Assembly: GCA_002011075.2 (NCBI GenBank) | Contig: MTMA02000006.1 | Span: forward strand, 155,842-219,841 | Origin: Candidatus Scotarchaeum otlingeri | Lineage (GTDB): Archaea; Thermoproteota; Nitrososphaeria; Geothermarchaeales; JDFR-13 | Length of the DNA: 64,000 bases | Reading direction: 5' to 3' | In this document: piece after piece, positions 1 to 64,000 of the stretch | Layout: every line of letters starts with the position of its first letter | Position numbering within the stretch: the stretch's first letter is position 1 | The notes under the pieces: model-generated | The model's database searches: none | Told to the model about the DNA's origin: nothing | The model's input: only the letters and a program-made list of their open reading frames with translations | Position numbers and translations under genes: made by a program

Positions 1-1
1 C

Positions 2-436
2 CACATATATTCATATGGTATCCATAGGATGATGTTAAATTCGGAATTTGCCGATGTTGTTATTGCTGTAGATTCTAAGCCTATCCTCATAAATGTAGAG
101 GAAGCTACTAAGGTCTTTGTTGATAATTATAACGTGGTAAATATTGGAAAGAAGCTGAAAAAGTATACTCATGTAGATACGGGGCTATTTATTATCAGCA
201 TGAATCTCTACCCATATTTTCTAAGGTTGATGGAGGATAGGGAGGTTCTGGAGTTGTCAGATATGATAAGATCAGCTGTCCAAGATAATTATAATGTAAC
301 TATTTTTGATGTATCTGGGTCTGCGTGGATGGATATAGATACTATGGAAGATATTAGGAGAGCCGAATCGATGAGGGAATACCTCTTGTCTTCTCTGCAT
401 ACTAATCTAGGTCATATACTCAAGTTATTCGAGTAA
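2..436 (+). CDS. C-terminal part of a sugar-phosphate/NTP nucleotidyltransferase-like protein (5' end outside window)
   Basis: Frame open from base 2 (HIYSYGIHRMMLNSEFADVVIAVD...VDTGLFIISMNLYPYF...GSAWMDIDTMEDIRRAE); resembles nucleotidyltransferase C-terminal region. Confidence 0.6.
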   Translation, partial: HIYSYGIHRMMLNSEFADVVIAVDSKPILINVEEATKVFVDNYNVVNIGKKLKKYTHVDTGLFIISMNLYPYFLRLMEDREVLELSDMIRSAVQDNYNVTIFDVSGSAWMDIDTMEDIRRAESMREYLLSSLHTNLGHILKLFE

Positions 437-623
437 AAGGGGATATTCACCGTTGATAACAACGGGTTATTCAATAGGGATTATTGGAGTATTTATTTGA
501 AAATAATCGTTTCACAAGGCAAATTTACATTATGTAAAAACACGTTTACACACATTTATTTTCTGGGTTATTACGGGAGGAAATATAAGGGTTTTATTAT
601 TGAAGTACCTTACGATATAATGG

Positions 624-1340
624 GTGTCTATCTTGACTGAACTACTATATATGAATGATTCATATATGCGTGAGTTTAATGCAACGGTCACAAGGGTAGA
701 TGGTGAAAAAGTCTTTCTTGATAGGACTTGCTTCTATCCCTTGGGAGGCGGGCTAGTTTCAGATACAGGTGTATTGATTAGAGGAGAAGATAAATATCCC
801 GTTACTTTTGTGGGTAAAGAGGGGGGCGATGTATACCACTTGACTGAGAAACATACACTTAAACCTAATGATGAAGTAGTGGGAATTATAGACTGGAAGC
901 GGCGTTATCGACTGATGAGGATGCATACTGCTTGCCACATAATTAGCGCTATACTATATAAAGATGAGGGATCGTTAATAACAGGGAATAAAGTTGATAT
1001 TGACAAGTCTAGGGTAGATTTCAACTTGGAGAGGATGGATAAGGCGCTTATGGAGCTAGTTATCGATAAAACGAATCAGGTAATAAAACGAAATCTACCT
1101 GTAAAAATATATTATTTACCTAGAGAAGACGCTCTAAACATACCTGGTATAGTAAAGCTTGCGGCAAAGTTACCTCCGCATATAAAGACTCTCAGAATCG
1201 TGGAGATAGAAGGTATAGATATCCAAGCCGATGGCGGGCCTCATGTACATAATACAAGAGAGATCGGTGATGTTATCTTACTTAAAACTGAAAATAAGGG
1301 AAAAAATAATAGAAGACTATATTTCACTATTAAACCATAA
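624..1340 (+). CDS. alaX: AlaX-type alanyl-tRNA editing protein
   Basis: HTACH (HxxxH) motif, FYPLGGGLVSDTG, late GGPHVHNTREIG segment, typical of AlaX. Confidence 0.85.
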   Translation: MSILTELLYMNDSYMREFNATVTRVDGEKVFLDRTCFYPLGGGLVSDTGVLIRGEDKYPVTFVGKEGGDVYHLTEKHTLKPNDEVVGIIDWKRRYRLMRMHTACHIISAILYKDEGSLITGNKVDIDKSRVDFNLERMDKALMELVIDKTNQVIKRNLPVKIYYLPREDALNIPGIVKLAAKLPPHIKTLRIVEIEGIDIQADGGPHVHNTREIGDVILLKTENKGKNNRRLYFTIKP

Positions 1341-1446
1341 TTAATGACGAAATACCTCAATTTAGTCAGCAAAAGATTTCAAAAGAGTTATCGTAATAAA
1401 TAGCTGTGAAGAAAATTACCTAGATAAAAATGATTTATTTATATAC

Positions 1447-2460
1447 CTATGGTAATTTTGGAATTATCTTCGTACCGGTTATAGAAATAGCTTCGAATAG
1501 ACGGTCTCTCTCTATCCAGTATGGCTCTAGGATTATATGTTTACATCCAGCGTCATAGAACCTAGATATCTTATCGACGCAATCCTCCGCATTTCCATAG
1601 ACTATTGTTTCATCAGCTAGATCATTTGGAATATCCCTTGCCAACTTATCCCATAATTCTTTATTAACTACTATTTGGTGGGTTCTTAATCCTGGATGGC
1701 TGTATCCCTCTATCCATAGAATATCGGGATAAGTAGCTAGATAATGTTTGGCTCCTTCTAAGAGCCTCTTATAGCTATACTCATCCGTCTCAAAGGGATA
1801 GAATATAACGCCTAGACACATCTCGAATTTATCAGGGTCTCTATCAAAATCTTCTATCAACCGCCTAAGGTTATCTGAGGTTATTTTATATGAATCTGGA
1901 GTATGGGACTCGGGTAGCCATCCATCACCATATTTAGCTGTAAGCCTAAGCATCCGGGGACCATAGGCAGCTATATAAATCGGTATCACTCCAACTGGGT
2001 GTAACGGTGAGCCTGCATCTATTAAACTGAAGAATGCGCCTTTGAAGTTTGCAGGCTCCTTTTCCTTTGCCATCCACAATTTTCTTATTACTATAATTCC
2101 CTCCTCTAATTTTGATCTAAGATTATCCATATTAATACCATAGGGTAAATGACTTGTTGCACCACCCGCCCCCAGGCCGAGAACCAGTCTTCCAGGGGCT
2201 ATATGTGATAATGATGCGAAGCTATGGGCTGTAACCATCGGATGTCTTCTTAATACATCTGTGATCATCGAGCCTATCAATATACTCTTCGTTTTATGGG
2301 CTAATGAGGTGAGAACAACGTATAACTCGGGTTCATTAGAGAAGGGAGCTTGATAATCAGGGTACCATACTCCATCGAAACCATATTGTTGACACAGGGT
2401 TGCCTCCTCAACTATTCCAGCGATCCCTCCATATCCATATAGCTGCCAGCTTATCCTCAT
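1447..2460 (-). CDS. LLM-class (F420/FMN-dependent) oxidoreductase
   Basis: MRISWQLYGYGGIAGIVEEATLCQQYGFDGVWYPDY..., GRLVLGLGAGG, YIAAYGPRMLRLTAKYGDGWLPES. Confidence 0.85.
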   Translation of the reverse strand: MRISWQLYGYGGIAGIVEEATLCQQYGFDGVWYPDYQAPFSNEPELYVVLTSLAHKTKSILIGSMITDVLRRHPMVTAHSFASLSHIAPGRLVLGLGAGGATSHLPYGINMDNLRSKLEEGIIVIRKLWMAKEKEPANFKGAFFSLIDAGSPLHPVGVIPIYIAAYGPRMLRLTAKYGDGWLPESHTPDSYKITSDNLRRLIEDFDRDPDKFEMCLGVIFYPFETDEYSYKRLLEGAKHYLATYPDILWIEGYSHPGLRTHQIVVNKELWDKLARDIPNDLADETIVYGNAEDCVDKISRFYDAGCKHIILEPYWIERDRLFEAISITGTKIIPKLP

Positions 2461-2576
2461 TAAGAAATAATTAGGAAGAAGGAAATAAGAATATAAAAAG
2501 AGGTGTAATATGGATTCTATTGTAAATTATAGAGTTAACCATATACTAATTTTTATACTATATATCCGCTAATAAC

Positions 2577-2759
2577 ATGAATGATATGACTAGTAAAACA
2601 ATAATAAAATGTAAGGAGAATGGACCATATCTCATTGAAGTCGAAGGCAAAGTTATAATGGCTCTTTGCCGATGCGGAGCCTCAAAAAATAAGCCCTACT
2701 GCGATGGTACCCACGCCAAAATAGGGTTTAAGGCAGAAAGCAGAGAGATAGAGATATAA
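2577..2759 (+). CDS. CDGSH iron-sulfur domain protein
   Basis: CRCGASKNKPYCDGTHAKIGF matches CxC...CDGxH. Confidence 0.9.
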   Translation: MNDMTSKTIIKCKENGPYLIEVEGKVIMALCRCGASKNKPYCDGTHAKIGFKAESREIEI

Positions 2760-2854
2760 GAATAATCACCAAATATTTCTTTTTATATTAAGCCAGTCTA
2801 ACTATCCTTATCAATTATAATTATTTCTGGGACGCATTTGTTATTAGGTGCCTT

Positions 2855-4129
2855 GTGGTGGAGGGGTATAAAAACAAGATAATAAAGTTATATAGAGATC
2901 ATGTTTCATCGGGTAAAGTGGAGTTTTATACAGCTATAGGCTTCGACCTTATTATAGGGAGGAGACATGGTCCATGGATATATGATCTTGATGGAAGAAA
3001 GAAATTGCTAAACTGTCATTGTAATGGTGGCGTTTATAATCTCGGCCATCTCCATCCTGAGATAAAAAAGGCCTTGTTAGACGCCTTAGAGGAAGGTATA
3101 GATATAGGTAATCATCATTTGATAAGTGAAAACAGAGCATTATTAGCCGAAAAGCTAGTTGAATTAACGCCAAAAGAGATCACGAGGGTTACCTATGGTG
3201 TAGGTGGAGGAGAAGCTGTTGACTATGCTATAAAGCTAGCAAGAGGATATACGGGGAGATATAAGATTATATATGCTAAAGGAGGATATCATGGCCATAC
3301 TGGGCTTGCCTTGGCCGCGGGAGACGATCAATACAAGAGGCCCTTCGAACCGTTAGCACCAGGATTTATATCGGTTCCCTTTGGAGACCTCGATTCCTTA
3401 TCTAATGCTATAGATAATGATACAGCTGCTGTTATATTTGAAACGATACCTGCTACCCTGGGGATGCCGATGCCACCGAAAAATTTCTATAAAGGAGTAC
3501 GAGACCTATGTGATGATAAAGGCTCTCTATTAATATTAGATGAGATACAGACAGGGCTGGGTAGAACCGGTAAACTCTGGTGTTTCGAGCACTACGGAAT
3601 AGTACCGGATATATTTGTTGTCGGTAAGGGATTATCCGGAGGCTTATATCCTATAACCGCAACTCTATATAAAGAGGAACTAGATCAATTTATGAGACGC
3701 CACCCATTTATACATGTATCTACCTTTGGAGGCGCTGAGATAGGTTGTCGCGTAGCATTAAAGGTTCTAGAGATATCCTCCGATCCCTCCTTTCTTAATC
3801 ATGTGAATCAGATATCATATAGACTAAGAAGAATTCTAGATGAGGTAATGACGAATTATAACGATATACTTACTGAAATTAGGCAGATAGGTTTATTCAT
3901 AGGTCTAAAGATGATGGATGAAGGTTATGGCCCCCTACTGGCAATTTCATCCTATAACCATGGAATCCTCGCTGTATACGCTAATAATGACCGTTCTGTA
4001 CTTCAATTCCTGCCGCCTCTCATAATTGGAGATGAGGAGTTGATATATATTAGGGAGCGGTTGATGGCCGCATATAACTGGGCGAAGGAACATAAAGAAT
4101 ATCTTGAATTAATTAAGATGATGTTATAA
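2855..4129 (+). CDS. Class III PLP-dependent aminotransferase
   Basis: ILDEIQTGLGRTGKLWCFEHYGIVPDIFVVGKGLSGG PLP-lysine region. Confidence 0.88.
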   Translation: MVEGYKNKIIKLYRDHVSSGKVEFYTAIGFDLIIGRRHGPWIYDLDGRKKLLNCHCNGGVYNLGHLHPEIKKALLDALEEGIDIGNHHLISENRALLAEKLVELTPKEITRVTYGVGGGEAVDYAIKLARGYTGRYKIIYAKGGYHGHTGLALAAGDDQYKRPFEPLAPGFISVPFGDLDSLSNAIDNDTAAVIFETIPATLGMPMPPKNFYKGVRDLCDDKGSLLILDEIQTGLGRTGKLWCFEHYGIVPDIFVVGKGLSGGLYPITATLYKEELDQFMRRHPFIHVSTFGGAEIGCRVALKVLEISSDPSFLNHVNQISYRLRRILDEVMTNYNDILTEIRQIGLFIGLKMMDEGYGPLLAISSYNHGILAVYANNDRSVLQFLPPLIIGDEELIYIRERLMAAYNWAKEHKEYLELIKMML

Positions 4130-4145
4130 ACATGGGTGAAAAGGC

Positions 4146-5108
4146 TTGGGGAAGTTAGACCTCTCCTTATTAAAGGAGTTCGAGGAGGGACTAGATACTC
4201 TTCACCCCGAGAAATCGGTCATTCCCCTTAGAATATTAGGCTATGGCGAGATATCCACTGTATTTGAGATCCTGAGGGATGAATTTAGTGGGATAGCATT
4301 TAAGAGGCTTCCTCTATTTAGAGATATAGATGAGGCGAAGAGATACGTAGACTTATATGAGAAATATAACGAGCTTCTTCGATCAATAGGAATATCCACG
4401 CCGGAATATGGAGCTGAGATAGTGGAGAGAGACGATGGATTGATAGTATTATTCCTTTATCAAGAGCTTCTCAATCCCGCTTCAATTTGCCATAAAATTA
4501 TCCATAAGATACCTGAGAGTGAATCCATCAGATTATTCAAGGATATACTAAGCTATATGGATAAAATATGGCTCTACAATATGGATATGGAGGGTAAACA
4601 TGCATTAGGATTCGACGGCCAGATCTCTAATTGGGCAGTAACTAATTATGAAGGGGAAGATAAGCTCCCCGAGAAACCCAGTTTAGTATACCTAGACACA
4701 ACTACACCATTAATACGGGTAGACGGCGAAGAGCAGCTCAAAGCCGAGCTTTTCCTTAAGGCGGCGCCTCCCATACTAAGGTGGATATTAAAGAAGCTTT
4801 TTCTTCAAGAGATATTGGATAGATACTATGACTTTAGAAGCGTTGTAGTAGATCTCATTGCTAATCTTTTTAAGGAGAAGAAGCCTGATCTTATCCCAGG
4901 TATGATTGACGTTGCTAATCAATTCTTCGTTGAGAAGGAGATTGATGACTATAAATCTATTACCTATGAGGAGGTCAAAAAATACTATGATAGTGATGCT
5001 TCGATATGGAGCATTTACCTATCAGCGCGAAAGATGCATAGGTTCATTAGGACGAAGTTATTGAGGGGGTATTACGAATTTATACTTCCAGAGAAGATAG
5101 AGAGGTGA
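4146..5108 (+). CDS. Uncharacterised protein with kinase-like N-terminal features
   Basis: LGYGEISTVFEI...GIAFKRLP and LGFDGQISNWAV; resembles an atypical protein kinase fold, family not certain. Confidence 0.45.
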   Translation: MGKLDLSLLKEFEEGLDTLHPEKSVIPLRILGYGEISTVFEILRDEFSGIAFKRLPLFRDIDEAKRYVDLYEKYNELLRSIGISTPEYGAEIVERDDGLIVLFLYQELLNPASICHKIIHKIPESESIRLFKDILSYMDKIWLYNMDMEGKHALGFDGQISNWAVTNYEGEDKLPEKPSLVYLDTTTPLIRVDGEEQLKAELFLKAAPPILRWILKKLFLQEILDRYYDFRSVVVDLIANLFKEKKPDLIPGMIDVANQFFVEKEIDDYKSITYEEVKKYYDSDASIWSIYLSARKMHRFIRTKLLRGYYEFILPEKIER

Positions 5109-5115
5109 GCCTCCC

Positions 5116-6069
5116 CTATTCTCTGTGTTCCCATACTCTTCTCCGAAGCCAAAGCATAAATATCAATGTTAAAATTCCAATAATTGTCATGCCTCTAGTA
5201 TCGTCTACGCGGGTCGGATCGAGTTCTTGAATAGGCGCTAAGATAATGAAGAATAATAAGGCTCCGAAACTTAGTGCCCATGTGTGTCTGGCTTCCCACT
5301 CCTTAGAGTTGTAATATATCGCTAACCCTAATATTAGGAGTATTGCTGTGCCTATGGAGATAGTTGCTGGAGGAGGTAAATAATTAGGCAGCCCGAAGAA
5401 ACTGAAGTATAAGGCGAATATGGTGAAGAAGCCAAACACGATATTTTTCCGGGTGGACGCCTTAAATCTGGCTTTACCCAATATACCGGCTCTAGGCACC
5501 TTTTTCGCCGTTAAAACTATCAATATACCTATCAGTGTAAAGACTAGATAAGGAAGGGGCTCGGGGAGATAGGGATTGAGGAAAGCAAATATAACGAGTC
5601 CATTTAGGGAATAGGCGGCAAAAAGTAATTTCAATTTCTTACCTGAAATCCAGCTTATATTTCTCTTATCTATATGAATCAATTCAACAATAGCTATGGG
5701 GATAGCTATACTTACAATAGCATGATAAAATATAAGAGCATTGGTCCAAACCCAGTTCACTCCGTATACTCTTCCATAGCCTCTAAGAACACCTAAGTCT
5801 ATCCAGTAAGGATCGAAGAAGCTTTTTACAAATAATCCTTCCTCAGCTATGGCATATGCAACCCCCAAATATAAAACCACTAAAAAATCTTTCTTCCATC
5901 TTACTTTAGCTTCTCTAATAAGTATAGCGCCGCCCCCATATAGAACACTCAGGATAATGAATGCAATAGGATTAAAGAATTCCATGGGGGGTGCAGAGCC
6001 CGATAACATCTCTGCTAATATAGGCGATAGAAAGAACAGTTTTAATGCAGGGTCTCCCCTGATATTCAT
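5116..6069 (-). CDS. Polytopic membrane protein of unknown function
   Basis: Multiple hydrophobic segments. Confidence 0.65.
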   Translation of the reverse strand: MNIRGDPALKLFFLSPILAEMLSGSAPPMEFFNPIAFIILSVLYGGGAILIREAKVRWKKDFLVVLYLGVAYAIAEEGLFVKSFFDPYWIDLGVLRGYGRVYGVNWVWTNALIFYHAIVSIAIPIAIVELIHIDKRNISWISGKKLKLLFAAYSLNGLVIFAFLNPYLPEPLPYLVFTLIGILIVLTAKKVPRAGILGKARFKASTRKNIVFGFFTIFALYFSFFGLPNYLPPPATISIGTAILLILGLAIYYNSKEWEARHTWALSFGALLFFIILAPIQELDPTRVDDTRGMTIIGILTLIFMLWLRRRVWEHRE

Positions 6070-6224
6070 AATAAGAATAATTATCGATTTCGATAGATAA
6101 GAAGATAGGTAGATATAAGATGTGTATTCTAGAGAATATTCCTTAAATCCGCGGAGAGAAACCGTTTCAAAACCGTTTCACAAAACCCTTATCTAATGTT
6201 TCACCCCTTATAGAAAAGCTTGAG

Positions 6225-6590
6225 GTGAAAAAGATGAATAAAACCTTAATCATAGTGGCAAGCGGGCTGATAACAGCACTACTAATCGGATGGATGATAC
6301 CAGGGATAATAGCAAACCCCTACAACGCTATGGCTATGCGTGGAATAAATAATGGGATGATGACCAGCGGCATGAACAACGGCATGATGCATGGAGGAAT
6401 GAACGGGATGCACATGGCTATGAACAACGGATATACCGACTGTCCAATGCATAACCACCAAAACAGCCACATGCATCAAATGATGTACAACCAGAGCCAA
6501 ATGCATATAGAATGCCAAGAAATGATGCAGAACATGCATATGCAACACCAAAGCCACAACCAAGAGAACCACAGCTACACGGAAGGATAA
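6225..6590 (+). CDS. Secreted/membrane-anchored Met/His-rich protein (possible copper/metal binding)
   Basis: N-terminal hydrophobic signal/anchor, then dense M/H/N (MHGGMNGMHMAMNNGYTDCPMHNHQNSHMHQMM...MQNMHMQHQSHNQ). Confidence 0.65.
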   Translation: MKKMNKTLIIVASGLITALLIGWMIPGIIANPYNAMAMRGINNGMMTSGMNNGMMHGGMNGMHMAMNNGYTDCPMHNHQNSHMHQMMYNQSQMHIECQEMMQNMHMQHQSHNQENHSYTEG

Positions 6591-6712
6591 AAAAAGGAAC
6601 AGCCCCAACACCCCTCTTTTTATATAGGCAAAAATTGCATAAGACAACCAAAAACCAGCAGATTATTGCAACGAAAACTCATATGACAAGCCGCTAATCA
6701 ACTATAATTAGA

Positions 6713-7366
6713 ATGACAAAGAAAGCCCTCCTCATAATAGACATGACCAAAGATTTCCTCCTCAAAGAATACAACCCCAGCCTAGCCCTAGAAAGAGCCC
6801 AGCAACTAATACCCCGAATAAGACAACTCCAAGAAGCCTTCCTCAAAAAAGGATACCCAGTAATCTACGCATCAGATAGACACCTACCCACAGACCACGA
6901 ACTCAAAAAATGGGGACCACACTCAATGAAAGGAACAGAAGGATCAGAGATAGTAGACGGCCTCCTCAAAAAAGGAATATACACCCTCCAAAGAAACTGG
7001 ACCCCAAAAGATATAGAGAACATCCCCCCAAACCAACTCCTACTAGAAATAGAAAAAGGAACCTACAGCGCCTTCACCGACAACAACGGAGAACCCACAG
7101 CCCTCCAACCCCTACTAAAAAAACTAGGATTCAAACCAGGAGACGAACTATACATAACAGGACTACACACAAACTGCTGCGACAAACACACCATAGCAGA
7201 CGCATGGTTCAGAGGATACAAAACCATAATAATAACAGACTGCGTAGACGCATTCGACAACACAGACGGAACCCTCGGAATGGGACACAACGAAGCACTA
7301 AAATACCAAAAATACTGGTACAACACCCAAACAAAAACAAGCCAAGAAACCATAAACCAACTATAA
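6713..7366 (+). CDS. Isochorismatase-family cysteine hydrolase (nicotinamidase-like)
   Basis: ALLIIDMTKDFL, GLHTNCCDKHTIADAWFRGYKTIIITDCVDAF. Confidence 0.88.
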   Translation: MTKKALLIIDMTKDFLLKEYNPSLALERAQQLIPRIRQLQEAFLKKGYPVIYASDRHLPTDHELKKWGPHSMKGTEGSEIVDGLLKKGIYTLQRNWTPKDIENIPPNQLLLEIEKGTYSAFTDNNGEPTALQPLLKKLGFKPGDELYITGLHTNCCDKHTIADAWFRGYKTIIITDCVDAFDNTDGTLGMGHNEALKYQKYWYNTQTKTSQETINQL

Positions 7367-7563
7367 ACCAACCCACCCAATTTTTATATAAAAACCACCA
7401 AAACAAACACCAAAAACCAAAGAACAAACCAAATAATACACATACAATAACAAAAAAGCGATGAAAACTAACAGAAAAAAACCACTCTACATACAAACCA
7501 AACACAGATAAAGAACAAATAAAAAAACGCCCCCAACCAAAAAAACACCACCAAAAAAGAAAA

Positions 7564-7572
7564 ATATAAAAA
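7564..7572 (+). promoter_or_regulatory. Probable TATA box of the tRNA-Tyr gene
   Basis: atataaaaa about 35 nt upstream of the mature tRNA 5' end. Confidence 0.45.
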
Positions 7573-7604
7573 CCAACCCACAAAACAAATAATAGAGAAA
7601 CACC

Positions 7605-7732
7605 CCCCGGGTAGCTCAACCTGGAAGAGCGGCTGGCTGTAGCGTGCCCAGTTGGTGGGCTACTTATTTGCCCGGCCGCTGCTCGTACATGCAGGCACCA
7701 GCAGGTTGTGGGTTCAAATCCCACCCCGGGGA
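7605..7732 (+). tRNA. tRNA-Tyr(GTA) with ~50-nt intron near 37/38; CCA encoded (7733-7735)
   Basis: Acceptor CCCCGGG/CCCGGGG (C1-G72, A73), D arm GCTC..GAGC, anticodon stem GCTGG..CCAGC, loop CT-GTA-G, T arm GTGGG TTCAAAT CCCAC. Confidence 0.85.
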
Positions 7733-7738
7733 CCATTA
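7713..7738 (+). repeat. Direct repeat copy 1 (attL-like) in the 3' part of tRNA-Tyr: ttcaaatcccaccccggggaccatta
   Basis: Perfect 26-bp match to 11587-11612. Confidence 0.95.
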
Positions 7739-7752
7739 TATCTTTTTAGTGT

Positions 7753-8964
7753 ATGTCGGTGTTTTTAGTGGGTAGTTTTAGGTCTTTAGATGTGGATGAT
7801 GCGGTTGTTTATGTTGTTAAGATAGGGTCTTCTAAAGGGTATGGTTGTATTAAGTTATATCGTTCTATTTGGGAGTCATTTGGTGTTTATGGGGGTAAGG
7901 GTATTTTTAAGTTGTTATTAGATGTTGAGAGTAATCTGCTTGAAGTGTTTACTTATTATGGAGTGAGGAAGTTTGTGGTTTCAGGTGATTTGAAGGTTGG
8001 CGCTACATGTGTAATCAAGAATATTAGTAGTTATAGTTTAGAAGATTTTATAAGGGATTTTAATCAGAAGTCAGCGAATAAATATGGTGTTGTTCTTGAA
8101 TTGGTGGAGGATAAGTTGTTGCTTAGAGTATTGTCTACTGATGATGTTTATAGGGTTATTAATTATGAGTTGAGGGTTGCTAAAGGAGGGGACTCGGAGC
8201 TTATATTGACTATAGAGGGCGATAATCCTATTGACCTGGTTTTTATTTATGATAAATTTGGGAGAAATCTTGTTAAAAGAATTATTGGTAAAGGTAAGAA
8301 TAGACATAGGTATGATGTTGTAAAGTTTGTTTCTTCTGGTTCGGAGTTAGGGGTTGTCTATAGAAAGGGGAGGTATGATGTAACATCTTTCAATAGATCT
8401 ATTTCTCGATCACAGTATATTGAATTTGTTTTAATGGAGGACCCTGCCGGGATAGAGTTTAAAGAAGTCTCAGGGTCGTGGTATAACATATCCTTGTCGG
8501 AGAAGGTTTGGATGACGGTGAAAAACTATTATACATATATTTATTCTTATGGTCCGAGGAAAAGACCACTAGAAAAGGAGAAAATAGGGATTATTATTGC
8601 AAATCGTTTTTTAAATGAGAGATACAGAAACATCAGATTTATTAATGAGATGGATAGAGTGGATGGCGGACCTGATCTATATTGCATAGTGGACGACGAG
8701 AATCTATATGTTATTGAGGTTAAGTTCACCGCTAGATCAGATCGGTATGTGATGAGGTTAAAAGCTAATAAGGCTAAGAAACAGATTGAAGCATTTATCT
8801 ATAGGACATATAAAGAGAAGATAAAGGATATCATGAGTTATAATGCTATTGAGAATTTATATTATGGGGTCTTAATAGTGGGAGTAAATCTACTCTCTAG
8901 GAAAATTGATGACTATTTAAAAGGTAAAATATTTTATCAGATATGGAGATGTAGATATGACTGA
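7753..8964 (+). CDS. Cassette 1 protein A: unknown N-terminal region + PD-(D/E)xK-like nuclease motif
   Basis: GGPDLYCIVDDENLYVIEVKF...KKQIEAF near C-terminus (D-x(n)-ExK plus downstream Q); paralogous to 12601-13815. Confidence 0.7.
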   Translation: MSVFLVGSFRSLDVDDAVVYVVKIGSSKGYGCIKLYRSIWESFGVYGGKGIFKLLLDVESNLLEVFTYYGVRKFVVSGDLKVGATCVIKNISSYSLEDFIRDFNQKSANKYGVVLELVEDKLLLRVLSTDDVYRVINYELRVAKGGDSELILTIEGDNPIDLVFIYDKFGRNLVKRIIGKGKNRHRYDVVKFVSSGSELGVVYRKGRYDVTSFNRSISRSQYIEFVLMEDPAGIEFKEVSGSWYNISLSEKVWMTVKNYYTYIYSYGPRKRPLEKEKIGIIIANRFLNERYRNIRFINEMDRVDGGPDLYCIVDDENLYVIEVKFTARSDRYVMRLKANKAKKQIEAFIYRTYKEKIKDIMSYNAIENLYYGVLIVGVNLLSRKIDDYLKGKIFYQIWRCRYD

Positions 8965-10000
8965 TATGGATTTATTATTAGATATTTATGATATTTGGAT
9001 GGATTTGTTGGATTTTATAGAGAATGAATTGATGTTTTCGCCTAGAATTAGGTTTCGGCTTAACATAACTAATGACGCCTATTTATGGGTGGCTGACGCT
9101 AGTTCATATATTAGCCATATATATGACTATCTAGGTAGATTAGTATGTGACCCAGACGGATGCTTTATTGAAGGAATATTCTACAATATTATCGACCTTA
9201 TTGAGGAACTATATCCTAAGAAGTCAGCTAAATATTATGATGAAATGTTGTCGGTTAATTGGTCCGATCAAAACACTATAAAACAGTTCTCAGACATATT
9301 CCCTAAATTCTTTAAGGATTACTACAATTCTTTGAAGGAAATCACAGATAAAAAAAGCCGTGATTTAGAACACAATGTTTTCAAGCCAGAATTCATTACT
9401 CGTAGTGAAGGGCTTTTTGGAGTTCGAATCAAACTTTGTGAAGAACACTTGCCTACTAATCTGATTGAGAAGTTATCTGTAGCTATCGAAATATTAAAAG
9501 AGATATATTTAGGGTATAACCAGATCGATATGGATAAATGGAGAAAAGATGTACGTGATAATTATTTCATATATAAAAAGAACGCTGAGTACGATAAGTT
9601 AAGAATGCTATTGAATTTCTTGATAAAGATATCGACAGAGCATACATTAGATAAGATACTCAATATAAGTATTGACGCGCGACACGTAGGTAAATATCTA
9701 TTATCTATTAACTCAGTTGGTGAAGATGGTGAAATAAGGGTGGTCACCGATATATATATTGATAAGATAGATATCTCTAAACACAATATTCACATAAATG
9801 TAATATCTAAGAATAAGGGTTTAATGAATAAATTAATGGATATGTTAAACAAGGCTCTCGAGCCAAAGCTTATTATGAAACCCGGTAATGATTCCGTCTC
9901 AACTCTGATAAGTCACAGTGGTTCAGGCGACTTTGGTAAGATCGAGACGTTTATAGCAAATGTAATTCATAAGATAAAAGAAGTTACGCAAGAATCATAA
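8957..10000 (+). CDS. Cassette 1 protein B: unknown
   Basis: Overlaps gene A by 8 nt; weak similarity to 11619-12626 around CDPDGCFIEGIFYNIIDLIEELY / ENPDGIMIMRDMEDSIIDIVNEIY. Confidence 0.65.
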   Translation: MTDMDLLLDIYDIWMDLLDFIENELMFSPRIRFRLNITNDAYLWVADASSYISHIYDYLGRLVCDPDGCFIEGIFYNIIDLIEELYPKKSAKYYDEMLSVNWSDQNTIKQFSDIFPKFFKDYYNSLKEITDKKSRDLEHNVFKPEFITRSEGLFGVRIKLCEEHLPTNLIEKLSVAIEILKEIYLGYNQIDMDKWRKDVRDNYFIYKKNAEYDKLRMLLNFLIKISTEHTLDKILNISIDARHVGKYLLSINSVGEDGEIRVVTDIYIDKIDISKHNIHINVISKNKGLMNKLMDMLNKALEPKLIMKPGNDSVSTLISHSGSGDFGKIETFIANVIHKIKEVTQES

Positions 10001-10025
10001 TATATATCTTAACAACTCACTGTGA

Positions 10026-11585
10026 ATGAACATGTTACTAGAATATTATTTTATCCCGATAGTGCCTCCAGAATGTCTGGATGGATTTAACATACTAAAA
10101 AATAGATTTGTAGACGCTATTTTCCAGTATTACCGTATATTCGATAAGCCTGTTTTCCGGTTACCTAGCGATGTCAAGTGGCTTCTCTCATCAGTAATGC
10201 CGGATTACCTATTAGCCACTCAAAATATCCATATCCAGTTTGCCTCTTGGGCTAAAGATAAAGGTATCAATAAGGTTATTGTATGGGACCTACCTACTTA
10301 TCTAGATAAAATAGAGGAGGCAGAAGAGAATATTCCACGATGTTTAGAATATATAGATTGGTTTGAAAATAAGGGTTTCGATGTTATTCCATTAATAAAA
10401 GGAGCCACCCCAGATCAGATACGGTGGTTCTGTAATGAAGTAGCTGAACGAGGTTATGAAGATGTAGCTTTTCATGCTAGTGAATTCCTATCAAGTAGAT
10501 TACGTCCCTATCCATACTATCCAGATAAATATATCTCGGCTAAAGATTATCTTCTTCTTCTACTAAAAGAAGTAGTTAATTATCCTTTCAAACGCATATT
10601 GGTATTGGGCGGCGCTAGCCCAAGACATATGGATTTACTAATGGATTTGTCGGATAAGATTGTTTTGGCCGGATTAAGTTGGTATATAGATGCAAGAAGA
10701 TTTAGAGTATACACCGATAAGAGAAAGATAAAATATTTAGGTAAATCATACTTTGAATGCGACTGTCCAATATGTAAATATGTGTCTGCAAAACAGAGAA
10801 GAACCCCCTACTACATTGCACTTCATAATCTCTATTATAATTGGCTATATATAGAGGGCGATGATAAGCATAGATTTGAGACATACGACCTAATTGTTGA
10901 TGCTAACGAAATTCTAATTGTCACATCAAATCTATATATAGGCCATCCACAGAGTTTATGGCAGGTATTTTTTAATAAAATGAAACGAGTCAAACCCACA
11001 TATATAATTCTAATAGGTAATACACTTTATCTAGATAATCCCTCCGACAAAAATAGACAAAAGTGGAGCGAGTTAATTCGTATTCTTTCAGAGCTATATG
11101 AAGAACATGGAACTATATCGATCTTCATGAAAGGCCGCTCTGAGACATACCCAATAGACATATTAACTAACGACTCTTTCCTTTATAGGGAGGCCAAAGA
11201 CCCATTAATAAATAAATTTACCGAAGAACCAGGTCTTCTAACGCTAATCAAATTCTATAGCGGAGCAAAGCAAGAGTTAACTGTAAAGAAGAAAACTCTA
11301 AAAGAAGAATTTACCATAAAAATTGCTAACGAAAAAATAATAGATCATCTTCCTCCTGAGGAAGCTATTAAGTTGGTTAGAAATGATAAAAGCCATAAAG
11401 GATACGACTGGATATTTACAAATTTACTTAACTATCCATATGTAGACTACAAAGAGAAAGTGGCTATACCCGGTGAATGGACCCTTTTTTCACCTAGTTT
11501 AACGGAACCTAGACCGGGTTACATAGTAGTAGATAAAAACGGATCAGTAAAGGTCAAAGAGATAAGGTATCACGAATATACTTGA
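10026..11585 (+). CDS. Cassette 1 protein C: divergent TGT/DpdA-like protein
   Basis: Zn-site-like FECDCPICK...HNLYY (CxCx2C...H), VIPLIKGATPDQIRWFCNEVAERGYEDVAFH (cf. TGT VVQG...), RILVLGGASPRHM; close paralogue at 13802-15370. Confidence 0.65.
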   Translation: MNMLLEYYFIPIVPPECLDGFNILKNRFVDAIFQYYRIFDKPVFRLPSDVKWLLSSVMPDYLLATQNIHIQFASWAKDKGINKVIVWDLPTYLDKIEEAEENIPRCLEYIDWFENKGFDVIPLIKGATPDQIRWFCNEVAERGYEDVAFHASEFLSSRLRPYPYYPDKYISAKDYLLLLLKEVVNYPFKRILVLGGASPRHMDLLMDLSDKIVLAGLSWYIDARRFRVYTDKRKIKYLGKSYFECDCPICKYVSAKQRRTPYYIALHNLYYNWLYIEGDDKHRFETYDLIVDANEILIVTSNLYIGHPQSLWQVFFNKMKRVKPTYIILIGNTLYLDNPSDKNRQKWSELIRILSELYEEHGTISIFMKGRSETYPIDILTNDSFLYREAKDPLINKFTEEPGLLTLIKFYSGAKQELTVKKKTLKEEFTIKIANEKIIDHLPPEEAIKLVRNDKSHKGYDWIFTNLLNYPYVDYKEKVAIPGEWTLFSPSLTEPRPGYIVVDKNGSVKVKEIRYHEYT

Positions 11586-11586
11586 A

Positions 11587-11612
11587 TTCAAATCCCACCC
11601 CGGGGACCATTA
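11587..11612 (+). repeat. Direct repeat copy 2 (attR-like), tRNA-Tyr 3' end fragment
   Basis: ttcaaatcccaccccggggaccatta, perfect match to 7713-7738. Confidence 0.95.
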
Positions 11613-11618
11613 AAAGGT

Positions 11619-12626
11619 TTATGTGTTTTGTTCTATTGTTTTTATTATTTGTTGGACTTGGTTTATGGCGTTATATAGCGAGGAGTGCTGTTCTTCGATA
11701 CTAATTAGTGGCTTTCTTTCCTTATACCTAATTATTTTACTGAGACTGTTTTCTATTTTGGTTCGGTGTTTTTTCCTAAGTTCTATGTATCCAGTTATTT
11801 TATATTTTATTGGTTGTTCTGTTTCTTCGATTTCATGTATTTCTATTTCTAATGTGCCTATCTTCCTATTTTCTAGTCTTATGAATATGTTTCTTCCTCC
11901 CTCTATTGGCCAGTTATCTATTTCTATATTTGTGGGTATTAGTGTGTGTAGTTCATTGATTATCTTTCTTATGGTGTATAAGCTTGTCTTTATAAATTCT
12001 ATATCCCCTTTTTCTTGGATGTCAAATTCTTGCTGTGCATCATCAACATTATAAATTTCTTTATAAATTTCTCTTAATATATCCATGCCTTGCATAAATA
12101 GAGAGACTTTATCTTTTATCGCCTTTTTCTTTACATTATATCTTAATTCGATGTATGAATATCCTGTTTCATCTATTATATCCCTTATCTCTACTTTGTG
12201 CTTTGTGCTTATCCTATTCGCCGCCTCTGCTCTTTTATCTATGAATTCAAAGGCTTTGGGATATTTTTTTCTAAGTTTTTCAATCATCTCTGGTTTTGAC
12301 CAACTTTCTTCATTAAATTCCAGGTTATCGTATAAGTAGACTCCGTATATTTCATTTACAATGTCTATAATGGAATCCTCCATATCTCTCATAATCATTA
12401 TACCATCTGGGTTTTCTTCAGCCCACCTGAAGAACATTTTATGTGGCTCGGCAAGCGCATAATTAATTGATTTTGCTATATTCCATGAATATATATTTTC
12501 AGCTAATGACGCTCCTATTCTTAAGTCGTATGATAAATATGGATATGTTTCTATTCTTTCTATTATCATGTTTAGAAAATCTAAACTATTATATAATGAT
12601 TTATTCCAACTCATCAATATCACCAT
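11619..12626 (-). CDS. Cassette 2 protein B': unknown
   Basis: Last gene of convergent operon, overlaps A' by 26 nt; positional and weak sequence match to B. Confidence 0.6.
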   Translation of the reverse strand: MVILMSWNKSLYNSLDFLNMIIERIETYPYLSYDLRIGASLAENIYSWNIAKSINYALAEPHKMFFRWAEENPDGIMIMRDMEDSIIDIVNEIYGVYLYDNLEFNEESWSKPEMIEKLRKKYPKAFEFIDKRAEAANRISTKHKVEIRDIIDETGYSYIELRYNVKKKAIKDKVSLFMQGMDILREIYKEIYNVDDAQQEFDIQEKGDIEFIKTSLYTIRKIINELHTLIPTNIEIDNWPIEGGRNIFIRLENRKIGTLEIEIHEIEETEQPIKYKITGYIELRKKHRTKIENSLSKIIRYKERKPLISIEEQHSSLYNAINQVQQIIKTIEQNT

Positions 12627-13815
12627 CTAGTTTCTCCATTTTAAAGTATAAAAAACCATACTTATCCTTCTTTAAATTAATAGTTACTATTATAAAACCA
12701 TAATTCTTTATTATTATCTTCAGTTGATCCATGATAGAAATAATTTTATTGACCTGCCTTTGCACTTCTTTGAAAGCTTCAGAATATTTTTTATTAACAG
12801 CTTCTCTATTTGATACAAATTTAACTTCGAATACATCAACAAGTTTCTCTGCTTTTACAAAGACATCAGGCCTAATATTTTTTTTCATTAGCAGTTTAAA
12901 TCTTGATTTTAAGTATGGGTCTCTAATCACATTTCCCATAATCTTTTGTGATAAGAAATGTAACGCAATCTTTTTACCAATTTCTTCTCTAACAAATCTT
13001 CCTCTTACTATACCATGTTTAAGCATGTCATAACTTATATTCATTAATCTGCGTAAAACAGAATAAGCATCCCCATCAGTTATCTCAAACTTATAGATAA
13101 CTATATCGTCTTTTCCTACTACTTCATAAGTAATCGCTTTATCTTTAATCTTATAGTCATATAATCTTTTTAGCGAAGATAGAGGAATAAATGTTGTCTT
13201 CTTCTTTTTTGGGTTTTTTCCGTGTTGGTATGTTATGGCTATTCCGTGTTTGCTTGCTGTTAGTTTGGTGACTGTCTCCGGCATGGCTCTTTTTCTTGAT
13301 GTTCTTTTTGATAGTATCTTGATTTGGCTTTTTTGGTTTTTAATCTGGTATTTTAGTTTTATTGTTTTCCTTGTTTCGGCTGGATATTCGGCTATTATTA
13401 TGGCTGCTCCCCCGTGCTCTCTCCCATACCTCCATTTCTTTGTTGCTATGGTCTCTCCGCCGCTGAATCTTAGTATCAGTTTATCATTTATTATTTCAAG
13501 TTTAATTCCATATTTGCTCTTTGCATCTTGGTTGAAGTCTTTTATAAAGGCTTCTTGGCTATAGGGCTCTATCTTAATGTGGTGTTTTCCTAGTTTGAGC
13601 CATTTATAGCATAATACTACTTGGCTCTTGGGGCTGTAGCGCCAGTGGATCTGGTGTTCTGTATCGTTGGAGATGGTTATTCGATATATCTCCTCCCCTG
13701 TCTTTTCATATAGTTCCTTGAATGGTGTGCTGGGTAGGTATATGGTGGGAGGCTGCCCTACGGCCGTCGTCTCCAGCTCTACATTTGTTTCCTCTCTGTC
13801 TTTATATTGCCCCAT
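12601..13815 (-). CDS. Cassette 2 protein A': unknown N-terminal region + PD-(D/E)xK-like nuclease motif
   Basis: RPDVFVKAEKLVDVFEVKF...VQRQVNKI; shares FI(R/K)DFNQ..(N/S)KYG..LE...DKL.LR with A. Confidence 0.7.
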   Translation of the reverse strand: MGQYKDREETNVELETTAVGQPPTIYLPSTPFKELYEKTGEEIYRITISNDTEHQIHWRYSPKSQVVLCYKWLKLGKHHIKIEPYSQEAFIKDFNQDAKSKYGIKLEIINDKLILRFSGGETIATKKWRYGREHGGAAIIIAEYPAETRKTIKLKYQIKNQKSQIKILSKRTSRKRAMPETVTKLTASKHGIAITYQHGKNPKKKKTTFIPLSSLKRLYDYKIKDKAITYEVVGKDDIVIYKFEITDGDAYSVLRRLMNISYDMLKHGIVRGRFVREEIGKKIALHFLSQKIMGNVIRDPYLKSRFKLLMKKNIRPDVFVKAEKLVDVFEVKFVSNREAVNKKYSEAFKEVQRQVNKIISIMDQLKIIIKNYGFIIVTINLKKDKYGFLYFKMEKLDGDIDELE

Positions 13816-15370
13816 CTATATCCACACCTTTAATTATTTTTACCTCGCCTCTCCTCGTTAGGTATAGGGCTCCTTCCTCCGGTTTGGTGTATGTATTCCA
13901 TGTTCTCCTCCATATTCCGGGTGTAGCAACCATCTTCTCGGTGTCTATATGGGGTTGGTTTATTGAGGTTGTTATGAACCATTCGAGCGCTCTAGATTCT
14001 CTTTCCCTTGCTAGCTCCTCCAGGGTGCGTTCTACATCCTTTTCTTCTATTGGACGGGTCTCTAGAGTTAGGGTGAGCGGTTTACTATCCCGGTATTTCT
14101 TTATTGTTAGTTTTGATTTGGCTGTTGCGTATAACCTGATAAGCTTCATTAGGGCCTCGTCATATATTGTTTCTCTAAGGTTATCCATCAAAGGATCGAT
14201 TTCACCTGGAAATAGGAATTTATATCTCCTAGTGATGTTTATAGGCCGTTCTTCTCCATAGCTCTTCATTAATATGGTTATGGTTCCATTCAACCGAAGC
14301 TCCATCAACCTCTCCATGAATTTTATCCATTCCCCCTGTCCCTTGCCAAAGCCATCTATATATAGCGTGTTCCCCATCAGGATGAGGTATCTGGGCTTCA
14401 GCCTCTTGGCTATATGGATTAATCCTCTCCATATACTGTCTCTATGCCCCACATATAATCCTGCCGCTATTAATATGTCATGGCTATAGTCGGCGATTAA
14501 ATCATAGAGTCTCACTTCTACATCAACAGGATAGTCAATGTCATAATTGATTAGCCAGTTGCTGAAGTAGAGGTTGTGCTGAGCTATAGACGAGGAACTT
14601 CTCCGGGTTAACGGGGGCTTCACGCTACAGTATGGACAGGTGCATTCATAGAATCGGTTCTTGACATTTATATTCTTCTTCTCTGTATATAGAAGTTTCT
14701 CCCCTGCATCTATATACCATGTATAACCGCTGAGGCATATCCTGTCATCTAGATCCATTAGTCTATAAGCATAATTGGGGCTTGCCGCTCCAACTAATAA
14801 TAATTGCCTAAAGTCGTACTCCAATATATTTTTGATATAGCTAACCATCAAGTCATACGCACTCATGAATGGATCAGAGAGCTCTGGATATGGACGTAAC
14901 TCTGTATATAAATATTCTGATATGTGGAAAGCCGCTATATCGAAACCCAAAGCCCGGATTCCGCCTAGGGATATCCTTATGTGGTCTTCATATGCTCCCT
15001 TTATCAGAGGTATAACTTTAAATCCATGGTCTATGAAGTACTCTAATCGGTCGAGAGAAGTATATGTGTTGCCGAGGGATTCTTCGGGTTTGTTAAGGTA
15101 TGTGGGCATATCCCAAACCAAGATGTGGGTTATACCGAGTTCTTCAGCTAGCTTCCTAAACTTGATATGGGTGTCTTTTTCACGTAGAAGGTCGTCGGGC
15201 ATGATACTTGATAGTATCCATTTAACCTTCTTAGATAGTTTTGGCTTTAACGACCTAGGCCAGATGATTGTATAATATGGTATTATTGCATACTCAAATT
15301 CATGGGACAACTCGTTGAATATATCTATAGATTCGGGTGATACGATAGGTATATATCTAGTTAACTTCAA
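13802..15370 (-). CDS. Cassette 2 protein C': divergent TGT/DpdA-like protein
   Basis: FYECTCPYCSVKPPLTRRSSSSIAQHNLYFSNW; VKWILSSIMPDDLL, VWDMPTYL, VIPLIKGA shared with C. Confidence 0.65.
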   Translation of the reverse strand: MKLTRYIPIVSPESIDIFNELSHEFEYAIIPYYTIIWPRSLKPKLSKKVKWILSSIMPDDLLREKDTHIKFRKLAEELGITHILVWDMPTYLNKPEESLGNTYTSLDRLEYFIDHGFKVIPLIKGAYEDHIRISLGGIRALGFDIAAFHISEYLYTELRPYPELSDPFMSAYDLMVSYIKNILEYDFRQLLLVGAASPNYAYRLMDLDDRICLSGYTWYIDAGEKLLYTEKKNINVKNRFYECTCPYCSVKPPLTRRSSSSIAQHNLYFSNWLINYDIDYPVDVEVRLYDLIADYSHDILIAAGLYVGHRDSIWRGLIHIAKRLKPRYLILMGNTLYIDGFGKGQGEWIKFMERLMELRLNGTITILMKSYGEERPINITRRYKFLFPGEIDPLMDNLRETIYDEALMKLIRLYATAKSKLTIKKYRDSKPLTLTLETRPIEEKDVERTLEELARERESRALEWFITTSINQPHIDTEKMVATPGIWRRTWNTYTKPEEGALYLTRRGEVKIIKGVDIDGAI

Positions 15371-16007
15371 ATAGTCACCATAAATAAATTTTATGCCTAA
15401 TTTTTATTAAGAATAGAGACGGCATTATTGAACCATAACACTGGAGCCTCAGACCCCTGCATAAATTTCCCATCCAGCTATACTAAATTCAATATATATT
15501 GGGGCCGATTCTAAGATTATCAGATATATAACCTACCTTCCCTTTAATTAAGCCTCGAGATTTATAAGGGTTGACGCCGAGAAAGGATATATGGCCCGCA
15601 GCTGCCTTATCAATCCAGATATAATTCTTAACAGGGTTCTCACAGACTTCACCCGGATCATCGAAATACATTATAATATTATCTCCACCTTGGCAATATA
15701 CTATATTTAAGTAGCTTCTATATGGGGGGCCAACGATTTATTTGGTCTCGTCAAACCATGTAATTTCCACTTCATTGATAAACTTTACGCTAAATATTAT
15801 GATGGTGGAGAGTAGTATAGGTATTGCGATGGAAAAATAAAACAAACATTACTTACAACTCGTGGTTGTATTTTATATTAGTGTCGCTTTATATTACTTT
15901 TCATTATTGTCATGATTATATAGAGAATTATTGGGGTTATCTCTGATTCTTAATTATTCGAAGCATAAGATAAAAAATCTATGTAAAATAAAAAGTGGTA
16001 TGAACAT

Positions 16008-17045
16008 CTATACCCATACATCTACTATAGTTTCTCCTTTGAATACCTCGATTGAGCCGTCTGGTAGCTCCAAAAGTATCTCGCTCTCGATAACCATTAT
16101 GTATTGTCCCGCGGGGGTGTCTGGCGGTAATACCACTGTGACTATAAATAGTCCAACTTCTTCTGTGGGGTTTAGGAATATTTCTTCGCCTTCGATTCCT
16201 ACTACGTTTACTCGGGTTATCTCTCCGCCTACGGCGCCTTCTCCTTCTAGTGTGATAAGTACATAGTAGTTTCTTATCATGTCTTCGAATTCCCATATCT
16301 CGGATACATGGATTAATACTGTTTTCTGGGTCTTGAAGTCTAGGTTTATCATTATGATCATGATGTTGTTGAGTATGTCGTATATGTTTATAACTAGGTT
16401 ATAGATTAGGACTAGCGTGTTGTATATGTCTATCGTAATAAAATTATATATACTTATGGTTACATCATAGATGTTGATTAGATAATTGTACACCTCTATA
16501 GTTATGAAATCATAGATCTCGACTGTAATATCGTAAATATTAAAGACATAGTTGTACACGTTATTCACGGTGTTGTAGATGTTGGTTACGGATGTATAGA
16601 TGTTATTGATTGTTACATTGATCTTGTTAATATTATTAATCACGTTAGTTACGTTAGTTATATTTACAGATACATTCTTTAGTGATAATGTAAGGTTATA
16701 TAAAGTTATAAACCAGTTATCAACAAAATTGTAGAATGCACCTCCCTTATCCAGCTTCGCCTCTATGTTATTAACTTCCCTATTAATCTCTAGAATAAGG
16801 CTATATAACGTGCTGAACCATTGTTCTGTAAAGTTATAAAATGAACCGTTTTCATCAAGTTTTTCTTCTATAGCCCTCACTTCCTCTTCAAGCCTAAGAA
16901 GATCCTCATTTATAGTCTGTGCCCTAACTACCCCCGGTAATAAGTCGCTATAAGCCATGTATGTAGTTGCCCCTGAGCCTAAGATTAAGCCTATAAGGAG
17001 ATAAGCAAGTAGTTTAGTCAAATTCATTGTCGGTCCGATATCCAT
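16008..17045 (-). CDS. Membrane-anchored/secreted protein with long heptad-like Ile/Tyr/Asn stalk and C-terminal beta-rich domain
   Basis: N-terminal hydrophobic segment; repeated NIYxxVx / xIYxxIx units (VTNIYNTVNNVYNYVFNIYDITVEIYDFITIEVYNYLINIYDVT...); C-terminal GQYIMVIESEILLELPDGSIEVF. Confidence 0.7.
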   Translation of the reverse strand: MDIGPTMNLTKLLAYLLIGLILGSGATTYMAYSDLLPGVVRAQTINEDLLRLEEEVRAIEEKLDENGSFYNFTEQWFSTLYSLILEINREVNNIEAKLDKGGAFYNFVDNWFITLYNLTLSLKNVSVNITNVTNVINNINKINVTINNIYTSVTNIYNTVNNVYNYVFNIYDITVEIYDFITIEVYNYLINIYDVTISIYNFITIDIYNTLVLIYNLVINIYDILNNIMIIMINLDFKTQKTVLIHVSEIWEFEDMIRNYYVLITLEGEGAVGGEITRVNVVGIEGEEIFLNPTEEVGLFIVTVVLPPDTPAGQYIMVIESEILLELPDGSIEVFKGETIVDVWV

Positions 17046-17333
17046 TTTAAATCACAATACGACTTATTAGGATAAACAAGATATATAGGAGACATATTAA
17101 TTTTCTAACTCAAAATTATATATTTAGCAACAATATATTTTTATAACCGAGACCTTATATCTTAAACGAATAATTAATATTCTAAAGTTAAAGAGGCTTT
17201 ATCTGCTAGCATCATATTGCTGATTAGTGAGCCATATTATTGTAATAGCATTCGATATTATAACTAAAGTATTATGGTAGAGGAGTATTGAAAGGTGAAA
17301 TAAATATCTTCCATATCTATAGTGGTTTTGAGG

Positions 17334-18206
17334 GTGTTGACTGTGAGGGTATTAGGTATAACCTCCAGCTATAGACGCCTTGGTAATACAGATATATTAT
17401 TACGGGCTGCACTGATGAGGATTAAGGAGCTCGGAGGCGATGTCGCAGCTATCTGCCTACCTAGGTTAGAATTAAAGATTTGTAAGGCGTGCTACCACTG
17501 TTTCTGGGAGGACTGCATGATACAGGATGACGTAGAATGGGTCTATGATGAGATGGAGAAAAGCGATGCCCTAATCATCAGTACACCTACATATATTCTC
17601 TCTATACCTGGAGCATTAAAATTATTGGTAGATAGGCTGTTGAGTCTATATAGAAGAGGTGATATATTCCTCGGTAGACCCGCTGGATTAATAGTGGCTT
17701 ATGGAGTTGAGGGCTGGTCTGGACTGGCCTTAGAAAACACGTCTACATTTCTATTGGCGACGGGCTACAGAATAGTGGACTTCATTAAAGTTAGAGCAGC
17801 GATTCCGGGGGAAGTACTATTGATGGATGATATAATAAGTAGGGCCCGTCTTCTAGGTGAAAGAGTTTATAAAGCGGCCTCTGGAGAAGCTACATCCCCG
17901 ATCTACACCAAGGAAAACTGTTGTCCAATATGCGGTTCTGAAGCGCTACATATAATAAAGGATAAGGTTAGGTGTCCATTATGCGATATAGAGGGGCAAA
18001 TAGAATTGATAGATGGAGAGGTGAAGGTGATGTTTCCGAAGGATGCATATGAAAAGAGTAGATGGAGCAAAGAGAGGAGGATGGAGCACTTAGAGTACCT
18101 TGTTTCAAGTGTCAATGAGTATATGGATGTAAAGGACCAGATATTGGAGAGAACAAAAGAATTTCTAGCGTTTAATCCATACATTAAGCCTGAGGAATAC
18201 AAGTAA
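17334..18206 (+). CDS. NADPH-dependent FMN reductase/flavodoxin-like protein with C-terminal Zn-ribbon
   Basis: GITSSYRRLGNTDILL, CKACYHCFWEDCMIQDD, LIISTPTYILSIPGALKLLVDR; CCPICGSE...RCPLCDIEG. Confidence 0.85.
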   Translation: MLTVRVLGITSSYRRLGNTDILLRAALMRIKELGGDVAAICLPRLELKICKACYHCFWEDCMIQDDVEWVYDEMEKSDALIISTPTYILSIPGALKLLVDRLLSLYRRGDIFLGRPAGLIVAYGVEGWSGLALENTSTFLLATGYRIVDFIKVRAAIPGEVLLMDDIISRARLLGERVYKAASGEATSPIYTKENCCPICGSEALHIIKDKVRCPLCDIEGQIELIDGEVKVMFPKDAYEKSRWSKERRMEHLEYLVSSVNEYMDVKDQILERTKEFLAFNPYIKPEEYK

Positions 18207-18534
18207 CCTGCTTCTTATAGGATAGATCTATATAGGCCTGAGCCGCCCCACGATACGCTGTGAATTATGTGTCGATAGCGGGTGTATTATACCACCATAT
18301 GGATATAAGAGTCGTCTCCGATGCCCAGAAATGTCGTGGGGACAGTAGATCGAGAGTTTAGGGTAATCTAGTTTATATTAGGATAAGTAATGAACCGAGA
18401 TATCTCGGTGTTAAGCTTCATATGAATATTTCTGAATATTTGTGTTTAGATTAGATACACTTTATATTTTTCTATTGTATGTATTTATCGAGAATATTTG
18501 TAGCGGTTTATATGATTTTATAGGGGGTATAAAT

Positions 18535-19758
18535 ATGCCGAGGAAATTATCTCCTGAAGATCAATGGTGGTGTATAGACGAGAAGACTAAAAAGCCATTA
18601 ACGTTTAAAGGCCTCAAGGATATTTGTCTAGATACCACGGAGATATGCTATATCGATGCCCATAACAGTAAGCTATACTATATGGGGTATGATATAGAGA
18701 CGTTAGCAGCTAAAAGCTGCTTTGAAGAGACCGCTTTTCTACTGTTATATGGCAGATTACCTACAGCTAAAGAACTGGATGCATTTAAGAGCAGGTTGAA
18801 AGCTGAGAGAAATATTCCCGATGACCTTGTAGAGCTACTTAGAAAGTTACCTGACGATGTCGAACCTATAGAAATGTTAAGGACAGCCGTCTCATATCTA
18901 GGTAATCTGGATCCCGAGAGAAGTGACTTAAGTAGAGAAGGGATATATAGCAAAGCCGTCAGATTAATGGCTAAAGTACCTACCATAATATCATATTTCT
19001 ATAGAATCAAGAATAATTTGCCTATAGTTAAACCTAATAACGAGCTGGATCACGCCGCTAACTTTCTATATATGTTTCATGGCAAAGAGGCTCCTAAACT
19101 ATGGGTTGAGAGCATGGACCTCAGTTTTATACTGTATGCAGAGCATGGTATGAACGCATCCGCCTTCGCTACAGTTGTAGTCGCATCTACCTTAAGCGAC
19201 TACTATTCTAGTATTGTAGGTGGAATAGCCGCCATAAGGGGGGTACTACATGGATATGCAAATGTCGCCGCGATGATGCAATTTAGGGAGATAGGGTCTG
19301 TTGACAACGTAGAAAAATGGTTTAAAGAGAATATAGAGAGTAAGAGGAAGCGCTTAATCGGGTTTGGACATAGAGTATATAGATCCTATGATCCACGTGC
19401 CCGTATATTTAAGAGGTATGCCGCTAGATTTGCAGAGGAGAATGAAGAGATTAAGAGGTACTATAATATTGCCATTAAACTAGAGGATATAGCCTTACGC
19501 TCAAAACTCGCTGAGAAAGGCATATACACAAACTGTGATTATTGGTCATGCCAAGTCTACCGTGGAATGGGTTTCCCTGTTAACTATTATACGGCGTTAT
19601 TCGCTATGGCCAGGATCGTAGGGTGGACCGCCCACATCCTAGAGTACACCGAGAATAATATATTGATTAGGCCGAGATTATACTATACAGGTGAACTAGA
19701 CAAAGAATATATAGATATTGAAAAGAGAAGCTATAGAGAAGCTGAGATAAAGCTATAG
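18535..19758 (+). CDS. Citrate synthase / 2-methylcitrate synthase
   Basis: EHGMNASAFATVV, GGIAAIRGVLHGYANVAAM, GFGHRVYRSYDPRARIFK; adjacent to prpB and prpD homologues. Confidence 0.9.
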   Translation: MPRKLSPEDQWWCIDEKTKKPLTFKGLKDICLDTTEICYIDAHNSKLYYMGYDIETLAAKSCFEETAFLLLYGRLPTAKELDAFKSRLKAERNIPDDLVELLRKLPDDVEPIEMLRTAVSYLGNLDPERSDLSREGIYSKAVRLMAKVPTIISYFYRIKNNLPIVKPNNELDHAANFLYMFHGKEAPKLWVESMDLSFILYAEHGMNASAFATVVVASTLSDYYSSIVGGIAAIRGVLHGYANVAAMMQFREIGSVDNVEKWFKENIESKRKRLIGFGHRVYRSYDPRARIFKRYAARFAEENEEIKRYYNIAIKLEDIALRSKLAEKGIYTNCDYWSCQVYRGMGFPVNYYTALFAMARIVGWTAHILEYTENNILIRPRLYYTGELDKEYIDIEKRSYREAEIKL

Positions 19759-19760
19759 GG

Positions 19761-20645
19761 TTATTTTCCACCCGATATTTTTTTATCAATCTCCTCATAC
19801 AGCTCATAATCTATATATCTGTAAAACTCTTCTCGTGTCATTAGTTTATCTAGAATATTAACCTGTGTTCCCTCTGTTAACAGCGTATCTAATACATCGA
19901 GTGTGACCTTAGCGGCTGCTCTGAACATAGTGACTGGAAATATAACGAATTTATACCCCAGTCTTCTGAACTGATCAGCAGTCATATAGGGCGTCTTTCC
20001 ATACTCAGTCATGTTTGCAAGTAATGGGGCATCAACCTCCTCAGCAAATATCTTAAATTCCTTCTCGCTCTCCAGCGCCTCCGGAAATATTATGTCTGCA
20101 CCCGCCTCGACATAACGTTTTGCTCTATTAATAGCAGAGTCTAGTCCCTCGACACCCCTAGCGTCGGTTCTAGCTATAATCAGAAAATCATCTGAATCCC
20201 GTGCCTCTACCGCAGCCCTAACCTTCGCTATCATGTCATCAATACTGATAAGCCGCTTACCGGTCAGATGACCACATTTCTTCGGCATTTCTTGGTCTTC
20301 TATTTGAATAGCGGCGGCACCGACCCTCTCCATCTCTTTGACAGTCCTCATCACATTAAATATCTCCCCAAACCCCGTGTCAACATCTACGATCAAAGGT
20401 ATGTTTATAACCCTGGTGATCATGCTAGTGAAATACGTAAGTTCCATTAGTGTTATTAATCCTAAATCAGGCATCGCCAAACTCCCAGTAAGAGCCGCAC
20501 CACTTAGATAAACAGCTTTAAACCCCTTTTTTTCCGCTAATAACGCGGTAAAGGGATTATATACCCCCGGAACTATATATGTATCTTTATCCTCAATCAA
20601 CTCCTTCAACAGGACTTTTCCGCTTTTCTTCTTACTGATATACAT
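19761..20645 (-). CDS. prpB: 2-methylisocitrate lyase (PrpB-like, ICL/PEPM family)
   Basis: PLIVDVDTGFGEIFNVMRTVKEMERVGAAAIQIEDQEMPKKCGHLTGKRL. Confidence 0.9.
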   Translation of the reverse strand: MYISKKKSGKVLLKELIEDKDTYIVPGVYNPFTALLAEKKGFKAVYLSGAALTGSLAMPDLGLITLMELTYFTSMITRVINIPLIVDVDTGFGEIFNVMRTVKEMERVGAAAIQIEDQEMPKKCGHLTGKRLISIDDMIAKVRAAVEARDSDDFLIIARTDARGVEGLDSAINRAKRYVEAGADIIFPEALESEKEFKIFAEEVDAPLLANMTEYGKTPYMTADQFRRLGYKFVIFPVTMFRAAAKVTLDVLDTLLTEGTQVNILDKLMTREEFYRYIDYELYEEIDKKISGGK

Positions 20646-20646
20646 T

Positions 20647-22020
20647 TTAGATCACCATCGCTTCTGTTAATATAGATATGTCTTCTACCTTTTCGAGGTC
20701 CATAACGATATCTATAATATTATTAATATTTCTCTCTGAAAGAACCCTATCTGTAAGCTTAACAAATTTCTCTATAACCATTTCTATACTAGGTGGGTTT
20801 TTGGGATGGCCAACCGGGTACTCAACCAATTCCTCAATATATCTACCATCCTTAAGTTTGACGGATACCCTATTAGGAATCGCCGAGGGATACATGGTGT
20901 CTAGCTCTTTGTCGACCGATACCTCGGTCTTTTCCATCAGTTTTCTAGTAATAGGGTTATATAATTCATCGCCCTCGAAATTATCTATCCATACTCCTCT
21001 ATTAGCTAGTGTAGATGCTACAATATAAGGTAGGCTGTGATCAGCTGTTTCACGGGTATCCGGGTCCCACTTCTCAGGGTGCTTAACTATTATATCATAC
21101 GCCGCTTGAACAGTATCTATCTTTATCCTCTCTATATCCTCAACATTAATACCTTTATTTAAGATTTTTAATGTAGCGTCAACAGCGCTCTGAGCATGAT
21201 ACTCAACAGGATGAAACTTCATGTAGCTTTCCAAAATCTTAGTTGGATTATTATTTAGCGCCAATCCTGTTAACTGTGAGTAATCGAATTCCCCAAGCAA
21301 CTGCCTTATAAAAGCCATCTCGCCAATAAAGGGGTCGGAAGGCCCCTCATAACCCTCCATAGCTAATAATACGGCAAACACCGCGTTTCTACATGCATTA
21401 GACGCCGCTGCAGCTTTCCACATAGTTATTTTACCTGCCCTAGTCTGTCTCATAGCTACATGAGGTACCATCGCCATGGCAATAGCATTAACGGCCTCCT
21501 CCTTCTCTAACCCAGATATATTGGCTAAACCAGCAGTAGCTCCAATCATCGTGTAATTAACATGATCCCAACCCCTTACACGTAACGATGCTGCATCACA
21601 GAGCCTCATTCCGACTTCATAGCCCACCGCCACCCCGGTAATCAAAGTTTTTCCATCTACCCCCAGATATTCGCCTAGAGCTATTAGGGCAGGTATCATA
21701 TCGCTAGGATGCTGTGGCTCCTTAGATAAATAAGTATCATTAAAGTCGAGGTATCTCGCCATTAAGCCATTTATAAATGTAGCATAATCCGGTGGAACCC
21801 ATATGTCTGAACCCCATATCCTCGCTCCCCAACCCAGGGATCTATGTCTATATAAGGCTCTTCGGGCGATAGACGACGCATTAGACCATATCGCGCCAAA
21901 TGCACATCCTATGGTGTCAAGTATCCTAACTTTTACCTCTTGAATAACTTTGTCCATAAGGTTTTTATACTCAATTCTGGATGCAAACTCCGCTATATAT
22001 TGAGATATATCCTTATCCAA
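20647..22020 (-). CDS. prpD: MmgE/PrpD-family 2-methylcitrate dehydratase
   Basis: RILDTIGCAFGAIW, ARYLDFNDTYLSKEPQHPSDMIPALIAL, HPVEYHAQSAVDATL. Confidence 0.9.
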   Translation of the reverse strand: MDKDISQYIAEFASRIEYKNLMDKVIQEVKVRILDTIGCAFGAIWSNASSIARRALYRHRSLGWGARIWGSDIWVPPDYATFINGLMARYLDFNDTYLSKEPQHPSDMIPALIALGEYLGVDGKTLITGVAVGYEVGMRLCDAASLRVRGWDHVNYTMIGATAGLANISGLEKEEAVNAIAMAMVPHVAMRQTRAGKITMWKAAAASNACRNAVFAVLLAMEGYEGPSDPFIGEMAFIRQLLGEFDYSQLTGLALNNNPTKILESYMKFHPVEYHAQSAVDATLKILNKGINVEDIERIKIDTVQAAYDIIVKHPEKWDPDTRETADHSLPYIVASTLANRGVWIDNFEGDELYNPITRKLMEKTEVSVDKELDTMYPSAIPNRVSVKLKDGRYIEELVEYPVGHPKNPPSIEMVIEKFVKLTDRVLSERNINNIIDIVMDLEKVEDISILTEAMVI

Positions 22021-22078
22021 AGGGATACCACCAATAAATACAAATAATTAATTGTATTTATTCTATCTCAATTCTGGT

Positions 22079-23125
22079 ATGCTTATAGGTATAGTTGGAG
22101 ATAGAAAGGAATTGTCTCGTGCTGAGTCGGTGTACATAAAAAGGGTGTGTAGAGAGTTATCTATAGATACTATGGTGTATAAGGAGATAGCTGATGTATT
22201 TGACTCAGCAGGATATGATATAAGTGACATGGATGTAGATTATCTAATCATATTAGGAAGCGATAAAGTTCTACTTAATACGCTTCTATCACTCAAGAAT
22301 AGATCTCCACCTATAGTGGCGCTCTATGCTCATGGCACAAGAAGCTATCTATCCATAGGAGGCATAGAGGAATTCCCCATTATAATCAAACGGCTAATAA
22401 AGAGGGAATATGTTATTGAAAAAAGGCTACGGTTAAAAGCGAAGATCAAGTCGATCGATTTACCTCCGGCACTTAATGATATTGTAATATTACCTAAAAC
22501 TAGTGGAAGGGTAATGAGGTATACACTAGAGATAAATAATGAATCTATATGGAGAGATGAGGGAGATGGCGTGATAATTTCCACTCCAACAGGTTCTACA
22601 GCCTATTCATTATCAGCTGGAGGTCCGATTATAACCTTAGATTCCCCTGTTCTATCTATAGTTCCCATTAATAGCATGGTTCTAATCCATAAACCAATAA
22701 TCACTTCATCGAAAAACACCATTAAGATCAGAGATATATCGCCGAATAACGTTGAGATCCTAATTGATGGACAGATAAGAAAAACAATTTCAGATGAGGA
22801 AGTCGAGATAACGAGGTCTCCTTACGACGCGCATTTCATAAGAACACTGGATATAAGATACGGGCTACTCGACCGAAAACTAAGGGATAAAGCAGTAAAG
22901 AAAACTAGGATATTTTCAGTAAAGGACTTACCGCCTAGCGCCCGCCTAATATTTAAAATATTAGAGTATGAGGGGCCACTCTCACGGCAAGAGCTTCTAG
23001 TAAAATCCGGGCTACCTAATAGAACACTTAGCTATGCTCTAAAAACATTATTAAAGAGAGACCTAATTATCAAGGTACCATCGGATGAGAGCCTTAGAGA
23101 TATAACATATATGATTAGAGAGTAA
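22079..23125 (+). CDS. NAD kinase-like protein with C-terminal winged-HTH-like domain
   Basis: DGVIISTPTGSTAYSLSAGGPI NAD kinase signature; C-terminus LIFKILEYEGPLSRQELLVKSGLPNRTLSYALKTLLKRDLI. Confidence 0.82.
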   Translation: MLIGIVGDRKELSRAESVYIKRVCRELSIDTMVYKEIADVFDSAGYDISDMDVDYLIILGSDKVLLNTLLSLKNRSPPIVALYAHGTRSYLSIGGIEEFPIIIKRLIKREYVIEKRLRLKAKIKSIDLPPALNDIVILPKTSGRVMRYTLEINNESIWRDEGDGVIISTPTGSTAYSLSAGGPIITLDSPVLSIVPINSMVLIHKPIITSSKNTIKIRDISPNNVEILIDGQIRKTISDEEVEITRSPYDAHFIRTLDIRYGLLDRKLRDKAVKKTRIFSVKDLPPSARLIFKILEYEGPLSRQELLVKSGLPNRTLSYALKTLLKRDLIIKVPSDESLRDITYMIRE

Positions 23126-23229
23126 ATTAGGCTTATATTAATATACTATTAGTAGTATATAGTCTAGCCAAATGGATTTATATGGCTATAATAATTGGGA
23201 TAAAGGATAAAGTATTTTTGGGGATGTGA

Positions 23230-23595
23230 ATGGTTATTTTTAAGGGAGAGGATATAGAGACTGGACTTGCAAAGGTTGACTGGGCAAAAAATACATATGT
23301 AAAGACTCTTGGAACCACCCTTGAAGACGGCTTCAACTACAACATGAGGTTATTCGTAATAGGTCCGGGGGGAGAAATTCCTCTACATATACATGAAAAG
23401 TTATTTCATCTACAATATGTTCTAGAGGGTCAGATTAAAATAACCATAGATGATAAAGATGAGACCGCAGAAAAGGGAGATGTAATTTATATTCCATCGA
23501 AATCTAGACATAAATATATTAATATAGGAAATACACGTGCAGTATTTCTATGTATAACCCCCTTGATAGAAGATAAAACCGAACTACTAGAATAA
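23230..23595 (+). CDS. Cupin-domain protein
   Basis: GPGGEIPLHIHEKLFHLQYVLEGQIKITIDDKDETAEKGDVIYIPSKSRHKY. Confidence 0.88.
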   Translation: MVIFKGEDIETGLAKVDWAKNTYVKTLGTTLEDGFNYNMRLFVIGPGGEIPLHIHEKLFHLQYVLEGQIKITIDDKDETAEKGDVIYIPSKSRHKYINIGNTRAVFLCITPLIEDKTELLE

Positions 23596-23791
23596 CACCA
23601 TACTATCCATAGACTTTCAATAGGAAACATATTATTATTTAATTAATCTCAAATAGCAATATCAAAGAATATGTAATGCAGAAACATGTAGAATTTAGAT
23701 GTAAACTCTAAAGGCATAAGCGAAAAGCCTCTATTATGGGTAAATACGTTGAATCCCCTCTGAATGAATAATGTAAATAAATTATTAATGA

Positions 23792-23957
23792 TGGGGCCGG
23801 TGGGATTTGAACCCACAACCTTTCCCCGGATAACCTTTTAGGGTTATCCTACGGGTGTCTCCGGGGCGCTCCAGCTTCCATTCATCCCGTATTATTGGTC
23901 ATTACACCCATTTTTATAGCTGGAGCCCGCCGCGCTTCCTGATTGCGCCACGGCCCC
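23792..23957 (-). tRNA. tRNA-Trp(CCA) with a 37/38 intron and a probable second ~29-nt intron in the variable region
   Basis: Acceptor GGGGCCG/CGGCCCC, D arm GCGC..GCGC, loop CT-CCA-G, stem GCGGG..CCCGT, extra AGG-ATAACC..GGTTATCC segment before T arm GTGGG TTCAAAT CCCAC. Confidence 0.75.
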
Positions 23958-24039
23958 GTCAAGTTTTTCATTATGAGTAGCCACATATTAATTTAACATT
24001 ATATGGATATTTTATTTTTACTCTTAAATTATTTGCTGA

Positions 24040-24114
24040 TGGGTCCGCGGGGATTTGAACCCCGGACCACCGGCTCCCGAGACCGGCATCCTAGCCAAGC
24101 TAGACCACGGACCC
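24040..24114 (-). tRNA. tRNA-Pro(CGG)
   Basis: GGGTCCG...CGGACCC A; loop CT-CGG-GA; T loop TTCAAAT. Confidence 0.9.
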
Positions 24115-24469
24115 TGTCAGCTCAAAAAGTATTATTCCATACTTTAATTAATAATGTCTTTTATGATTTGGATGCTACCTATATAATTATCTCTATGCCT
24201 AAGTCTTAGGTTCAAATTGATATATCGAAATGTTTTGATCATATGGATAATTTGTCATAATTATAGGGTATCGGTATCATAATGCATCACCGTTCTGTTA
24301 GAAGAGTGCATAACCCTCTAATATGAAACGGCTAGACTATATGTGCACTCAAAGTCAAGTTCAGAAAGAAGATAAGCAGATATTCTCCAGTACCAATACA
24401 TATCTCTTTTAGGGTACATTTTGTTAATATTCCTTTTTACAGGTTTATGGTATTGGTCGGTGTCTATAT

Positions 24470-25954
24470 ATGGATGTGGACCCTATATCTATCTTCAAAG
24501 CCCTATCTACCCATGAATATTATAATATAATAAGGTATATGTTGGAGAGAGATGTCGTCGGATTAGCTGAATTGAGCAGAGCATTAAATATTACCAATAA
24601 GGCGACCTTACGGAAGAGGCTTTCAAAACTGGTGGATTATAAAGTTGTTAATAGAATCGGAAAAGGAAAATATTCTTTATCCCCAGATCTAAGGGGGGTT
24701 ATACGGGAGATCATGACTAGTACCGAGTTATTATTGTCAAGCGATAAATGGGTGGTAAGCGGATATACAACTATTCCCCTCTCTAGAGGAATTTTAGAAG
24801 ATCTTCTTTCACCTTATAATATACCTAGAGAGACGGCCTCAATGGTTTTCCATGATATTAAGGATATAGTGACAAATTGTCCATATCCTTATATCGAAGA
24901 TGATTTCTTAGGAGCTATACTGATTTATGTATTGGTAAGACATAATCTTGTGGATGTTGCTGTCAAGTTGGCTAGGAATAAAATTTTTTGGATAGATATG
25001 TCTTCTTCAATTGAAGATATCGTTGCAGAACTTATGGAGAGGGGAACGCTTAAATATTCCTTGAATGTCGTCAGAAGAATTTTACATCCCCATCTACTAT
25101 CCAGAGAGATTATTATAGATTATAGGTCGTCGCCATGGAGCATCGAAAGAGTCGTCTACAGAGCGAAATCCGCTTATAATATATATAAGTATATCAGCCA
25201 TGAATTGCTGATTGATTCTACTATGATTAATGATAACTATGAAATATCGAACATTAAGCTTGAGCCACAAATATCCAAAGGTAGATCCATCTCTATCTAT
25301 ACAAATTTAGATTCTTTAGAGGCTATTAAGAGCCAATTTACTGCTTTAGATAACATATTCTTGATATTGGAAGCATCGAAGTTTAGGTCTAAGATAAACT
25401 CGGATAACGAATGGATGTCTCTATTTAGAATGTTGCGAAATAGAGACGTGTTAGTATGTAATGATCCCGAAAATTATGTTTTTAGAGATGGCCTGTCAAT
25501 CAAGAAATCGAATCAGCCGATTGTTCTCTCCTCTTTAAAGATGAATTTCAAACTAGCTTCAGACGAAAATATTCTCCGAAGCATATTATGGGATTACCTA
25601 GCTTATATAACTAAGAAACCTATATATAAAAAAATCCAAGGGAGAAATACAGATATAGTTATAACTATAAATTTAAGTGATATCTTGGAGAAGCCTATAC
25701 TAACAATAAGAGAGTGTATTAATCGTTTAGAGGGATATATGGAACGGCTTCAAAACGAATCTTCTAATATAACTTGGCTGGTCTATGGAGGTGGCAAAAG
25801 GAGTTTCACGGGGAAAGTTAATAGAGAAGTGGATTGGATGTTCAGTGGAGGGGTTACCCCTATGAGCTTTAGGGTTTTGGATAAAGATGATTTGACAATG
25901 GCTCTTACCCAGCTAGTATCCGGCGGCTTCAGATATCTAAGATTGCTTTGGTAA
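24470..25954 (+). CDS. N-terminal HTH protein of unknown function (possible remote ATP-cone/anaerobic RNR-like relationship)
   Basis: N-terminal winged-HTH-like region (LAELSRALNITNKATLRKRLSKLVDYKVVNRIGKGKYSL); remainder not recognised with confidence. Confidence 0.5.
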   Translation: MDVDPISIFKALSTHEYYNIIRYMLERDVVGLAELSRALNITNKATLRKRLSKLVDYKVVNRIGKGKYSLSPDLRGVIREIMTSTELLLSSDKWVVSGYTTIPLSRGILEDLLSPYNIPRETASMVFHDIKDIVTNCPYPYIEDDFLGAILIYVLVRHNLVDVAVKLARNKIFWIDMSSSIEDIVAELMERGTLKYSLNVVRRILHPHLLSREIIIDYRSSPWSIERVVYRAKSAYNIYKYISHELLIDSTMINDNYEISNIKLEPQISKGRSISIYTNLDSLEAIKSQFTALDNIFLILEASKFRSKINSDNEWMSLFRMLRNRDVLVCNDPENYVFRDGLSIKKSNQPIVLSSLKMNFKLASDENILRSILWDYLAYITKKPIYKKIQGRNTDIVITINLSDILEKPILTIRECINRLEGYMERLQNESSNITWLVYGGGKRSFTGKVNREVDWMFSGGVTPMSFRVLDKDDLTMALTQLVSGGFRYLRLLW

Positions 25955-25967
25955 GACTCAATACTCC

Positions 25968-26324
25968 CTATTCTTTTTTTAATAACATTATTGCTTCAGC
26001 TAGATCTCCATTTGTCATCTCTAGGACTTTAATAGCCGTAGCCCTATCAACCCCTGTTTGATCCATTATTATCTGTATATCTTCTTCATTGATCTCTATG
26101 TGCACAGCCTCCTCCTCTTCCTCTTCACCTACAATTTGATATGTAGTTTGGTTAGATATTGTGATCTTGGTTACTATTGGATTGTATATTGCCGTTTGCC
26201 TTCCATCTCTATAGTGAAAGGTTATCTTTTCTATATCTGGAACTTCCTCCATATCAAGTTTTGCACGCTTCATTAGTCTCTTTAATTCTCTTGAAGATAT
26301 TTTCTTCATTGCTTCACCAATCAA
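25968..26324 (-). CDS. nac: Archaeal nascent polypeptide-associated complex protein (NAC + UBA)
   Basis: NAC domain followed by EEDIQIIMDQTGVDRATAIKVLEMTNGDLAEAIMLL. Confidence 0.92.
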   Translation of the reverse strand: MIGEAMKKISSRELKRLMKRAKLDMEEVPDIEKITFHYRDGRQTAIYNPIVTKITISNQTTYQIVGEEEEEEAVHIEINEEDIQIIMDQTGVDRATAIKVLEMTNGDLAEAIMLLKKE

Positions 26325-26463
26325 ATTATATCAATATATTATTTATAATATATTATTACCCAATTTCTGAATTAATAAGATATGGGCCTTAATGACAGGC
26401 ATTTAAAGGGTGTTATACAAACCCTATTATAGCTATTACATTGAATATTAATTGGGGAAGGAT

Positions 26464-26970
26464 ATGGAATGCGAGTTATGTGCTTCCAAGGTAGAAGAGA
26501 TATACCCAGTGATATTTGAAGGGAGAAAAATGTATGTATGTACGGCATGTATAAAGAATCATGGTTTGGTTAGAATAAAGAAGCGAGGAGAACCCTATCC
26601 TGAAAAAAGGGTATCTAGTAAAAAAGAGGTATATATAAAGCCTGCACCTAAAAAAATTAAACGCGGCATATTAGATTTAGATGATGAATACATTCTCAAG
26701 GAGAATTATGGTCTTATAATTAAGAACGCACGTGAGGCTATAGGCTTGACACAAAGGGATCTCGCATATAAAATAAAGACGAAATTGTCGGTTATTCGGA
26801 GGATAGAATCAGGTAAATTGGTTCCTTCCCCTGATTTAGTTAATAAGCTCGAGAAAGCTTTAAATGTCTCTTTATATGAAAAAGCATCGGGTATAGCGGA
26901 AGATTATACAGCTATAAATAATGACGTTAAAATACGCTTGGGCGATATAATTAAGGAGAGTGAAGAATAG
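26464..26970 (+). CDS. mbf1: Multiprotein bridging factor aMBF1
   Basis: N-terminal CxxC Zn-ribbon (MECELCASKVEE..CTAC) + HTH (LTQRDLAYKIKTKLSVIRRIESGKLVPSPDLVNKLEKAL). Confidence 0.9.
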   Translation: MECELCASKVEEIYPVIFEGRKMYVCTACIKNHGLVRIKKRGEPYPEKRVSSKKEVYIKPAPKKIKRGILDLDDEYILKENYGLIIKNAREAIGLTQRDLAYKIKTKLSVIRRIESGKLVPSPDLVNKLEKALNVSLYEKASGIAEDYTAINNDVKIRLGDIIKESEE

Positions 26971-28266
26971 GTGCTGTTGGTTCCTTCGGTTGCAGTGGTT
27001 ACTAAAAGGGAATTATTAGAAGAGTTCAAGATACTTGCTCAGGAAGCCGGCTATGATATTAAAGATACTTTATATGTTAAACGTCTTCTATCTAGGGGGC
27101 TAAGTGAATATAAGATAAGAGAATTAAAGAAAAAAATGTTGTCGACGGGAGCAAAAGAGGTACTTTTTGACACATCATTAAAGCCTAGACAGACATATAA
27201 TATAGCTAAAGAAATTAAAGTGGCCCCTAAAGATAGAATTGAAATCATATTGGAGATATTTCGTCTTCATGCACCATCTAAGGAGGCTGAGTTACAAATA
27301 AAATTAGCCTCTCTTAACTACGAGTTAATGCGGGCTAAAGAGAAGGTTCGTCTCGCTAAAAGAGGCGAACAACCGGGCTTTTATGGCTTAGGTGCATATG
27401 AAGTAGATGTATATTATGATGAAATAAAAAAGAGGATGACTAGTCTAAAAAGGAAATTGAACGCCATCCGCAAGAAAAGAGAGCTTCATAGGCATTATAG
27501 AAAGAAAAGGGGATATAAGACGATAGTAATAACGGGATATACTTGTTCTGGGAAAACATCATTGTTTAATACCATCACAGGTCTATTGGAAAAGACAGGT
27601 CCAGAGCCATTTACTACTTTATCCACTAAATTCTCAGTTTTAAAGGTTGGGCCATGGAAATGTTATATATCCGATACTATCGGATTTATAAGAGACTTGC
27701 CGCCTTTTGTAATTACCGCCTTCTATTCGACGCTTGAAGAAATATCGTTTGCAGATCTCGTACTACTCGTTATAGATGCCAGTGAAAATATCGATGTTAT
27801 AGACCAGAAAATGAAGACTTCACTAGATATTCTTAGAGCACTAGAATATGTTGAAAAACCAATTCTTATAGTGGCTAATAAAATAGATCTTATCGATAAA
27901 TATCGACTTAAAGATGTAATATCTGTTTTAGTTGAGTATGAATATCCCGTTATACCAGTCTCAGCACTTTATAGAATTAACATAGATAGATTGATAAAAG
28001 TTGTTGAGTCTTTACTCGGACGAGTCATAGGTGTAAGGATCGAGTTGCCATATAACGAATTAATGAACAAGAACAATTTATATGGTTCTGTAGTATCGAA
28101 GATAAAGGAGCTGGGTATAATTAACAAAATAGAATATCTAGGTGAGAATATCTATCTTGATGTAGTTGTGGACAGAAAGACTGTATATCCATTGTATAAA
28201 TATATTCACAGGCTGGGGGGTCGTGTTAGGGTTGCCAGCGATATGGATATTGCGTCTCTCACATAG
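26971..28266 (+). CDS. hflX: HflX-family GTPase
   Basis: GYTCSGKTSLFNTITG, DTIGFIRDLP, FYSTLEEISFADLVLLVIDAS, VANKIDL. Confidence 0.92.
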   Translation: MLLVPSVAVVTKRELLEEFKILAQEAGYDIKDTLYVKRLLSRGLSEYKIRELKKKMLSTGAKEVLFDTSLKPRQTYNIAKEIKVAPKDRIEIILEIFRLHAPSKEAELQIKLASLNYELMRAKEKVRLAKRGEQPGFYGLGAYEVDVYYDEIKKRMTSLKRKLNAIRKKRELHRHYRKKRGYKTIVITGYTCSGKTSLFNTITGLLEKTGPEPFTTLSTKFSVLKVGPWKCYISDTIGFIRDLPPFVITAFYSTLEEISFADLVLLVIDASENIDVIDQKMKTSLDILRALEYVEKPILIVANKIDLIDKYRLKDVISVLVEYEYPVIPVSALYRINIDRLIKVVESLLGRVIGVRIELPYNELMNKNNLYGSVVSKIKELGIINKIEYLGENIYLDVVVDRKTVYPLYKYIHRLGGRVRVASDMDIASLT

Positions 28267-28762
28267 GGTTGGACGTGATTTTAGAGTTACCACTCACCTT
28301 GGACTCGTGGGCCGTGCATTTGGGGCTAAAGGCATGTATTACTCTGGAGATAAAGATAAAGAAATGGAGAAGAGCATCTTGAGAGTTAATGAGAGGTGGG
28401 GTGGGGAATTTAAGGTTATTTATACCCGTCAACCAATAAAATTAGTTAATGGATGGAGGGAAAAGGGGGTTCTAATTCATTTAACTATGTATGGACTGCC
28501 TATCGACGATGTTATAAGCGAAATACGAGGGTTAAACAAGGATATTTTAGTAGTAGTCGGTGGAGCTAAAGTGCCAAGCATATATTACTCTCTCGCTGAT
28601 TATAATATCGCTATAACACATCAACCACACTCTGAAATAGCTGCATTAGCGATTTTCCTAGACCGATTTTATAAAGGTGAACAATTAAAATTTGAGTTTT
28701 CCGATGCTAAAATAAGGGTAGTGCCCTGTGAAAAAGGAAAAAGGTTATATAAAGGACCGTGA
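28250..28762 (+). CDS. trm56: tRNA (cytidine-56-2'-O)-methyltransferase Trm56
   Basis: WILRLSHRVGRDFRVTTHLGLVGRAFGAKGMYY...VVVGGAKVP; start uncertain (TTG 28232 or 28250). Confidence 0.88.
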   Translation: MRLSHRVGRDFRVTTHLGLVGRAFGAKGMYYSGDKDKEMEKSILRVNERWGGEFKVIYTRQPIKLVNGWREKGVLIHLTMYGLPIDDVISEIRGLNKDILVVVGGAKVPSIYYSLADYNIAITHQPHSEIAALAIFLDRFYKGEQLKFEFSDAKIRVVPCEKGKRLYKGP

Positions 28763-28823
28763 GAAAGATTATTTTTACGCATGTAAGTATATATAATATT
28801 ATTGCCTTGGATGGGGGTAATAA

Positions 28824-29384
28824 TTGAGTAAACCTGTTAATGAGAGAATTTCGATTCTAGCAGAGTTAGCTAGGTCCATAGTTGGAGATATCGGCGAGAG
28901 GATAGTTAATATAATAGGTGAAAAAGGAGCCATAAAGGATGACGAGTTATCCTTGATTCTAGGGATGGGCGAAAATGAAGTCAGAAAAATTTTATGGAAA
29001 TTAGCGGATTATACAATTGTAACCACTAAGAAGGAGGTTAACAGTGAGACCGGGTGGATAACTTATTACTGGCAACTTTCTCTCGACACAGCTTTCGGAG
29101 TACTATATAATATATATAAACGTGTACTCGACCGGTTGGAAAACAAGCTTGAGTACGAGCGTGCAAACGTCTTTTTCTGGTGTAATTCAGCTGGCTGTCC
29201 ACGATATACATTCGATAAAGCGACTGAAATGATGTTCAGATGCGACAAATGCGGAAAATCCCTGAAGCCATATGATAATTCACACTTAATAGCGGCTATT
29301 ACATGGACTATAAGCGAGATAAAGAAAGCCATGAATGAATTGATTGAAACGGATTCTGCCTCCAACAACGAAGAGCATTCCTAA
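28824..29384 (+). CDS. tfe: Transcription factor E alpha subunit (TFE)
   Basis: Winged HTH then Zn-ribbon CNSAGCPRYTFDKATEMMFRCDKCGKSL. Confidence 0.92.
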   Translation: MSKPVNERISILAELARSIVGDIGERIVNIIGEKGAIKDDELSLILGMGENEVRKILWKLADYTIVTTKKEVNSETGWITYYWQLSLDTAFGVLYNIYKRVLDRLENKLEYERANVFFWCNSAGCPRYTFDKATEMMFRCDKCGKSLKPYDNSHLIAAITWTISEIKKAMNELIETDSASNNEEHS

Positions 29385-29528
29385 ACCCTATAATATTATT
29401 TTTGGACCGTTTATTCGATTAGTGAGCCGTTTAGCCGTCTTTTTTTCTTAAAAAGGAATTTATAATATATAAATAATACTGGCTTTAATTATGAGTATGA
29501 CAGTCATCACAATAAGGAGGATACCATA

Positions 29529-29996
29529 ATGCCGAATTGGAAATATGCATATAAAATACCGACAGATAAGGAGGATATAATGGTGAAGGCAAGTTTGAGA
29601 GAGGCTTCTATCTCTCCCAAACATGCCGTAGAAATAAGTAGGGAAATTAAAGGTTTAACAATCGAGGAAGCGAGGAGACTGCTTGAAGATGTAGTCAATT
29701 TTAAAAGACCGATCGCATTTAAAAGGTATAATAAGAAGGTGCCACATAGACGTGGATTAGAAGGTTGGCCAACAGGTAGATATCCAGTTAAGGCAGCTCA
29801 GCACTTTTTGAAGCTTCTCGATAATTTAGAGAATAATGCTGAGATGAAGGGCCTAGATACCTCCCGCCTCAAAATTATTCATTGCGCCGCCTATAAAGGC
29901 AGGAAAATAAAGAAGTATGTTCCTCGGGCGTTTGGCAGATCAAGCCCCTTCTTCGATACACTTGTTCATGTAGAGATTGTTGCGGAGGAGGTATAA
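29529..29996 (+). CDS. rpl22: Ribosomal protein uL22
   Basis: ASLREASISPKHAVEISREIKG...HRRGLEGWPTGRYPVKAAQ; cluster context. Confidence 0.95.
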   Translation: MPNWKYAYKIPTDKEDIMVKASLREASISPKHAVEISREIKGLTIEEARRLLEDVVNFKRPIAFKRYNKKVPHRRGLEGWPTGRYPVKAAQHFLKLLDNLENNAEMKGLDTSRLKIIHCAAYKGRKIKKYVPRAFGRSSPFFDTLVHVEIVAEEV

Positions 29997-29998
29997 AT

Positions 29999-30664
29999 AT
30001 GGCTGAAAATAGAGCTAAGATTAGATATTTTATAGAGAAAGAGAAGAAAAAGGCTCTATTAGATCAGTGGCTCAGTGAGACGCTTAAACACGCTGGGTAT
30101 GGAGGCATGGATCTAGTAGCCTCTCCCAAAGGAGTCATAGGTACCAGAATAACAATTAGAGCGTTAAGGCCAGGCTTAATAATAGGTCGGCGGGGAAGCA
30201 AAATCAAGGAATTGGCTAGAGTTATAGAAGAGAAATTCGGGTATCCTAATCCTACTATATCAGTAGCGGAAGTTGAGGTACCTGAATTTGAGCCTAGAAT
30301 AATGGCTTGGCAGATTGAGCGCTTATTATTAAGGGGATATAGGTATCGTAGGGTTGCTTTTTGGGTATTACGATCTATTATGGAGGCAGGTGCTGCAGGG
30401 GCAGAGATTATTATAAGTGGTAAATTGAGGACTGTAAGGTCTGCATACGAAAAATTTACAAGCGGCACTATATTGAAGAGCGGTGAATTAGCGGAGAGAT
30501 TAGTCAAGAAAGGCAAGGCCTCGGTATTGACAAAGTATGGAATAATAGGTGTTAAGGTGAGCGTGATGCCGATAACGCTCGATGAGTATCTAAAACGTCA
30601 AGAGATTACTGAGGAGGAACCCGAGGCTAGCGGGGGTGAAGAACATGGGTCAGAGGAAGGTTGA
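29999..30664 (+). CDS. rps3: Ribosomal protein uS3
   Basis: KH motif IIGRRGSKIKELARVIEEKFG. Confidence 0.96.
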   Translation: MAENRAKIRYFIEKEKKKALLDQWLSETLKHAGYGGMDLVASPKGVIGTRITIRALRPGLIIGRRGSKIKELARVIEEKFGYPNPTISVAEVEVPEFEPRIMAWQIERLLLRGYRYRRVAFWVLRSIMEAGAAGAEIIISGKLRTVRSAYEKFTSGTILKSGELAERLVKKGKASVLTKYGIIGVKVSVMPITLDEYLKRQEITEEEPEASGGEEHGSEEG

Positions 30665-30851
30665 TGAGTTGAGAGAGAAATCGGTGGAGGAACTTATAAG
30701 GATGCTAAATGATATTAACGAAGAATATATGAAGTTCGTGAGACTTATTCGGTCGGGAGGTGCACCTGAGAAGCCAGGGAAGGTGAAAGCTATGAAGAAA
30801 ATGAGGGCGCGTATACTAACTATTCTAAGTGAAAAAGGTGTTAAGCTATGA
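30645..30851 (+). CDS. rpl29: Ribosomal protein uL29
   Basis: LREKSVEELIRMLNDINEEYMKFVRLIRSGGAPEKPGKVKAMKKMRARILTIL. Confidence 0.93.
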   Translation: MGQRKVDELREKSVEELIRMLNDINEEYMKFVRLIRSGGAPEKPGKVKAMKKMRARILTILSEKGVKL

Positions 30852-31084
30852 ATATTATCGGAAGGCGCATCGAGATTATAAACTCGTCAAACCCAAATTT
30901 AATTGGGTTAAATGGATTGGTAGTGGATGAAACAAGGAATATTATCATGCTAAAGACAGCTAAAGATTCTGTGAAGGCTGTTCCGAAGGATGTATGTATA
31001 TTTAGGGTATACTTAAATGATAAATTCATAGATGTCGACGGCAAGACTCTCATAGGTAGATTAGAGAGGAGGCTGGTAAAATGA
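30848..31084 (+). CDS. rnp1: RNase P protein component 1 (Rpp29/Pop4)
   Basis: IGRRIEIINSSNPNLIGLNGLVVDETRNIIML; between rpl29 and rps17. Confidence 0.9.
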   Translation: MNIIGRRIEIINSSNPNLIGLNGLVVDETRNIIMLKTAKDSVKAVPKDVCIFRVYLNDKFIDVDGKTLIGRLERRLVK

Positions 31085-31431
31085 GTTCGAGAAGAATCAA
31101 GACAAGAAATATCGGGTTGAATTTCCCCTTGCCAAGCAAGGTATGTAATGATAAGGACTGTCCGTATCATGGAAGTATTAGGGTTAGAGGAATCCTTTTG
31201 GAGGGTGTACTTGTATCTAAGAAGATGGATAAAACGGGTGTCGTGCTCAGAGAGTATTTGAGATATGACAAGAAGTATAATCGATATGAACGTAGAAGAT
31301 CTAGGATAAGTGTACATATACCTCCATGTATCCATGTAGAAGAGGGAGATATTGTGGTGATAGGGGAAACCCGTCCTATTAGCAAGACTGTGGCGTATGT
31401 AGTAGTTTATAATAAAAGTGGGGGTGCATAG
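31081..31431 (+). CDS. rps17: Ribosomal protein uS17
   Basis: KMDKTGVVLREYLRYDKKYNRYERRRSRISVHIPP. Confidence 0.95.
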   Translation: MSSRRIKTRNIGLNFPLPSKVCNDKDCPYHGSIRVRGILLEGVLVSKKMDKTGVVLREYLRYDKKYNRYERRRSRISVHIPPCIHVEEGDIVVIGETRPISKTVAYVVVYNKSGGA

Positions 31432-31433
31432 CG

Positions 31434-31853
31434 ATGCCGAGGTTTGGAGGTGAAGTTCTAGCTAGAAAACCTAAGATAACTAGGGCAATACCTGTAGGCG
31501 CAATATTAAATTGTGCTGATAATACTGGAGCCAAAAAGCTTAGGGTTGTTCAGGTATTAGGCTATAAAGGTAGATTGAGGAGATTGCCGGCCGCTTGTGT
31601 AGGTGATCATCTTAAAGTCACAGTTTATAGCGGACCTTATAAACTTCGCAAGCAAGTCTTAGATGCGGTATTAGTTAGACAGAAATATCCTATTAGACGT
31701 AAGGACGGTACAAGGGTTATGTTTGAGGATAATGCCGCTGTATTGATAACCCCCGATGGACAACCTATGGGGACAGAGATAAAGGGTCCTGTTGCTATGG
31801 AGGTAAGTGAACTCTGGCCTAGAGTAGCTAATATGGCTAGCATGTTGATATAA
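31434..31853 (+). CDS. rpl14: Ribosomal protein uL14
   Basis: GAILNCADNTGAKKLRVVQVLG. Confidence 0.96.
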   Translation: MPRFGGEVLARKPKITRAIPVGAILNCADNTGAKKLRVVQVLGYKGRLRRLPAACVGDHLKVTVYSGPYKLRKQVLDAVLVRQKYPIRRKDGTRVMFEDNAAVLITPDGQPMGTEIKGPVAMEVSELWPRVANMASMLI

Positions 31854-31866
31854 GTGGGGTGTTGAT

Positions 31867-32241
31867 ATGAGTAGCAAGAAGCCTAGTAAGCAGAGGAAGC
31901 GGCTGTTTAAAGCGGCTAAACATAGAAGGGGTAAGATAATGAGTGTCCATTTATCACCTGATTTAAGGGAGAAATATGGTGTTAGAGCATTGCCGATTCG
32001 AAGTGGCGATAAAGTGCGGATATTAAGAGGAGATGCTAAGGGACTTGAGGGTAAAGTGACTAAGGTGGATAGGAAGAATTATAAGATATATGTGGAGGGG
32101 GTGGTTAGGACTAATCTAAGAGGAGATGAGGTCCCTATACCTATTCATTACTCCAATGTGATCATTGTCGAGTTGGATACATCTGATAAGTGGAGGAAGA
32201 ATAAGCTGGATAGACTTGTAGAAGAGAGGAGGCTGGTGTAG
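31867..32241 (+). CDS. rpl24: Ribosomal protein uL24
   Basis: SGDKVRILRGDAKGLEGKVTKVDRKNYKIYVEGV KOW. Confidence 0.95.
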   Translation: MSSKKPSKQRKRLFKAAKHRRGKIMSVHLSPDLREKYGVRALPIRSGDKVRILRGDAKGLEGKVTKVDRKNYKIYVEGVVRTNLRGDEVPIPIHYSNVIIVELDTSDKWRKNKLDRLVEERRLV

Positions 32242-32242
32242 T

Positions 32243-32983
32243 ATGGGTAAGAGGCATCTTAAGAGGGTAGCGGCTCCATCGACGTACCGTATTCCAAGGA
32301 AGATATATAAATTTGCGGTTAGAGTAGCGCCTGGACCCCATGGAATGGAGGAATCTATACCTGTATCTACCCTCTTAGTATATGTATTGAATATTGCTAG
32401 GAATAATAGGGAGGTCAAGTATATTTTGCGTAAAGGGTATCTCAAGATAGATGGGAAGGAGATTAAGGACCATCGTTTTCCTGTAGGGTTAATGGATGTT
32501 ATAGAGTTGGTTCCAACAAGGGAGTTTTTCAGGGTGCTACCCAGCAAGAGGTATTATATTGATTTGATAAAGATACGTGAGAAAGAAGCTAAGATTAAGC
32601 CGTGTCAAATAAAGAGGAAATTGATGGTTAAAGGAGGGCGTATACAGCTAACTACACATGACGGTAGAAATTTCCTTTTTGAACCTGAAGATGAAAATGC
32701 AAAAGCAAAGCCGGGAGATGTTTTAATACTAAACTTATCCAAAAGAAAAGTCGAGGATTATATCCCCTTTGAAAAGGATATTATCGCTCTTATAGTCAAG
32801 GGGGCGAAGATGGGGGAAGTTGGAAGGATATCGGAGGTTCTGAAGGTTCATCCGCTACGGCCTAGGATAGTTAGACTGGTTAGAGACGGCACAATACTAG
32901 AAACATTATTTAGATATGTCTTCCCAATAGGTAGAGAGAAGCCTATAATAACTCTACACGGAGAGGTGGAGAGTGGTGAGTAA
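32243..32983 (+). CDS. rps4e: Ribosomal protein eS4
   Basis: MGKRHLKRVAAPSTYRIPRK; S4 and KOW-like regions. Confidence 0.95.
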   Translation: MGKRHLKRVAAPSTYRIPRKIYKFAVRVAPGPHGMEESIPVSTLLVYVLNIARNNREVKYILRKGYLKIDGKEIKDHRFPVGLMDVIELVPTREFFRVLPSKRYYIDLIKIREKEAKIKPCQIKRKLMVKGGRIQLTTHDGRNFLFEPEDENAKAKPGDVLILNLSKRKVEDYIPFEKDIIALIVKGAKMGEVGRISEVLKVHPLRPRIVRLVRDGTILETLFRYVFPIGREKPIITLHGEVESGE

Positions 32984-33506
32984 CGAGGTCGAGATTAAAA
33001 AGAATATTATGCAACGCGTTAAGTTGGATAAGGTAGTTGTACATATATCGGTCGGTGGAGACTGGAATAAACTTCAAAAAGCTGCTAAGCTATTAGAAGA
33101 GATAACAGGACAAAAGCCGATAATAAAGAAGGCGAAAAGAACAATCAAATCGTTCGGGATAAGCAGAAACCAACCGATATCAGCAATGGTTACTTTAAGG
33201 AAAGATAAGGCTAAGAGCTTTTTATTACGCGCGTTGGACGCAGTGGATTATCGGATTAAGGAATCATCCTTCGATGAGAATGGAAATCTCGCTTTTGGAA
33301 TTAGTGAGCATCTTATGCTTCCCGACGTTAGATACGACCCAGAAATAGGCATCTTCGGTATGGATATAATTGTGTCTTTGGCTAAGCCTGGTAGGCGTGT
33401 GAAGCTCAGAAAATATAGAAGGTCAAGGCTTGGTAAGAATGCCAAGGTGACTAAGGAAGAGGCTATAGAGTTCTTTAAATCTGAGTTTAATGTTGAGGTG
33501 ATTTAG
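32973..33506 (+). CDS. rpl5: Ribosomal protein uL5
   Basis: [42 protein letters not shown]. Confidence 0.95.
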
Positions 33507-33507
33507 G

Positions 33508-33669
33508 TTGGTGAGGCCTAAGCCAAAGGAACGTAGATTCGGTAAGGGAAGTAGGAGGTGCATTAGATGTGGCACTCATGTCGCGGTTATCCAAGCCAGG
33601 GGAATATTCTTGTGTAGAAGATGTTTTAGGGAAATGGCGCCGAAGTTAGGATTCAAAAAATATAATTAG
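33508..33669 (+). CDS. rps14: Ribosomal protein uS14 (53 aa; below track cutoff)
   Basis: Manual translation [52 protein letters not shown]; CxxC...CxxC. Confidence 0.93.
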
Positions 33670-33685
33670 TGGTGAGGGAGTCGAA

Positions 33686-34075
33686 ATGCAGATGGATAAT
33701 ATCTCTAACATGATGGTATCAATTAAGAATGCTGAGGCGATAAGGAAACGAGAGGTAATTGTTTGGCCGGCGTCTAAACTGGCTGGAGAAGTATTGAGGA
33801 TACTCCAGAGAGAAGGGTATGTTGGAGAGATAGAGTTGATTGATGACGGGAGAGGAGGCAAATTTAGGGTTCAATTATTAGGCCGGATTAATGACTGTGG
33901 CGCTATTAAGCCGAGGTATCCCGTTAAGAAAGATGAGATATTGGATTATGCAAGGAGATATCTCCCATCAAGAGAGCTAGGTATACTCATAATTTCTACA
34001 AATAAAGGCTTGAAGACGCATATGGAGTGTCTAGATGAGGGAATTGGAGGTGTTTTGATAGCATATGTCTACTGA
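33686..34075 (+). CDS. rps8: Ribosomal protein uS8
   Basis: DNISNMMVSIKNAEAIRKREVIVWPASKLAGEVLRILQREGYVG. Confidence 0.95.
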   Translation: MQMDNISNMMVSIKNAEAIRKREVIVWPASKLAGEVLRILQREGYVGEIELIDDGRGGKFRVQLLGRINDCGAIKPRYPVKKDEILDYARRYLPSRELGILIISTNKGLKTHMECLDEGIGGVLIAYVY

Positions 34076-34661
34076 TAATATGGAGGTGACTAGTAAAGTG
34101 GCTCAGAAAGAGCATTGGGGAGAGATTGAGGTCCCAGAAGGTGTAGATGTAAAGATAGAGGATAATATTATTGAGGTAAAAGGGAGGCTTGGTAGTATAA
34201 CGAAGGATTTCAGTAAAGTTCCTATGGAGCTTTATCTTAAAGATGGAAAGATCCGTTTCAAGATTTATATAAAGGGTAAACGTGGCGCTGCATTGATTAA
34301 TACGATTAAGAGCAAATTTAGGAATATGTTTATAGGTGTAGATAAAGGATATACTTATAAAATGAAGGTCTTCTATATCCACTTCCCCATTACTGTAGAG
34401 GTTTCTGGGGATGAAGTTATAATTAAGAACTTTACAGGTGAACGTGGTGTAAGAAGAGCCCGTATTATGCCCGGCGTCACCGTTAAGGTGAGGAAGAAAG
34501 GCCCTGAGTCTGAATTAATATTAACGGGTCTAGATAAGGATATGGTATCGCAGACAGCGGCAAATATTTTCTTGTCTTGTAAGATTAAGCGGAAGGATCC
34601 CCGTGTATTTTTAGATGGGATATATTTATATTATAAAGGAGTGGGGATGGAGGATGCCTAA
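34065..34661 (+). CDS. rpl6: Ribosomal protein uL6
   Basis: Cluster position; [20 protein letters not shown]. Confidence 0.93.
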
Positions 34662-35049
34662 AAAGCCTGTGCTTACTGAGGAAGAGATTAGGCTTTTAAA
34701 GATAAGAGTCGAGAAGAAAAAGAAGAAACCAGATTTTATTAGACAGGAGAGTTGGAGGTATGTTCGTGTAAAGCCTAATTGGAGGAGGCCTAGAGGAATA
34801 GATAGTAAAATGAGGCTCAAAAGGAAAGGCAAACCCAAGTTACCTAATATAGGTTATAAGAGTCCAGAGCTGGTTAGAGGAATCCATCCATCTGGTTTTA
34901 GAGAGAAACTTGTATATAATGTAAAGGAGCTTGAGGATGTGGATCCAGAGAGGGTTGCTATTAGGATAGCATCACGTGTAGGTAAACGTAAACGTATAGA
35001 GATCATTAGGAGGGCTGATGAGCTAGGTATCAAGGTCTTAAATAGATAG
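34654..35049 (+). CDS. rpl32e: Ribosomal protein eL32
   Basis: [44 protein letters not shown]. Confidence 0.95.
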
Positions 35050-35052
35050 TGG

Positions 35053-35484
35053 GTGATGGCTATGGTCAATATAGAGCTTAAACGACGGCTGGCTGCAAGG
35101 GTATTGGGTGTAGGTGTAGATAGGGTTTGGATCGATCCAGAGCGTATAGATGAGGTTTATGATGTGGATACAAGGGAAGATATTAGGATATTAATTAGAA
35201 GGGGAGTTATAAAGGTTAAGCCTGTTAAAGGCCAAGTCATTAGAAGGCGGAAGCGTAAACGTGGGCCGGGTAGTAGAAAGGGACCTGCTACCAGCCGCAT
35301 GCCTAAAAAACAGAGGTGGATGATGCGGGTACGTGCTCAGAGACGTTTCTTACGGATGCTTAGAGATAAGGGTGTATTAAGCCCTAAACAGTATAGAAAA
35401 TTATATATGATGGTTAAAGGAGGAATGTTTAGAAGTAAAGCGCATTTGAGAGAATATATTAAGCATCATGTTGTTGGTGAATAA
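35053..35484 (+). CDS. rpl19e: Ribosomal protein eL19
   Basis: ELKRRLAARVLGVGVDRVWIDPERIDEV...RKRGPGSRKGP. Confidence 0.95.
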   Translation: MMAMVNIELKRRLAARVLGVGVDRVWIDPERIDEVYDVDTREDIRILIRRGVIKVKPVKGQVIRRRKRKRGPGSRKGPATSRMPKKQRWMMRVRAQRRFLRMLRDKGVLSPKQYRKLYMMVKGGMFRSKAHLREYIKHHVVGE

Positions 35485-35487
35485 AAG

Positions 35488-36084
35488 ATGGGTAGAGCGA
35501 AGAATGCAAGGTATAATGTGCCTTTTAGGAGGCGAAGAGAATATAGAACTGATTATAAACTTAGGAGAAGCTTATTATTATCTAATAAACCGATTTTTAC
35601 TGTTAGAAGATCTAATAGGTATATTTATGTCTCGATTTCGATACCCCAAATAGGCGGAGACAAAACATTATTAACTGTATCCTCGCAAGTATTAGCCAAA
35701 AAATATGGCTGGGTTAATCTCAAGAATATTCCCGCTGCATATCTCACTGGGCTTATCGCGGGGATTAAGGCTCTGAAAAACGATATTAATGAGGCTGTAA
35801 TTAATTTAGGGCCAGCTTGGAGTAAACGTGCCTCGATTCCATTTGCAGCTGCTATGGGCGCTATAGAGGCTGGACTGAATATTCCTTTGGGGGAAGAAGC
35901 CTACATAGATGAATCGAGGATAAAGGGAGAACATATATCTGCATATGCATCTTTGCTTAAAAAGAACAATCCCGAGAGATATAGGTCTTTATTCTCGAGA
36001 TACCTAAATTCGGATATTGACCCGGAGAAGATTCCGTCTCTATTTATAGAGACGAAAAAGAAGATATTGGAGGAGGATTGGTGA
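35488..36084 (+). CDS. rpl18: Ribosomal protein uL18
   Basis: AKNARYNVPFRRRREYRTDYKLRRSLL. Confidence 0.95.
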   Translation: MGRAKNARYNVPFRRRREYRTDYKLRRSLLLSNKPIFTVRRSNRYIYVSISIPQIGGDKTLLTVSSQVLAKKYGWVNLKNIPAAYLTGLIAGIKALKNDINEAVINLGPAWSKRASIPFAAAMGAIEAGLNIPLGEEAYIDESRIKGEHISAYASLLKKNNPERYRSLFSRYLNSDIDPEKIPSLFIETKKKILEEDW

Positions 36085-36719
36085 TGGGTACACGTGTAGA
36101 GCCGCCGTCAGAGGATTGGGAGCCTAAGACCAGATTGGGAAGATTAGTATATGATAGGAAGATAGCGTCGATGGAAGAGGTTCTCCAAAATAATTTTGTT
36201 ATTAAAGAGCCAGAGATTGTCCGTTTATTAGTTCCTAATCTCGAGTATGAAGTTATCGAGATAAGACTAGTACAGAAACAGACCGATTCGGGAGAAAGAT
36301 CTAAATTTAGAAGTGTAGTTGCTGTGGGTAATAGGGATGGATGGATAGGAGTGGGTGTTGGAAAGGCAAGGCAAGTCCACCAATCGATCCAGAAGGCGTT
36401 AAATAAAGCCTTACTAAATATAGCTCCAGTACGTCGGGGATGTGGTAGCTGGGAATGTGGATGTGGATCTAACCACTCCTTAATAACCTCAGTATCCGGT
36501 AAATGGGGTAGTGTAAAAGTGATGCTACGTCCTGGACCTCGAGGACTTGGGATTGTGGGTGGAGATACAGCTAAAATTGTGTTAGAATTAGCTGGTATAG
36601 AAGATGTATGGGCGATAGCTTTCGGGGAAACTAGGACGCCTCTTTCATTTGCTATGGCAACATATGATGCATTGAGAAATACCTATAAAATAGTTACTAG
36701 AGACTTTTGGATAAGGTGA
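36078..36719 (+). CDS. rps5: Ribosomal protein uS5
   Basis: KFRSVVAVGNRDGWIGVGVGKARQVHQSIQKAL. Confidence 0.96.
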   Translation: MVMGTRVEPPSEDWEPKTRLGRLVYDRKIASMEEVLQNNFVIKEPEIVRLLVPNLEYEVIEIRLVQKQTDSGERSKFRSVVAVGNRDGWIGVGVGKARQVHQSIQKALNKALLNIAPVRRGCGSWECGCGSNHSLITSVSGKWGSVKVMLRPGPRGLGIVGGDTAKIVLELAGIEDVWAIAFGETRTPLSFAMATYDALRNTYKIVTRDFWIR

Positions 36720-36723
36720 TACT

Positions 36724-37188
36724 ATGGGGAGTTTTATCGTACTGAGGATACGGGGTAGGGTTGATGTGAGATATGATATTTCAGAGACTCTCAATCGTTT
36801 AAATCTCCCTAGGAAGTTCCACGCAACCATTATTCCCGACGATGAAGTATATAAAGGCATGCTATATAAGGTAAAGGATTATATAGCCTATGGTCCCGCT
36901 GACCCAGAAACTGTTAAAGAGTTGTTGCTAAAGAGAGGTAGGCTAAAAGGCAATAAAGCCATTACAGAGGAGATGATTAAAGACTTAACGGGTATGGATT
37001 TGGATGAGTTGGCTAAGGAGCTCTCAGCGGGGTCTTTGAAGTTAAAGGACATCAAGGGGCTTAAACCAGTATTTAGATTAAATCCTCCTAGAGGCGGATT
37101 TAAAGGCAGTATTAAAAAGCATATTAAAGTCGGTGGAGAATTGGGTTACCGAGAAGATATATCTGCATTAATCAAGAGGATGTTATAA
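36724..37188 (+). CDS. rpl30: Ribosomal protein uL30
   Basis: IRGRVDVRYDISETLNRLNLPRKFHATI; FRLNPPRGGFKGSIKKHIKVGGELGYR. Confidence 0.95.
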   Translation: MGSFIVLRIRGRVDVRYDISETLNRLNLPRKFHATIIPDDEVYKGMLYKVKDYIAYGPADPETVKELLLKRGRLKGNKAITEEMIKDLTGMDLDELAKELSAGSLKLKDIKGLKPVFRLNPPRGGFKGSIKKHIKVGGELGYREDISALIKRML

Positions 37189-37212
37189 AAATATTATGTT
37201 GAGGTGTATCCG

Positions 37213-37611
37213 ATGCCGCATAGAAAAAGAAAGACCCGTAAATTAAGGGGATCACGTACAATGGGCTGGGGACAAATTGGGCAGCATAGGGGGTCGGGCT
37301 CGAGGGGAGGATATGGTAAAGCAGGCCTTCATAAACATAAATGGTTTTATACGTTGAAATATGCCCCTAACCATTTTGGTAGACACGGGTTCAAGAGTAT
37401 TTATCCAAAGAAGAGGGCAATTAACATAAGTCAACTGGTGGAATTAGCATATAAACTTGGTAGTAAGATTGATTTATCTTCTTTGGGAATAGATAAATTG
37501 GTGGGTAAAGGAAAGATCACGTTTCCGGTAGAGGTATATGTTAAGCAGGCTAGTGAATCGGCTATTAAAAAGATTGAAGGGGCTGGTGGAAAAGTAATTA
37601 TACTTGAATAA
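37213..37611 (+). CDS. rpl15: Ribosomal protein uL15
   Basis: RKTRKLRGSRTMGWGQIGQHRGSGSRGGYGKAGLHKHKW. Confidence 0.95.
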   Translation: MPHRKRKTRKLRGSRTMGWGQIGQHRGSGSRGGYGKAGLHKHKWFYTLKYAPNHFGRHGFKSIYPKKRAINISQLVELAYKLGSKIDLSSLGIDKLVGKGKITFPVEVYVKQASESAIKKIEGAGGKVIILE

Positions 37612-37615
37612 TATA

Positions 37616-39040
37616 ATGGGTGTGGGTATGGGGGCAAAAGATATTCTCCGTCAAGTTGCGTCGGTATTACCCGAAGTAGCGCCGCCAGAAAGGAAGTTAA
37701 CATTAAAGAGGCGGCTTATATGGACCGGTATAGTAGTTATTTTATATCTCTTGATGGGTGAGATTCCTCTTTATGGTGTTTCACAAGGTGGAGGCGACCC
37801 CCTCGGATTTGCACGTATTATATTCGCTTCACAGAGAGGAACGTTACTTGAATTGGGGATAGGCCCTATAGTTACAGCTGGATTAATTATGCAGTTATTA
37901 GCAGGCGCCGAAATAATTAGATTCGACTTTAGGGATCCTGATGAACGGGCTATATTTACAGCGGCAACTAAGATGCTCACAATTATAGTTACAGTGGTAG
38001 AAGCCGCTGCATTTGTTATGACAGGAATAATACAGATAACAAGGGTAAGTTTTGAGGGGCTCTTGATAGTGTTTGTACAGCTAGTGGTGGCCACACTTAT
38101 ATTGATGCTTCTAGATGAGATGGTTCAAAAGGGATGGGGGATAGGAAGCGGTATAAGTCTATTTATAGCGGTAGGAGTTAGCCAAATGATCTTCTGGGAT
38201 ATATTCAGTCCTTTGACTGTGGCTGGTGAACCATATGGCGTAATACCATATGTGATCTATGCCTTATTATCAGGTATACCAATAAATAACCTGTTTATCA
38301 GACCGGGTAATTATCCAAGTATACTGGGGCTAATAGCTACTATTATAGTTACTATTATTATATTATATGCTGAAGGAATAAGGATAGAGCTGCCTGTATC
38401 ATATGCCCAACACAGGGGACTCAGAGGCCGATATCCCGTTAAATTATTATATGTGTCCAATATCCCGGTTATACTGACATCCACATTAATGGCTGATATT
38501 ATGCTAGTAAGCCAAATGATATGGACCCGTTTTAACCCTAATAATTCTGATCCTATTCTCAATCTGATCGGGATGTATAATACTACTAATCAGACTATAG
38601 TACCGGTTGGTGGATTAGCCTACTATGTGACCCCTCCATCAGACATCTTCACAGCGATAAATCAACCGCTAAGGACAATCGTTTTTGTATCTTTTATGAT
38701 TATATTTAGCATACTCTTTGCTGTTATATGGGTTGAAGTAGGAGGTCTCTCTGCAGATAAAGTTTCTCAGCAACTTATCGATTCAGGCATGCAGATACCT
38801 GGGTTTAGAAGGAGATCATCATCTATATCGATATTGCTAGGACGCTATATTCCTGCAGTAACGGTTATAGGAGGATTCTTTGTAGGCCTCATAGCCGGAG
38901 CAGCTCAAATTGTGGGTGTATTTGGCAGTGGAATGGGTATTCTACTTACAGTCGATATTTTGATGAATTATTATCAGACATTAATGCGGGAGCAGATTGA
39001 GGAGGTGTACCCCGCCCTCTCTAGATTCCTACAGGTGTAG
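37616..39040 (+). CDS. secY: Preprotein translocase subunit SecY
   Basis: Ten-TM-like protein; ELPVSYAQHRGLRGRYPVKLLYVSNIPVILTS. Confidence 0.95.
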   Translation: MGVGMGAKDILRQVASVLPEVAPPERKLTLKRRLIWTGIVVILYLLMGEIPLYGVSQGGGDPLGFARIIFASQRGTLLELGIGPIVTAGLIMQLLAGAEIIRFDFRDPDERAIFTAATKMLTIIVTVVEAAAFVMTGIIQITRVSFEGLLIVFVQLVVATLILMLLDEMVQKGWGIGSGISLFIAVGVSQMIFWDIFSPLTVAGEPYGVIPYVIYALLSGIPINNLFIRPGNYPSILGLIATIIVTIIILYAEGIRIELPVSYAQHRGLRGRYPVKLLYVSNIPVILTSTLMADIMLVSQMIWTRFNPNNSDPILNLIGMYNTTNQTIVPVGGLAYYVTPPSDIFTAINQPLRTIVFVSFMIIFSILFAVIWVEVGGLSADKVSQQLIDSGMQIPGFRRRSSSISILLGRYIPAVTVIGGFFVGLIAGAAQIVGVFGSGMGILLTVDILMNYYQTLMREQIEEVYPALSRFLQV

Positions 39041-39044
39041 TCCT

Positions 39045-39641
39045 ATGGGTAAAGTAGTAATTATATCTGGATTACCGGGAGTAGGTAAATCTACCGTCGT
39101 CGCTAGAGCCATCGACAATATTAGGAGGAAAGGTTTTAAAATAACAATGGTGAATTATGGGACAAAGATGATGGAGATAGCTTCCAGTAAGGGTTGGGTT
39201 AATCACAGAGATCAAATGCGGCGTTTATCTCTCGATAAACAGCTTAGTCTTCAAAGAGAGGCCGCTATGAGAATAAGGCAAATGGCAGAGAAATATGATG
39301 TAGTCATTATAGATACCCATATGTTCATTAATACTAAGGAGGGGCGGTGGCCAGGGTTTTCTAGAAATAACCTGGACTTGGTAAAGCCTGATTTAATAGT
39401 TTTGATAGAGGCGTCTCCACAAGAAATATTGGCAAGGCGTTCTAGAGACGAGTCTAGAATCAGAGAGTTGTATCCTGAGAAGAAGATAATGGAGGATCTG
39501 AGTTATAATAGATCAATAGCAGCTACTATATCTGTATTGACGGGGATGCCGGTCGCTAATATATTAAATAAGGAGGGTAAAGCAGATGAGGCGGCCAAGG
39601 AGCTGGAGGATATCCTTATCGAGGTGATAAATAGAAAATGA
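39045..39641 (+). CDS. adkA: Archaeal adenylate kinase
   Basis: MGKVVIISGLPGVGKSTVV P-loop; downstream of secY. Confidence 0.92.
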   Translation: MGKVVIISGLPGVGKSTVVARAIDNIRRKGFKITMVNYGTKMMEIASSKGWVNHRDQMRRLSLDKQLSLQREAAMRIRQMAEKYDVVIIDTHMFINTKEGRWPGFSRNNLDLVKPDLIVLIEASPQEILARRSRDESRIRELYPEKKIMEDLSYNRSIAATISVLTGMPVANILNKEGKADEAAKELEDILIEVINRK

Positions 39642-40093
39642 GTATTTATGACCCATGGGCTGCACTAATAATAATATCCCTGGCAGCCCTAGGTATGAAC
39701 GTGATATCCGGAATTTTGAATCGGCTCTTTGTGTATACACCTGATTTAATAGCCAAAAGACAAGAGATACAAAGGATAAAGCAGGAGTATCAAGAGGCGA
39801 AGAGGCTTGGCGATGAAAAGAGGCTTAGAAAAATGGAGAAGAAAATGCAGATGGCGAAGAAATTGGAGGCTGAGGTATCCCTGAAATCTATGAGGCCCTT
39901 TATAATAACTATTATTGTGTTCTGGGTTATGTGGGGCTGGCTCAATAGTTTATATGGTGGTATGGGCAACTTCGTGATACTTCCATTTCCACTCCCCATA
40001 ATTGGGTTAACAAGCAACTTCTTCTGGTGGTATTTGATATCGTCATTTGCATTTAGCGCATTAACACGTAGATATTTCTATCCGAGTATGTAA
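39638..40093 (+). CDS. EMC3/TMCO1 (DUF106) family membrane protein
   Basis: Membrane segments flanking charged helix; secY-adk-DUF106 synteny. Confidence 0.85.
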   Translation: MSIYDPWAALIIISLAALGMNVISGILNRLFVYTPDLIAKRQEIQRIKQEYQEAKRLGDEKRLRKMEKKMQMAKKLEAEVSLKSMRPFIITIIVFWVMWGWLNSLYGGMGNFVILPFPLPIIGLTSNFFWWYLISSFAFSALTRRYFYPSM

Positions 40094-40147
40094 GGCACAG
40101 CTGTAGGAACCAGTTTTTATAGGAGCTATAGAAATTTATTTGATGAT

Positions 40148-40699
40148 ATGACTAAAAGGAAGGATTTAGTAATTACGATGTCAGGGGTTCATGGTGTAGG
40201 CAAGTCTGTTTATGCAAAAGCTATTGCGGAGAAATATGGATTGAAATATGTATCTTCAGGCATGATTTTTAGAGGCATCGCTCGGAGAAGAAACATTTCA
40301 TTAGAGGATTTATCGAGGGAAGCTGAAGTGTCTCCAGAGCTAGATAAATCGATTGATAATGCTATGATTGAGGAAGGTAAGCGGGGCGGAGTGGTGCTTG
40401 ACGGACTACTTGTGGGGTGGATGCTAAAAGATATAGCCGACATCAAGTTCTGGTTTAAAGCGGATGATATGGTACGTTTTAGTAGAATTGCTGATAGAGA
40501 CGGTGTAGATATAAATAAAGCGATGAAGGAGACGGTCTCAAGAGAAAAAAGTGAAAAAGATAGATTTATGAAGTATTATGGAATTGATCTTGACGATTTA
40601 TCCATATATAATTATGTGATAGATACGACTTGGCTTACAATAGACGATATACTAATGATACTATATAGAATTATCGATAGATATATAGAGAGAGGATGA
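40148..40699 (+). CDS. cmk: Cytidylate kinase
   Basis: ITMSGVHGVGKSVYAKAIAEKYGLKYVSSGMIFRGIA. Confidence 0.92.
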   Translation: MTKRKDLVITMSGVHGVGKSVYAKAIAEKYGLKYVSSGMIFRGIARRRNISLEDLSREAEVSPELDKSIDNAMIEEGKRGGVVLDGLLVGWMLKDIADIKFWFKADDMVRFSRIADRDGVDINKAMKETVSREKSEKDRFMKYYGIDLDDLSIYNYVIDTTWLTIDDILMILYRIIDRYIERG

Positions 40700-40703
40700 T
40701 TAT

Positions 40704-41708
40704 ATGCAGATGGAAAGCCTCATTGAATGGCTTGGGAAAAAACAGGATTTACATCTTGTTGGTGAAGAAGAAGATTTGGGCTTCGGTTTTACTCCTCATG
40801 AACGTCCACCGGAATTATATTTAAAATATGGCGTTATAAATCTGGACAAGCCGCCTGGACCAACAAGCCATCAAGCCACTTCATGGGTTAAACGTATATT
40901 GGGAGTAAGTAAAGCTGGGCATGGAGGAACTCTTGATCCTATGGTGACAGGTGTTTTGCCAATAGGCATCGAAAAAGCAACCGCGGCTATGAGGTATATA
41001 GTTGGTTCATCGAAGGAGTATGTAGGTATAATGAAGCTACATGGGGATGTGTCCTCTAACGATCTTAACAGGGTCTTCAGGCTATTTAGAGGACGCATAT
41101 ACCAGAGGCCTCCCCAGAAAAGCTCGGTTAGACGTAAGCTACGTACTAGAGAGATATATAGTCTTGAATTAATAGAGAAAAGTAATAGAGAAATTCTATT
41201 TAGAGTCCATTGTGAATCGGGTTTTTACGTTAGAAAGCTTGCTCACGATATAGGGATGATCTTAGGTGTTGGCGCTCACTTGAGTGAGCTGAGAAGGGTG
41301 AAGGCCGGTCCCTTTAGTGAAGACTCTATAGTCGATTTTTATAGGCTATATTTTGCTATACACAAGTGGAAAGAAGAAGATGACTTTGGTCTTATGAAAA
41401 AAGTTGTACAGCCTTTCGAAGTTATTTTCAGAGAATTTCCTAAGATAATAATTAAGGATTCGGCTGTCGGCTCTATCGCATATGGTGCTTCTCTGAAGGC
41501 ACCAGGCATGATCGCGGTATCTAATGATGTAAAGGAAAATAGCTATGTCTTACTTATGAGTAAAAAAGGTGAAGGCGTTGCTATAGCTACTTCTTTATAT
41601 GATTATAATGAATTAATCTCCTTGACTAAGGGTGTGGTCGCTACTCCAATAAGGGTGTTTATAGAGAGAGACTTATATCCCCCTCTATGGAAAAAATCAT
41701 CACGATAA
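40704..41708 (+). CDS. cbf5: tRNA/rRNA pseudouridine synthase Cbf5
   Basis: INLDKPPGPTSHQATSWVKRILGVSKAGHGGTLDPMVTGVLPIGI; C-terminal PUA. Confidence 0.95.
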   Translation: MQMESLIEWLGKKQDLHLVGEEEDLGFGFTPHERPPELYLKYGVINLDKPPGPTSHQATSWVKRILGVSKAGHGGTLDPMVTGVLPIGIEKATAAMRYIVGSSKEYVGIMKLHGDVSSNDLNRVFRLFRGRIYQRPPQKSSVRRKLRTREIYSLELIEKSNREILFRVHCESGFYVRKLAHDIGMILGVGAHLSELRRVKAGPFSEDSIVDFYRLYFAIHKWKEEDDFGLMKKVVQPFEVIFREFPKIIIKDSAVGSIAYGASLKAPGMIAVSNDVKENSYVLLMSKKGEGVAIATSLYDYNELISLTKGVVATPIRVFIERDLYPPLWKKSSR

Positions 41709-41754
41709 ATGTATATTTATTAGAACTGTATTAATTGAATATTCTGGTAGGAAA

Positions 41755-41852
41755 GCCGGGATGGCCGAGTCGACTAAGGCGCGGGCCTTGAGCTCCTTTA
41801 AGAGAGCCCGTGGGTCTCCTGACCCGCGTGGGTTCAAATCCCACTCCCGGCG
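41755..41852 (+). tRNA. tRNA-Ser(TGA), class II, with probable ~12-nt intron
   Basis: GCCGGGA..TCCCGGC, G73, loop CT-TGA-G, long variable arm GTGGGTCTCCTGACCCGC. Confidence 0.85.
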
Positions 41853-41901
41853 CCACTCCAATTTAATATATTTATTAATAACTATCTTATGTTGATTAGC
41901 G

Positions 41902-43254
41902 ATGTTCCGGGTTTCTGTTATCGGAATGGGGTTTGTAGGGTTATCGATGGCTGTATTCTTAGCGGATAAGGGTCTACATGTGATTGGTGTTGAGCGTGAT
42001 AAAAAAAGGATTGACCTGCTTAAGAAAGGAGAAATATATTTCTATGAGCCGGGTGTAGAGGAGCTTTTATTAAAAAATATTGAGAATGGTAGTATTGAGT
42101 TTACCGATAACTATGAATATGCTATCGATAATAGCGATATCACCTTTATATGTGTGGGTACGCCTTCAGACGAGTTTGGAAGGCAAGACTTATCAATGGT
42201 AATATCCGCCTCGAAATCTATAGGTAATGCCCTAAAGGATAAAGAAGATTATCATTTAGTGGTAATGAGGAGTACAGTATTACCGGGTACATGTAGAAAG
42301 ATAGTTATTCCAGCCATTGAAGAAGATGCTGGGCACGTAGGAGGTAAATTCGGGTTTGTCATGAACCCCGAATTCCTCCAGGAGGGATCTGCCCTAAAAC
42401 ATCTCAGCAAACCAAATAGAATAGTTATAGGTGAATATGATGAGTCCTCGGGGAATATGTTGAGCCACTTATATAAGGAGTTATATGGTGATGACACTGC
42501 GCTTATTAGAACTACAATTGAAAATGCAGAAGTAATAAAATATGCTAACAACGCTTTCCTCGCCACTAAGATAAGCTTTATCAACACTATAGCCAAGATA
42601 TGTGAGTTAACTCCCTATACAGATATTAAAGTTGTAAGTGAAACTATAGGGTTAGACCCCCGTATAGGTAAGTTATTCCTGAGGGCGGGCATTGGATTCG
42701 GCGGCAGCTGTCTTCCCAAAGACCTTCGTGCATTAATCTATTATTCTATTGAACATGGTTATCGACCTCGATTATTGGAGGCTACGAATGAGGTTAATAA
42801 GGAGCAGCCTATGTGGGTTATTGAAGTGCTGAGAAGGATATATCCCCGCCTAAAGGACAGAAAGATATCTGTCCTTGGAGTGGCGTTTAAGCCTGGAACA
42901 TCTGATATTAGAGAGTCGCAGGCAATCCATATAATAAAGGAATTGGATAAAGAAGGCTGCGAAATATATATCTATGATCCTTTAGCCACCGATGAGTTTA
43001 TAGACCAATTTTCTGAGCTGAATGTTCATCCTACACCTAATATCGAGGCTTGTATCTCTAATAGTGATGCGGTGATTATCGCGACAGAATGGGAGGAGTT
43101 TAAAGACGTGTCTCCAGAAGTGTATATTGAAAAAATGAATGATCCTGTGATAATAGATGGCAGAAGAATATATGATCCTAAAGACTTTATTTCTAAGGGA
43201 GTGAAGTATTTCGGGGTAGGGTATCCGATCAAAGAATCTTTTTTCTCAGTTTAG
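41902..43254 (+). CDS. UDP-glucose/GDP-mannose dehydrogenase family
   Basis: VIGMGFVGLSMAVFLADKG, FGGSCLPKDLRAL, VLGVAFKPGTSDIRESQA. Confidence 0.93.
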   Translation: MFRVSVIGMGFVGLSMAVFLADKGLHVIGVERDKKRIDLLKKGEIYFYEPGVEELLLKNIENGSIEFTDNYEYAIDNSDITFICVGTPSDEFGRQDLSMVISASKSIGNALKDKEDYHLVVMRSTVLPGTCRKIVIPAIEEDAGHVGGKFGFVMNPEFLQEGSALKHLSKPNRIVIGEYDESSGNMLSHLYKELYGDDTALIRTTIENAEVIKYANNAFLATKISFINTIAKICELTPYTDIKVVSETIGLDPRIGKLFLRAGIGFGGSCLPKDLRALIYYSIEHGYRPRLLEATNEVNKEQPMWVIEVLRRIYPRLKDRKISVLGVAFKPGTSDIRESQAIHIIKELDKEGCEIYIYDPLATDEFIDQFSELNVHPTPNIEACISNSDAVIIATEWEEFKDVSPEVYIEKMNDPVIIDGRRIYDPKDFISKGVKYFGVGYPIKESFFSV

Positions 43255-43255
43255 G

Positions 43256-44326
43256 CTATTCTACGTTTGATAATATATAGTTGGATATTACATCTGCAGG
43301 ATTCTCCATCTCTCTCCATAATTTTCCTGCAAGCCGCCTAATATCTCTTTTTTTACTCATAACCCTATCTATTTTCTCTAATATATCGGCTTCTGAATAA
43401 AGATGTGTTATTAATCCGAATTTAAGTAGATACTTTAGATAGTATGGGAGTTTACCCGGCCTCAGGGATAATGTAGGTTTACCTAATAAAGCAGACTCCA
43501 CAGTCATTGTTCCCCCATACCCTATGAATAAATTGCAGTATTTCAATAATGAGGGGCCGTCGACAACATCATTGGGTATAATAATATTATCATAGTTACC
43601 GATAACCTTTATCAGATTCATTATCTGGTCGATATATCTGCCCACAACAACGATATCATAATCTTTATATTGTTCTGCAAGCTGTGGTATCCAGCCTCTT
43701 TCAAATAGCCTCTTCCGCCTTAAGATAGGAAGTTGGTAGGAGACCTTCGCTTCAACAGTTCTAATAACAATATATCTTCGCTTCTTTACACCTAATTTTA
43801 TTGGGACATTGGGATTAAATTGGTAGTTTGTTAGCCAAGCAACAGGGTCTAAACCTCTATAATAAATTATATCACTACTTCTTATGCCATACTTTGTCCA
43901 TGTCTTCTTCGGTATTATCCAGGGTGTAAAGAGTTTCCTTGATAGGGGTATGGTTAATCTAGCTACTGCCTCAGCCTCAGGAATATCATTTGCCGAGTAA
44001 TGGGGTATACCCAGCCCATACGAGACCCTGGCTGCTTCTGGAGAAGAGAATGAGAGCGCTAGATTTGGAGTGAACCGCTCTATATATGGTATCATCTCCT
44101 GGGCCCTTTCTAAGCTCCGCCTTAATTTCTCTACAAGAAGCGCTCCACCATATTGACCTATAACAAGTGGAATGTATCTCTCCAGCCTAGTTTTGGAAAC
44201 TCCCAATGTCTCTCTGAATCTCCGTATAGTTATTAATGTATCAACACCTTTCCCCCTTAGTTTTTCAGCAACTTCACCTAAAAATAAGACCTGCTTAGGT
44301 GTCAGCATATCAATCCATATCTTCAT
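43256..44326 (-). CDS. DUF354-like glycosyltransferase-fold protein
   Basis: MKIWIDMLTPKQVLFLGEVAEKL...; GYGGTMTVESALLGKPTLSL. Confidence 0.8.
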   Translation of the reverse strand: MKIWIDMLTPKQVLFLGEVAEKLRGKGVDTLITIRRFRETLGVSKTRLERYIPLVIGQYGGALLVEKLRRSLERAQEMIPYIERFTPNLALSFSSPEAARVSYGLGIPHYSANDIPEAEAVARLTIPLSRKLFTPWIIPKKTWTKYGIRSSDIIYYRGLDPVAWLTNYQFNPNVPIKLGVKKRRYIVIRTVEAKVSYQLPILRRKRLFERGWIPQLAEQYKDYDIVVVGRYIDQIMNLIKVIGNYDNIIIPNDVVDGPSLLKYCNLFIGYGGTMTVESALLGKPTLSLRPGKLPYYLKYLLKFGLITHLYSEADILEKIDRVMSKKRDIRRLAGKLWREMENPADVISNYILSNVE

Positions 44327-45170
44327 TGATATTACCCCATAGTTTCATTAACCCATAGATATAGGACTCGGGATTACCCACATCTATTCTTACTTCTTCT
44401 TCATGCAGTTTAACGCCAATAACCCCTCCCTCTTTATGGGCTATATAATCTATAGCATTGGATAGAGGCAACTCGCCTCCCACATACTGTATTTTATTTA
44501 AAGCATCAAAGATCTTCTTATTAAATAGATATACCGCTACTACGGCTAGGTTTGTGGGGGGTTTTCTAGGTTTTTCAACCACTCCATCAACCCTGAATAT
44601 ATCGTTGTCTAGGAACTCACCTCTTACAACACCGTATTTCCGTGGATCATCGGCTTCCTCAAGTAACAAAGCTATATTTGCATTATATTCAGAGTATGCC
44701 TCGATAAGCCTCTTTAAATGTCTATTTTCTTTTGATACTATAAAATCATCTCCAGCGTGAACTATAAAATCATCATTTCCTACAAAGGATTTTGTTATAA
44801 GCACGGCGTGGCCGAATCCTAGAGGTGTATACTGGTTTACATAGACGATGATCGATTTAGCCACTTTGTTATAGAAATTATTCATATCATCTGCCTGTGG
44901 TTCTTTGCCCTTTTCCTTTAAAAACTCTATAAATTCATCATCAGGCGAAAAATGGTTCTCAATAACTCTCTTAAACCTATTTACAACAAAACAAAACTCC
45001 CTAATTCCAACGTCATACAGGGATTCGAAGACAACCTGTAAAGTGGGTACCAATACTTTTCTATTTCCAACTCGATATATAACGGGCAGCATTTCCTTCG
45101 GCACTTCTTTGGTGGCAGGAAGCATCCTTGTACCTATCCCTGCTGCCGTAATAACCGCTTTCAGAGACAT
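44310..45170 (-). CDS. galU: UTP-glucose-1-phosphate uridylyltransferase
   Basis: KAVITAAGIGTRMLPATKEVPKEMLPV. Confidence 0.92.
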   Translation of the reverse strand: MSLKAVITAAGIGTRMLPATKEVPKEMLPVIYRVGNRKVLVPTLQVVFESLYDVGIREFCFVVNRFKRVIENHFSPDDEFIEFLKEKGKEPQADDMNNFYNKVAKSIIVYVNQYTPLGFGHAVLITKSFVGNDDFIVHAGDDFIVSKENRHLKRLIEAYSEYNANIALLLEEADDPRKYGVVRGEFLDNDIFRVDGVVEKPRKPPTNLAVVAVYLFNKKIFDALNKIQYVGGELPLSNAIDYIAHKEGGVIGVKLHEEEVRIDVGNPESYIYGLMKLWGNINEDMD

Positions 45171-45276
45171 CTATATTTTCCCCTCTAATTTTCTAAAAAT
45201 ACTAGTGTAATTCTCATTATAATTAGTATAGAAATTATAAATTATAGTTTTGTTACCAACCATGATTAAATTTTGG

Positions 45277-45350
45277 TGGACCGGGTGGGAGTTGAACCCA
45301 CGACCTCCGCGTTGCGAGCGCGGCGCTCTACCAGCCTGAGCTACCGGCCC
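45277..45350 (-). tRNA. tRNA-Ala(CGC)
   Basis: GGGCCGG..CCGGTCC A, stem CCGCG..CGCGG, loop CT-CGC-AA, T loop TTCAACT. Confidence 0.9.
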
Positions 45351-45527
45351 CACATTACCAAAAAACAAGAAAATCTTATACTTAATATTAATTTAGCTAC
45401 GGGTAAGATATGACTGTAAGCTCTAATTTACTTGATTGAGCCGATCGACCTAAAAAGACAATGCCTATATAATCATTAGAACTAGTATTCCGTGATGCCA
45501 GATAAATTATCTATAGGAGTTTTTAGT

Positions 45528-46139
45528 TTAATCGGCCTTAACAATCGTTAATCCTGCCTTAGGACCCACCAAAATCACGTATTCATGAGCTTTTATTAAT
45601 CTGAGGAGCAACTCTTCTCTCCCACCGATGAAGTCTTTGCTATTATATGCACATAGCCCCATCATCGCTACCTCCAATCTTCTATCCAGCATCTCTTCAT
45701 AACGTAGAAGGTCATCGACTAAGTTGTGTTTAAAAAATACTGTCATCTCCCCACACGCCCTTAAACTCTTATATCCCTGCCGCTTTGCCTCCTCAAGTAA
45801 AGAAAGCCACTTATCTATAGTATAGTTAGGATCTACTTTCCCGTCTTTGATATACCAGCCTATATAATCAATAATCTTTAACGCTCCTTTTTTTTCTAAA
45901 GTCTCAACATCTATTCCATATTCAATCATCTTCTGCCTAACTTCTTCTATACTACTCTCACCGGCAACATAAGCACCGGCATATCCCCTTTCAAAACCCG
46001 AGAATAGATAAGTGAACAATATATCAAACTTATCTTTCTGATCCTCATAGAAAGCTATAACATGGCTATGCGGCTCCATCTCTCTTATAAACTCATATAT
46101 CTCTCTCTTATCTAGCATTAAAGAATTTATCCTAGTCAA
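45528..46139 (-). CDS. MEDS (DcmR-like sensory) domain protein
   Basis: HVIAFYEDQKDKFDILFTYLFSGFERGYAGAYVAGE...LRACGEM...MGLCAYN. Confidence 0.75.
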   Translation of the reverse strand: MTRINSLMLDKREIYEFIREMEPHSHVIAFYEDQKDKFDILFTYLFSGFERGYAGAYVAGESSIEEVRQKMIEYGIDVETLEKKGALKIIDYIGWYIKDGKVDPNYTIDKWLSLLEEAKRQGYKSLRACGEMTVFFKHNLVDDLLRYEEMLDRRLEVAMMGLCAYNSKDFIGGREELLLRLIKAHEYVILVGPKAGLTIVKAD

Positions 46140-46221
46140 AACAAGCCACCATAAAAAATTATTTTACCACCTTTATTTTTACCTTACGAAGATACAATAT
46201 ATATAGATGTATTTCTTGTGG

Positions 46222-46310
46222 GGCCGCGGGAGGGATTCGAACCCCCGACCTACGGCTCTCAGCCATATATGCCCACAGGCCGTCGCTCTAACCACTGAGC
46301 TACCGCGGCC
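46222..46310 (-). tRNA. tRNA-His(GTG) with ~15-nt intron; G-1 and CCA encoded
   Basis: G-1 GCCGCGG..CCGCGGC C73 CCA; stem ACGGC..GCCGT; loop CT-GTG-G. Confidence 0.88.
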
Positions 46311-46798
46311 ATCGCCCTATTAAGAAGTGAATCCTAAAGTATTTTAAATTTTAGGACAGAGACGAATATTAACGCTGAGTTTGATACAATATTATCTTAT
46401 AAGGATAAAGAATATAGGTTGAATAACTATCTTTTCATACAAAATATTATTTAAACTGGATTTCCTAAATCACAGATGATATTTAAAGATCAGCAATATT
46501 TCACCGGATTTTAAGAGCTGATTTTTCTATAATACGGTGTTATTGATTTCGATGCAGTACTCTATACTCCGCCAATCTCATATATGGTTGAGGTCAAGAT
46601 GGATGGCAAGATGATAATGGTGGTGACGTGGAATGTATAGGTGCCTTCATAAGCAATATTTGAATTAAATAATCATATGTGTGTTGTCTTGAGTTATGAT
46701 TCTCCAGCCTTTTTGTTGGAGTTTATAGTTAATTTCATAGAAAGAGTTATATCAAAATAAGTCTGACCTTAATAAGAGTTATATTAGTGCTAATGAAA

Positions 46799-47965
46799 CT
46801 AGTTATCATAAAACAATCTTAGGTAAGAAGTTAAATGGGATATATCTTCATATGTATTATATATGTGGGGAGAGATCCGCACTAGATTATTGCGTATGCT
46901 ATACTCAATAGGCCGTTTTAATTTTCTAACTTCTTTGGTCAGGATATCTGGATTGTCAACTTTAATTGTAATTATACTTCCTCTCTCTATATTCTCTCTA
47001 TCCGGTATAACTGATAAACTCTTCATATTTTTTATGTCGTGTTCTAACATACTTACAAGCTCTTTATTATGTCTATATATCTTGCTTATCCCTATTTTCA
47101 ATAGATATTGGATTGAGGCGTCCATGCCTATCATTGAGTAATACGCTGTTGTACTGAATTCAAATTTCCTCGCTGTATTTGCATAATCTAGTTTATTGGC
47201 ATCGAATTTCCATATATCAACCGGTGTTCTCCAACCTACTAATGCCGGATAAATCTTGTCACCAAATCTCTTTGAGATATATGCTGCAGCAGCTCCGAAC
47301 GGTCCAAGTAACCATTTATATCCGCCTATAATGTAGACATCGACGTCTAGTTCCCTTACATTTACCGGTAAATATCCCGCCGCTTGGATTCCATCTACAA
47401 TTACGGCTGCGCCTACATCACGAGCACATCTTGATATTTTCTTAATATCGTTAATTTGCCCAGTAAGGTATTCTACATGACTTATGGATACTACCTTAGT
47501 CTCATCGTTTATTAAATTGAGCAATTCATCGGTATCAATAAACAATTCTTTGGCATCAAGCAAGTTGACATTGACTTCTTTATCAATTTGAGCTACTCTT
47601 ATCCATGGATATGTTACACTCGGAAATTCTATTGATGTCGAAATAACATTACCCTTAAAGGGATAAAGACTCCAAGCAATAGCATTTAAAGCTTCAGTTA
47701 CACTAGTGAATATGGCTACTTCTTCTTTACCGCAATTCAACAAAAGACTCACTGATTCTCTTAAATCTTCATATATTTGGCGTTCACGTTCCTCGTCTAG
47801 GAACAATGTCCCTTCTAGAGAACACTGTTCAATAAACTCGGTCATCCTTTTGAGTGTAGAATTGGGTATTAAGCCGATACTCGCGGTATTTAAATAATTT
47901 ACTTTTGTGATTGATGGAAACTCATGTATATATTCGGTCATAATAAGAATTTGGGTAATGTTCAA
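46799..47965 (-). CDS. Class V aminotransferase (cysteine desulfurase/selenocysteine lyase-like)
   Basis: VVSISHVEYLTGQINDIKKISRCARDVGAAVIVDGIQAAGYLPVNV..DVDVYIIGGYKWLLGPFGAA. Confidence 0.88.
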   Translation of the reverse strand: MNITQILIMTEYIHEFPSITKVNYLNTASIGLIPNSTLKRMTEFIEQCSLEGTLFLDEERERQIYEDLRESVSLLLNCGKEEVAIFTSVTEALNAIAWSLYPFKGNVISTSIEFPSVTYPWIRVAQIDKEVNVNLLDAKELFIDTDELLNLINDETKVVSISHVEYLTGQINDIKKISRCARDVGAAVIVDGIQAAGYLPVNVRELDVDVYIIGGYKWLLGPFGAAAAYISKRFGDKIYPALVGWRTPVDIWKFDANKLDYANTARKFEFSTTAYYSMIGMDASIQYLLKIGISKIYRHNKELVSMLEHDIKNMKSLSVIPDRENIERGSIITIKVDNPDILTKEVRKLKRPIEYSIRNNLVRISPHIYNTYEDISHLTSYLRLFYDN

Positions 47966-48012
47966 AATTAATGCTTTCTATCTTACAAATTTATGTAAGA
48001 TTTGATGTCGAG

Positions 48013-48085
48013 AGCCTCGGGGGGGATTCGAACCCCCGACCTACGGCTTACCAAGCCGTCGCTCTGCCAGCTGAGCTACCGAGGC
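48013..48085 (-). tRNA. tRNA-Thr(GGT)
   Basis: GCCTCGG..CCGAGGC T73; stem ACGGC..GCCGT; loop TT-GGT-AA. Confidence 0.9.
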
Positions 48086-48218
48086 ATATATTCTATTATT
48101 AGTTTCATGGCGTGGGCTAAAAAAGTTTTTGATTAGGATATAGTTTGGGTATATATTGTTATGACCCCACTATACCGCTTATGATAGCTAAATATGGATA
48201 TTAATCTGTAATAATCAT

Positions 48219-49475
48219 GTGTTAAATGTCGTCCAGGTTGATATTACTCTTATGACGATGAATAGATGGCTTTATCCTCCTATTGGCCTGGTAATAAACC
48301 TAATCCTCGGCACGATATATAGCTGGAGTATCTTTAGAATACCGCTCAAAGAACTACTTCAATGGACAGATCTACAGGTAAGTCTACCCTTTACCGCATT
48401 TCTACTTTCATTTGCTATGATAATGCCTATAGGTGGAAAATTAATAGATAAACTGGGAGCCCGTCTCACGGCGCTGTTAGGCAGTATCTTGGTTGGACTA
48501 GGATGGTTATCAGCAGGATATATAATTAATTTTCCCGATCCGCTAGTGACAATGATAATATTCTATGGATTAATAGCTGGAGCGGGTGTAGGAATAGTAT
48601 ATGGTGTCCCTATCACCGTTTCGAGTAGATGGATCCCAGAGAGAAAGGGTCTTGCTGTAGGAATAACTATCACAGGCTTTGGCCTTTCACCTTTGATTAC
48701 GGCTCCATTAGCGCGATACTTAATATCTACATTCGGAGTTTTAGAGTCCTTTAAATATCTTGGGATGGCCTTTATTGTGATACTATTGATATGCTCTTTA
48801 CCTCTCTCGTTACCAAGGACCTCCTCATCCCCATCAATATCAAATATTCAGGAGGATAGCTATTCACCCCGTAAAATGTTGAAGACTAGGGTTTTCTATG
48901 GATTATGGACAGCCTATATGCTGGGTATGTTAGGCGGGTTTATAGCAATTTCGATATCGGCCTCCTATGGCGTAGAAATCTTAGAATTATCCACTGAATT
49001 GGCAACCATTATAACGGCCATTTTCGCTGTATTTAATGGAAGCGGCCGCCCTTTATTCGGTTTTATTTGTGATAAATTGGGTGTAAGATTTACAGCTCTA
49101 TTCTCATTCATGTTGATCTTTTTGGCTTCATTATCAATTTCCTTATATCACTCGCCATTAACATATATAACTAGTTTCTCAATATTATGGTTGACTTTTG
49201 GGGGCTGGCTAGCCATTGCCCCTACAGCGACATCCACCTTCTTTGGGGTCAGAAATATTGGTCAAAATTATGGGATTGTGTTTACTGCATATGGATTTAG
49301 CGCATTAGTAGGACCTCCGATGGCAGGATATATCAAAGAATTAACAGGTGTGTATCAATTGGCCTTTATAGCCACAGCTATTCTTTCAATACTTGGACTC
49401 ATAATCGTCCTATTTACATTTAGGGAACGCTCTTTAGAAAAGATAGGAAGTGACATCGATAATCTTAATAACTAG
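48219..49475 (+). CDS. MFS transporter (oxalate:formate antiporter-like)
   Basis: Twelve-TM-like; GTIYSWSIFRIPL, GGKLIDKLGAR, FGFICDKLGVRFT. Confidence 0.85.
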   Translation: MLNVVQVDITLMTMNRWLYPPIGLVINLILGTIYSWSIFRIPLKELLQWTDLQVSLPFTAFLLSFAMIMPIGGKLIDKLGARLTALLGSILVGLGWLSAGYIINFPDPLVTMIIFYGLIAGAGVGIVYGVPITVSSRWIPERKGLAVGITITGFGLSPLITAPLARYLISTFGVLESFKYLGMAFIVILLICSLPLSLPRTSSSPSISNIQEDSYSPRKMLKTRVFYGLWTAYMLGMLGGFIAISISASYGVEILELSTELATIITAIFAVFNGSGRPLFGFICDKLGVRFTALFSFMLIFLASLSISLYHSPLTYITSFSILWLTFGGWLAIAPTATSTFFGVRNIGQNYGIVFTAYGFSALVGPPMAGYIKELTGVYQLAFIATAILSILGLIIVLFTFRERSLEKIGSDIDNLNN

Positions 49476-49521
49476 GGATAGACATCTCTTTTTAATTTAA
49501 GGTTAATATTATCTTAGATGT

Positions 49522-50478
49522 ATGAGTTATAAGAGAAATAAACTCGTAGAGAAAATCCTTAATAGATATAAAGATATTATACCTGAATATGACTTTTTCA
49601 AGGAAGTCGTTTTTCATAGACCGTTAAAATCCATTAAGATTAATAATATAGTATACGATGAAAAAGAGATACTAAGCCTATTAAAAGAAAGAACCGCGTT
49701 ACATAAAATTGATTGGTGTAGCCATGCATACTATACAGAAGGGAATTATAAATTGGGCCGGTCGGTTTATCATGAATTGGGTCTCTTCTATATACAAAAC
49801 ATAACTTCATTACTACCACCCTTGATACTAAACCCTAAAGAAGACGACATTACATTAGATGTAGCTGCAGCTCCAGGCGGCAAAACAATCCATATGGCAC
49901 AGATAATGAATAACCAGGGAATAATCTATGCAAATGATAAGGATCCCCGGAGAATTAAACAGCTCATATATAACATAACAAAATTTTCAGTAACAAACAC
50001 AGTTGTCACAAATATTGATGCCCGATTATATCCCAGTATCGATCGATATTCAAAGGTTTTACTTGACGCTCCATGTACCAATGAATCCCTAATCTATAAG
50101 ATGAATACCCGGACTCTAGAGATGCTTTTATCCCAAAGGATATATAGAAAATACCATGTTTTACAGAAACAGATTATAAAGCGGCTGTCGATGCTTCTAG
50201 ATAAAGAAAGCTTACTTTTATATTCAGTGTGTACATATGCCCCCGAAGAATGTGAATATGTAGTTGAAAGCGCAATTAATTACGGGTTCGAACCCATAAA
50301 ATTAAATGCAGTCCCACTAAAATGCTGCAAGGGAATAGATGAATGGATTATAAATGGAAGGAAAATTAGGTTTGATTCAAGTGTGAAAAGGTGTATCCGG
50401 ATATATCCTCATCTAAATTACAATAAGTACCATGGTAGCACCGGGTACATATTTATCTCTCTCCTAAGGAGGTGTTAA
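49522..50478 (+). CDS. RNA cytosine-C5 methyltransferase (NSUN/RsmB family)
   Basis: LDVAAAPGGKTIHMAQ, LDAPCTNESL, YSVCTYAPEECE. Confidence 0.92.
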   Translation: MSYKRNKLVEKILNRYKDIIPEYDFFKEVVFHRPLKSIKINNIVYDEKEILSLLKERTALHKIDWCSHAYYTEGNYKLGRSVYHELGLFYIQNITSLLPPLILNPKEDDITLDVAAAPGGKTIHMAQIMNNQGIIYANDKDPRRIKQLIYNITKFSVTNTVVTNIDARLYPSIDRYSKVLLDAPCTNESLIYKMNTRTLEMLLSQRIYRKYHVLQKQIIKRLSMLLDKESLLLYSVCTYAPEECEYVVESAINYGFEPIKLNAVPLKCCKGIDEWIINGRKIRFDSSVKRCIRIYPHLNYNKYHGSTGYIFISLLRRC

Positions 50479-50960
50479 ATCTAATGACTAAATGGATACA
50501 TGTTAAAGAAGATATCGCCATATCAATAAAGAATAAGTTAAATCAACGATATGGCCTGCCATATAGGATGATGATGAATTGGAATTTTTATATGGATGAT
50601 AAGGGTGATATATGGTTATTTACTAGTAAAATATTGCCAAGAATTGATTTCCCAGGGATCAGATCAATAGGTCTAAAAGCATTTACTAAGAAGGGCGAGG
50701 TCTACAAGTTATCACATTGTTTAGGGCGGTTAATTTCCAAGTATGCAACAAAGAACAAAGTGGAAATAAGCCTATATATCGATAAGAAAGTTCCAGCCAC
50801 CATCAAAATAAACAATTTAACAGATGGAGAGTATATTGTAGCATGGAAAAAAATACCTATAGGAGTATCGGAAGTAAAAAAAGGTTATTTGATTATAGAC
50901 ATGCCCCGGCAAATACTTGAAAAACTGGATAGGGCTTTAAATGAAATCAGAGGCACCTAA
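50472..50960 (+). CDS. Hypothetical protein coupled to the NSUN methyltransferase
   Basis: 7-nt overlap with upstream methyltransferase. Confidence 0.6.
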   Translation: MLNLMTKWIHVKEDIAISIKNKLNQRYGLPYRMMMNWNFYMDDKGDIWLFTSKILPRIDFPGIRSIGLKAFTKKGEVYKLSHCLGRLISKYATKNKVEISLYIDKKVPATIKINNLTDGEYIVAWKKIPIGVSEVKKGYLIIDMPRQILEKLDRALNEIRGT

Positions 50961-51034
50961 ACATATTAAAGTCCATAACAGTTTATCTAAAGTATTTAAG
51001 TCTGCAATTTTTAAGATTAATATAGACGCAGCAA

Positions 51035-51157
51035 GCCGGGGTAGCTCAGCGGAGGAGCAGGAGGCACAGCCTCCTCCTAGGCCGGACTCATAAGCAGGGT
51101 GAAAGCCCATTCAACTGAGAGATCCGGAGGTCGCGGGTTCGAACCCCGCCCCCGGCA
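51035..51157 (+). tRNA. tRNA-Met(CAT, probable elongator) with 37/38 intron and a probable second intron near position 25/26
   Basis: GCCGGGG..CCCCGGC A; D arm GCTC..GAGC; extra hairpin AGGAGGC-ACA-GCCTCCT before stem CCGGA; loop CT-CAT-A; T arm GCGGG TTCGAAC CCCGC. Confidence 0.75.
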
Positions 51158-51513
51158 TCTAACCAAAAAACTTGCTGTTTTTCTAGAATAATTTTTTAAC
51201 AGAGCGTATTAAAAATATATATTAGCTGCTCATCAATGCTATAGGTCGGGTTGCATTTAGTTAATGGAAAAACTTTGGGGATTGTGTAGAAAAAACAAAG
51301 AAAAAGTTTTTTGAAGAAAAGTCATAAAACATTTATTAATGCACAGAAATAAATTCGCCAACTAAGGACGTCACAATAAGGAGAAAACATGTGTTCCACA
51401 TATAGCAAGATTCCATCCTCCAATTATCACATAGAGATACATCTAGTATTTCGTGAGGTATTTAATGCCTTAATAAAACTATAGCTACTAGATTTTTCAC
51501 TATAACCAGGTTG

Positions 51514-52623
51514 CTAGCCTTTGACGCTGGCTAGTAACGGAATAGGATCATATATTTCGTGGCCATATTTTTTGTATGCCTCTTCCAATTTCTCTATTAT
51601 ATTCGGGAACTCTAGGGCTTCACCAAGTTCTATTATTCCGATAGGAACATTCAAAGCCAATTTAAATATTGCATCAATTTTTTCTCTACCTGCGATATTC
51701 TCATTAATAATTCTGTATGCTTCATTGACGGTTACCGATATAATTAGTGAGGCATCGTAGGGGTTTCCTTCTTCTAGTAATGCATTTTCATCCCTCCATT
51801 CATAAAAGCCTTTTCCAGACTTCTTACCCACCTCCCCCCTCTTTATATAGTTAAGCAGTAATTCCTGGGGAATGCTGAATCTATCTCCATATACCTCTCT
51901 AAGGTTCATAAATATCTTATAAGCGGTATCCAATCCTATTAGGTCAAGCCCTTCAATTAATCCGAATGGCATACCAAGTAGTCTTATAGCTCCATCAATA
52001 TCCTCTTTCTTATCGCCTCTCTCCAAACTCAGAAGTCCTTCTGTAAATCCTGCATACAGCATTCTATTAAGGACAAATCCTCTACATTCTTTTTCGATTA
52101 ACACGGGTTCTTTACCTATCTTTTTCGAAACATCTATTACAGTATCAATAACTCCTTTTATAGTGTTTTTGCTTGGCACTATTTCTACAAGATTCATAAC
52201 CAATGGCGGATTGGAAAAGTGCATTGCACATATTCTCTCCGGGTATCTCAAATTTAGAGATATTTCCGTAGGTGTATAGCTTGAGGTGTTTGTAGCTATA
52301 GGTACATTTTTGTCTATAAAATCCTCCACTAAGCTCAACACATCTCTTTTAACCTTTAAATCCTCAGTTACCGCTTCAAATATGAAATCAGCGGTCCTTA
52401 GACAAGCGATATCTCTCTCATAATTAATTTTATATATAGAATCTGTGTTTTTTAGATAGCCCTTAGACACAAATTCCTTAATATTGGTACTATGCCTTTT
52501 TCTCGCTTTTCTTAATGCATCTTGACTAATATCTATAAGGTAAACATTATAACCGGCATCGGCAAATAATAAGGATATATCTGTACCCATCAATCCAGCT
52601 CCAATAACTCCAACACACTCCAT
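51514..52623 (-). CDS. 3-hydroxyacyl-CoA dehydrogenase
   Basis: VIGAGLMGTDISLLFADAGYNVYLID, RICAMHFSNPPLVMNLVEI, KSGKGFYEW. Confidence 0.92.
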   Translation of the reverse strand: MECVGVIGAGLMGTDISLLFADAGYNVYLIDISQDALRKARKRHSTNIKEFVSKGYLKNTDSIYKINYERDIACLRTADFIFEAVTEDLKVKRDVLSLVEDFIDKNVPIATNTSSYTPTEISLNLRYPERICAMHFSNPPLVMNLVEIVPSKNTIKGVIDTVIDVSKKIGKEPVLIEKECRGFVLNRMLYAGFTEGLLSLERGDKKEDIDGAIRLLGMPFGLIEGLDLIGLDTAYKIFMNLREVYGDRFSIPQELLLNYIKRGEVGKKSGKGFYEWRDENALLEEGNPYDASLIISVTVNEAYRIINENIAGREKIDAIFKLALNVPIGIIELGEALEFPNIIEKLEEAYKKYGHEIYDPIPLLASVKG

Positions 52624-52907
52624 ATTCCATCATCAAAAATAATTTTTACTTTACTTTATTTGTGTTAGGCACCTGATTGAAAAAGATAGAGATGAATAAT
52701 AGGCCTTCGATATGCTATTATATTATGTATATTATTGCTTGTAATAATAGAAATCGATTTCAGATAAGTTTATCACTGTTATTCACCTTATTATAATAAC
52801 TTAATATTTTCTTAATGAACACCGCATCACACTATCCTGCCTACTTTATGGTGATATATAGAGCATCCTTTTTCTTTAGATAGATTATTAGAAATCATTA
52901 TTTATGA

Positions 52908-53006
52908 TGGGGCCGGTGGGATTTGAACCCACGACACCTCGGTTTCTGTTTCCAGCTTAGCTATTGGGCTTCAGCCGAGCGCTCTCCCGGGCTGAGCTAC
53001 GGCCCC
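52908..53006 (-). tRNA. tRNA-Phe(GAA) with intron
   Basis: GGGGCCG..CGGCCCC A; stem CTCGG..CCGAG; loop CT-GAA-G; T loop TTCAAAT. Confidence 0.85.
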
Positions 53007-53077
53007 ATGGAAATGTTTTCCTAAATATTTTGTTGTCTCTATTTATATTTATTTATTATCGACTTAGCTAATGGTTT

Positions 53078-53551
53078 TTGATGAGTATTCGTCAAGTAAG
53101 CAAAAGAGAATTTAGAGAGTTGATGAGTCGTCTTAGCCGATATGTTCTTCCAGAGAATTTCATAAAGTCTAAAGATATAAAAAGTGTATCCTTCAGAGAT
53201 AAAGAATTATTCATTGTTAATCAAAAGCCCCTATTTGTAAAGATAGGTAGAATAGTAATTCCATATATTGAGAATAGTTGGTTATTGGAGCAGTTGCCCA
53301 AGATAATTGTTGATACTGGGGCGGTTCCACATCTATCAAATGGGGCAGACGTTATGATTCCCGGTATAGTATCATATCAACATTTTGAGAAAGATGATAT
53401 TGTATGTGTCTATGTAGAGAAGTATGATATTCCATTGGCCATCGGCGTAGCTTTACTATCTTCGGAAGACCTTTCTGGAGCTAAGCGGGGAAAGGCAGTT
53501 AGAAATTTGCATTACAGAGGAGATGAGGTATGGAGATACCTTAAGGGATGA
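53078..53551 (+). CDS. PUA-domain RNA-binding protein (MCT-1-like)
   Basis: IIVDTGAVPHLSNGADVMIPGI...VALLSSEDLSGAKRGKAVRNLHYRGDEVW. Confidence 0.88.
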   Translation: MMSIRQVSKREFRELMSRLSRYVLPENFIKSKDIKSVSFRDKELFIVNQKPLFVKIGRIVIPYIENSWLLEQLPKIIVDTGAVPHLSNGADVMIPGIVSYQHFEKDDIVCVYVEKYDIPLAIGVALLSSEDLSGAKRGKAVRNLHYRGDEVWRYLKG

Positions 53552-53640
53552 GGGACTATATATGTTTGAAGATTTAAATTATAGGAAGCTATTCCATCTA
53601 TTAATTGAAGTGTACCAATAATATGTGAGGTTGTATCGAG

Positions 53641-54093
53641 ATGGTAAGTGTTAAAGATGTCCCGGCTGATATTTATCTTAAAAAACTAAAAGAATATATT
53701 AAGAAAAATATTCATGAGGTTAAACCCCCTGAATGGGCTAAATATGTAAAGACAAGTGCAGCTCGAGAGCATCCCCCTGAGGACCCTGATTGGTGGTATG
53801 TAAGAGCAGCCAGTCTACTTAGAAAAATATATATTCATGGACCTATAGGGGTAAGTCGATTGAGAGAATTTTATGGTGGACGCAAAAATAGAGGTGTCAA
53901 ACCGGAGAGGCACTATGATGGCGCCGCGGGTAATATTCGAAAAATACTTATCCAGTTAGAGGCCGCTGGGTTGATAATGAAAACTCCAAAGGGTAGGGAC
54001 CTAACTAGGGATGGTAGATCATTAATGGATAGGTTAGCCGCAGAGGTTAAGAAAGAGATTAATATTACACCATGGTATGAACAGTATGCATGA
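53641..54093 (+). CDS. rps19e: Ribosomal protein eS19
   Basis: PPEWAKYVKTSAAREHPPEDPDWWYVRAASLLRKIYIHGPIGVSRLREFYGGRKNRG. Confidence 0.96.
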   Translation: MVSVKDVPADIYLKKLKEYIKKNIHEVKPPEWAKYVKTSAAREHPPEDPDWWYVRAASLLRKIYIHGPIGVSRLREFYGGRKNRGVKPERHYDGAAGNIRKILIQLEAAGLIMKTPKGRDLTRDGRSLMDRLAAEVKKEINITPWYEQYA

Positions 54094-54106
54094 ACGGTGG
54101 ATATAG

Positions 54107-54376
54107 ATGTATTACGGTAAGCCCGAGAATGAAAAGGAAAAAGAGGAGGAAGCGGCGAGAAAGGCGGAGATTCTTCGTAGGGCATTGACTATAGAGGCTA
54201 GACAGAGGCTGAGAAATGTATCTTTGGTTAGACCGGAGTTAGCCAAGAACGTCGAAAATATAATCATAAATCTGTACTTATCGGGAAAGATTACAGAACC
54301 GATCGATGATTCATCATTGAAACAGATTTTGTTACAGTTAACTAAGAAAAGAGATTTTAGAATTAGAGGGTTATGA
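54107..54376 (+). CDS. PDCD5-related DNA-binding protein
   Basis: RRALTIEARQRLRNVSLVRPELAKNVENIIINLYLSGKI. Confidence 0.9.
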   Translation: MYYGKPENEKEKEEEAARKAEILRRALTIEARQRLRNVSLVRPELAKNVENIIINLYLSGKITEPIDDSSLKQILLQLTKKRDFRIRGL

Positions 54377-54391
54377 AGAGAGGTTATGGTT

Positions 54392-54577
54392 ATGGCTAGG
54401 TATAAGATTCTGAGTGTTAAGAGGCGATTAGCACGGGCTTATAGATCAAATAAACCGGTTCCTATATGGGTGGTTGCAAAAACAATGGGTAGAGTGAGAA
54501 CATCCCCTGCTAGGAGACACTGGAGAAGAACTAAACTTAAAATAAAGAGAGAACCCTACTTCTCTCGCTATAGATAG
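54392..54577 (+). CDS. rpl39e: Ribosomal protein eL39
   Basis: MARYKILSVKRRLARAYRSNKPVPIWVVAKTMGRVRTSPARRHWRRTKLK. Confidence 0.94.
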   Translation: MARYKILSVKRRLARAYRSNKPVPIWVVAKTMGRVRTSPARRHWRRTKLKIKREPYFSRYR

Positions 54578-54591
54578 AGAGGTATGGAAAA

Positions 54592-54903
54592 ATGAGTGAA
54601 GAAAAGAAAGCTGATGAAACTATAGATGAAAAATATGATTTTGATATTGTAGAGGAAAGAATTTATACCGTCCCGCTATGGATTAAGTTGCGAAGGACGC
54701 ATGGCTTAAAGAGAGCCAAAAAGGCAGCCAAATTCTTACGGGAATTTGTAGCTAGGCATATGAAGAATCCTAATGTTAAGATTAGTACAGAGGTCAATGA
54801 ACAGATATGGGCACGCGGAATAAGAAACCCTCCGAGAAGAATAAAAGTAAGGGTAGTGAGGACTAGCGAAGAGGAGATCTGGGTATTACCATTGAAGGAA
54901 TAA
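54592..54903 (+). CDS. rpl31e: Ribosomal protein eL31
   Basis: RIYTVPLWIKLRRTHGLKRAKKAAKFLREFVARHMK. Confidence 0.94.
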   Translation: MSEEKKADETIDEKYDFDIVEERIYTVPLWIKLRRTHGLKRAKKAAKFLREFVARHMKNPNVKISTEVNEQIWARGIRNPPRRIKVRVVRTSEEEIWVLPLKE

Positions 54904-54955
54904 TCAGTTAACTATATTGAGAATATTATATTGTTGGAATCTAAAGTGAGTAATT

Positions 54956-55633
54956 TTGGAGATTGCTAGAATAAGTATATTGGGGAGTGTAAACATAGGG
55001 TTATATATAAAAGCTACAAACAAATATTTTCTTTATCATTCAGAGATCCTGGAGCGAAAAATAAAAACATTGAATAAATTCTTACGAACAGATGGGATAC
55101 CTATTAAACCACTAAATACGAGGGTTATCTCCCCGTTTATAGCTGGAAATAAAGACGGCGTTATCATATCAAAATATGCTGATGGAGATTTACTTACCAA
55201 TATAAAGAACTCTATGAAAGATCATGGTCTAAAAACGGTAGTATTAGATACGAAATATACTGCACTAGGTAACCTCACAGTTTTTAATGACCGTTACGCC
55301 TTAGTCTCTCCTTTAATCCCTATAAATGCTAGACGGCTAATTGCAGACGAACTAGGTGTAGAAGTTGCTGCATGCACCATAGGGCGAGCTTCATATATAG
55401 GCAGCCTTCTAGTAATAAATAATAAAGGAGGGCTCGTTTCACCTGTAATACGGGATGACGAGTTGGAGTTTATAGAAAGTTTCCTAAAAATTAATGTTTT
55501 TTCTGGGACTATTAATAGTGGGGTGCCATTTATATCTTCAGGATTGGTAGTTAATGATAAAGGTATCATTGTAGGTGAAGATACGGTGGGAAGAGAATTA
55601 TTTGTATTAACTCAAGCATTTGGGGGTGAGTGA
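54956..55633 (+). CDS. eif6: Translation initiation factor aIF6
   Basis: GSVNIGLYIKATNKYFLY, fivefold repeat architecture, cluster context. Confidence 0.92.
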   Translation: MEIARISILGSVNIGLYIKATNKYFLYHSEILERKIKTLNKFLRTDGIPIKPLNTRVISPFIAGNKDGVIISKYADGDLLTNIKNSMKDHGLKTVVLDTKYTALGNLTVFNDRYALVSPLIPINARRLIADELGVEVAACTIGRASYIGSLLVINNKGGLVSPVIRDDELEFIESFLKINVFSGTINSGVPFISSGLVVNDKGIIVGEDTVGRELFVLTQAFGGE

Positions 55634-56053
55634 ATGTCGAAAGAACTAGCAGGTCTCTTATTGGAGCAAAGACGTATACTGCAAGATATTGAATCAATAT
55701 ATTCTGAGGTGGTGCTGCTTGAAAGAGCCATCGTGGAGAGGCAACTCGCGATCTCCGCTCTTAATGCCTATAAGACTGTTGTTAAAGGCAGAGACGCGTT
55801 AGTCCCAATAGGCGGAAATATTTACTTGCCATCTCGATTAATACCCGACCAAAAGGCCCTGATAGGGGTAGGAGCAAATGTATATTTGAGTAAAGAGATT
55901 GATGAAGCTCTGTCAGATGTTCAGAGAGCGCTGGAGAACCTTAACAATATGTATAAAAACCGTCTTGAAATACTCGAACAATTAAGAAGAAAATATGATG
56001 AGCTGACAGCTGTAATAGCCGAGCTACGTATGAAACAGGAAGGAAAGAAGTAA
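55634..56053 (+). CDS. pfdA: Prefoldin alpha subunit
   Basis: Coiled-coil/beta hairpin VPIGGNIYLPSRLI...ALIGVGANVYLSKEIDEAL. Confidence 0.92.
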   Translation: MSKELAGLLLEQRRILQDIESIYSEVVLLERAIVERQLAISALNAYKTVVKGRDALVPIGGNIYLPSRLIPDQKALIGVGANVYLSKEIDEALSDVQRALENLNNMYKNRLEILEQLRRKYDELTAVIAELRMKQEGKK

Positions 56054-56054
56054 A

Positions 56055-56963
56055 ATGTTTGGCCAACTAAAGAATCAACTAAATAAATTATTAAAGGGTG
56101 TCAAAGAGAGGGAACTCACAGAAAAAGATGTAGAGGAACTGGTTGATGAACTAAAAATTATTCTAATTAGTAACGATGTATCGTTTGAAGTTGCAGAATA
56201 CATTTCTGACATGTTATCACAAAGAATACTAGGGATGAAGGTCCCTAGATTTGGTGGAGCAAACAACCTTATATATAAGGAGTTGAAGAGTATTCTCCAT
56301 GAAATCCTCTCTAGATCAGAATCCACAGATTTATATAGTATTATTAAGAAAGGACCTAAACATCCCTATATACTTGTTTTCTTCGGAGTTAATGGAGTAG
56401 GTAAAACGACAACTATAGCTAAAATAGCTTATCATCTAAAAAGTCAAGGTGTCAAGCTGGTGTTGGCTTGTTCTGACACGTTCCGGGCAGGGGCGATAGA
56501 GCAACTTAAATATCATGCTGATAGACTCGGTGTGCCGATGATACAACAAAAGTATGGAGCTGATCCCGCTGCAGTTGCTTATGACGCCATAGAGCATGCC
56601 AAAGCTAGGGATATGGATGTTGTTATTATAGATACCGCGGGTAGACAGCATAGTAATATAAACCTGATGGATGAGTTAAGGAAGATAGTCAGGGTTTCAG
56701 AACCGGATAATAAGATATTAGTTCTCGACTCACTCACCGGTAACGATGCTTATTCTCAAGCGCTTTATTTTAATGAAGGGATCGGCATAGATGGAGTAAT
56801 CTTCACCAAAGTCGATGCAGATAGTAAGGGAGGCGCGATAATTACAGTCGCCAAGCTTCTAGAGAAACCTATTTATTATTTGGGAATAGGACAAAGCTAT
56901 AGTGATTTAATACCTTTTAGTGCCTCATATATATTAGATAAATTATTTGAATTCAGGATATAA
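56055..56963 (+). CDS. ftsY: Signal recognition particle receptor FtsY
   Basis: FFGVNGVGKTTTIAKIAYHLKSQGVKLVLACSDTFRAGAIEQL, DTAGRQHSNINLMDEL. Confidence 0.95.
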   Translation: MFGQLKNQLNKLLKGVKERELTEKDVEELVDELKIILISNDVSFEVAEYISDMLSQRILGMKVPRFGGANNLIYKELKSILHEILSRSESTDLYSIIKKGPKHPYILVFFGVNGVGKTTTIAKIAYHLKSQGVKLVLACSDTFRAGAIEQLKYHADRLGVPMIQQKYGADPAAVAYDAIEHAKARDMDVVIIDTAGRQHSNINLMDELRKIVRVSEPDNKILVLDSLTGNDAYSQALYFNEGIGIDGVIFTKVDADSKGGAIITVAKLLEKPIYYLGIGQSYSDLIPFSASYILDKLFEFRI

Positions 56964-57000
56964 TAATTTCTTGTCAACATCCGATTCAATGGCGATAGTG

Positions 57001-57930
57001 ATGGTTAAGCGTGATTTACTAACTATAGACGATATAAATCTAGAGGAGGTCATACAGCTCATAGATCTAGGACTTAAGATAAAGAGAGGTATAATAGATG
57101 TTTCAAAGGATCTTAATGGAAAAATTATGGCGATGATTTTCCAGAAGCCCTCAACTAGAACAAGGGTTTCCTTTGAGGTGGCCATGATTGAGATGGGTGG
57201 TCACGCATTATATTTAGGATGGGATCAGCTGCAACTTGGAAGGGGAGAAACTATCGCCGATACAGCGCGTGTTCTCAGTAGATATGTGGATATTATCATG
57301 GCTCGAGTATATAGGCATGCTGATATAGCCGAGTTATCTAAATATTCATCTATTCCTGTAATAAACGGGTTATCTGATTTATATCACCCAGTTCAGATTT
57401 TATCAGATCTACTGACTATCCAAGAGGTTTTTGGAAAGCTTAAGGGATTAAAGTTGGCTTTTATTGGAGACGGCTCAAGTAATGTGTGTCATTCACTATT
57501 ATTAGGATGCACAAAAGTTGGTATAGATATTTCTGTGGCTACTCCCAAAGAATTTCCCCCCAATAGAAATGTATTAAATAAAGCCTATGATTACATAAGA
57601 GTATCCGGTTCCTATATCAAAGTTACCGATGATCCCCATATAGCCGCTAAGGATGCCGATATTATCTACACAGATACATTTGTATCTATGGGGTTCGAGG
57701 AGGAAAGGGAAAAACGCATCAGAATATTTATCCCTAGATATCAGGTAACCAAAAATATTATGTCTAAAGCAAATAGTAGAGCCGTCTTCATGCACTGCTT
57801 ACCTGCACATAGAGGCGAGGAAGTCTCTGATGAGGTTATAGATGGAGACCAATCTATAGTATGGGACCAGGCTGAAAATAGACTCCATATGCAAAAAGCA
57901 ATATTAAGGTGGCTACTTGCCGATGTCTAG
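57001..57930 (+). CDS. argF: Ornithine carbamoyltransferase
   Basis: FQKPSTRTRVSFEVAM, HPVQILSDLLTI, MHCLPAHRGEEVSDEV. Confidence 0.94.
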   Translation: MVKRDLLTIDDINLEEVIQLIDLGLKIKRGIIDVSKDLNGKIMAMIFQKPSTRTRVSFEVAMIEMGGHALYLGWDQLQLGRGETIADTARVLSRYVDIIMARVYRHADIAELSKYSSIPVINGLSDLYHPVQILSDLLTIQEVFGKLKGLKLAFIGDGSSNVCHSLLLGCTKVGIDISVATPKEFPPNRNVLNKAYDYIRVSGSYIKVTDDPHIAAKDADIIYTDTFVSMGFEEEREKRIRIFIPRYQVTKNIMSKANSRAVFMHCLPAHRGEEVSDEVIDGDQSIVWDQAENRLHMQKAILRWLLADV

Positions 57931-58741
57931 AGAATGTAATGTTTTGTTTGTATATAGTAATCAGGATGTAGCCGGTATTTCGATGGCTAAATATTTAATT
58001 GATCTTCTCAATATGGAGAAACTTGATGCTAAGACCTTCAAATATAAAGATTATTTATTGATTCAAGTTGATCAAGATATAATATTTACAGACGGTATAG
58101 AGGAATCACTGGATATAAACCCCAATTTAATAATTTTCTTGTCTAGACATAGTTCGACAGCTCATATAAAGACCCTAAGTGTTCATGTGACAGGGAATCC
58201 CTTGGAATATAAGGAGTATGGCGGTGAGAAATACGAGCTAGCGCCTACGGACCCGATTTTAATGAGAACAACTCTTCTAAATATATATGATTACGCAGAT
58301 AGAATCAACTTGACAAAGGAATATACAGTGACCATGGAGGTTACCCATCACGGCCCGACCAAGATATATGCGCCATCATTCTTTGTGGAGGTAGGGTCCA
58401 CAGTAGAGGAGTGGAAAGATAGGAGGGCTTCAAAAGTTGTTGTGGATGCAGTTTTAGAGGCTATTAAGAATCCCATAGGCGGGATCCCATCAGTGGGGTT
58501 GGGCGGCCCTCATTATGCACCTACTTTCACCAGATATGTCATAGATAAAGATTACGCTGTGGGACATATATTATCGAAATATGTTTTGGATAAAATTAAT
58601 GAAGAAGTATTAAGACAGAGTTTCAAAAAAACGTTGAATGCAGATACAGCATTATTTGACTGGAAAGGCATAAAGGGTGGAACTAGAAGAAAGTTAAGGG
58701 AGCTTATAGAGGATTGGGGGTATAGAGTGATAAGAATATAA
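57917..58741 (+). CDS. dtdA: Archaeal D-aminoacyl-tRNA deacylase
   Basis: LIIFLSRHSSTAHIKTLSVHVTGNP, MEVTHHGPTKIYAPSFFVEVGSTVEEW. Confidence 0.9.
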   Translation: MPMSRECNVLFVYSNQDVAGISMAKYLIDLLNMEKLDAKTFKYKDYLLIQVDQDIIFTDGIEESLDINPNLIIFLSRHSSTAHIKTLSVHVTGNPLEYKEYGGEKYELAPTDPILMRTTLLNIYDYADRINLTKEYTVTMEVTHHGPTKIYAPSFFVEVGSTVEEWKDRRASKVVVDAVLEAIKNPIGGIPSVGLGGPHYAPTFTRYVIDKDYAVGHILSKYVLDKINEEVLRQSFKKTLNADTALFDWKGIKGGTRRKLRELIEDWGYRVIRI

Positions 58742-58901
58742 ATCGAGATTTTGGTGTAGATAATATCTCTATTTCTCGGGCGCTGAACCTCTATATCCTA
58801 TAATAGCATTAAAACCTTAGGGTAAATTAAAAGTATAAAAATAAAAATAAGTATGATAAGTATGATAATATAGTCGGTTTGACAGATAGGTGTATGATTA
58901 A

Positions 58902-59072
58902 ATGTCTACATTGAGGAGATACCTGGATATATTAAAATTGGCACAGAAGCCCTCGTGGGAGGAATTTAGTAAATACTCTAGGTTAGTCGTTATTGGTATG
59001 GCATTGCTAGGCGTTATTGCCTTTATAGTAAAGATAATTATGACTCTTGCGACGCTACCATTGTTGGGGTGA
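58902..59072 (+). CDS. secE: SecE/Sec61-gamma (56 aa; below track cutoff)
   Basis: Manual translation MSTLRRYLDILKLAQKPSWEEFSKYSRLVVIGMALLGVIAFIVKIIMTLATLPLLG; directly upstream of spt5. Confidence 0.92.
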   Translation: MSTLRRYLDILKLAQKPSWEEFSKYSRLVVIGMALLGVIAFIVKIIMTLATLPLLG

Positions 59073-59533
59073 CATCGTTGACGGACCTCACTTCAAATAA
59101 GTTCTTTGCTATAAGGGTGACGGGGGGGCAAGAAGAGAATGTAGCGAAGATAATTAGGCAGAGAGTTGAAGCTGAAAACCTTCCTATATATTCAATTTTA
59201 ATTCCACCCGGGACCAAAGGCTTATTAATTATTGAAGCGGACAATGCAAATGTTGTTAGTGATGCTGTTAGTGGTATAAAATATTTTAAGAGGATGGTCT
59301 TCGGCACAGTTTCGCCCGAAGAGGTTATTGCCGTGGTAAAAGCCAAAATTGAGGAGGAAGAATTCAAGGTTGGTGATATTGTAGAGGTTATCTCAGGTCC
59401 CTTTAGAGATATGAAGGCCAGAGTTATGAGGGTTGATAAGGATAAAAAAGAGGTTGTTATTGAGTTTCTGGATAGATCTGTAACTTTACCAATAACTGTT
59501 TCAACCGATATGTTAAAGAGGTCTAAAGGCTAG
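59069..59533 (+). CDS. spt5: Transcription elongation factor Spt5 (NusG)
   Basis: FFAIRVTGGQEENVAKII NGN and VGDIVEVISGPFRDMKARVMRVD KOW. Confidence 0.95.
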   Translation: MTSLTDLTSNKFFAIRVTGGQEENVAKIIRQRVEAENLPIYSILIPPGTKGLLIIEADNANVVSDAVSGIKYFKRMVFGTVSPEEVIAVVKAKIEEEEFKVGDIVEVISGPFRDMKARVMRVDKDKKEVVIEFLDRSVTLPITVSTDMLKRSKG

Positions 59534-59550
59534 AAAGGAGGTTATATATA

Positions 59551-60051
59551 ATGAGTAAAAAACAAACTATAGAAGCATTAGTAAGTGGAGGTGCGGCTAC
59601 AGCGGGTCCGCCTCTAGGCCCCGCTCTAGGCCCTCTCGGCATTAATGTATTAGCAGTTATAAATAGAATTAATGAGTTAACAAAGGATTTTAAAGGACTT
59701 AAAGTTCCTGTTAAAGTGATTGTAGATCTTGATACAAAGGAGTTTGAGGTTGAAGTAGGTATTCCTACCGCATCTGCGTTGATACTGAAGGAGGCAGGTG
59801 TAGAGAAAGGATCCTCTAATCCTGGCTCCGAATTTGTTGGCGACATCTCCTTTGACCAGCTGATTAGAGTGGCTAGGATAATTGGGCAAAAGACTCATAT
59901 CTCCGATCTTAAAAAGGCGGTTTTGCAGGTACTGGGTACCTGCGTAAGTATGGGAATCACCATAGACGGCTCTGATCCACGGGATATTACTAAAAAGGTT
60001 AAGGAAGGTGAATATGATCAAATGATATATGGAGGTGCATTAGATGAGTAG
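59551..60051 (+). CDS. rpl11: Ribosomal protein uL11
   Basis: GGAATAGPPLGPALGPLGINVLAVINRINE. Confidence 0.96.
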   Translation: MSKKQTIEALVSGGAATAGPPLGPALGPLGINVLAVINRINELTKDFKGLKVPVKVIVDLDTKEFEVEVGIPTASALILKEAGVEKGSSNPGSEFVGDISFDQLIRVARIIGQKTHISDLKKAVLQVLGTCVSMGITIDGSDPRDITKKVKEGEYDQMIYGGALDE

Positions 60052-60697
60052 AGCATTTGTCATTGACCGAGAATCTTTAATTAAAGCGGTGGAAGAAGCA
60101 AAAACTTCTAAAAAAAGAAATTTTAAGCAAAGTATAGAACTTATTATCGCGCTTGAAGGTTTGGACCTAAAAAAGCCTGAAAATAGAATAAGAGGCTCCG
60201 TTCGATTGCCCTATGGAACAGGGAAAGACAGAACTATTGCTATCTTTGCAGACGGTGTTATAGCCGAGAAGGCAAAGGAGGCAGGTGTAGACGCCGTCAT
60301 TTCGAGTAAGGAGTTAGACAACTTATCTGGATCACGCAGGGATGCAAAAAAATTAGCTAAAAAATATGATTTCTTTCTTTCAGAACCTGGGTTGATGTCG
60401 AAGGTAGGTAAAATCCTCGGGTTTACTTTAGGACCCAGGGGTAAAATGCCTCAGATTGTAACACCTGCTACAGATATACAATCATTAGTAAAAGAACTTA
60501 AATCTTCGATTGGCATTAATGTGAGGAATAACCCTATGGTGGCGGTTGCCATTGGAGATGAAGAAATGGATGCTGAAAAAGTGGCTGATAACGCCTTGGC
60601 GGTAATAGAATTTATCAAAAATAAAGTTGCAGATAAGGCTCGCATAAAGAAAATCTATATTAAAACTACCATGGGTAAACCGGTTAGAGTGATGTAA
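60044..60697 (+). CDS. rpl1: Ribosomal protein uL1
   Basis: IRGSVRLPYGTGKDRTIAIFADG; GPRGKMPQIV. Confidence 0.96.
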   Translation: MSRAFVIDRESLIKAVEEAKTSKKRNFKQSIELIIALEGLDLKKPENRIRGSVRLPYGTGKDRTIAIFADGVIAEKAKEAGVDAVISSKELDNLSGSRRDAKKLAKKYDFFLSEPGLMSKVGKILGFTLGPRGKMPQIVTPATDIQSLVKELKSSIGINVRNNPMVAVAIGDEEMDAEKVADNALAVIEFIKNKVADKARIKKIYIKTTMGKPVRVM

Positions 60698-60699
60698 AG

Positions 60700-61566
60700 A
60701 TGAGATATCGAATGGTTGTTAGCAGTAGAAAGCGAAAGGAGGAGTCGCGTAAGCTCTTTGAAAAACTACTTAGGGAATACAGTCATCTTATCATTATTGA
60801 TGCATCAGGCTTAAGAGCGAAGTTGCTTGATGAAATTAGAAGGTTATCTAAGGAATATGGCTTCATTATTAAAGGAGGGAAAAATGGGGTATTTATTAAG
60901 GCACTTGAGGCTGTATCCAAAGATCTATCTGAAGATTTAAAGAAACATATTAAAGGCCAGAACATATTTCTCTTTACCAATGAAGATATGATTGACCTAG
61001 CTCTAAAATTGAGTAAGCTAGAGGTAGATCTTCCCGCTTCACCCGGAGATATCGCTGTCGACGACATTGTTATTCCCGCAGGTAATACAGGTATTCCGCC
61101 TGGGCCGGTTATAGGGCTTTTCTCTGCCCTGGGACTTCAAACGAGAATTATGAGTGGAACCATTCATATCATGAAAGAAACGGTCGCAGCTAAGAAGGGA
61201 GAACGGATATCCATGGAGTTAGCAAACTTATTATCAAAGTTGGGGATAACTCCTATAAAGGCGAAAGTAAACTTCAAATTTGGTTATGACTTGAAGAATA
61301 AATTGTATTATCCAATAGAGTTATTGATACCCGACATGGAGGAAATAAGAGAAGCACTGAATAAAGCCGTGCTGAACGCGTTTCACCTTGCAATAGAAAC
61401 AGAATATCCAGAGCCAACAATATTAACCATACTTATTCAACGTGCTTACATAAACGCTAAAACCCTAGCAATTGAATCTGGGTACATATCTAAAGAGACA
61501 GTTCCAATATTGATTTCAAAAGCTATAGCTGTGGCCAAGGCGCTTGAAGAAGCAATTTCAGCTTAA
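60700..61566 (+). CDS. rpl10: Ribosomal protein uL10 (P0)
   Basis: GNTGIPPGPVIGLFSALGLQTRIMSGTIHI. Confidence 0.95.
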   Translation: MRYRMVVSSRKRKEESRKLFEKLLREYSHLIIIDASGLRAKLLDEIRRLSKEYGFIIKGGKNGVFIKALEAVSKDLSEDLKKHIKGQNIFLFTNEDMIDLALKLSKLEVDLPASPGDIAVDDIVIPAGNTGIPPGPVIGLFSALGLQTRIMSGTIHIMKETVAAKKGERISMELANLLSKLGITPIKAKVNFKFGYDLKNKLYYPIELLIPDMEEIREALNKAVLNAFHLAIETEYPEPTILTILIQRAYINAKTLAIESGYISKETVPILISKAIAVAKALEEAISA

Positions 61567-61633
61567 GGTGAGCGCCAAAATTTAAATATATGTTGATAGA
61601 TATGGGTAGTAGTGAGGATAAAGGTGAGATTTG

Positions 61634-61945
61634 ATGAAATATATCTACGCCGCATTATTGCTTCATGAATCGGGTAAAGAGATCAACGAAGAAAATTTGA
61701 AGAAGTTAATGGAGGTTGTCGGTGAGGAAATAGATGAAGCAAGAATAAAATCATTAGCAGCCGCCCTTAAGAATGTAGATATTGATGAAGTGATATCTAC
61801 CGCGTTGACAATGCCCACTGTGGCTGCTCAGGCACCTACTGCACCAGCTGAAAAACCCGCTGAGGAGGCTCCTAAGGAAGAAGCTGAGGAAGAAGAGAAA
61901 GAGGAGGAAGAAGCTCTAGAGGGATTAGGCGCGTTATTTGGTTAA
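61634..61945 (+). CDS. rpl12: Ribosomal protein P1 (L12)
   Basis: [30 protein letters not shown]... acidic C-terminal tail ending GLGALFG. Confidence 0.95.
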
Positions 61946-62027
61946 AAAACTTTAGTTAGGAATAACTGTTTTTTCATTTTTTATTTAGAGGCAATTATTA
62001 TTATTAGGTTAAATAGGGTAAGCTATA

Positions 62028-64000
62028 ATGAAAAGCCAATTTACAATTGATCCAGAAGAGTTTAATATCGAATTTATGAAGCAGCATGATTATATTAGGA
62101 AAAAATGTGTAGTATGCGGAACATATTTCTGGACTAATGATCATGATAGGAATAACTGTGGAGAGCCGCCCTGTTCCCCCTATACCTTCCTGAAGAAACC
62201 CCCTACCAGAAAAAGGTATAATGTTTCAGAGATGCGAAAGGAATTTATATCGTTCTTTGAAGAAAACGGTCATAAGCCTATTAATCCATATCCTGTAGTT
62301 TCAAGGTGGAGAGACGACTTATTAATTACGATCGCCTCGATAGCTGATTTTCAGCCCTACGTAACCACAGGTATTTCAGACCCACCAGCAAATCCACTGG
62401 TAATTAGCCAACCATGCCTACGATTCGAAGATATCCAAAACGTGGGGTTAACTGCTGGCAGACATTTAACAATATTCGAAATGGGTGGAGCACATGCATT
62501 TAATAGACGCGACAAAAACATTATTTATTGGAAAGATGGCACGGTAGAGTATCATCATAGGTTTGCCGTAGATCATTTAGGGATAGATGAAGATAAGATC
62601 ATTTATAAAGAACATTTTTGGGTTGGAGGCGGTAATGCAGGGCCAGATCTGGAAGGGATAATTGAGGGATTAGAGGTTTCCACACTTGTTTTCATGATGT
62701 ATAGTATTGTAGATAACGAACTTATTGAGACTCCTATATTAACCGTTGATACCGGATATGGTATGGAGAGGTGGGCCTGGCTTTCTACAGGGTCTCCCAC
62801 AGCTTTCCATACTATATATGGAGATCTGGCTGTTGATATCGCTAATTGGGCGGATATCGATTTGAAAGAAGACATTATTTATATGGATACACTGTATTCG
62901 GGTGGGTATAGCTACGATAACATTGATAATGTAAATAGTATAAGAAGGAAATTAGCTGAAAGCACAGGCTATAGCCCTATTGAGCTTATTAACAAGATGA
63001 ACATTCTAAATGAGTTGTATGCCGTTTTGGACCATTCCAAAGCCTCTATATTTCTTATTAAAGATGGTGCTATGCCTTCTAATGTCAAAGAAGGATACTT
63101 GACTAGGCTATTACTTAGAAGAATGTTTAGGATTATGGAAAAGAATAATATAATTGAGTACCTCGATAGATTGATTAGCAAACAAATTGATATTTGGGGG
63201 AAAGATTTTAAGGAGATTACCGAGTCCCGAGATATAATTTTTGAAGTTATAGAATTAGAATATAAAAAATATAGTGAGACACTAACAAAGGGATCCGCAC
63301 TAATAGAAAATATAATCAGAAAAAAGGGAGAATTAACGGTAGATGACCTTATCGTACTATATGACTCGCATGGTCTACCCCCAGATTATGTTGTTGACGT
63401 GGCTAGAAAACATAATATAAATATAAATGTCCCTAAAGATTTTCATTCTCAAGTTGCTAAGAGGCATCAATCAGCTGAGACAAAAATAAAGGAGAAAATC
63501 AAGTTCTTTGATAAGGAATATGATACGAAGCGATTATACTATGAAAAACCATATCAAAGTAAGATGCTGGCCAAGGTACTGGCGATAAAAGATAATATGG
63601 TTATTCTTGATAGAACAGTATTCTATCCTCAGGGAGGCGGCCAAATTGGCGATTCAGGATTTATTGTAATTAATGATAATAAGTGGCGTGTTATAGAGAC
63701 ACAGCTTATAGATAATAATATTGTTCATATACTCGAGGATACTGTTGAAGGAAAAATAAATGTGGGTGATAAAGTAAAGGGGTATGTCGATTGGGATAGA
63801 CGGTTATCGCTTATGCGGCATCATACAGCGACTCATATACTACTAGGAGCTATTAAAAGAGTTTTGGGGTCCCATATTTGGCAAGCGGGGGCCGAGAAAC
63901 GTCCAGATCAGGCGCGTCTCGACATTACCCATTACAAATCTATATCTACTGAGGAGTTGCGCGAAATAGAACGGCTGGCTAATGATATTATTGCTAAAGG
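62028..64000 (+). CDS. alaS: Alanyl-tRNA synthetase (3' end outside window)
   Basis: Manual translation MKSQFTIDPEEFNIEFMKQHDYIRKKCVVCGTYFWTND..., GHKPINPYPVVSRWRDDLLITIASIADFQPYVT, RHHTATHILLGAI; open to window end. Confidence 0.93.
   Translation, partial: MKSQFTIDPEEFNIEFMKQHDYIRKKCVVCGTYFWTNDHDRNNCGEPPCSPYTFLKKPPTRKRYNVSEMRKEFISFFEENGHKPINPYPVVSRWRDDLLITIASIADFQPYVTTGISDPPANPLVISQPCLRFEDIQNVGLTAGRHLTIFEMGGAHAFNRRDKNIIYWKDGTVEYHHRFAVDHLGIDEDKIIYKEHFWVGGGNAGPDLEGIIEGLEVSTLVFMMYSIVDNELIETPILTVDTGYGMERWAWLSTGSPTAFHTIYGDLAVDIANWADIDLKEDIIYMDTLYSGGYSYDNIDNVNSIRRKLAESTGYSPIELINKMNILNELYAVLDHSKASIFLIKDGAMPSNVKEGYLTRLLLRRMFRIMEKNNIIEYLDRLISKQIDIWGKDFKEITESRDIIFEVIELEYKKYSETLTKGSALIENIIRKKGELTVDDLIVLYDSHGLPPDYVVDVARKHNININVPKDFHSQVAKRHQSAETKIKEKIKFFDKEYDTKRLYYEKPYQSKMLAKVLAIKDNMVILDRTVFYPQGGGQIGDSGFIVINDNKWRVIETQLIDNNIVHILEDTVEGKINVGDKVKGYVDWDRRLSLMRHHTATHILLGAIKRVLGSHIWQAGAEKRPDQARLDITHYKSISTEELREIERLANDIIAK

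Follow-up and report, generated by a model that had tools for sequence, protein, structure and literature searches.

Gene organisation of the locus

The window analysed here is a 64,000-nt stretch of the genome of the hydrothermal-vent archaeon Candidatus Scotarchaeum otlingeri (GTDB lineage Archaea; Thermoproteota; Nitrososphaeria; Geothermarchaeales; JDFR-13), comprising positions 155,842–219,841 of the forward strand of contig MTMA02000006.1 in assembly GCA_002011075.2. Its plus strand carries three uninterrupted open reading frames, A1 (7753–8964), B1 (8957–10000) and C1 (10026–11585), with an overlap of 8 nt between A1 and B1 and a gap of 25 nt between B1 and C1, as described in a preceding sequence-only reading that had proposed an operon. 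An intron-containing tRNA-Tyr (GTA) gene is located upstream on the same strand (7605–7735; Rfam tRNA score of 54.4 bits, isotype assigned by eye). The 3' end of this gene, together with the following TTA, forms the left copy (7713–7738, plus strand) of an exact 26-nt direct repeat, the right copy of which is a displaced tRNA-Tyr 3' end (11587–11612, plus strand); the 23-nt core of the repeat has an expectation of zero in shuffled sequences. The tRNA-Tyr gene is the integration site of this unit (cassette 1), which spans about 3.9 kb between the repeats and contains only A1, B1 and C1. A small Met/His-rich protein is encoded upstream of it, at 6225–6590 of the window.

A second cassette occupies positions 15370–11619 in inverted orientation, tail-to-tail with the first and with the gene order C2-A2-B2. 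All three genes lie on the minus strand: C2 (13802–15370) encodes a TGT-fold protein 38% identical to C1, A2 (12601–13815), an open reading frame recognised also by homology, encodes a nuclease starting with MGQYKDRE, and 6 bp separate the stop codon of the open reading frame B2 (11619–12626) from the copied tRNA-Tyr 3' end. A third copy resides elsewhere in the host genome, beside a tRNA-Asp gene (locus L012). A1 is homologous to A2 and A3, and B1 is homologous to B3 and was aligned with both B2 and B3. At locus L013, a remnant of a second cassette (13281–14537 and 15708–16307) is arranged tail-to-tail, as in the window, with a serine recombinase gene (PF00239) close by.

Protein C combines a TGT fold lacking the nucleophile with a phosphoesterase-like half

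The profile of protein C matched the archaeosine TGT structure 1IQ8 (9e-5), and its alignment with the TgtA profile in hhalign covered the whole TGT domain with an E-value of 1.4e-13. The AlphaFold model of C (pLDDT 76) matched TGT structures, and its second half matched phosphoesterases of the Mre11/Ap4A-hydrolase type. The earlier assignment of C to the TGT superfamily is thus upheld, and the CxCxxC...H, HNL, PLIKG and GGASP motifs on which it was founded are all present; they are not chance occurrences, because both profiles and the fold point to TGT.

The catalytic nucleophile of TGT enzymes, Asp280 (Asp249 in archaeal numbering), is replaced by Val, Cys, Ala, Arg or Ile in the C family. 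At the position of the general acid/base, Asp102 (archaeal Asp95), an ungapped alignment places a Ser (ILSSIMPD), and hhalign sets the conserved Asp60 opposite. Two other elements are retained, namely Asp88 of the WDxPTY motif (10287–10289, plus strand), which is equivalent to the base-pocket Asp of TGT and invariant in the family, and a zinc site formed by C245-x-C247-x2-C250 and H267 of the HNL motif (10758–10826, plus strand). We read protein C as a TGT fold no longer capable of base exchange. Culexmicrobium has an intact metallophosphoesterase half (PF12850, 8e-10), and the metal ligands of this half are gone in the Geothermarchaeaceae, including the degenerate C-terminal half of C1; PHROGs returned only weak metallophosphoesterase matches. 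In PADLOC, members of the C family matched the TGT model PDLC00912, which we take to be that of the CBASS TGT, weakly but consistently, and gave no matches to DpdA models, whereas true TgtA showed the reverse and matched the DpdA models.

The TGT fold beside a nuclease had been read as DpdA-like base modification of DNA or RNA, supplied from a host preQ0 pool. The 11 draft Geothermarchaeaceae genomes, host included, yielded no archaeosine-pathway match for TgtA (PF01702) and no QueC (PF06508), and QueD (PF01242) was found in none of the 23 genomes searched, which include these 11. Weak PF06508 matches in the host family were recognised on inspection as other PP-loop enzymes (ArgG, ThiI, GuaA, TtcA, LarE and NadE). 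All 11 drafts agree; neither a preQ0 nor an archaeosine pathway can be detected, and the host and the ten other members of its family seem to lack archaeosine synthesis. What favours base modification coupled to a nuclease is the TGT fold itself; the missing nucleophile, the absence of DpdA model matches and the undetected preQ0 genes speak against it, and we had to abandon this explanation as highly improbable.

Proteins A and B

The PD...EVK motif noticed earlier in A1 belongs to the C-terminal domain and is encoded at 8671–8724 (plus strand), and its D...ExK residues are invariant in an alignment of five Geothermarchaeaceae A sequences and recur in other groups of A proteins, in agreement with the proposed PD-(D/E)xK active site. 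Comparison of the A profile with that of PD-type A proteins of another lineage gave a weak alignment (P 0.0014). In the AlphaFold model of A, only the N-terminal region was of good quality; the nuclease part had a pLDDT below 50, and no convincing PDB match was obtained. The prediction that A is a PD-(D/E)xK nuclease rests on motif conservation together with the weak profile match. From its ATG codon, A1 reads MSVFLVGSF, and a GTG codon at 7768 would give MGSFRSL; we propose the latter as the likely true start, as it fits the MGQ and MGE starts of homologues.

No recognised domain was found in B, and profile comparison revealed no clear relation between the groups of B proteins. A lone B-like gene at locus L014 (5622–6557) ends near a 16S rRNA gene, about 60 bp from its 3' end.

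Distribution and the shared N-terminal tail

Related records come from Geothermarchaeota/Nitrososphaeria genomes. Protein C is present in 7 of the 11 Geothermarchaeaceae genomes, host included, and a search with an extended profile found relatives in several further families of Thermoproteota. They occur in a long form, with a Cys-rich N-terminal part and an intact phosphoesterase, and in a short form consisting of the TGT domain only. The expectation that A, B and C would co-occur in other genomes was confirmed. No relatives were found in IMG/VR or in phage and plasmid collections at the sensitivities used, and on these searches a viral origin was rejected. A C-like fragment from Methanofollis at the end of a contig (L029, 4806–5645) has defence-type neighbours, among them type I restriction and CARF genes. 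An apparent 3128-aa fusion at L133 was rejected as a gene, being a run of N.

A protein starting with MG follows nearly every intact C gene (about 20 loci, C loci at contig ends being unscorable), usually 0–80 bp downstream. Its start is MGQ(Y/F/L), MGGG(S/T) or similar, and the rest of the protein is variable. None of 251 background open reading frames starts with MGQ[YFLS]; starts were taken from a mechanical caller, and the MG starts of A1 and A3 (L012) were picked among alternatives. Two exceptions were noted: a small open reading frame intervenes at L135, and no A gene is present at L137. The C homologue of the latter (5821–7674) has a glutaredoxin-like open reading frame beside it.

Wherever its type could be recognised, the MG-starting partner is of the PD-(D/E)xK type at L126–L129 and, with a variant motif, at L136, as judged by motif, and of the LAGLIDADG type at other loci (PF14528 matches down to 1e-18, further ones by homology). 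Profiles of the two types align over residues 1–13 only. At L130, the A protein is a natural hybrid: residues 1 to about 385 are related to PD-type A (about 46%), and its LAGLIDADG half is related to A of L206 and L125 (about 40–45%); on inspection, the B protein of this locus resembles B of the LAGLIDADG loci. The restriction of similarity to residues 1–13 and the existence of the hybrid single out the N-terminal tail as the part that stays constant beside C.

Insertion at tRNA genes and mobility

In three more three-gene units, as in cassette 1, copies of a tRNA 3' end lie on both sides: L142 at tRNA-Ala (52-nt repeat with one mismatch), L197, located where a contig ends, at tRNA-Leu (repeat of at least 39 nt) and L200 at tRNA-Glu (27-nt repeat, with an interrupted C reading frame). 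Only C, A and B are encoded between the repeats of these four units, and no integrase gene was found within them. Three loci adjoining tRNA 5' ends (L014, L137 and L140) were left out of the count of 3'-end arrangements. Altogether, insertions were observed at tRNA-Tyr, Ala, Leu, Glu, Thr, Asp and Gly genes, with isotypes read by eye. Many tRNA-adjacent copies have no detectable repeat; therefore, age or other routes of insertion are possible.

Comparison of related genomes points to movement. At an orthologous tRNA-Glu site in genomes G453 and G488, which represent two species, both flanks are 82–83% identical, the modules are about 70% alike and lie in opposite orientation, and flank homology restarts about 3 bp past the B stop codon. 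Loci L140 and L141/L213 belong to different families of archaea and have in common only the tRNA-Gly gene and the module (2.9 kb at 88%) between unrelated flanks, a sharing seen in metagenome-assembled genomes, where cross-bin contamination is possible. In two sister species, units that are 91% identical (L197 and L211) occupy two different tRNA-Leu genes with a common 3' end. Several cassette copies are frameshifted, and many have decayed.

These data could be explained by a homing-type element, in which A would cut tRNA loci devoid of the unit, repair would copy the cassette in, and C would aim the nuclease at tRNA genes, the main function being the element's own spread. LAGLIDADG is the classic homing fold, and the LAGLIDADG partners, the four units devoid of an integrase, the range of tRNA genes occupied, the near-identical units at two tRNA-Leu genes and the many decayed copies all agree with such a mode of life. 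However, most members with a long C (the MGQ group) are not beside tRNA genes, and the MG tail is left unexplained. Repeats of tRNA 3' ends are usual for tyrosine recombinases, and such an enzyme acting in trans could yield the repeats observed. On balance, we regard homing as the main function as somewhat unlikely, if the foremost of the competing explanations.

The neighbourhood of C brings in another alternative, that of a toxin–antitoxin-like maintenance unit, in which A would be a nuclease toxin restrained by B and/or C, and loss of the unit would kill the cell. PIN toxin genes occur beside C at L012 (10522–10875), L014/L015 (L014, 11439–11837), L016 (3013–3414), L017/L018 (L017, 13614–14021) and L206 (9171–9593), and genomes of the host family have few PF01850 matches, 1–13 each and three in the host. 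A ParE gene at L207 and a HEPN–nucleotidyltransferase pair at L028 are likewise adjacent to C, and the units are compact and present in multiple copies. Three genes, two of them large, and the tolerance of many decayed copies fit such maintenance poorly, and we consider it improbable, more so than homing. The PIN neighbours associate C with genes of the mobile or defence type, and we do not take them as proof of function.

Proposed function of the cassette

The explanation that we prefer, and to which we give about an even chance, is that A1-B1-C1 is a self-contained, mobile nuclease cassette residing at a tRNA 3' end, with C acting as the dock for the N-terminal tail of A. Having kept the base pocket and the zinc site, C would most likely serve as a docking or reader protein that recognises A by its exposed N-terminal glycine tail, a role modelled on that of Cap10 with the CD-NTase in type IV CBASS. 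Protein A would be the effector, a DNA nuclease (PD-(D/E)xK here and LAGLIDADG in other members) placed behind the N-terminal MG tail, and B would be a nuclease-specific partner, probably a regulatory, immunity or targeting subunit. We suggest that C either holds A inactive or aims it, so that upon release or activation A would cut DNA; the most likely use would be an attack on invading DNA or on competing elements.

One could further hypothesise a class of integrase-less tRNA-homing elements, in which the dead TGT recognises the tRNA gene or the tRNA and docks exchangeable nucleases by their glycine tails, the three proteins together moving the unit and fending off competitors without cellular 7-deazaguanine. 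We hold this broader scheme to be speculative and rather doubtful. On the preferred explanation, too, the cassettes would exemplify a highly compact means by which nuclease genes that bring no integrase along take up residence in tRNA genes.

Comparison with known systems

The sequence-only reading had not recognised the A-B-C combination, and it has no match among described systems: it corresponds to none of the known kinds tested, and no earlier description was found in the open-access literature searched, though one may exist beyond it. None of the three proteins has a recognised methyltransferase domain, and C has no TGT nucleophile, which sets the cassette apart from restriction–modification. 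The dpd clusters likewise have a TGT-superfamily gene beside a nuclease, but the nucleophile, preQ0 genes, other dpd genes and DpdA model matches are all missing here. Free-standing homing endonucleases share the LAGLIDADG or PD-(D/E)xK nuclease encoded beside its apparent target gene, to which the cassette adds a TGT-fold protein, a third gene and the common MG tail. Genomic islands integrated into tRNA genes likewise have the tRNA 3' end directly repeated at their borders; the cassettes differ in that they lack an integrase and, at only 2.8–3.9 kb, hold three genes. BREX-related capture systems with TGT/GNAT components (PMC12839542) likewise have a TGT homologue in a defence locus, but PglZ, BrxC-like, HerA and STAND proteins were not seen in the cassettes.

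The closest parallels concern the N-terminal tail. QatB, a protein with a flexible tail, has an essential N-terminal glycine motif, MGTS (PMC13279940); no QatA, QatC or QatD was seen at the cassette loci, and a TGT-fold protein stands in place of the QueC-like one of QatABCD. In type IV CBASS, the TGT-family protein Cap10 is reported to bind the CD-NTase, which has the motif MGGS, at its modified N-terminus (PMC11996544). Starts of A proteins such as MGGGS, MGGGT, MGSGS and MGQYS resemble both the MGGS of CBASS and the MGTS of QatB. The TGT fold of Cap10 is reported to be adapted to the N-terminus of a partner, which starts with MGGS, and the TGT fold of C may serve MG-starting proteins in a similar manner; Cap10 was compared by description rather than by sequence, and the PDLC00912 matches of C are weak. 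Unlike type IV CBASS, the cassette loci have neither a CD-NTase nor Cap9, the partner is a nuclease, and the host has no detectable QueC; moreover, C has an additional metallophosphoesterase half or a Cys-rich N-terminus. None of A, B and C matched cyclase models; the nucleotidyltransferase neighbouring C at L028 did so weakly. No Cap9-type QueC-like ligase was found in the host family, and the known route to the tail modification of CBASS is therefore closed there; the tail bound by C may be unmodified or carry a different modification. If the proposed docking is true, the occurrence of the system in genomes with no detectable 7-deazaguanine pathway makes one ask what the ligand of C would be, and the N-terminal-glycine/TGT logic of type IV CBASS would extend to a separate and widespread archaeal nuclease system.
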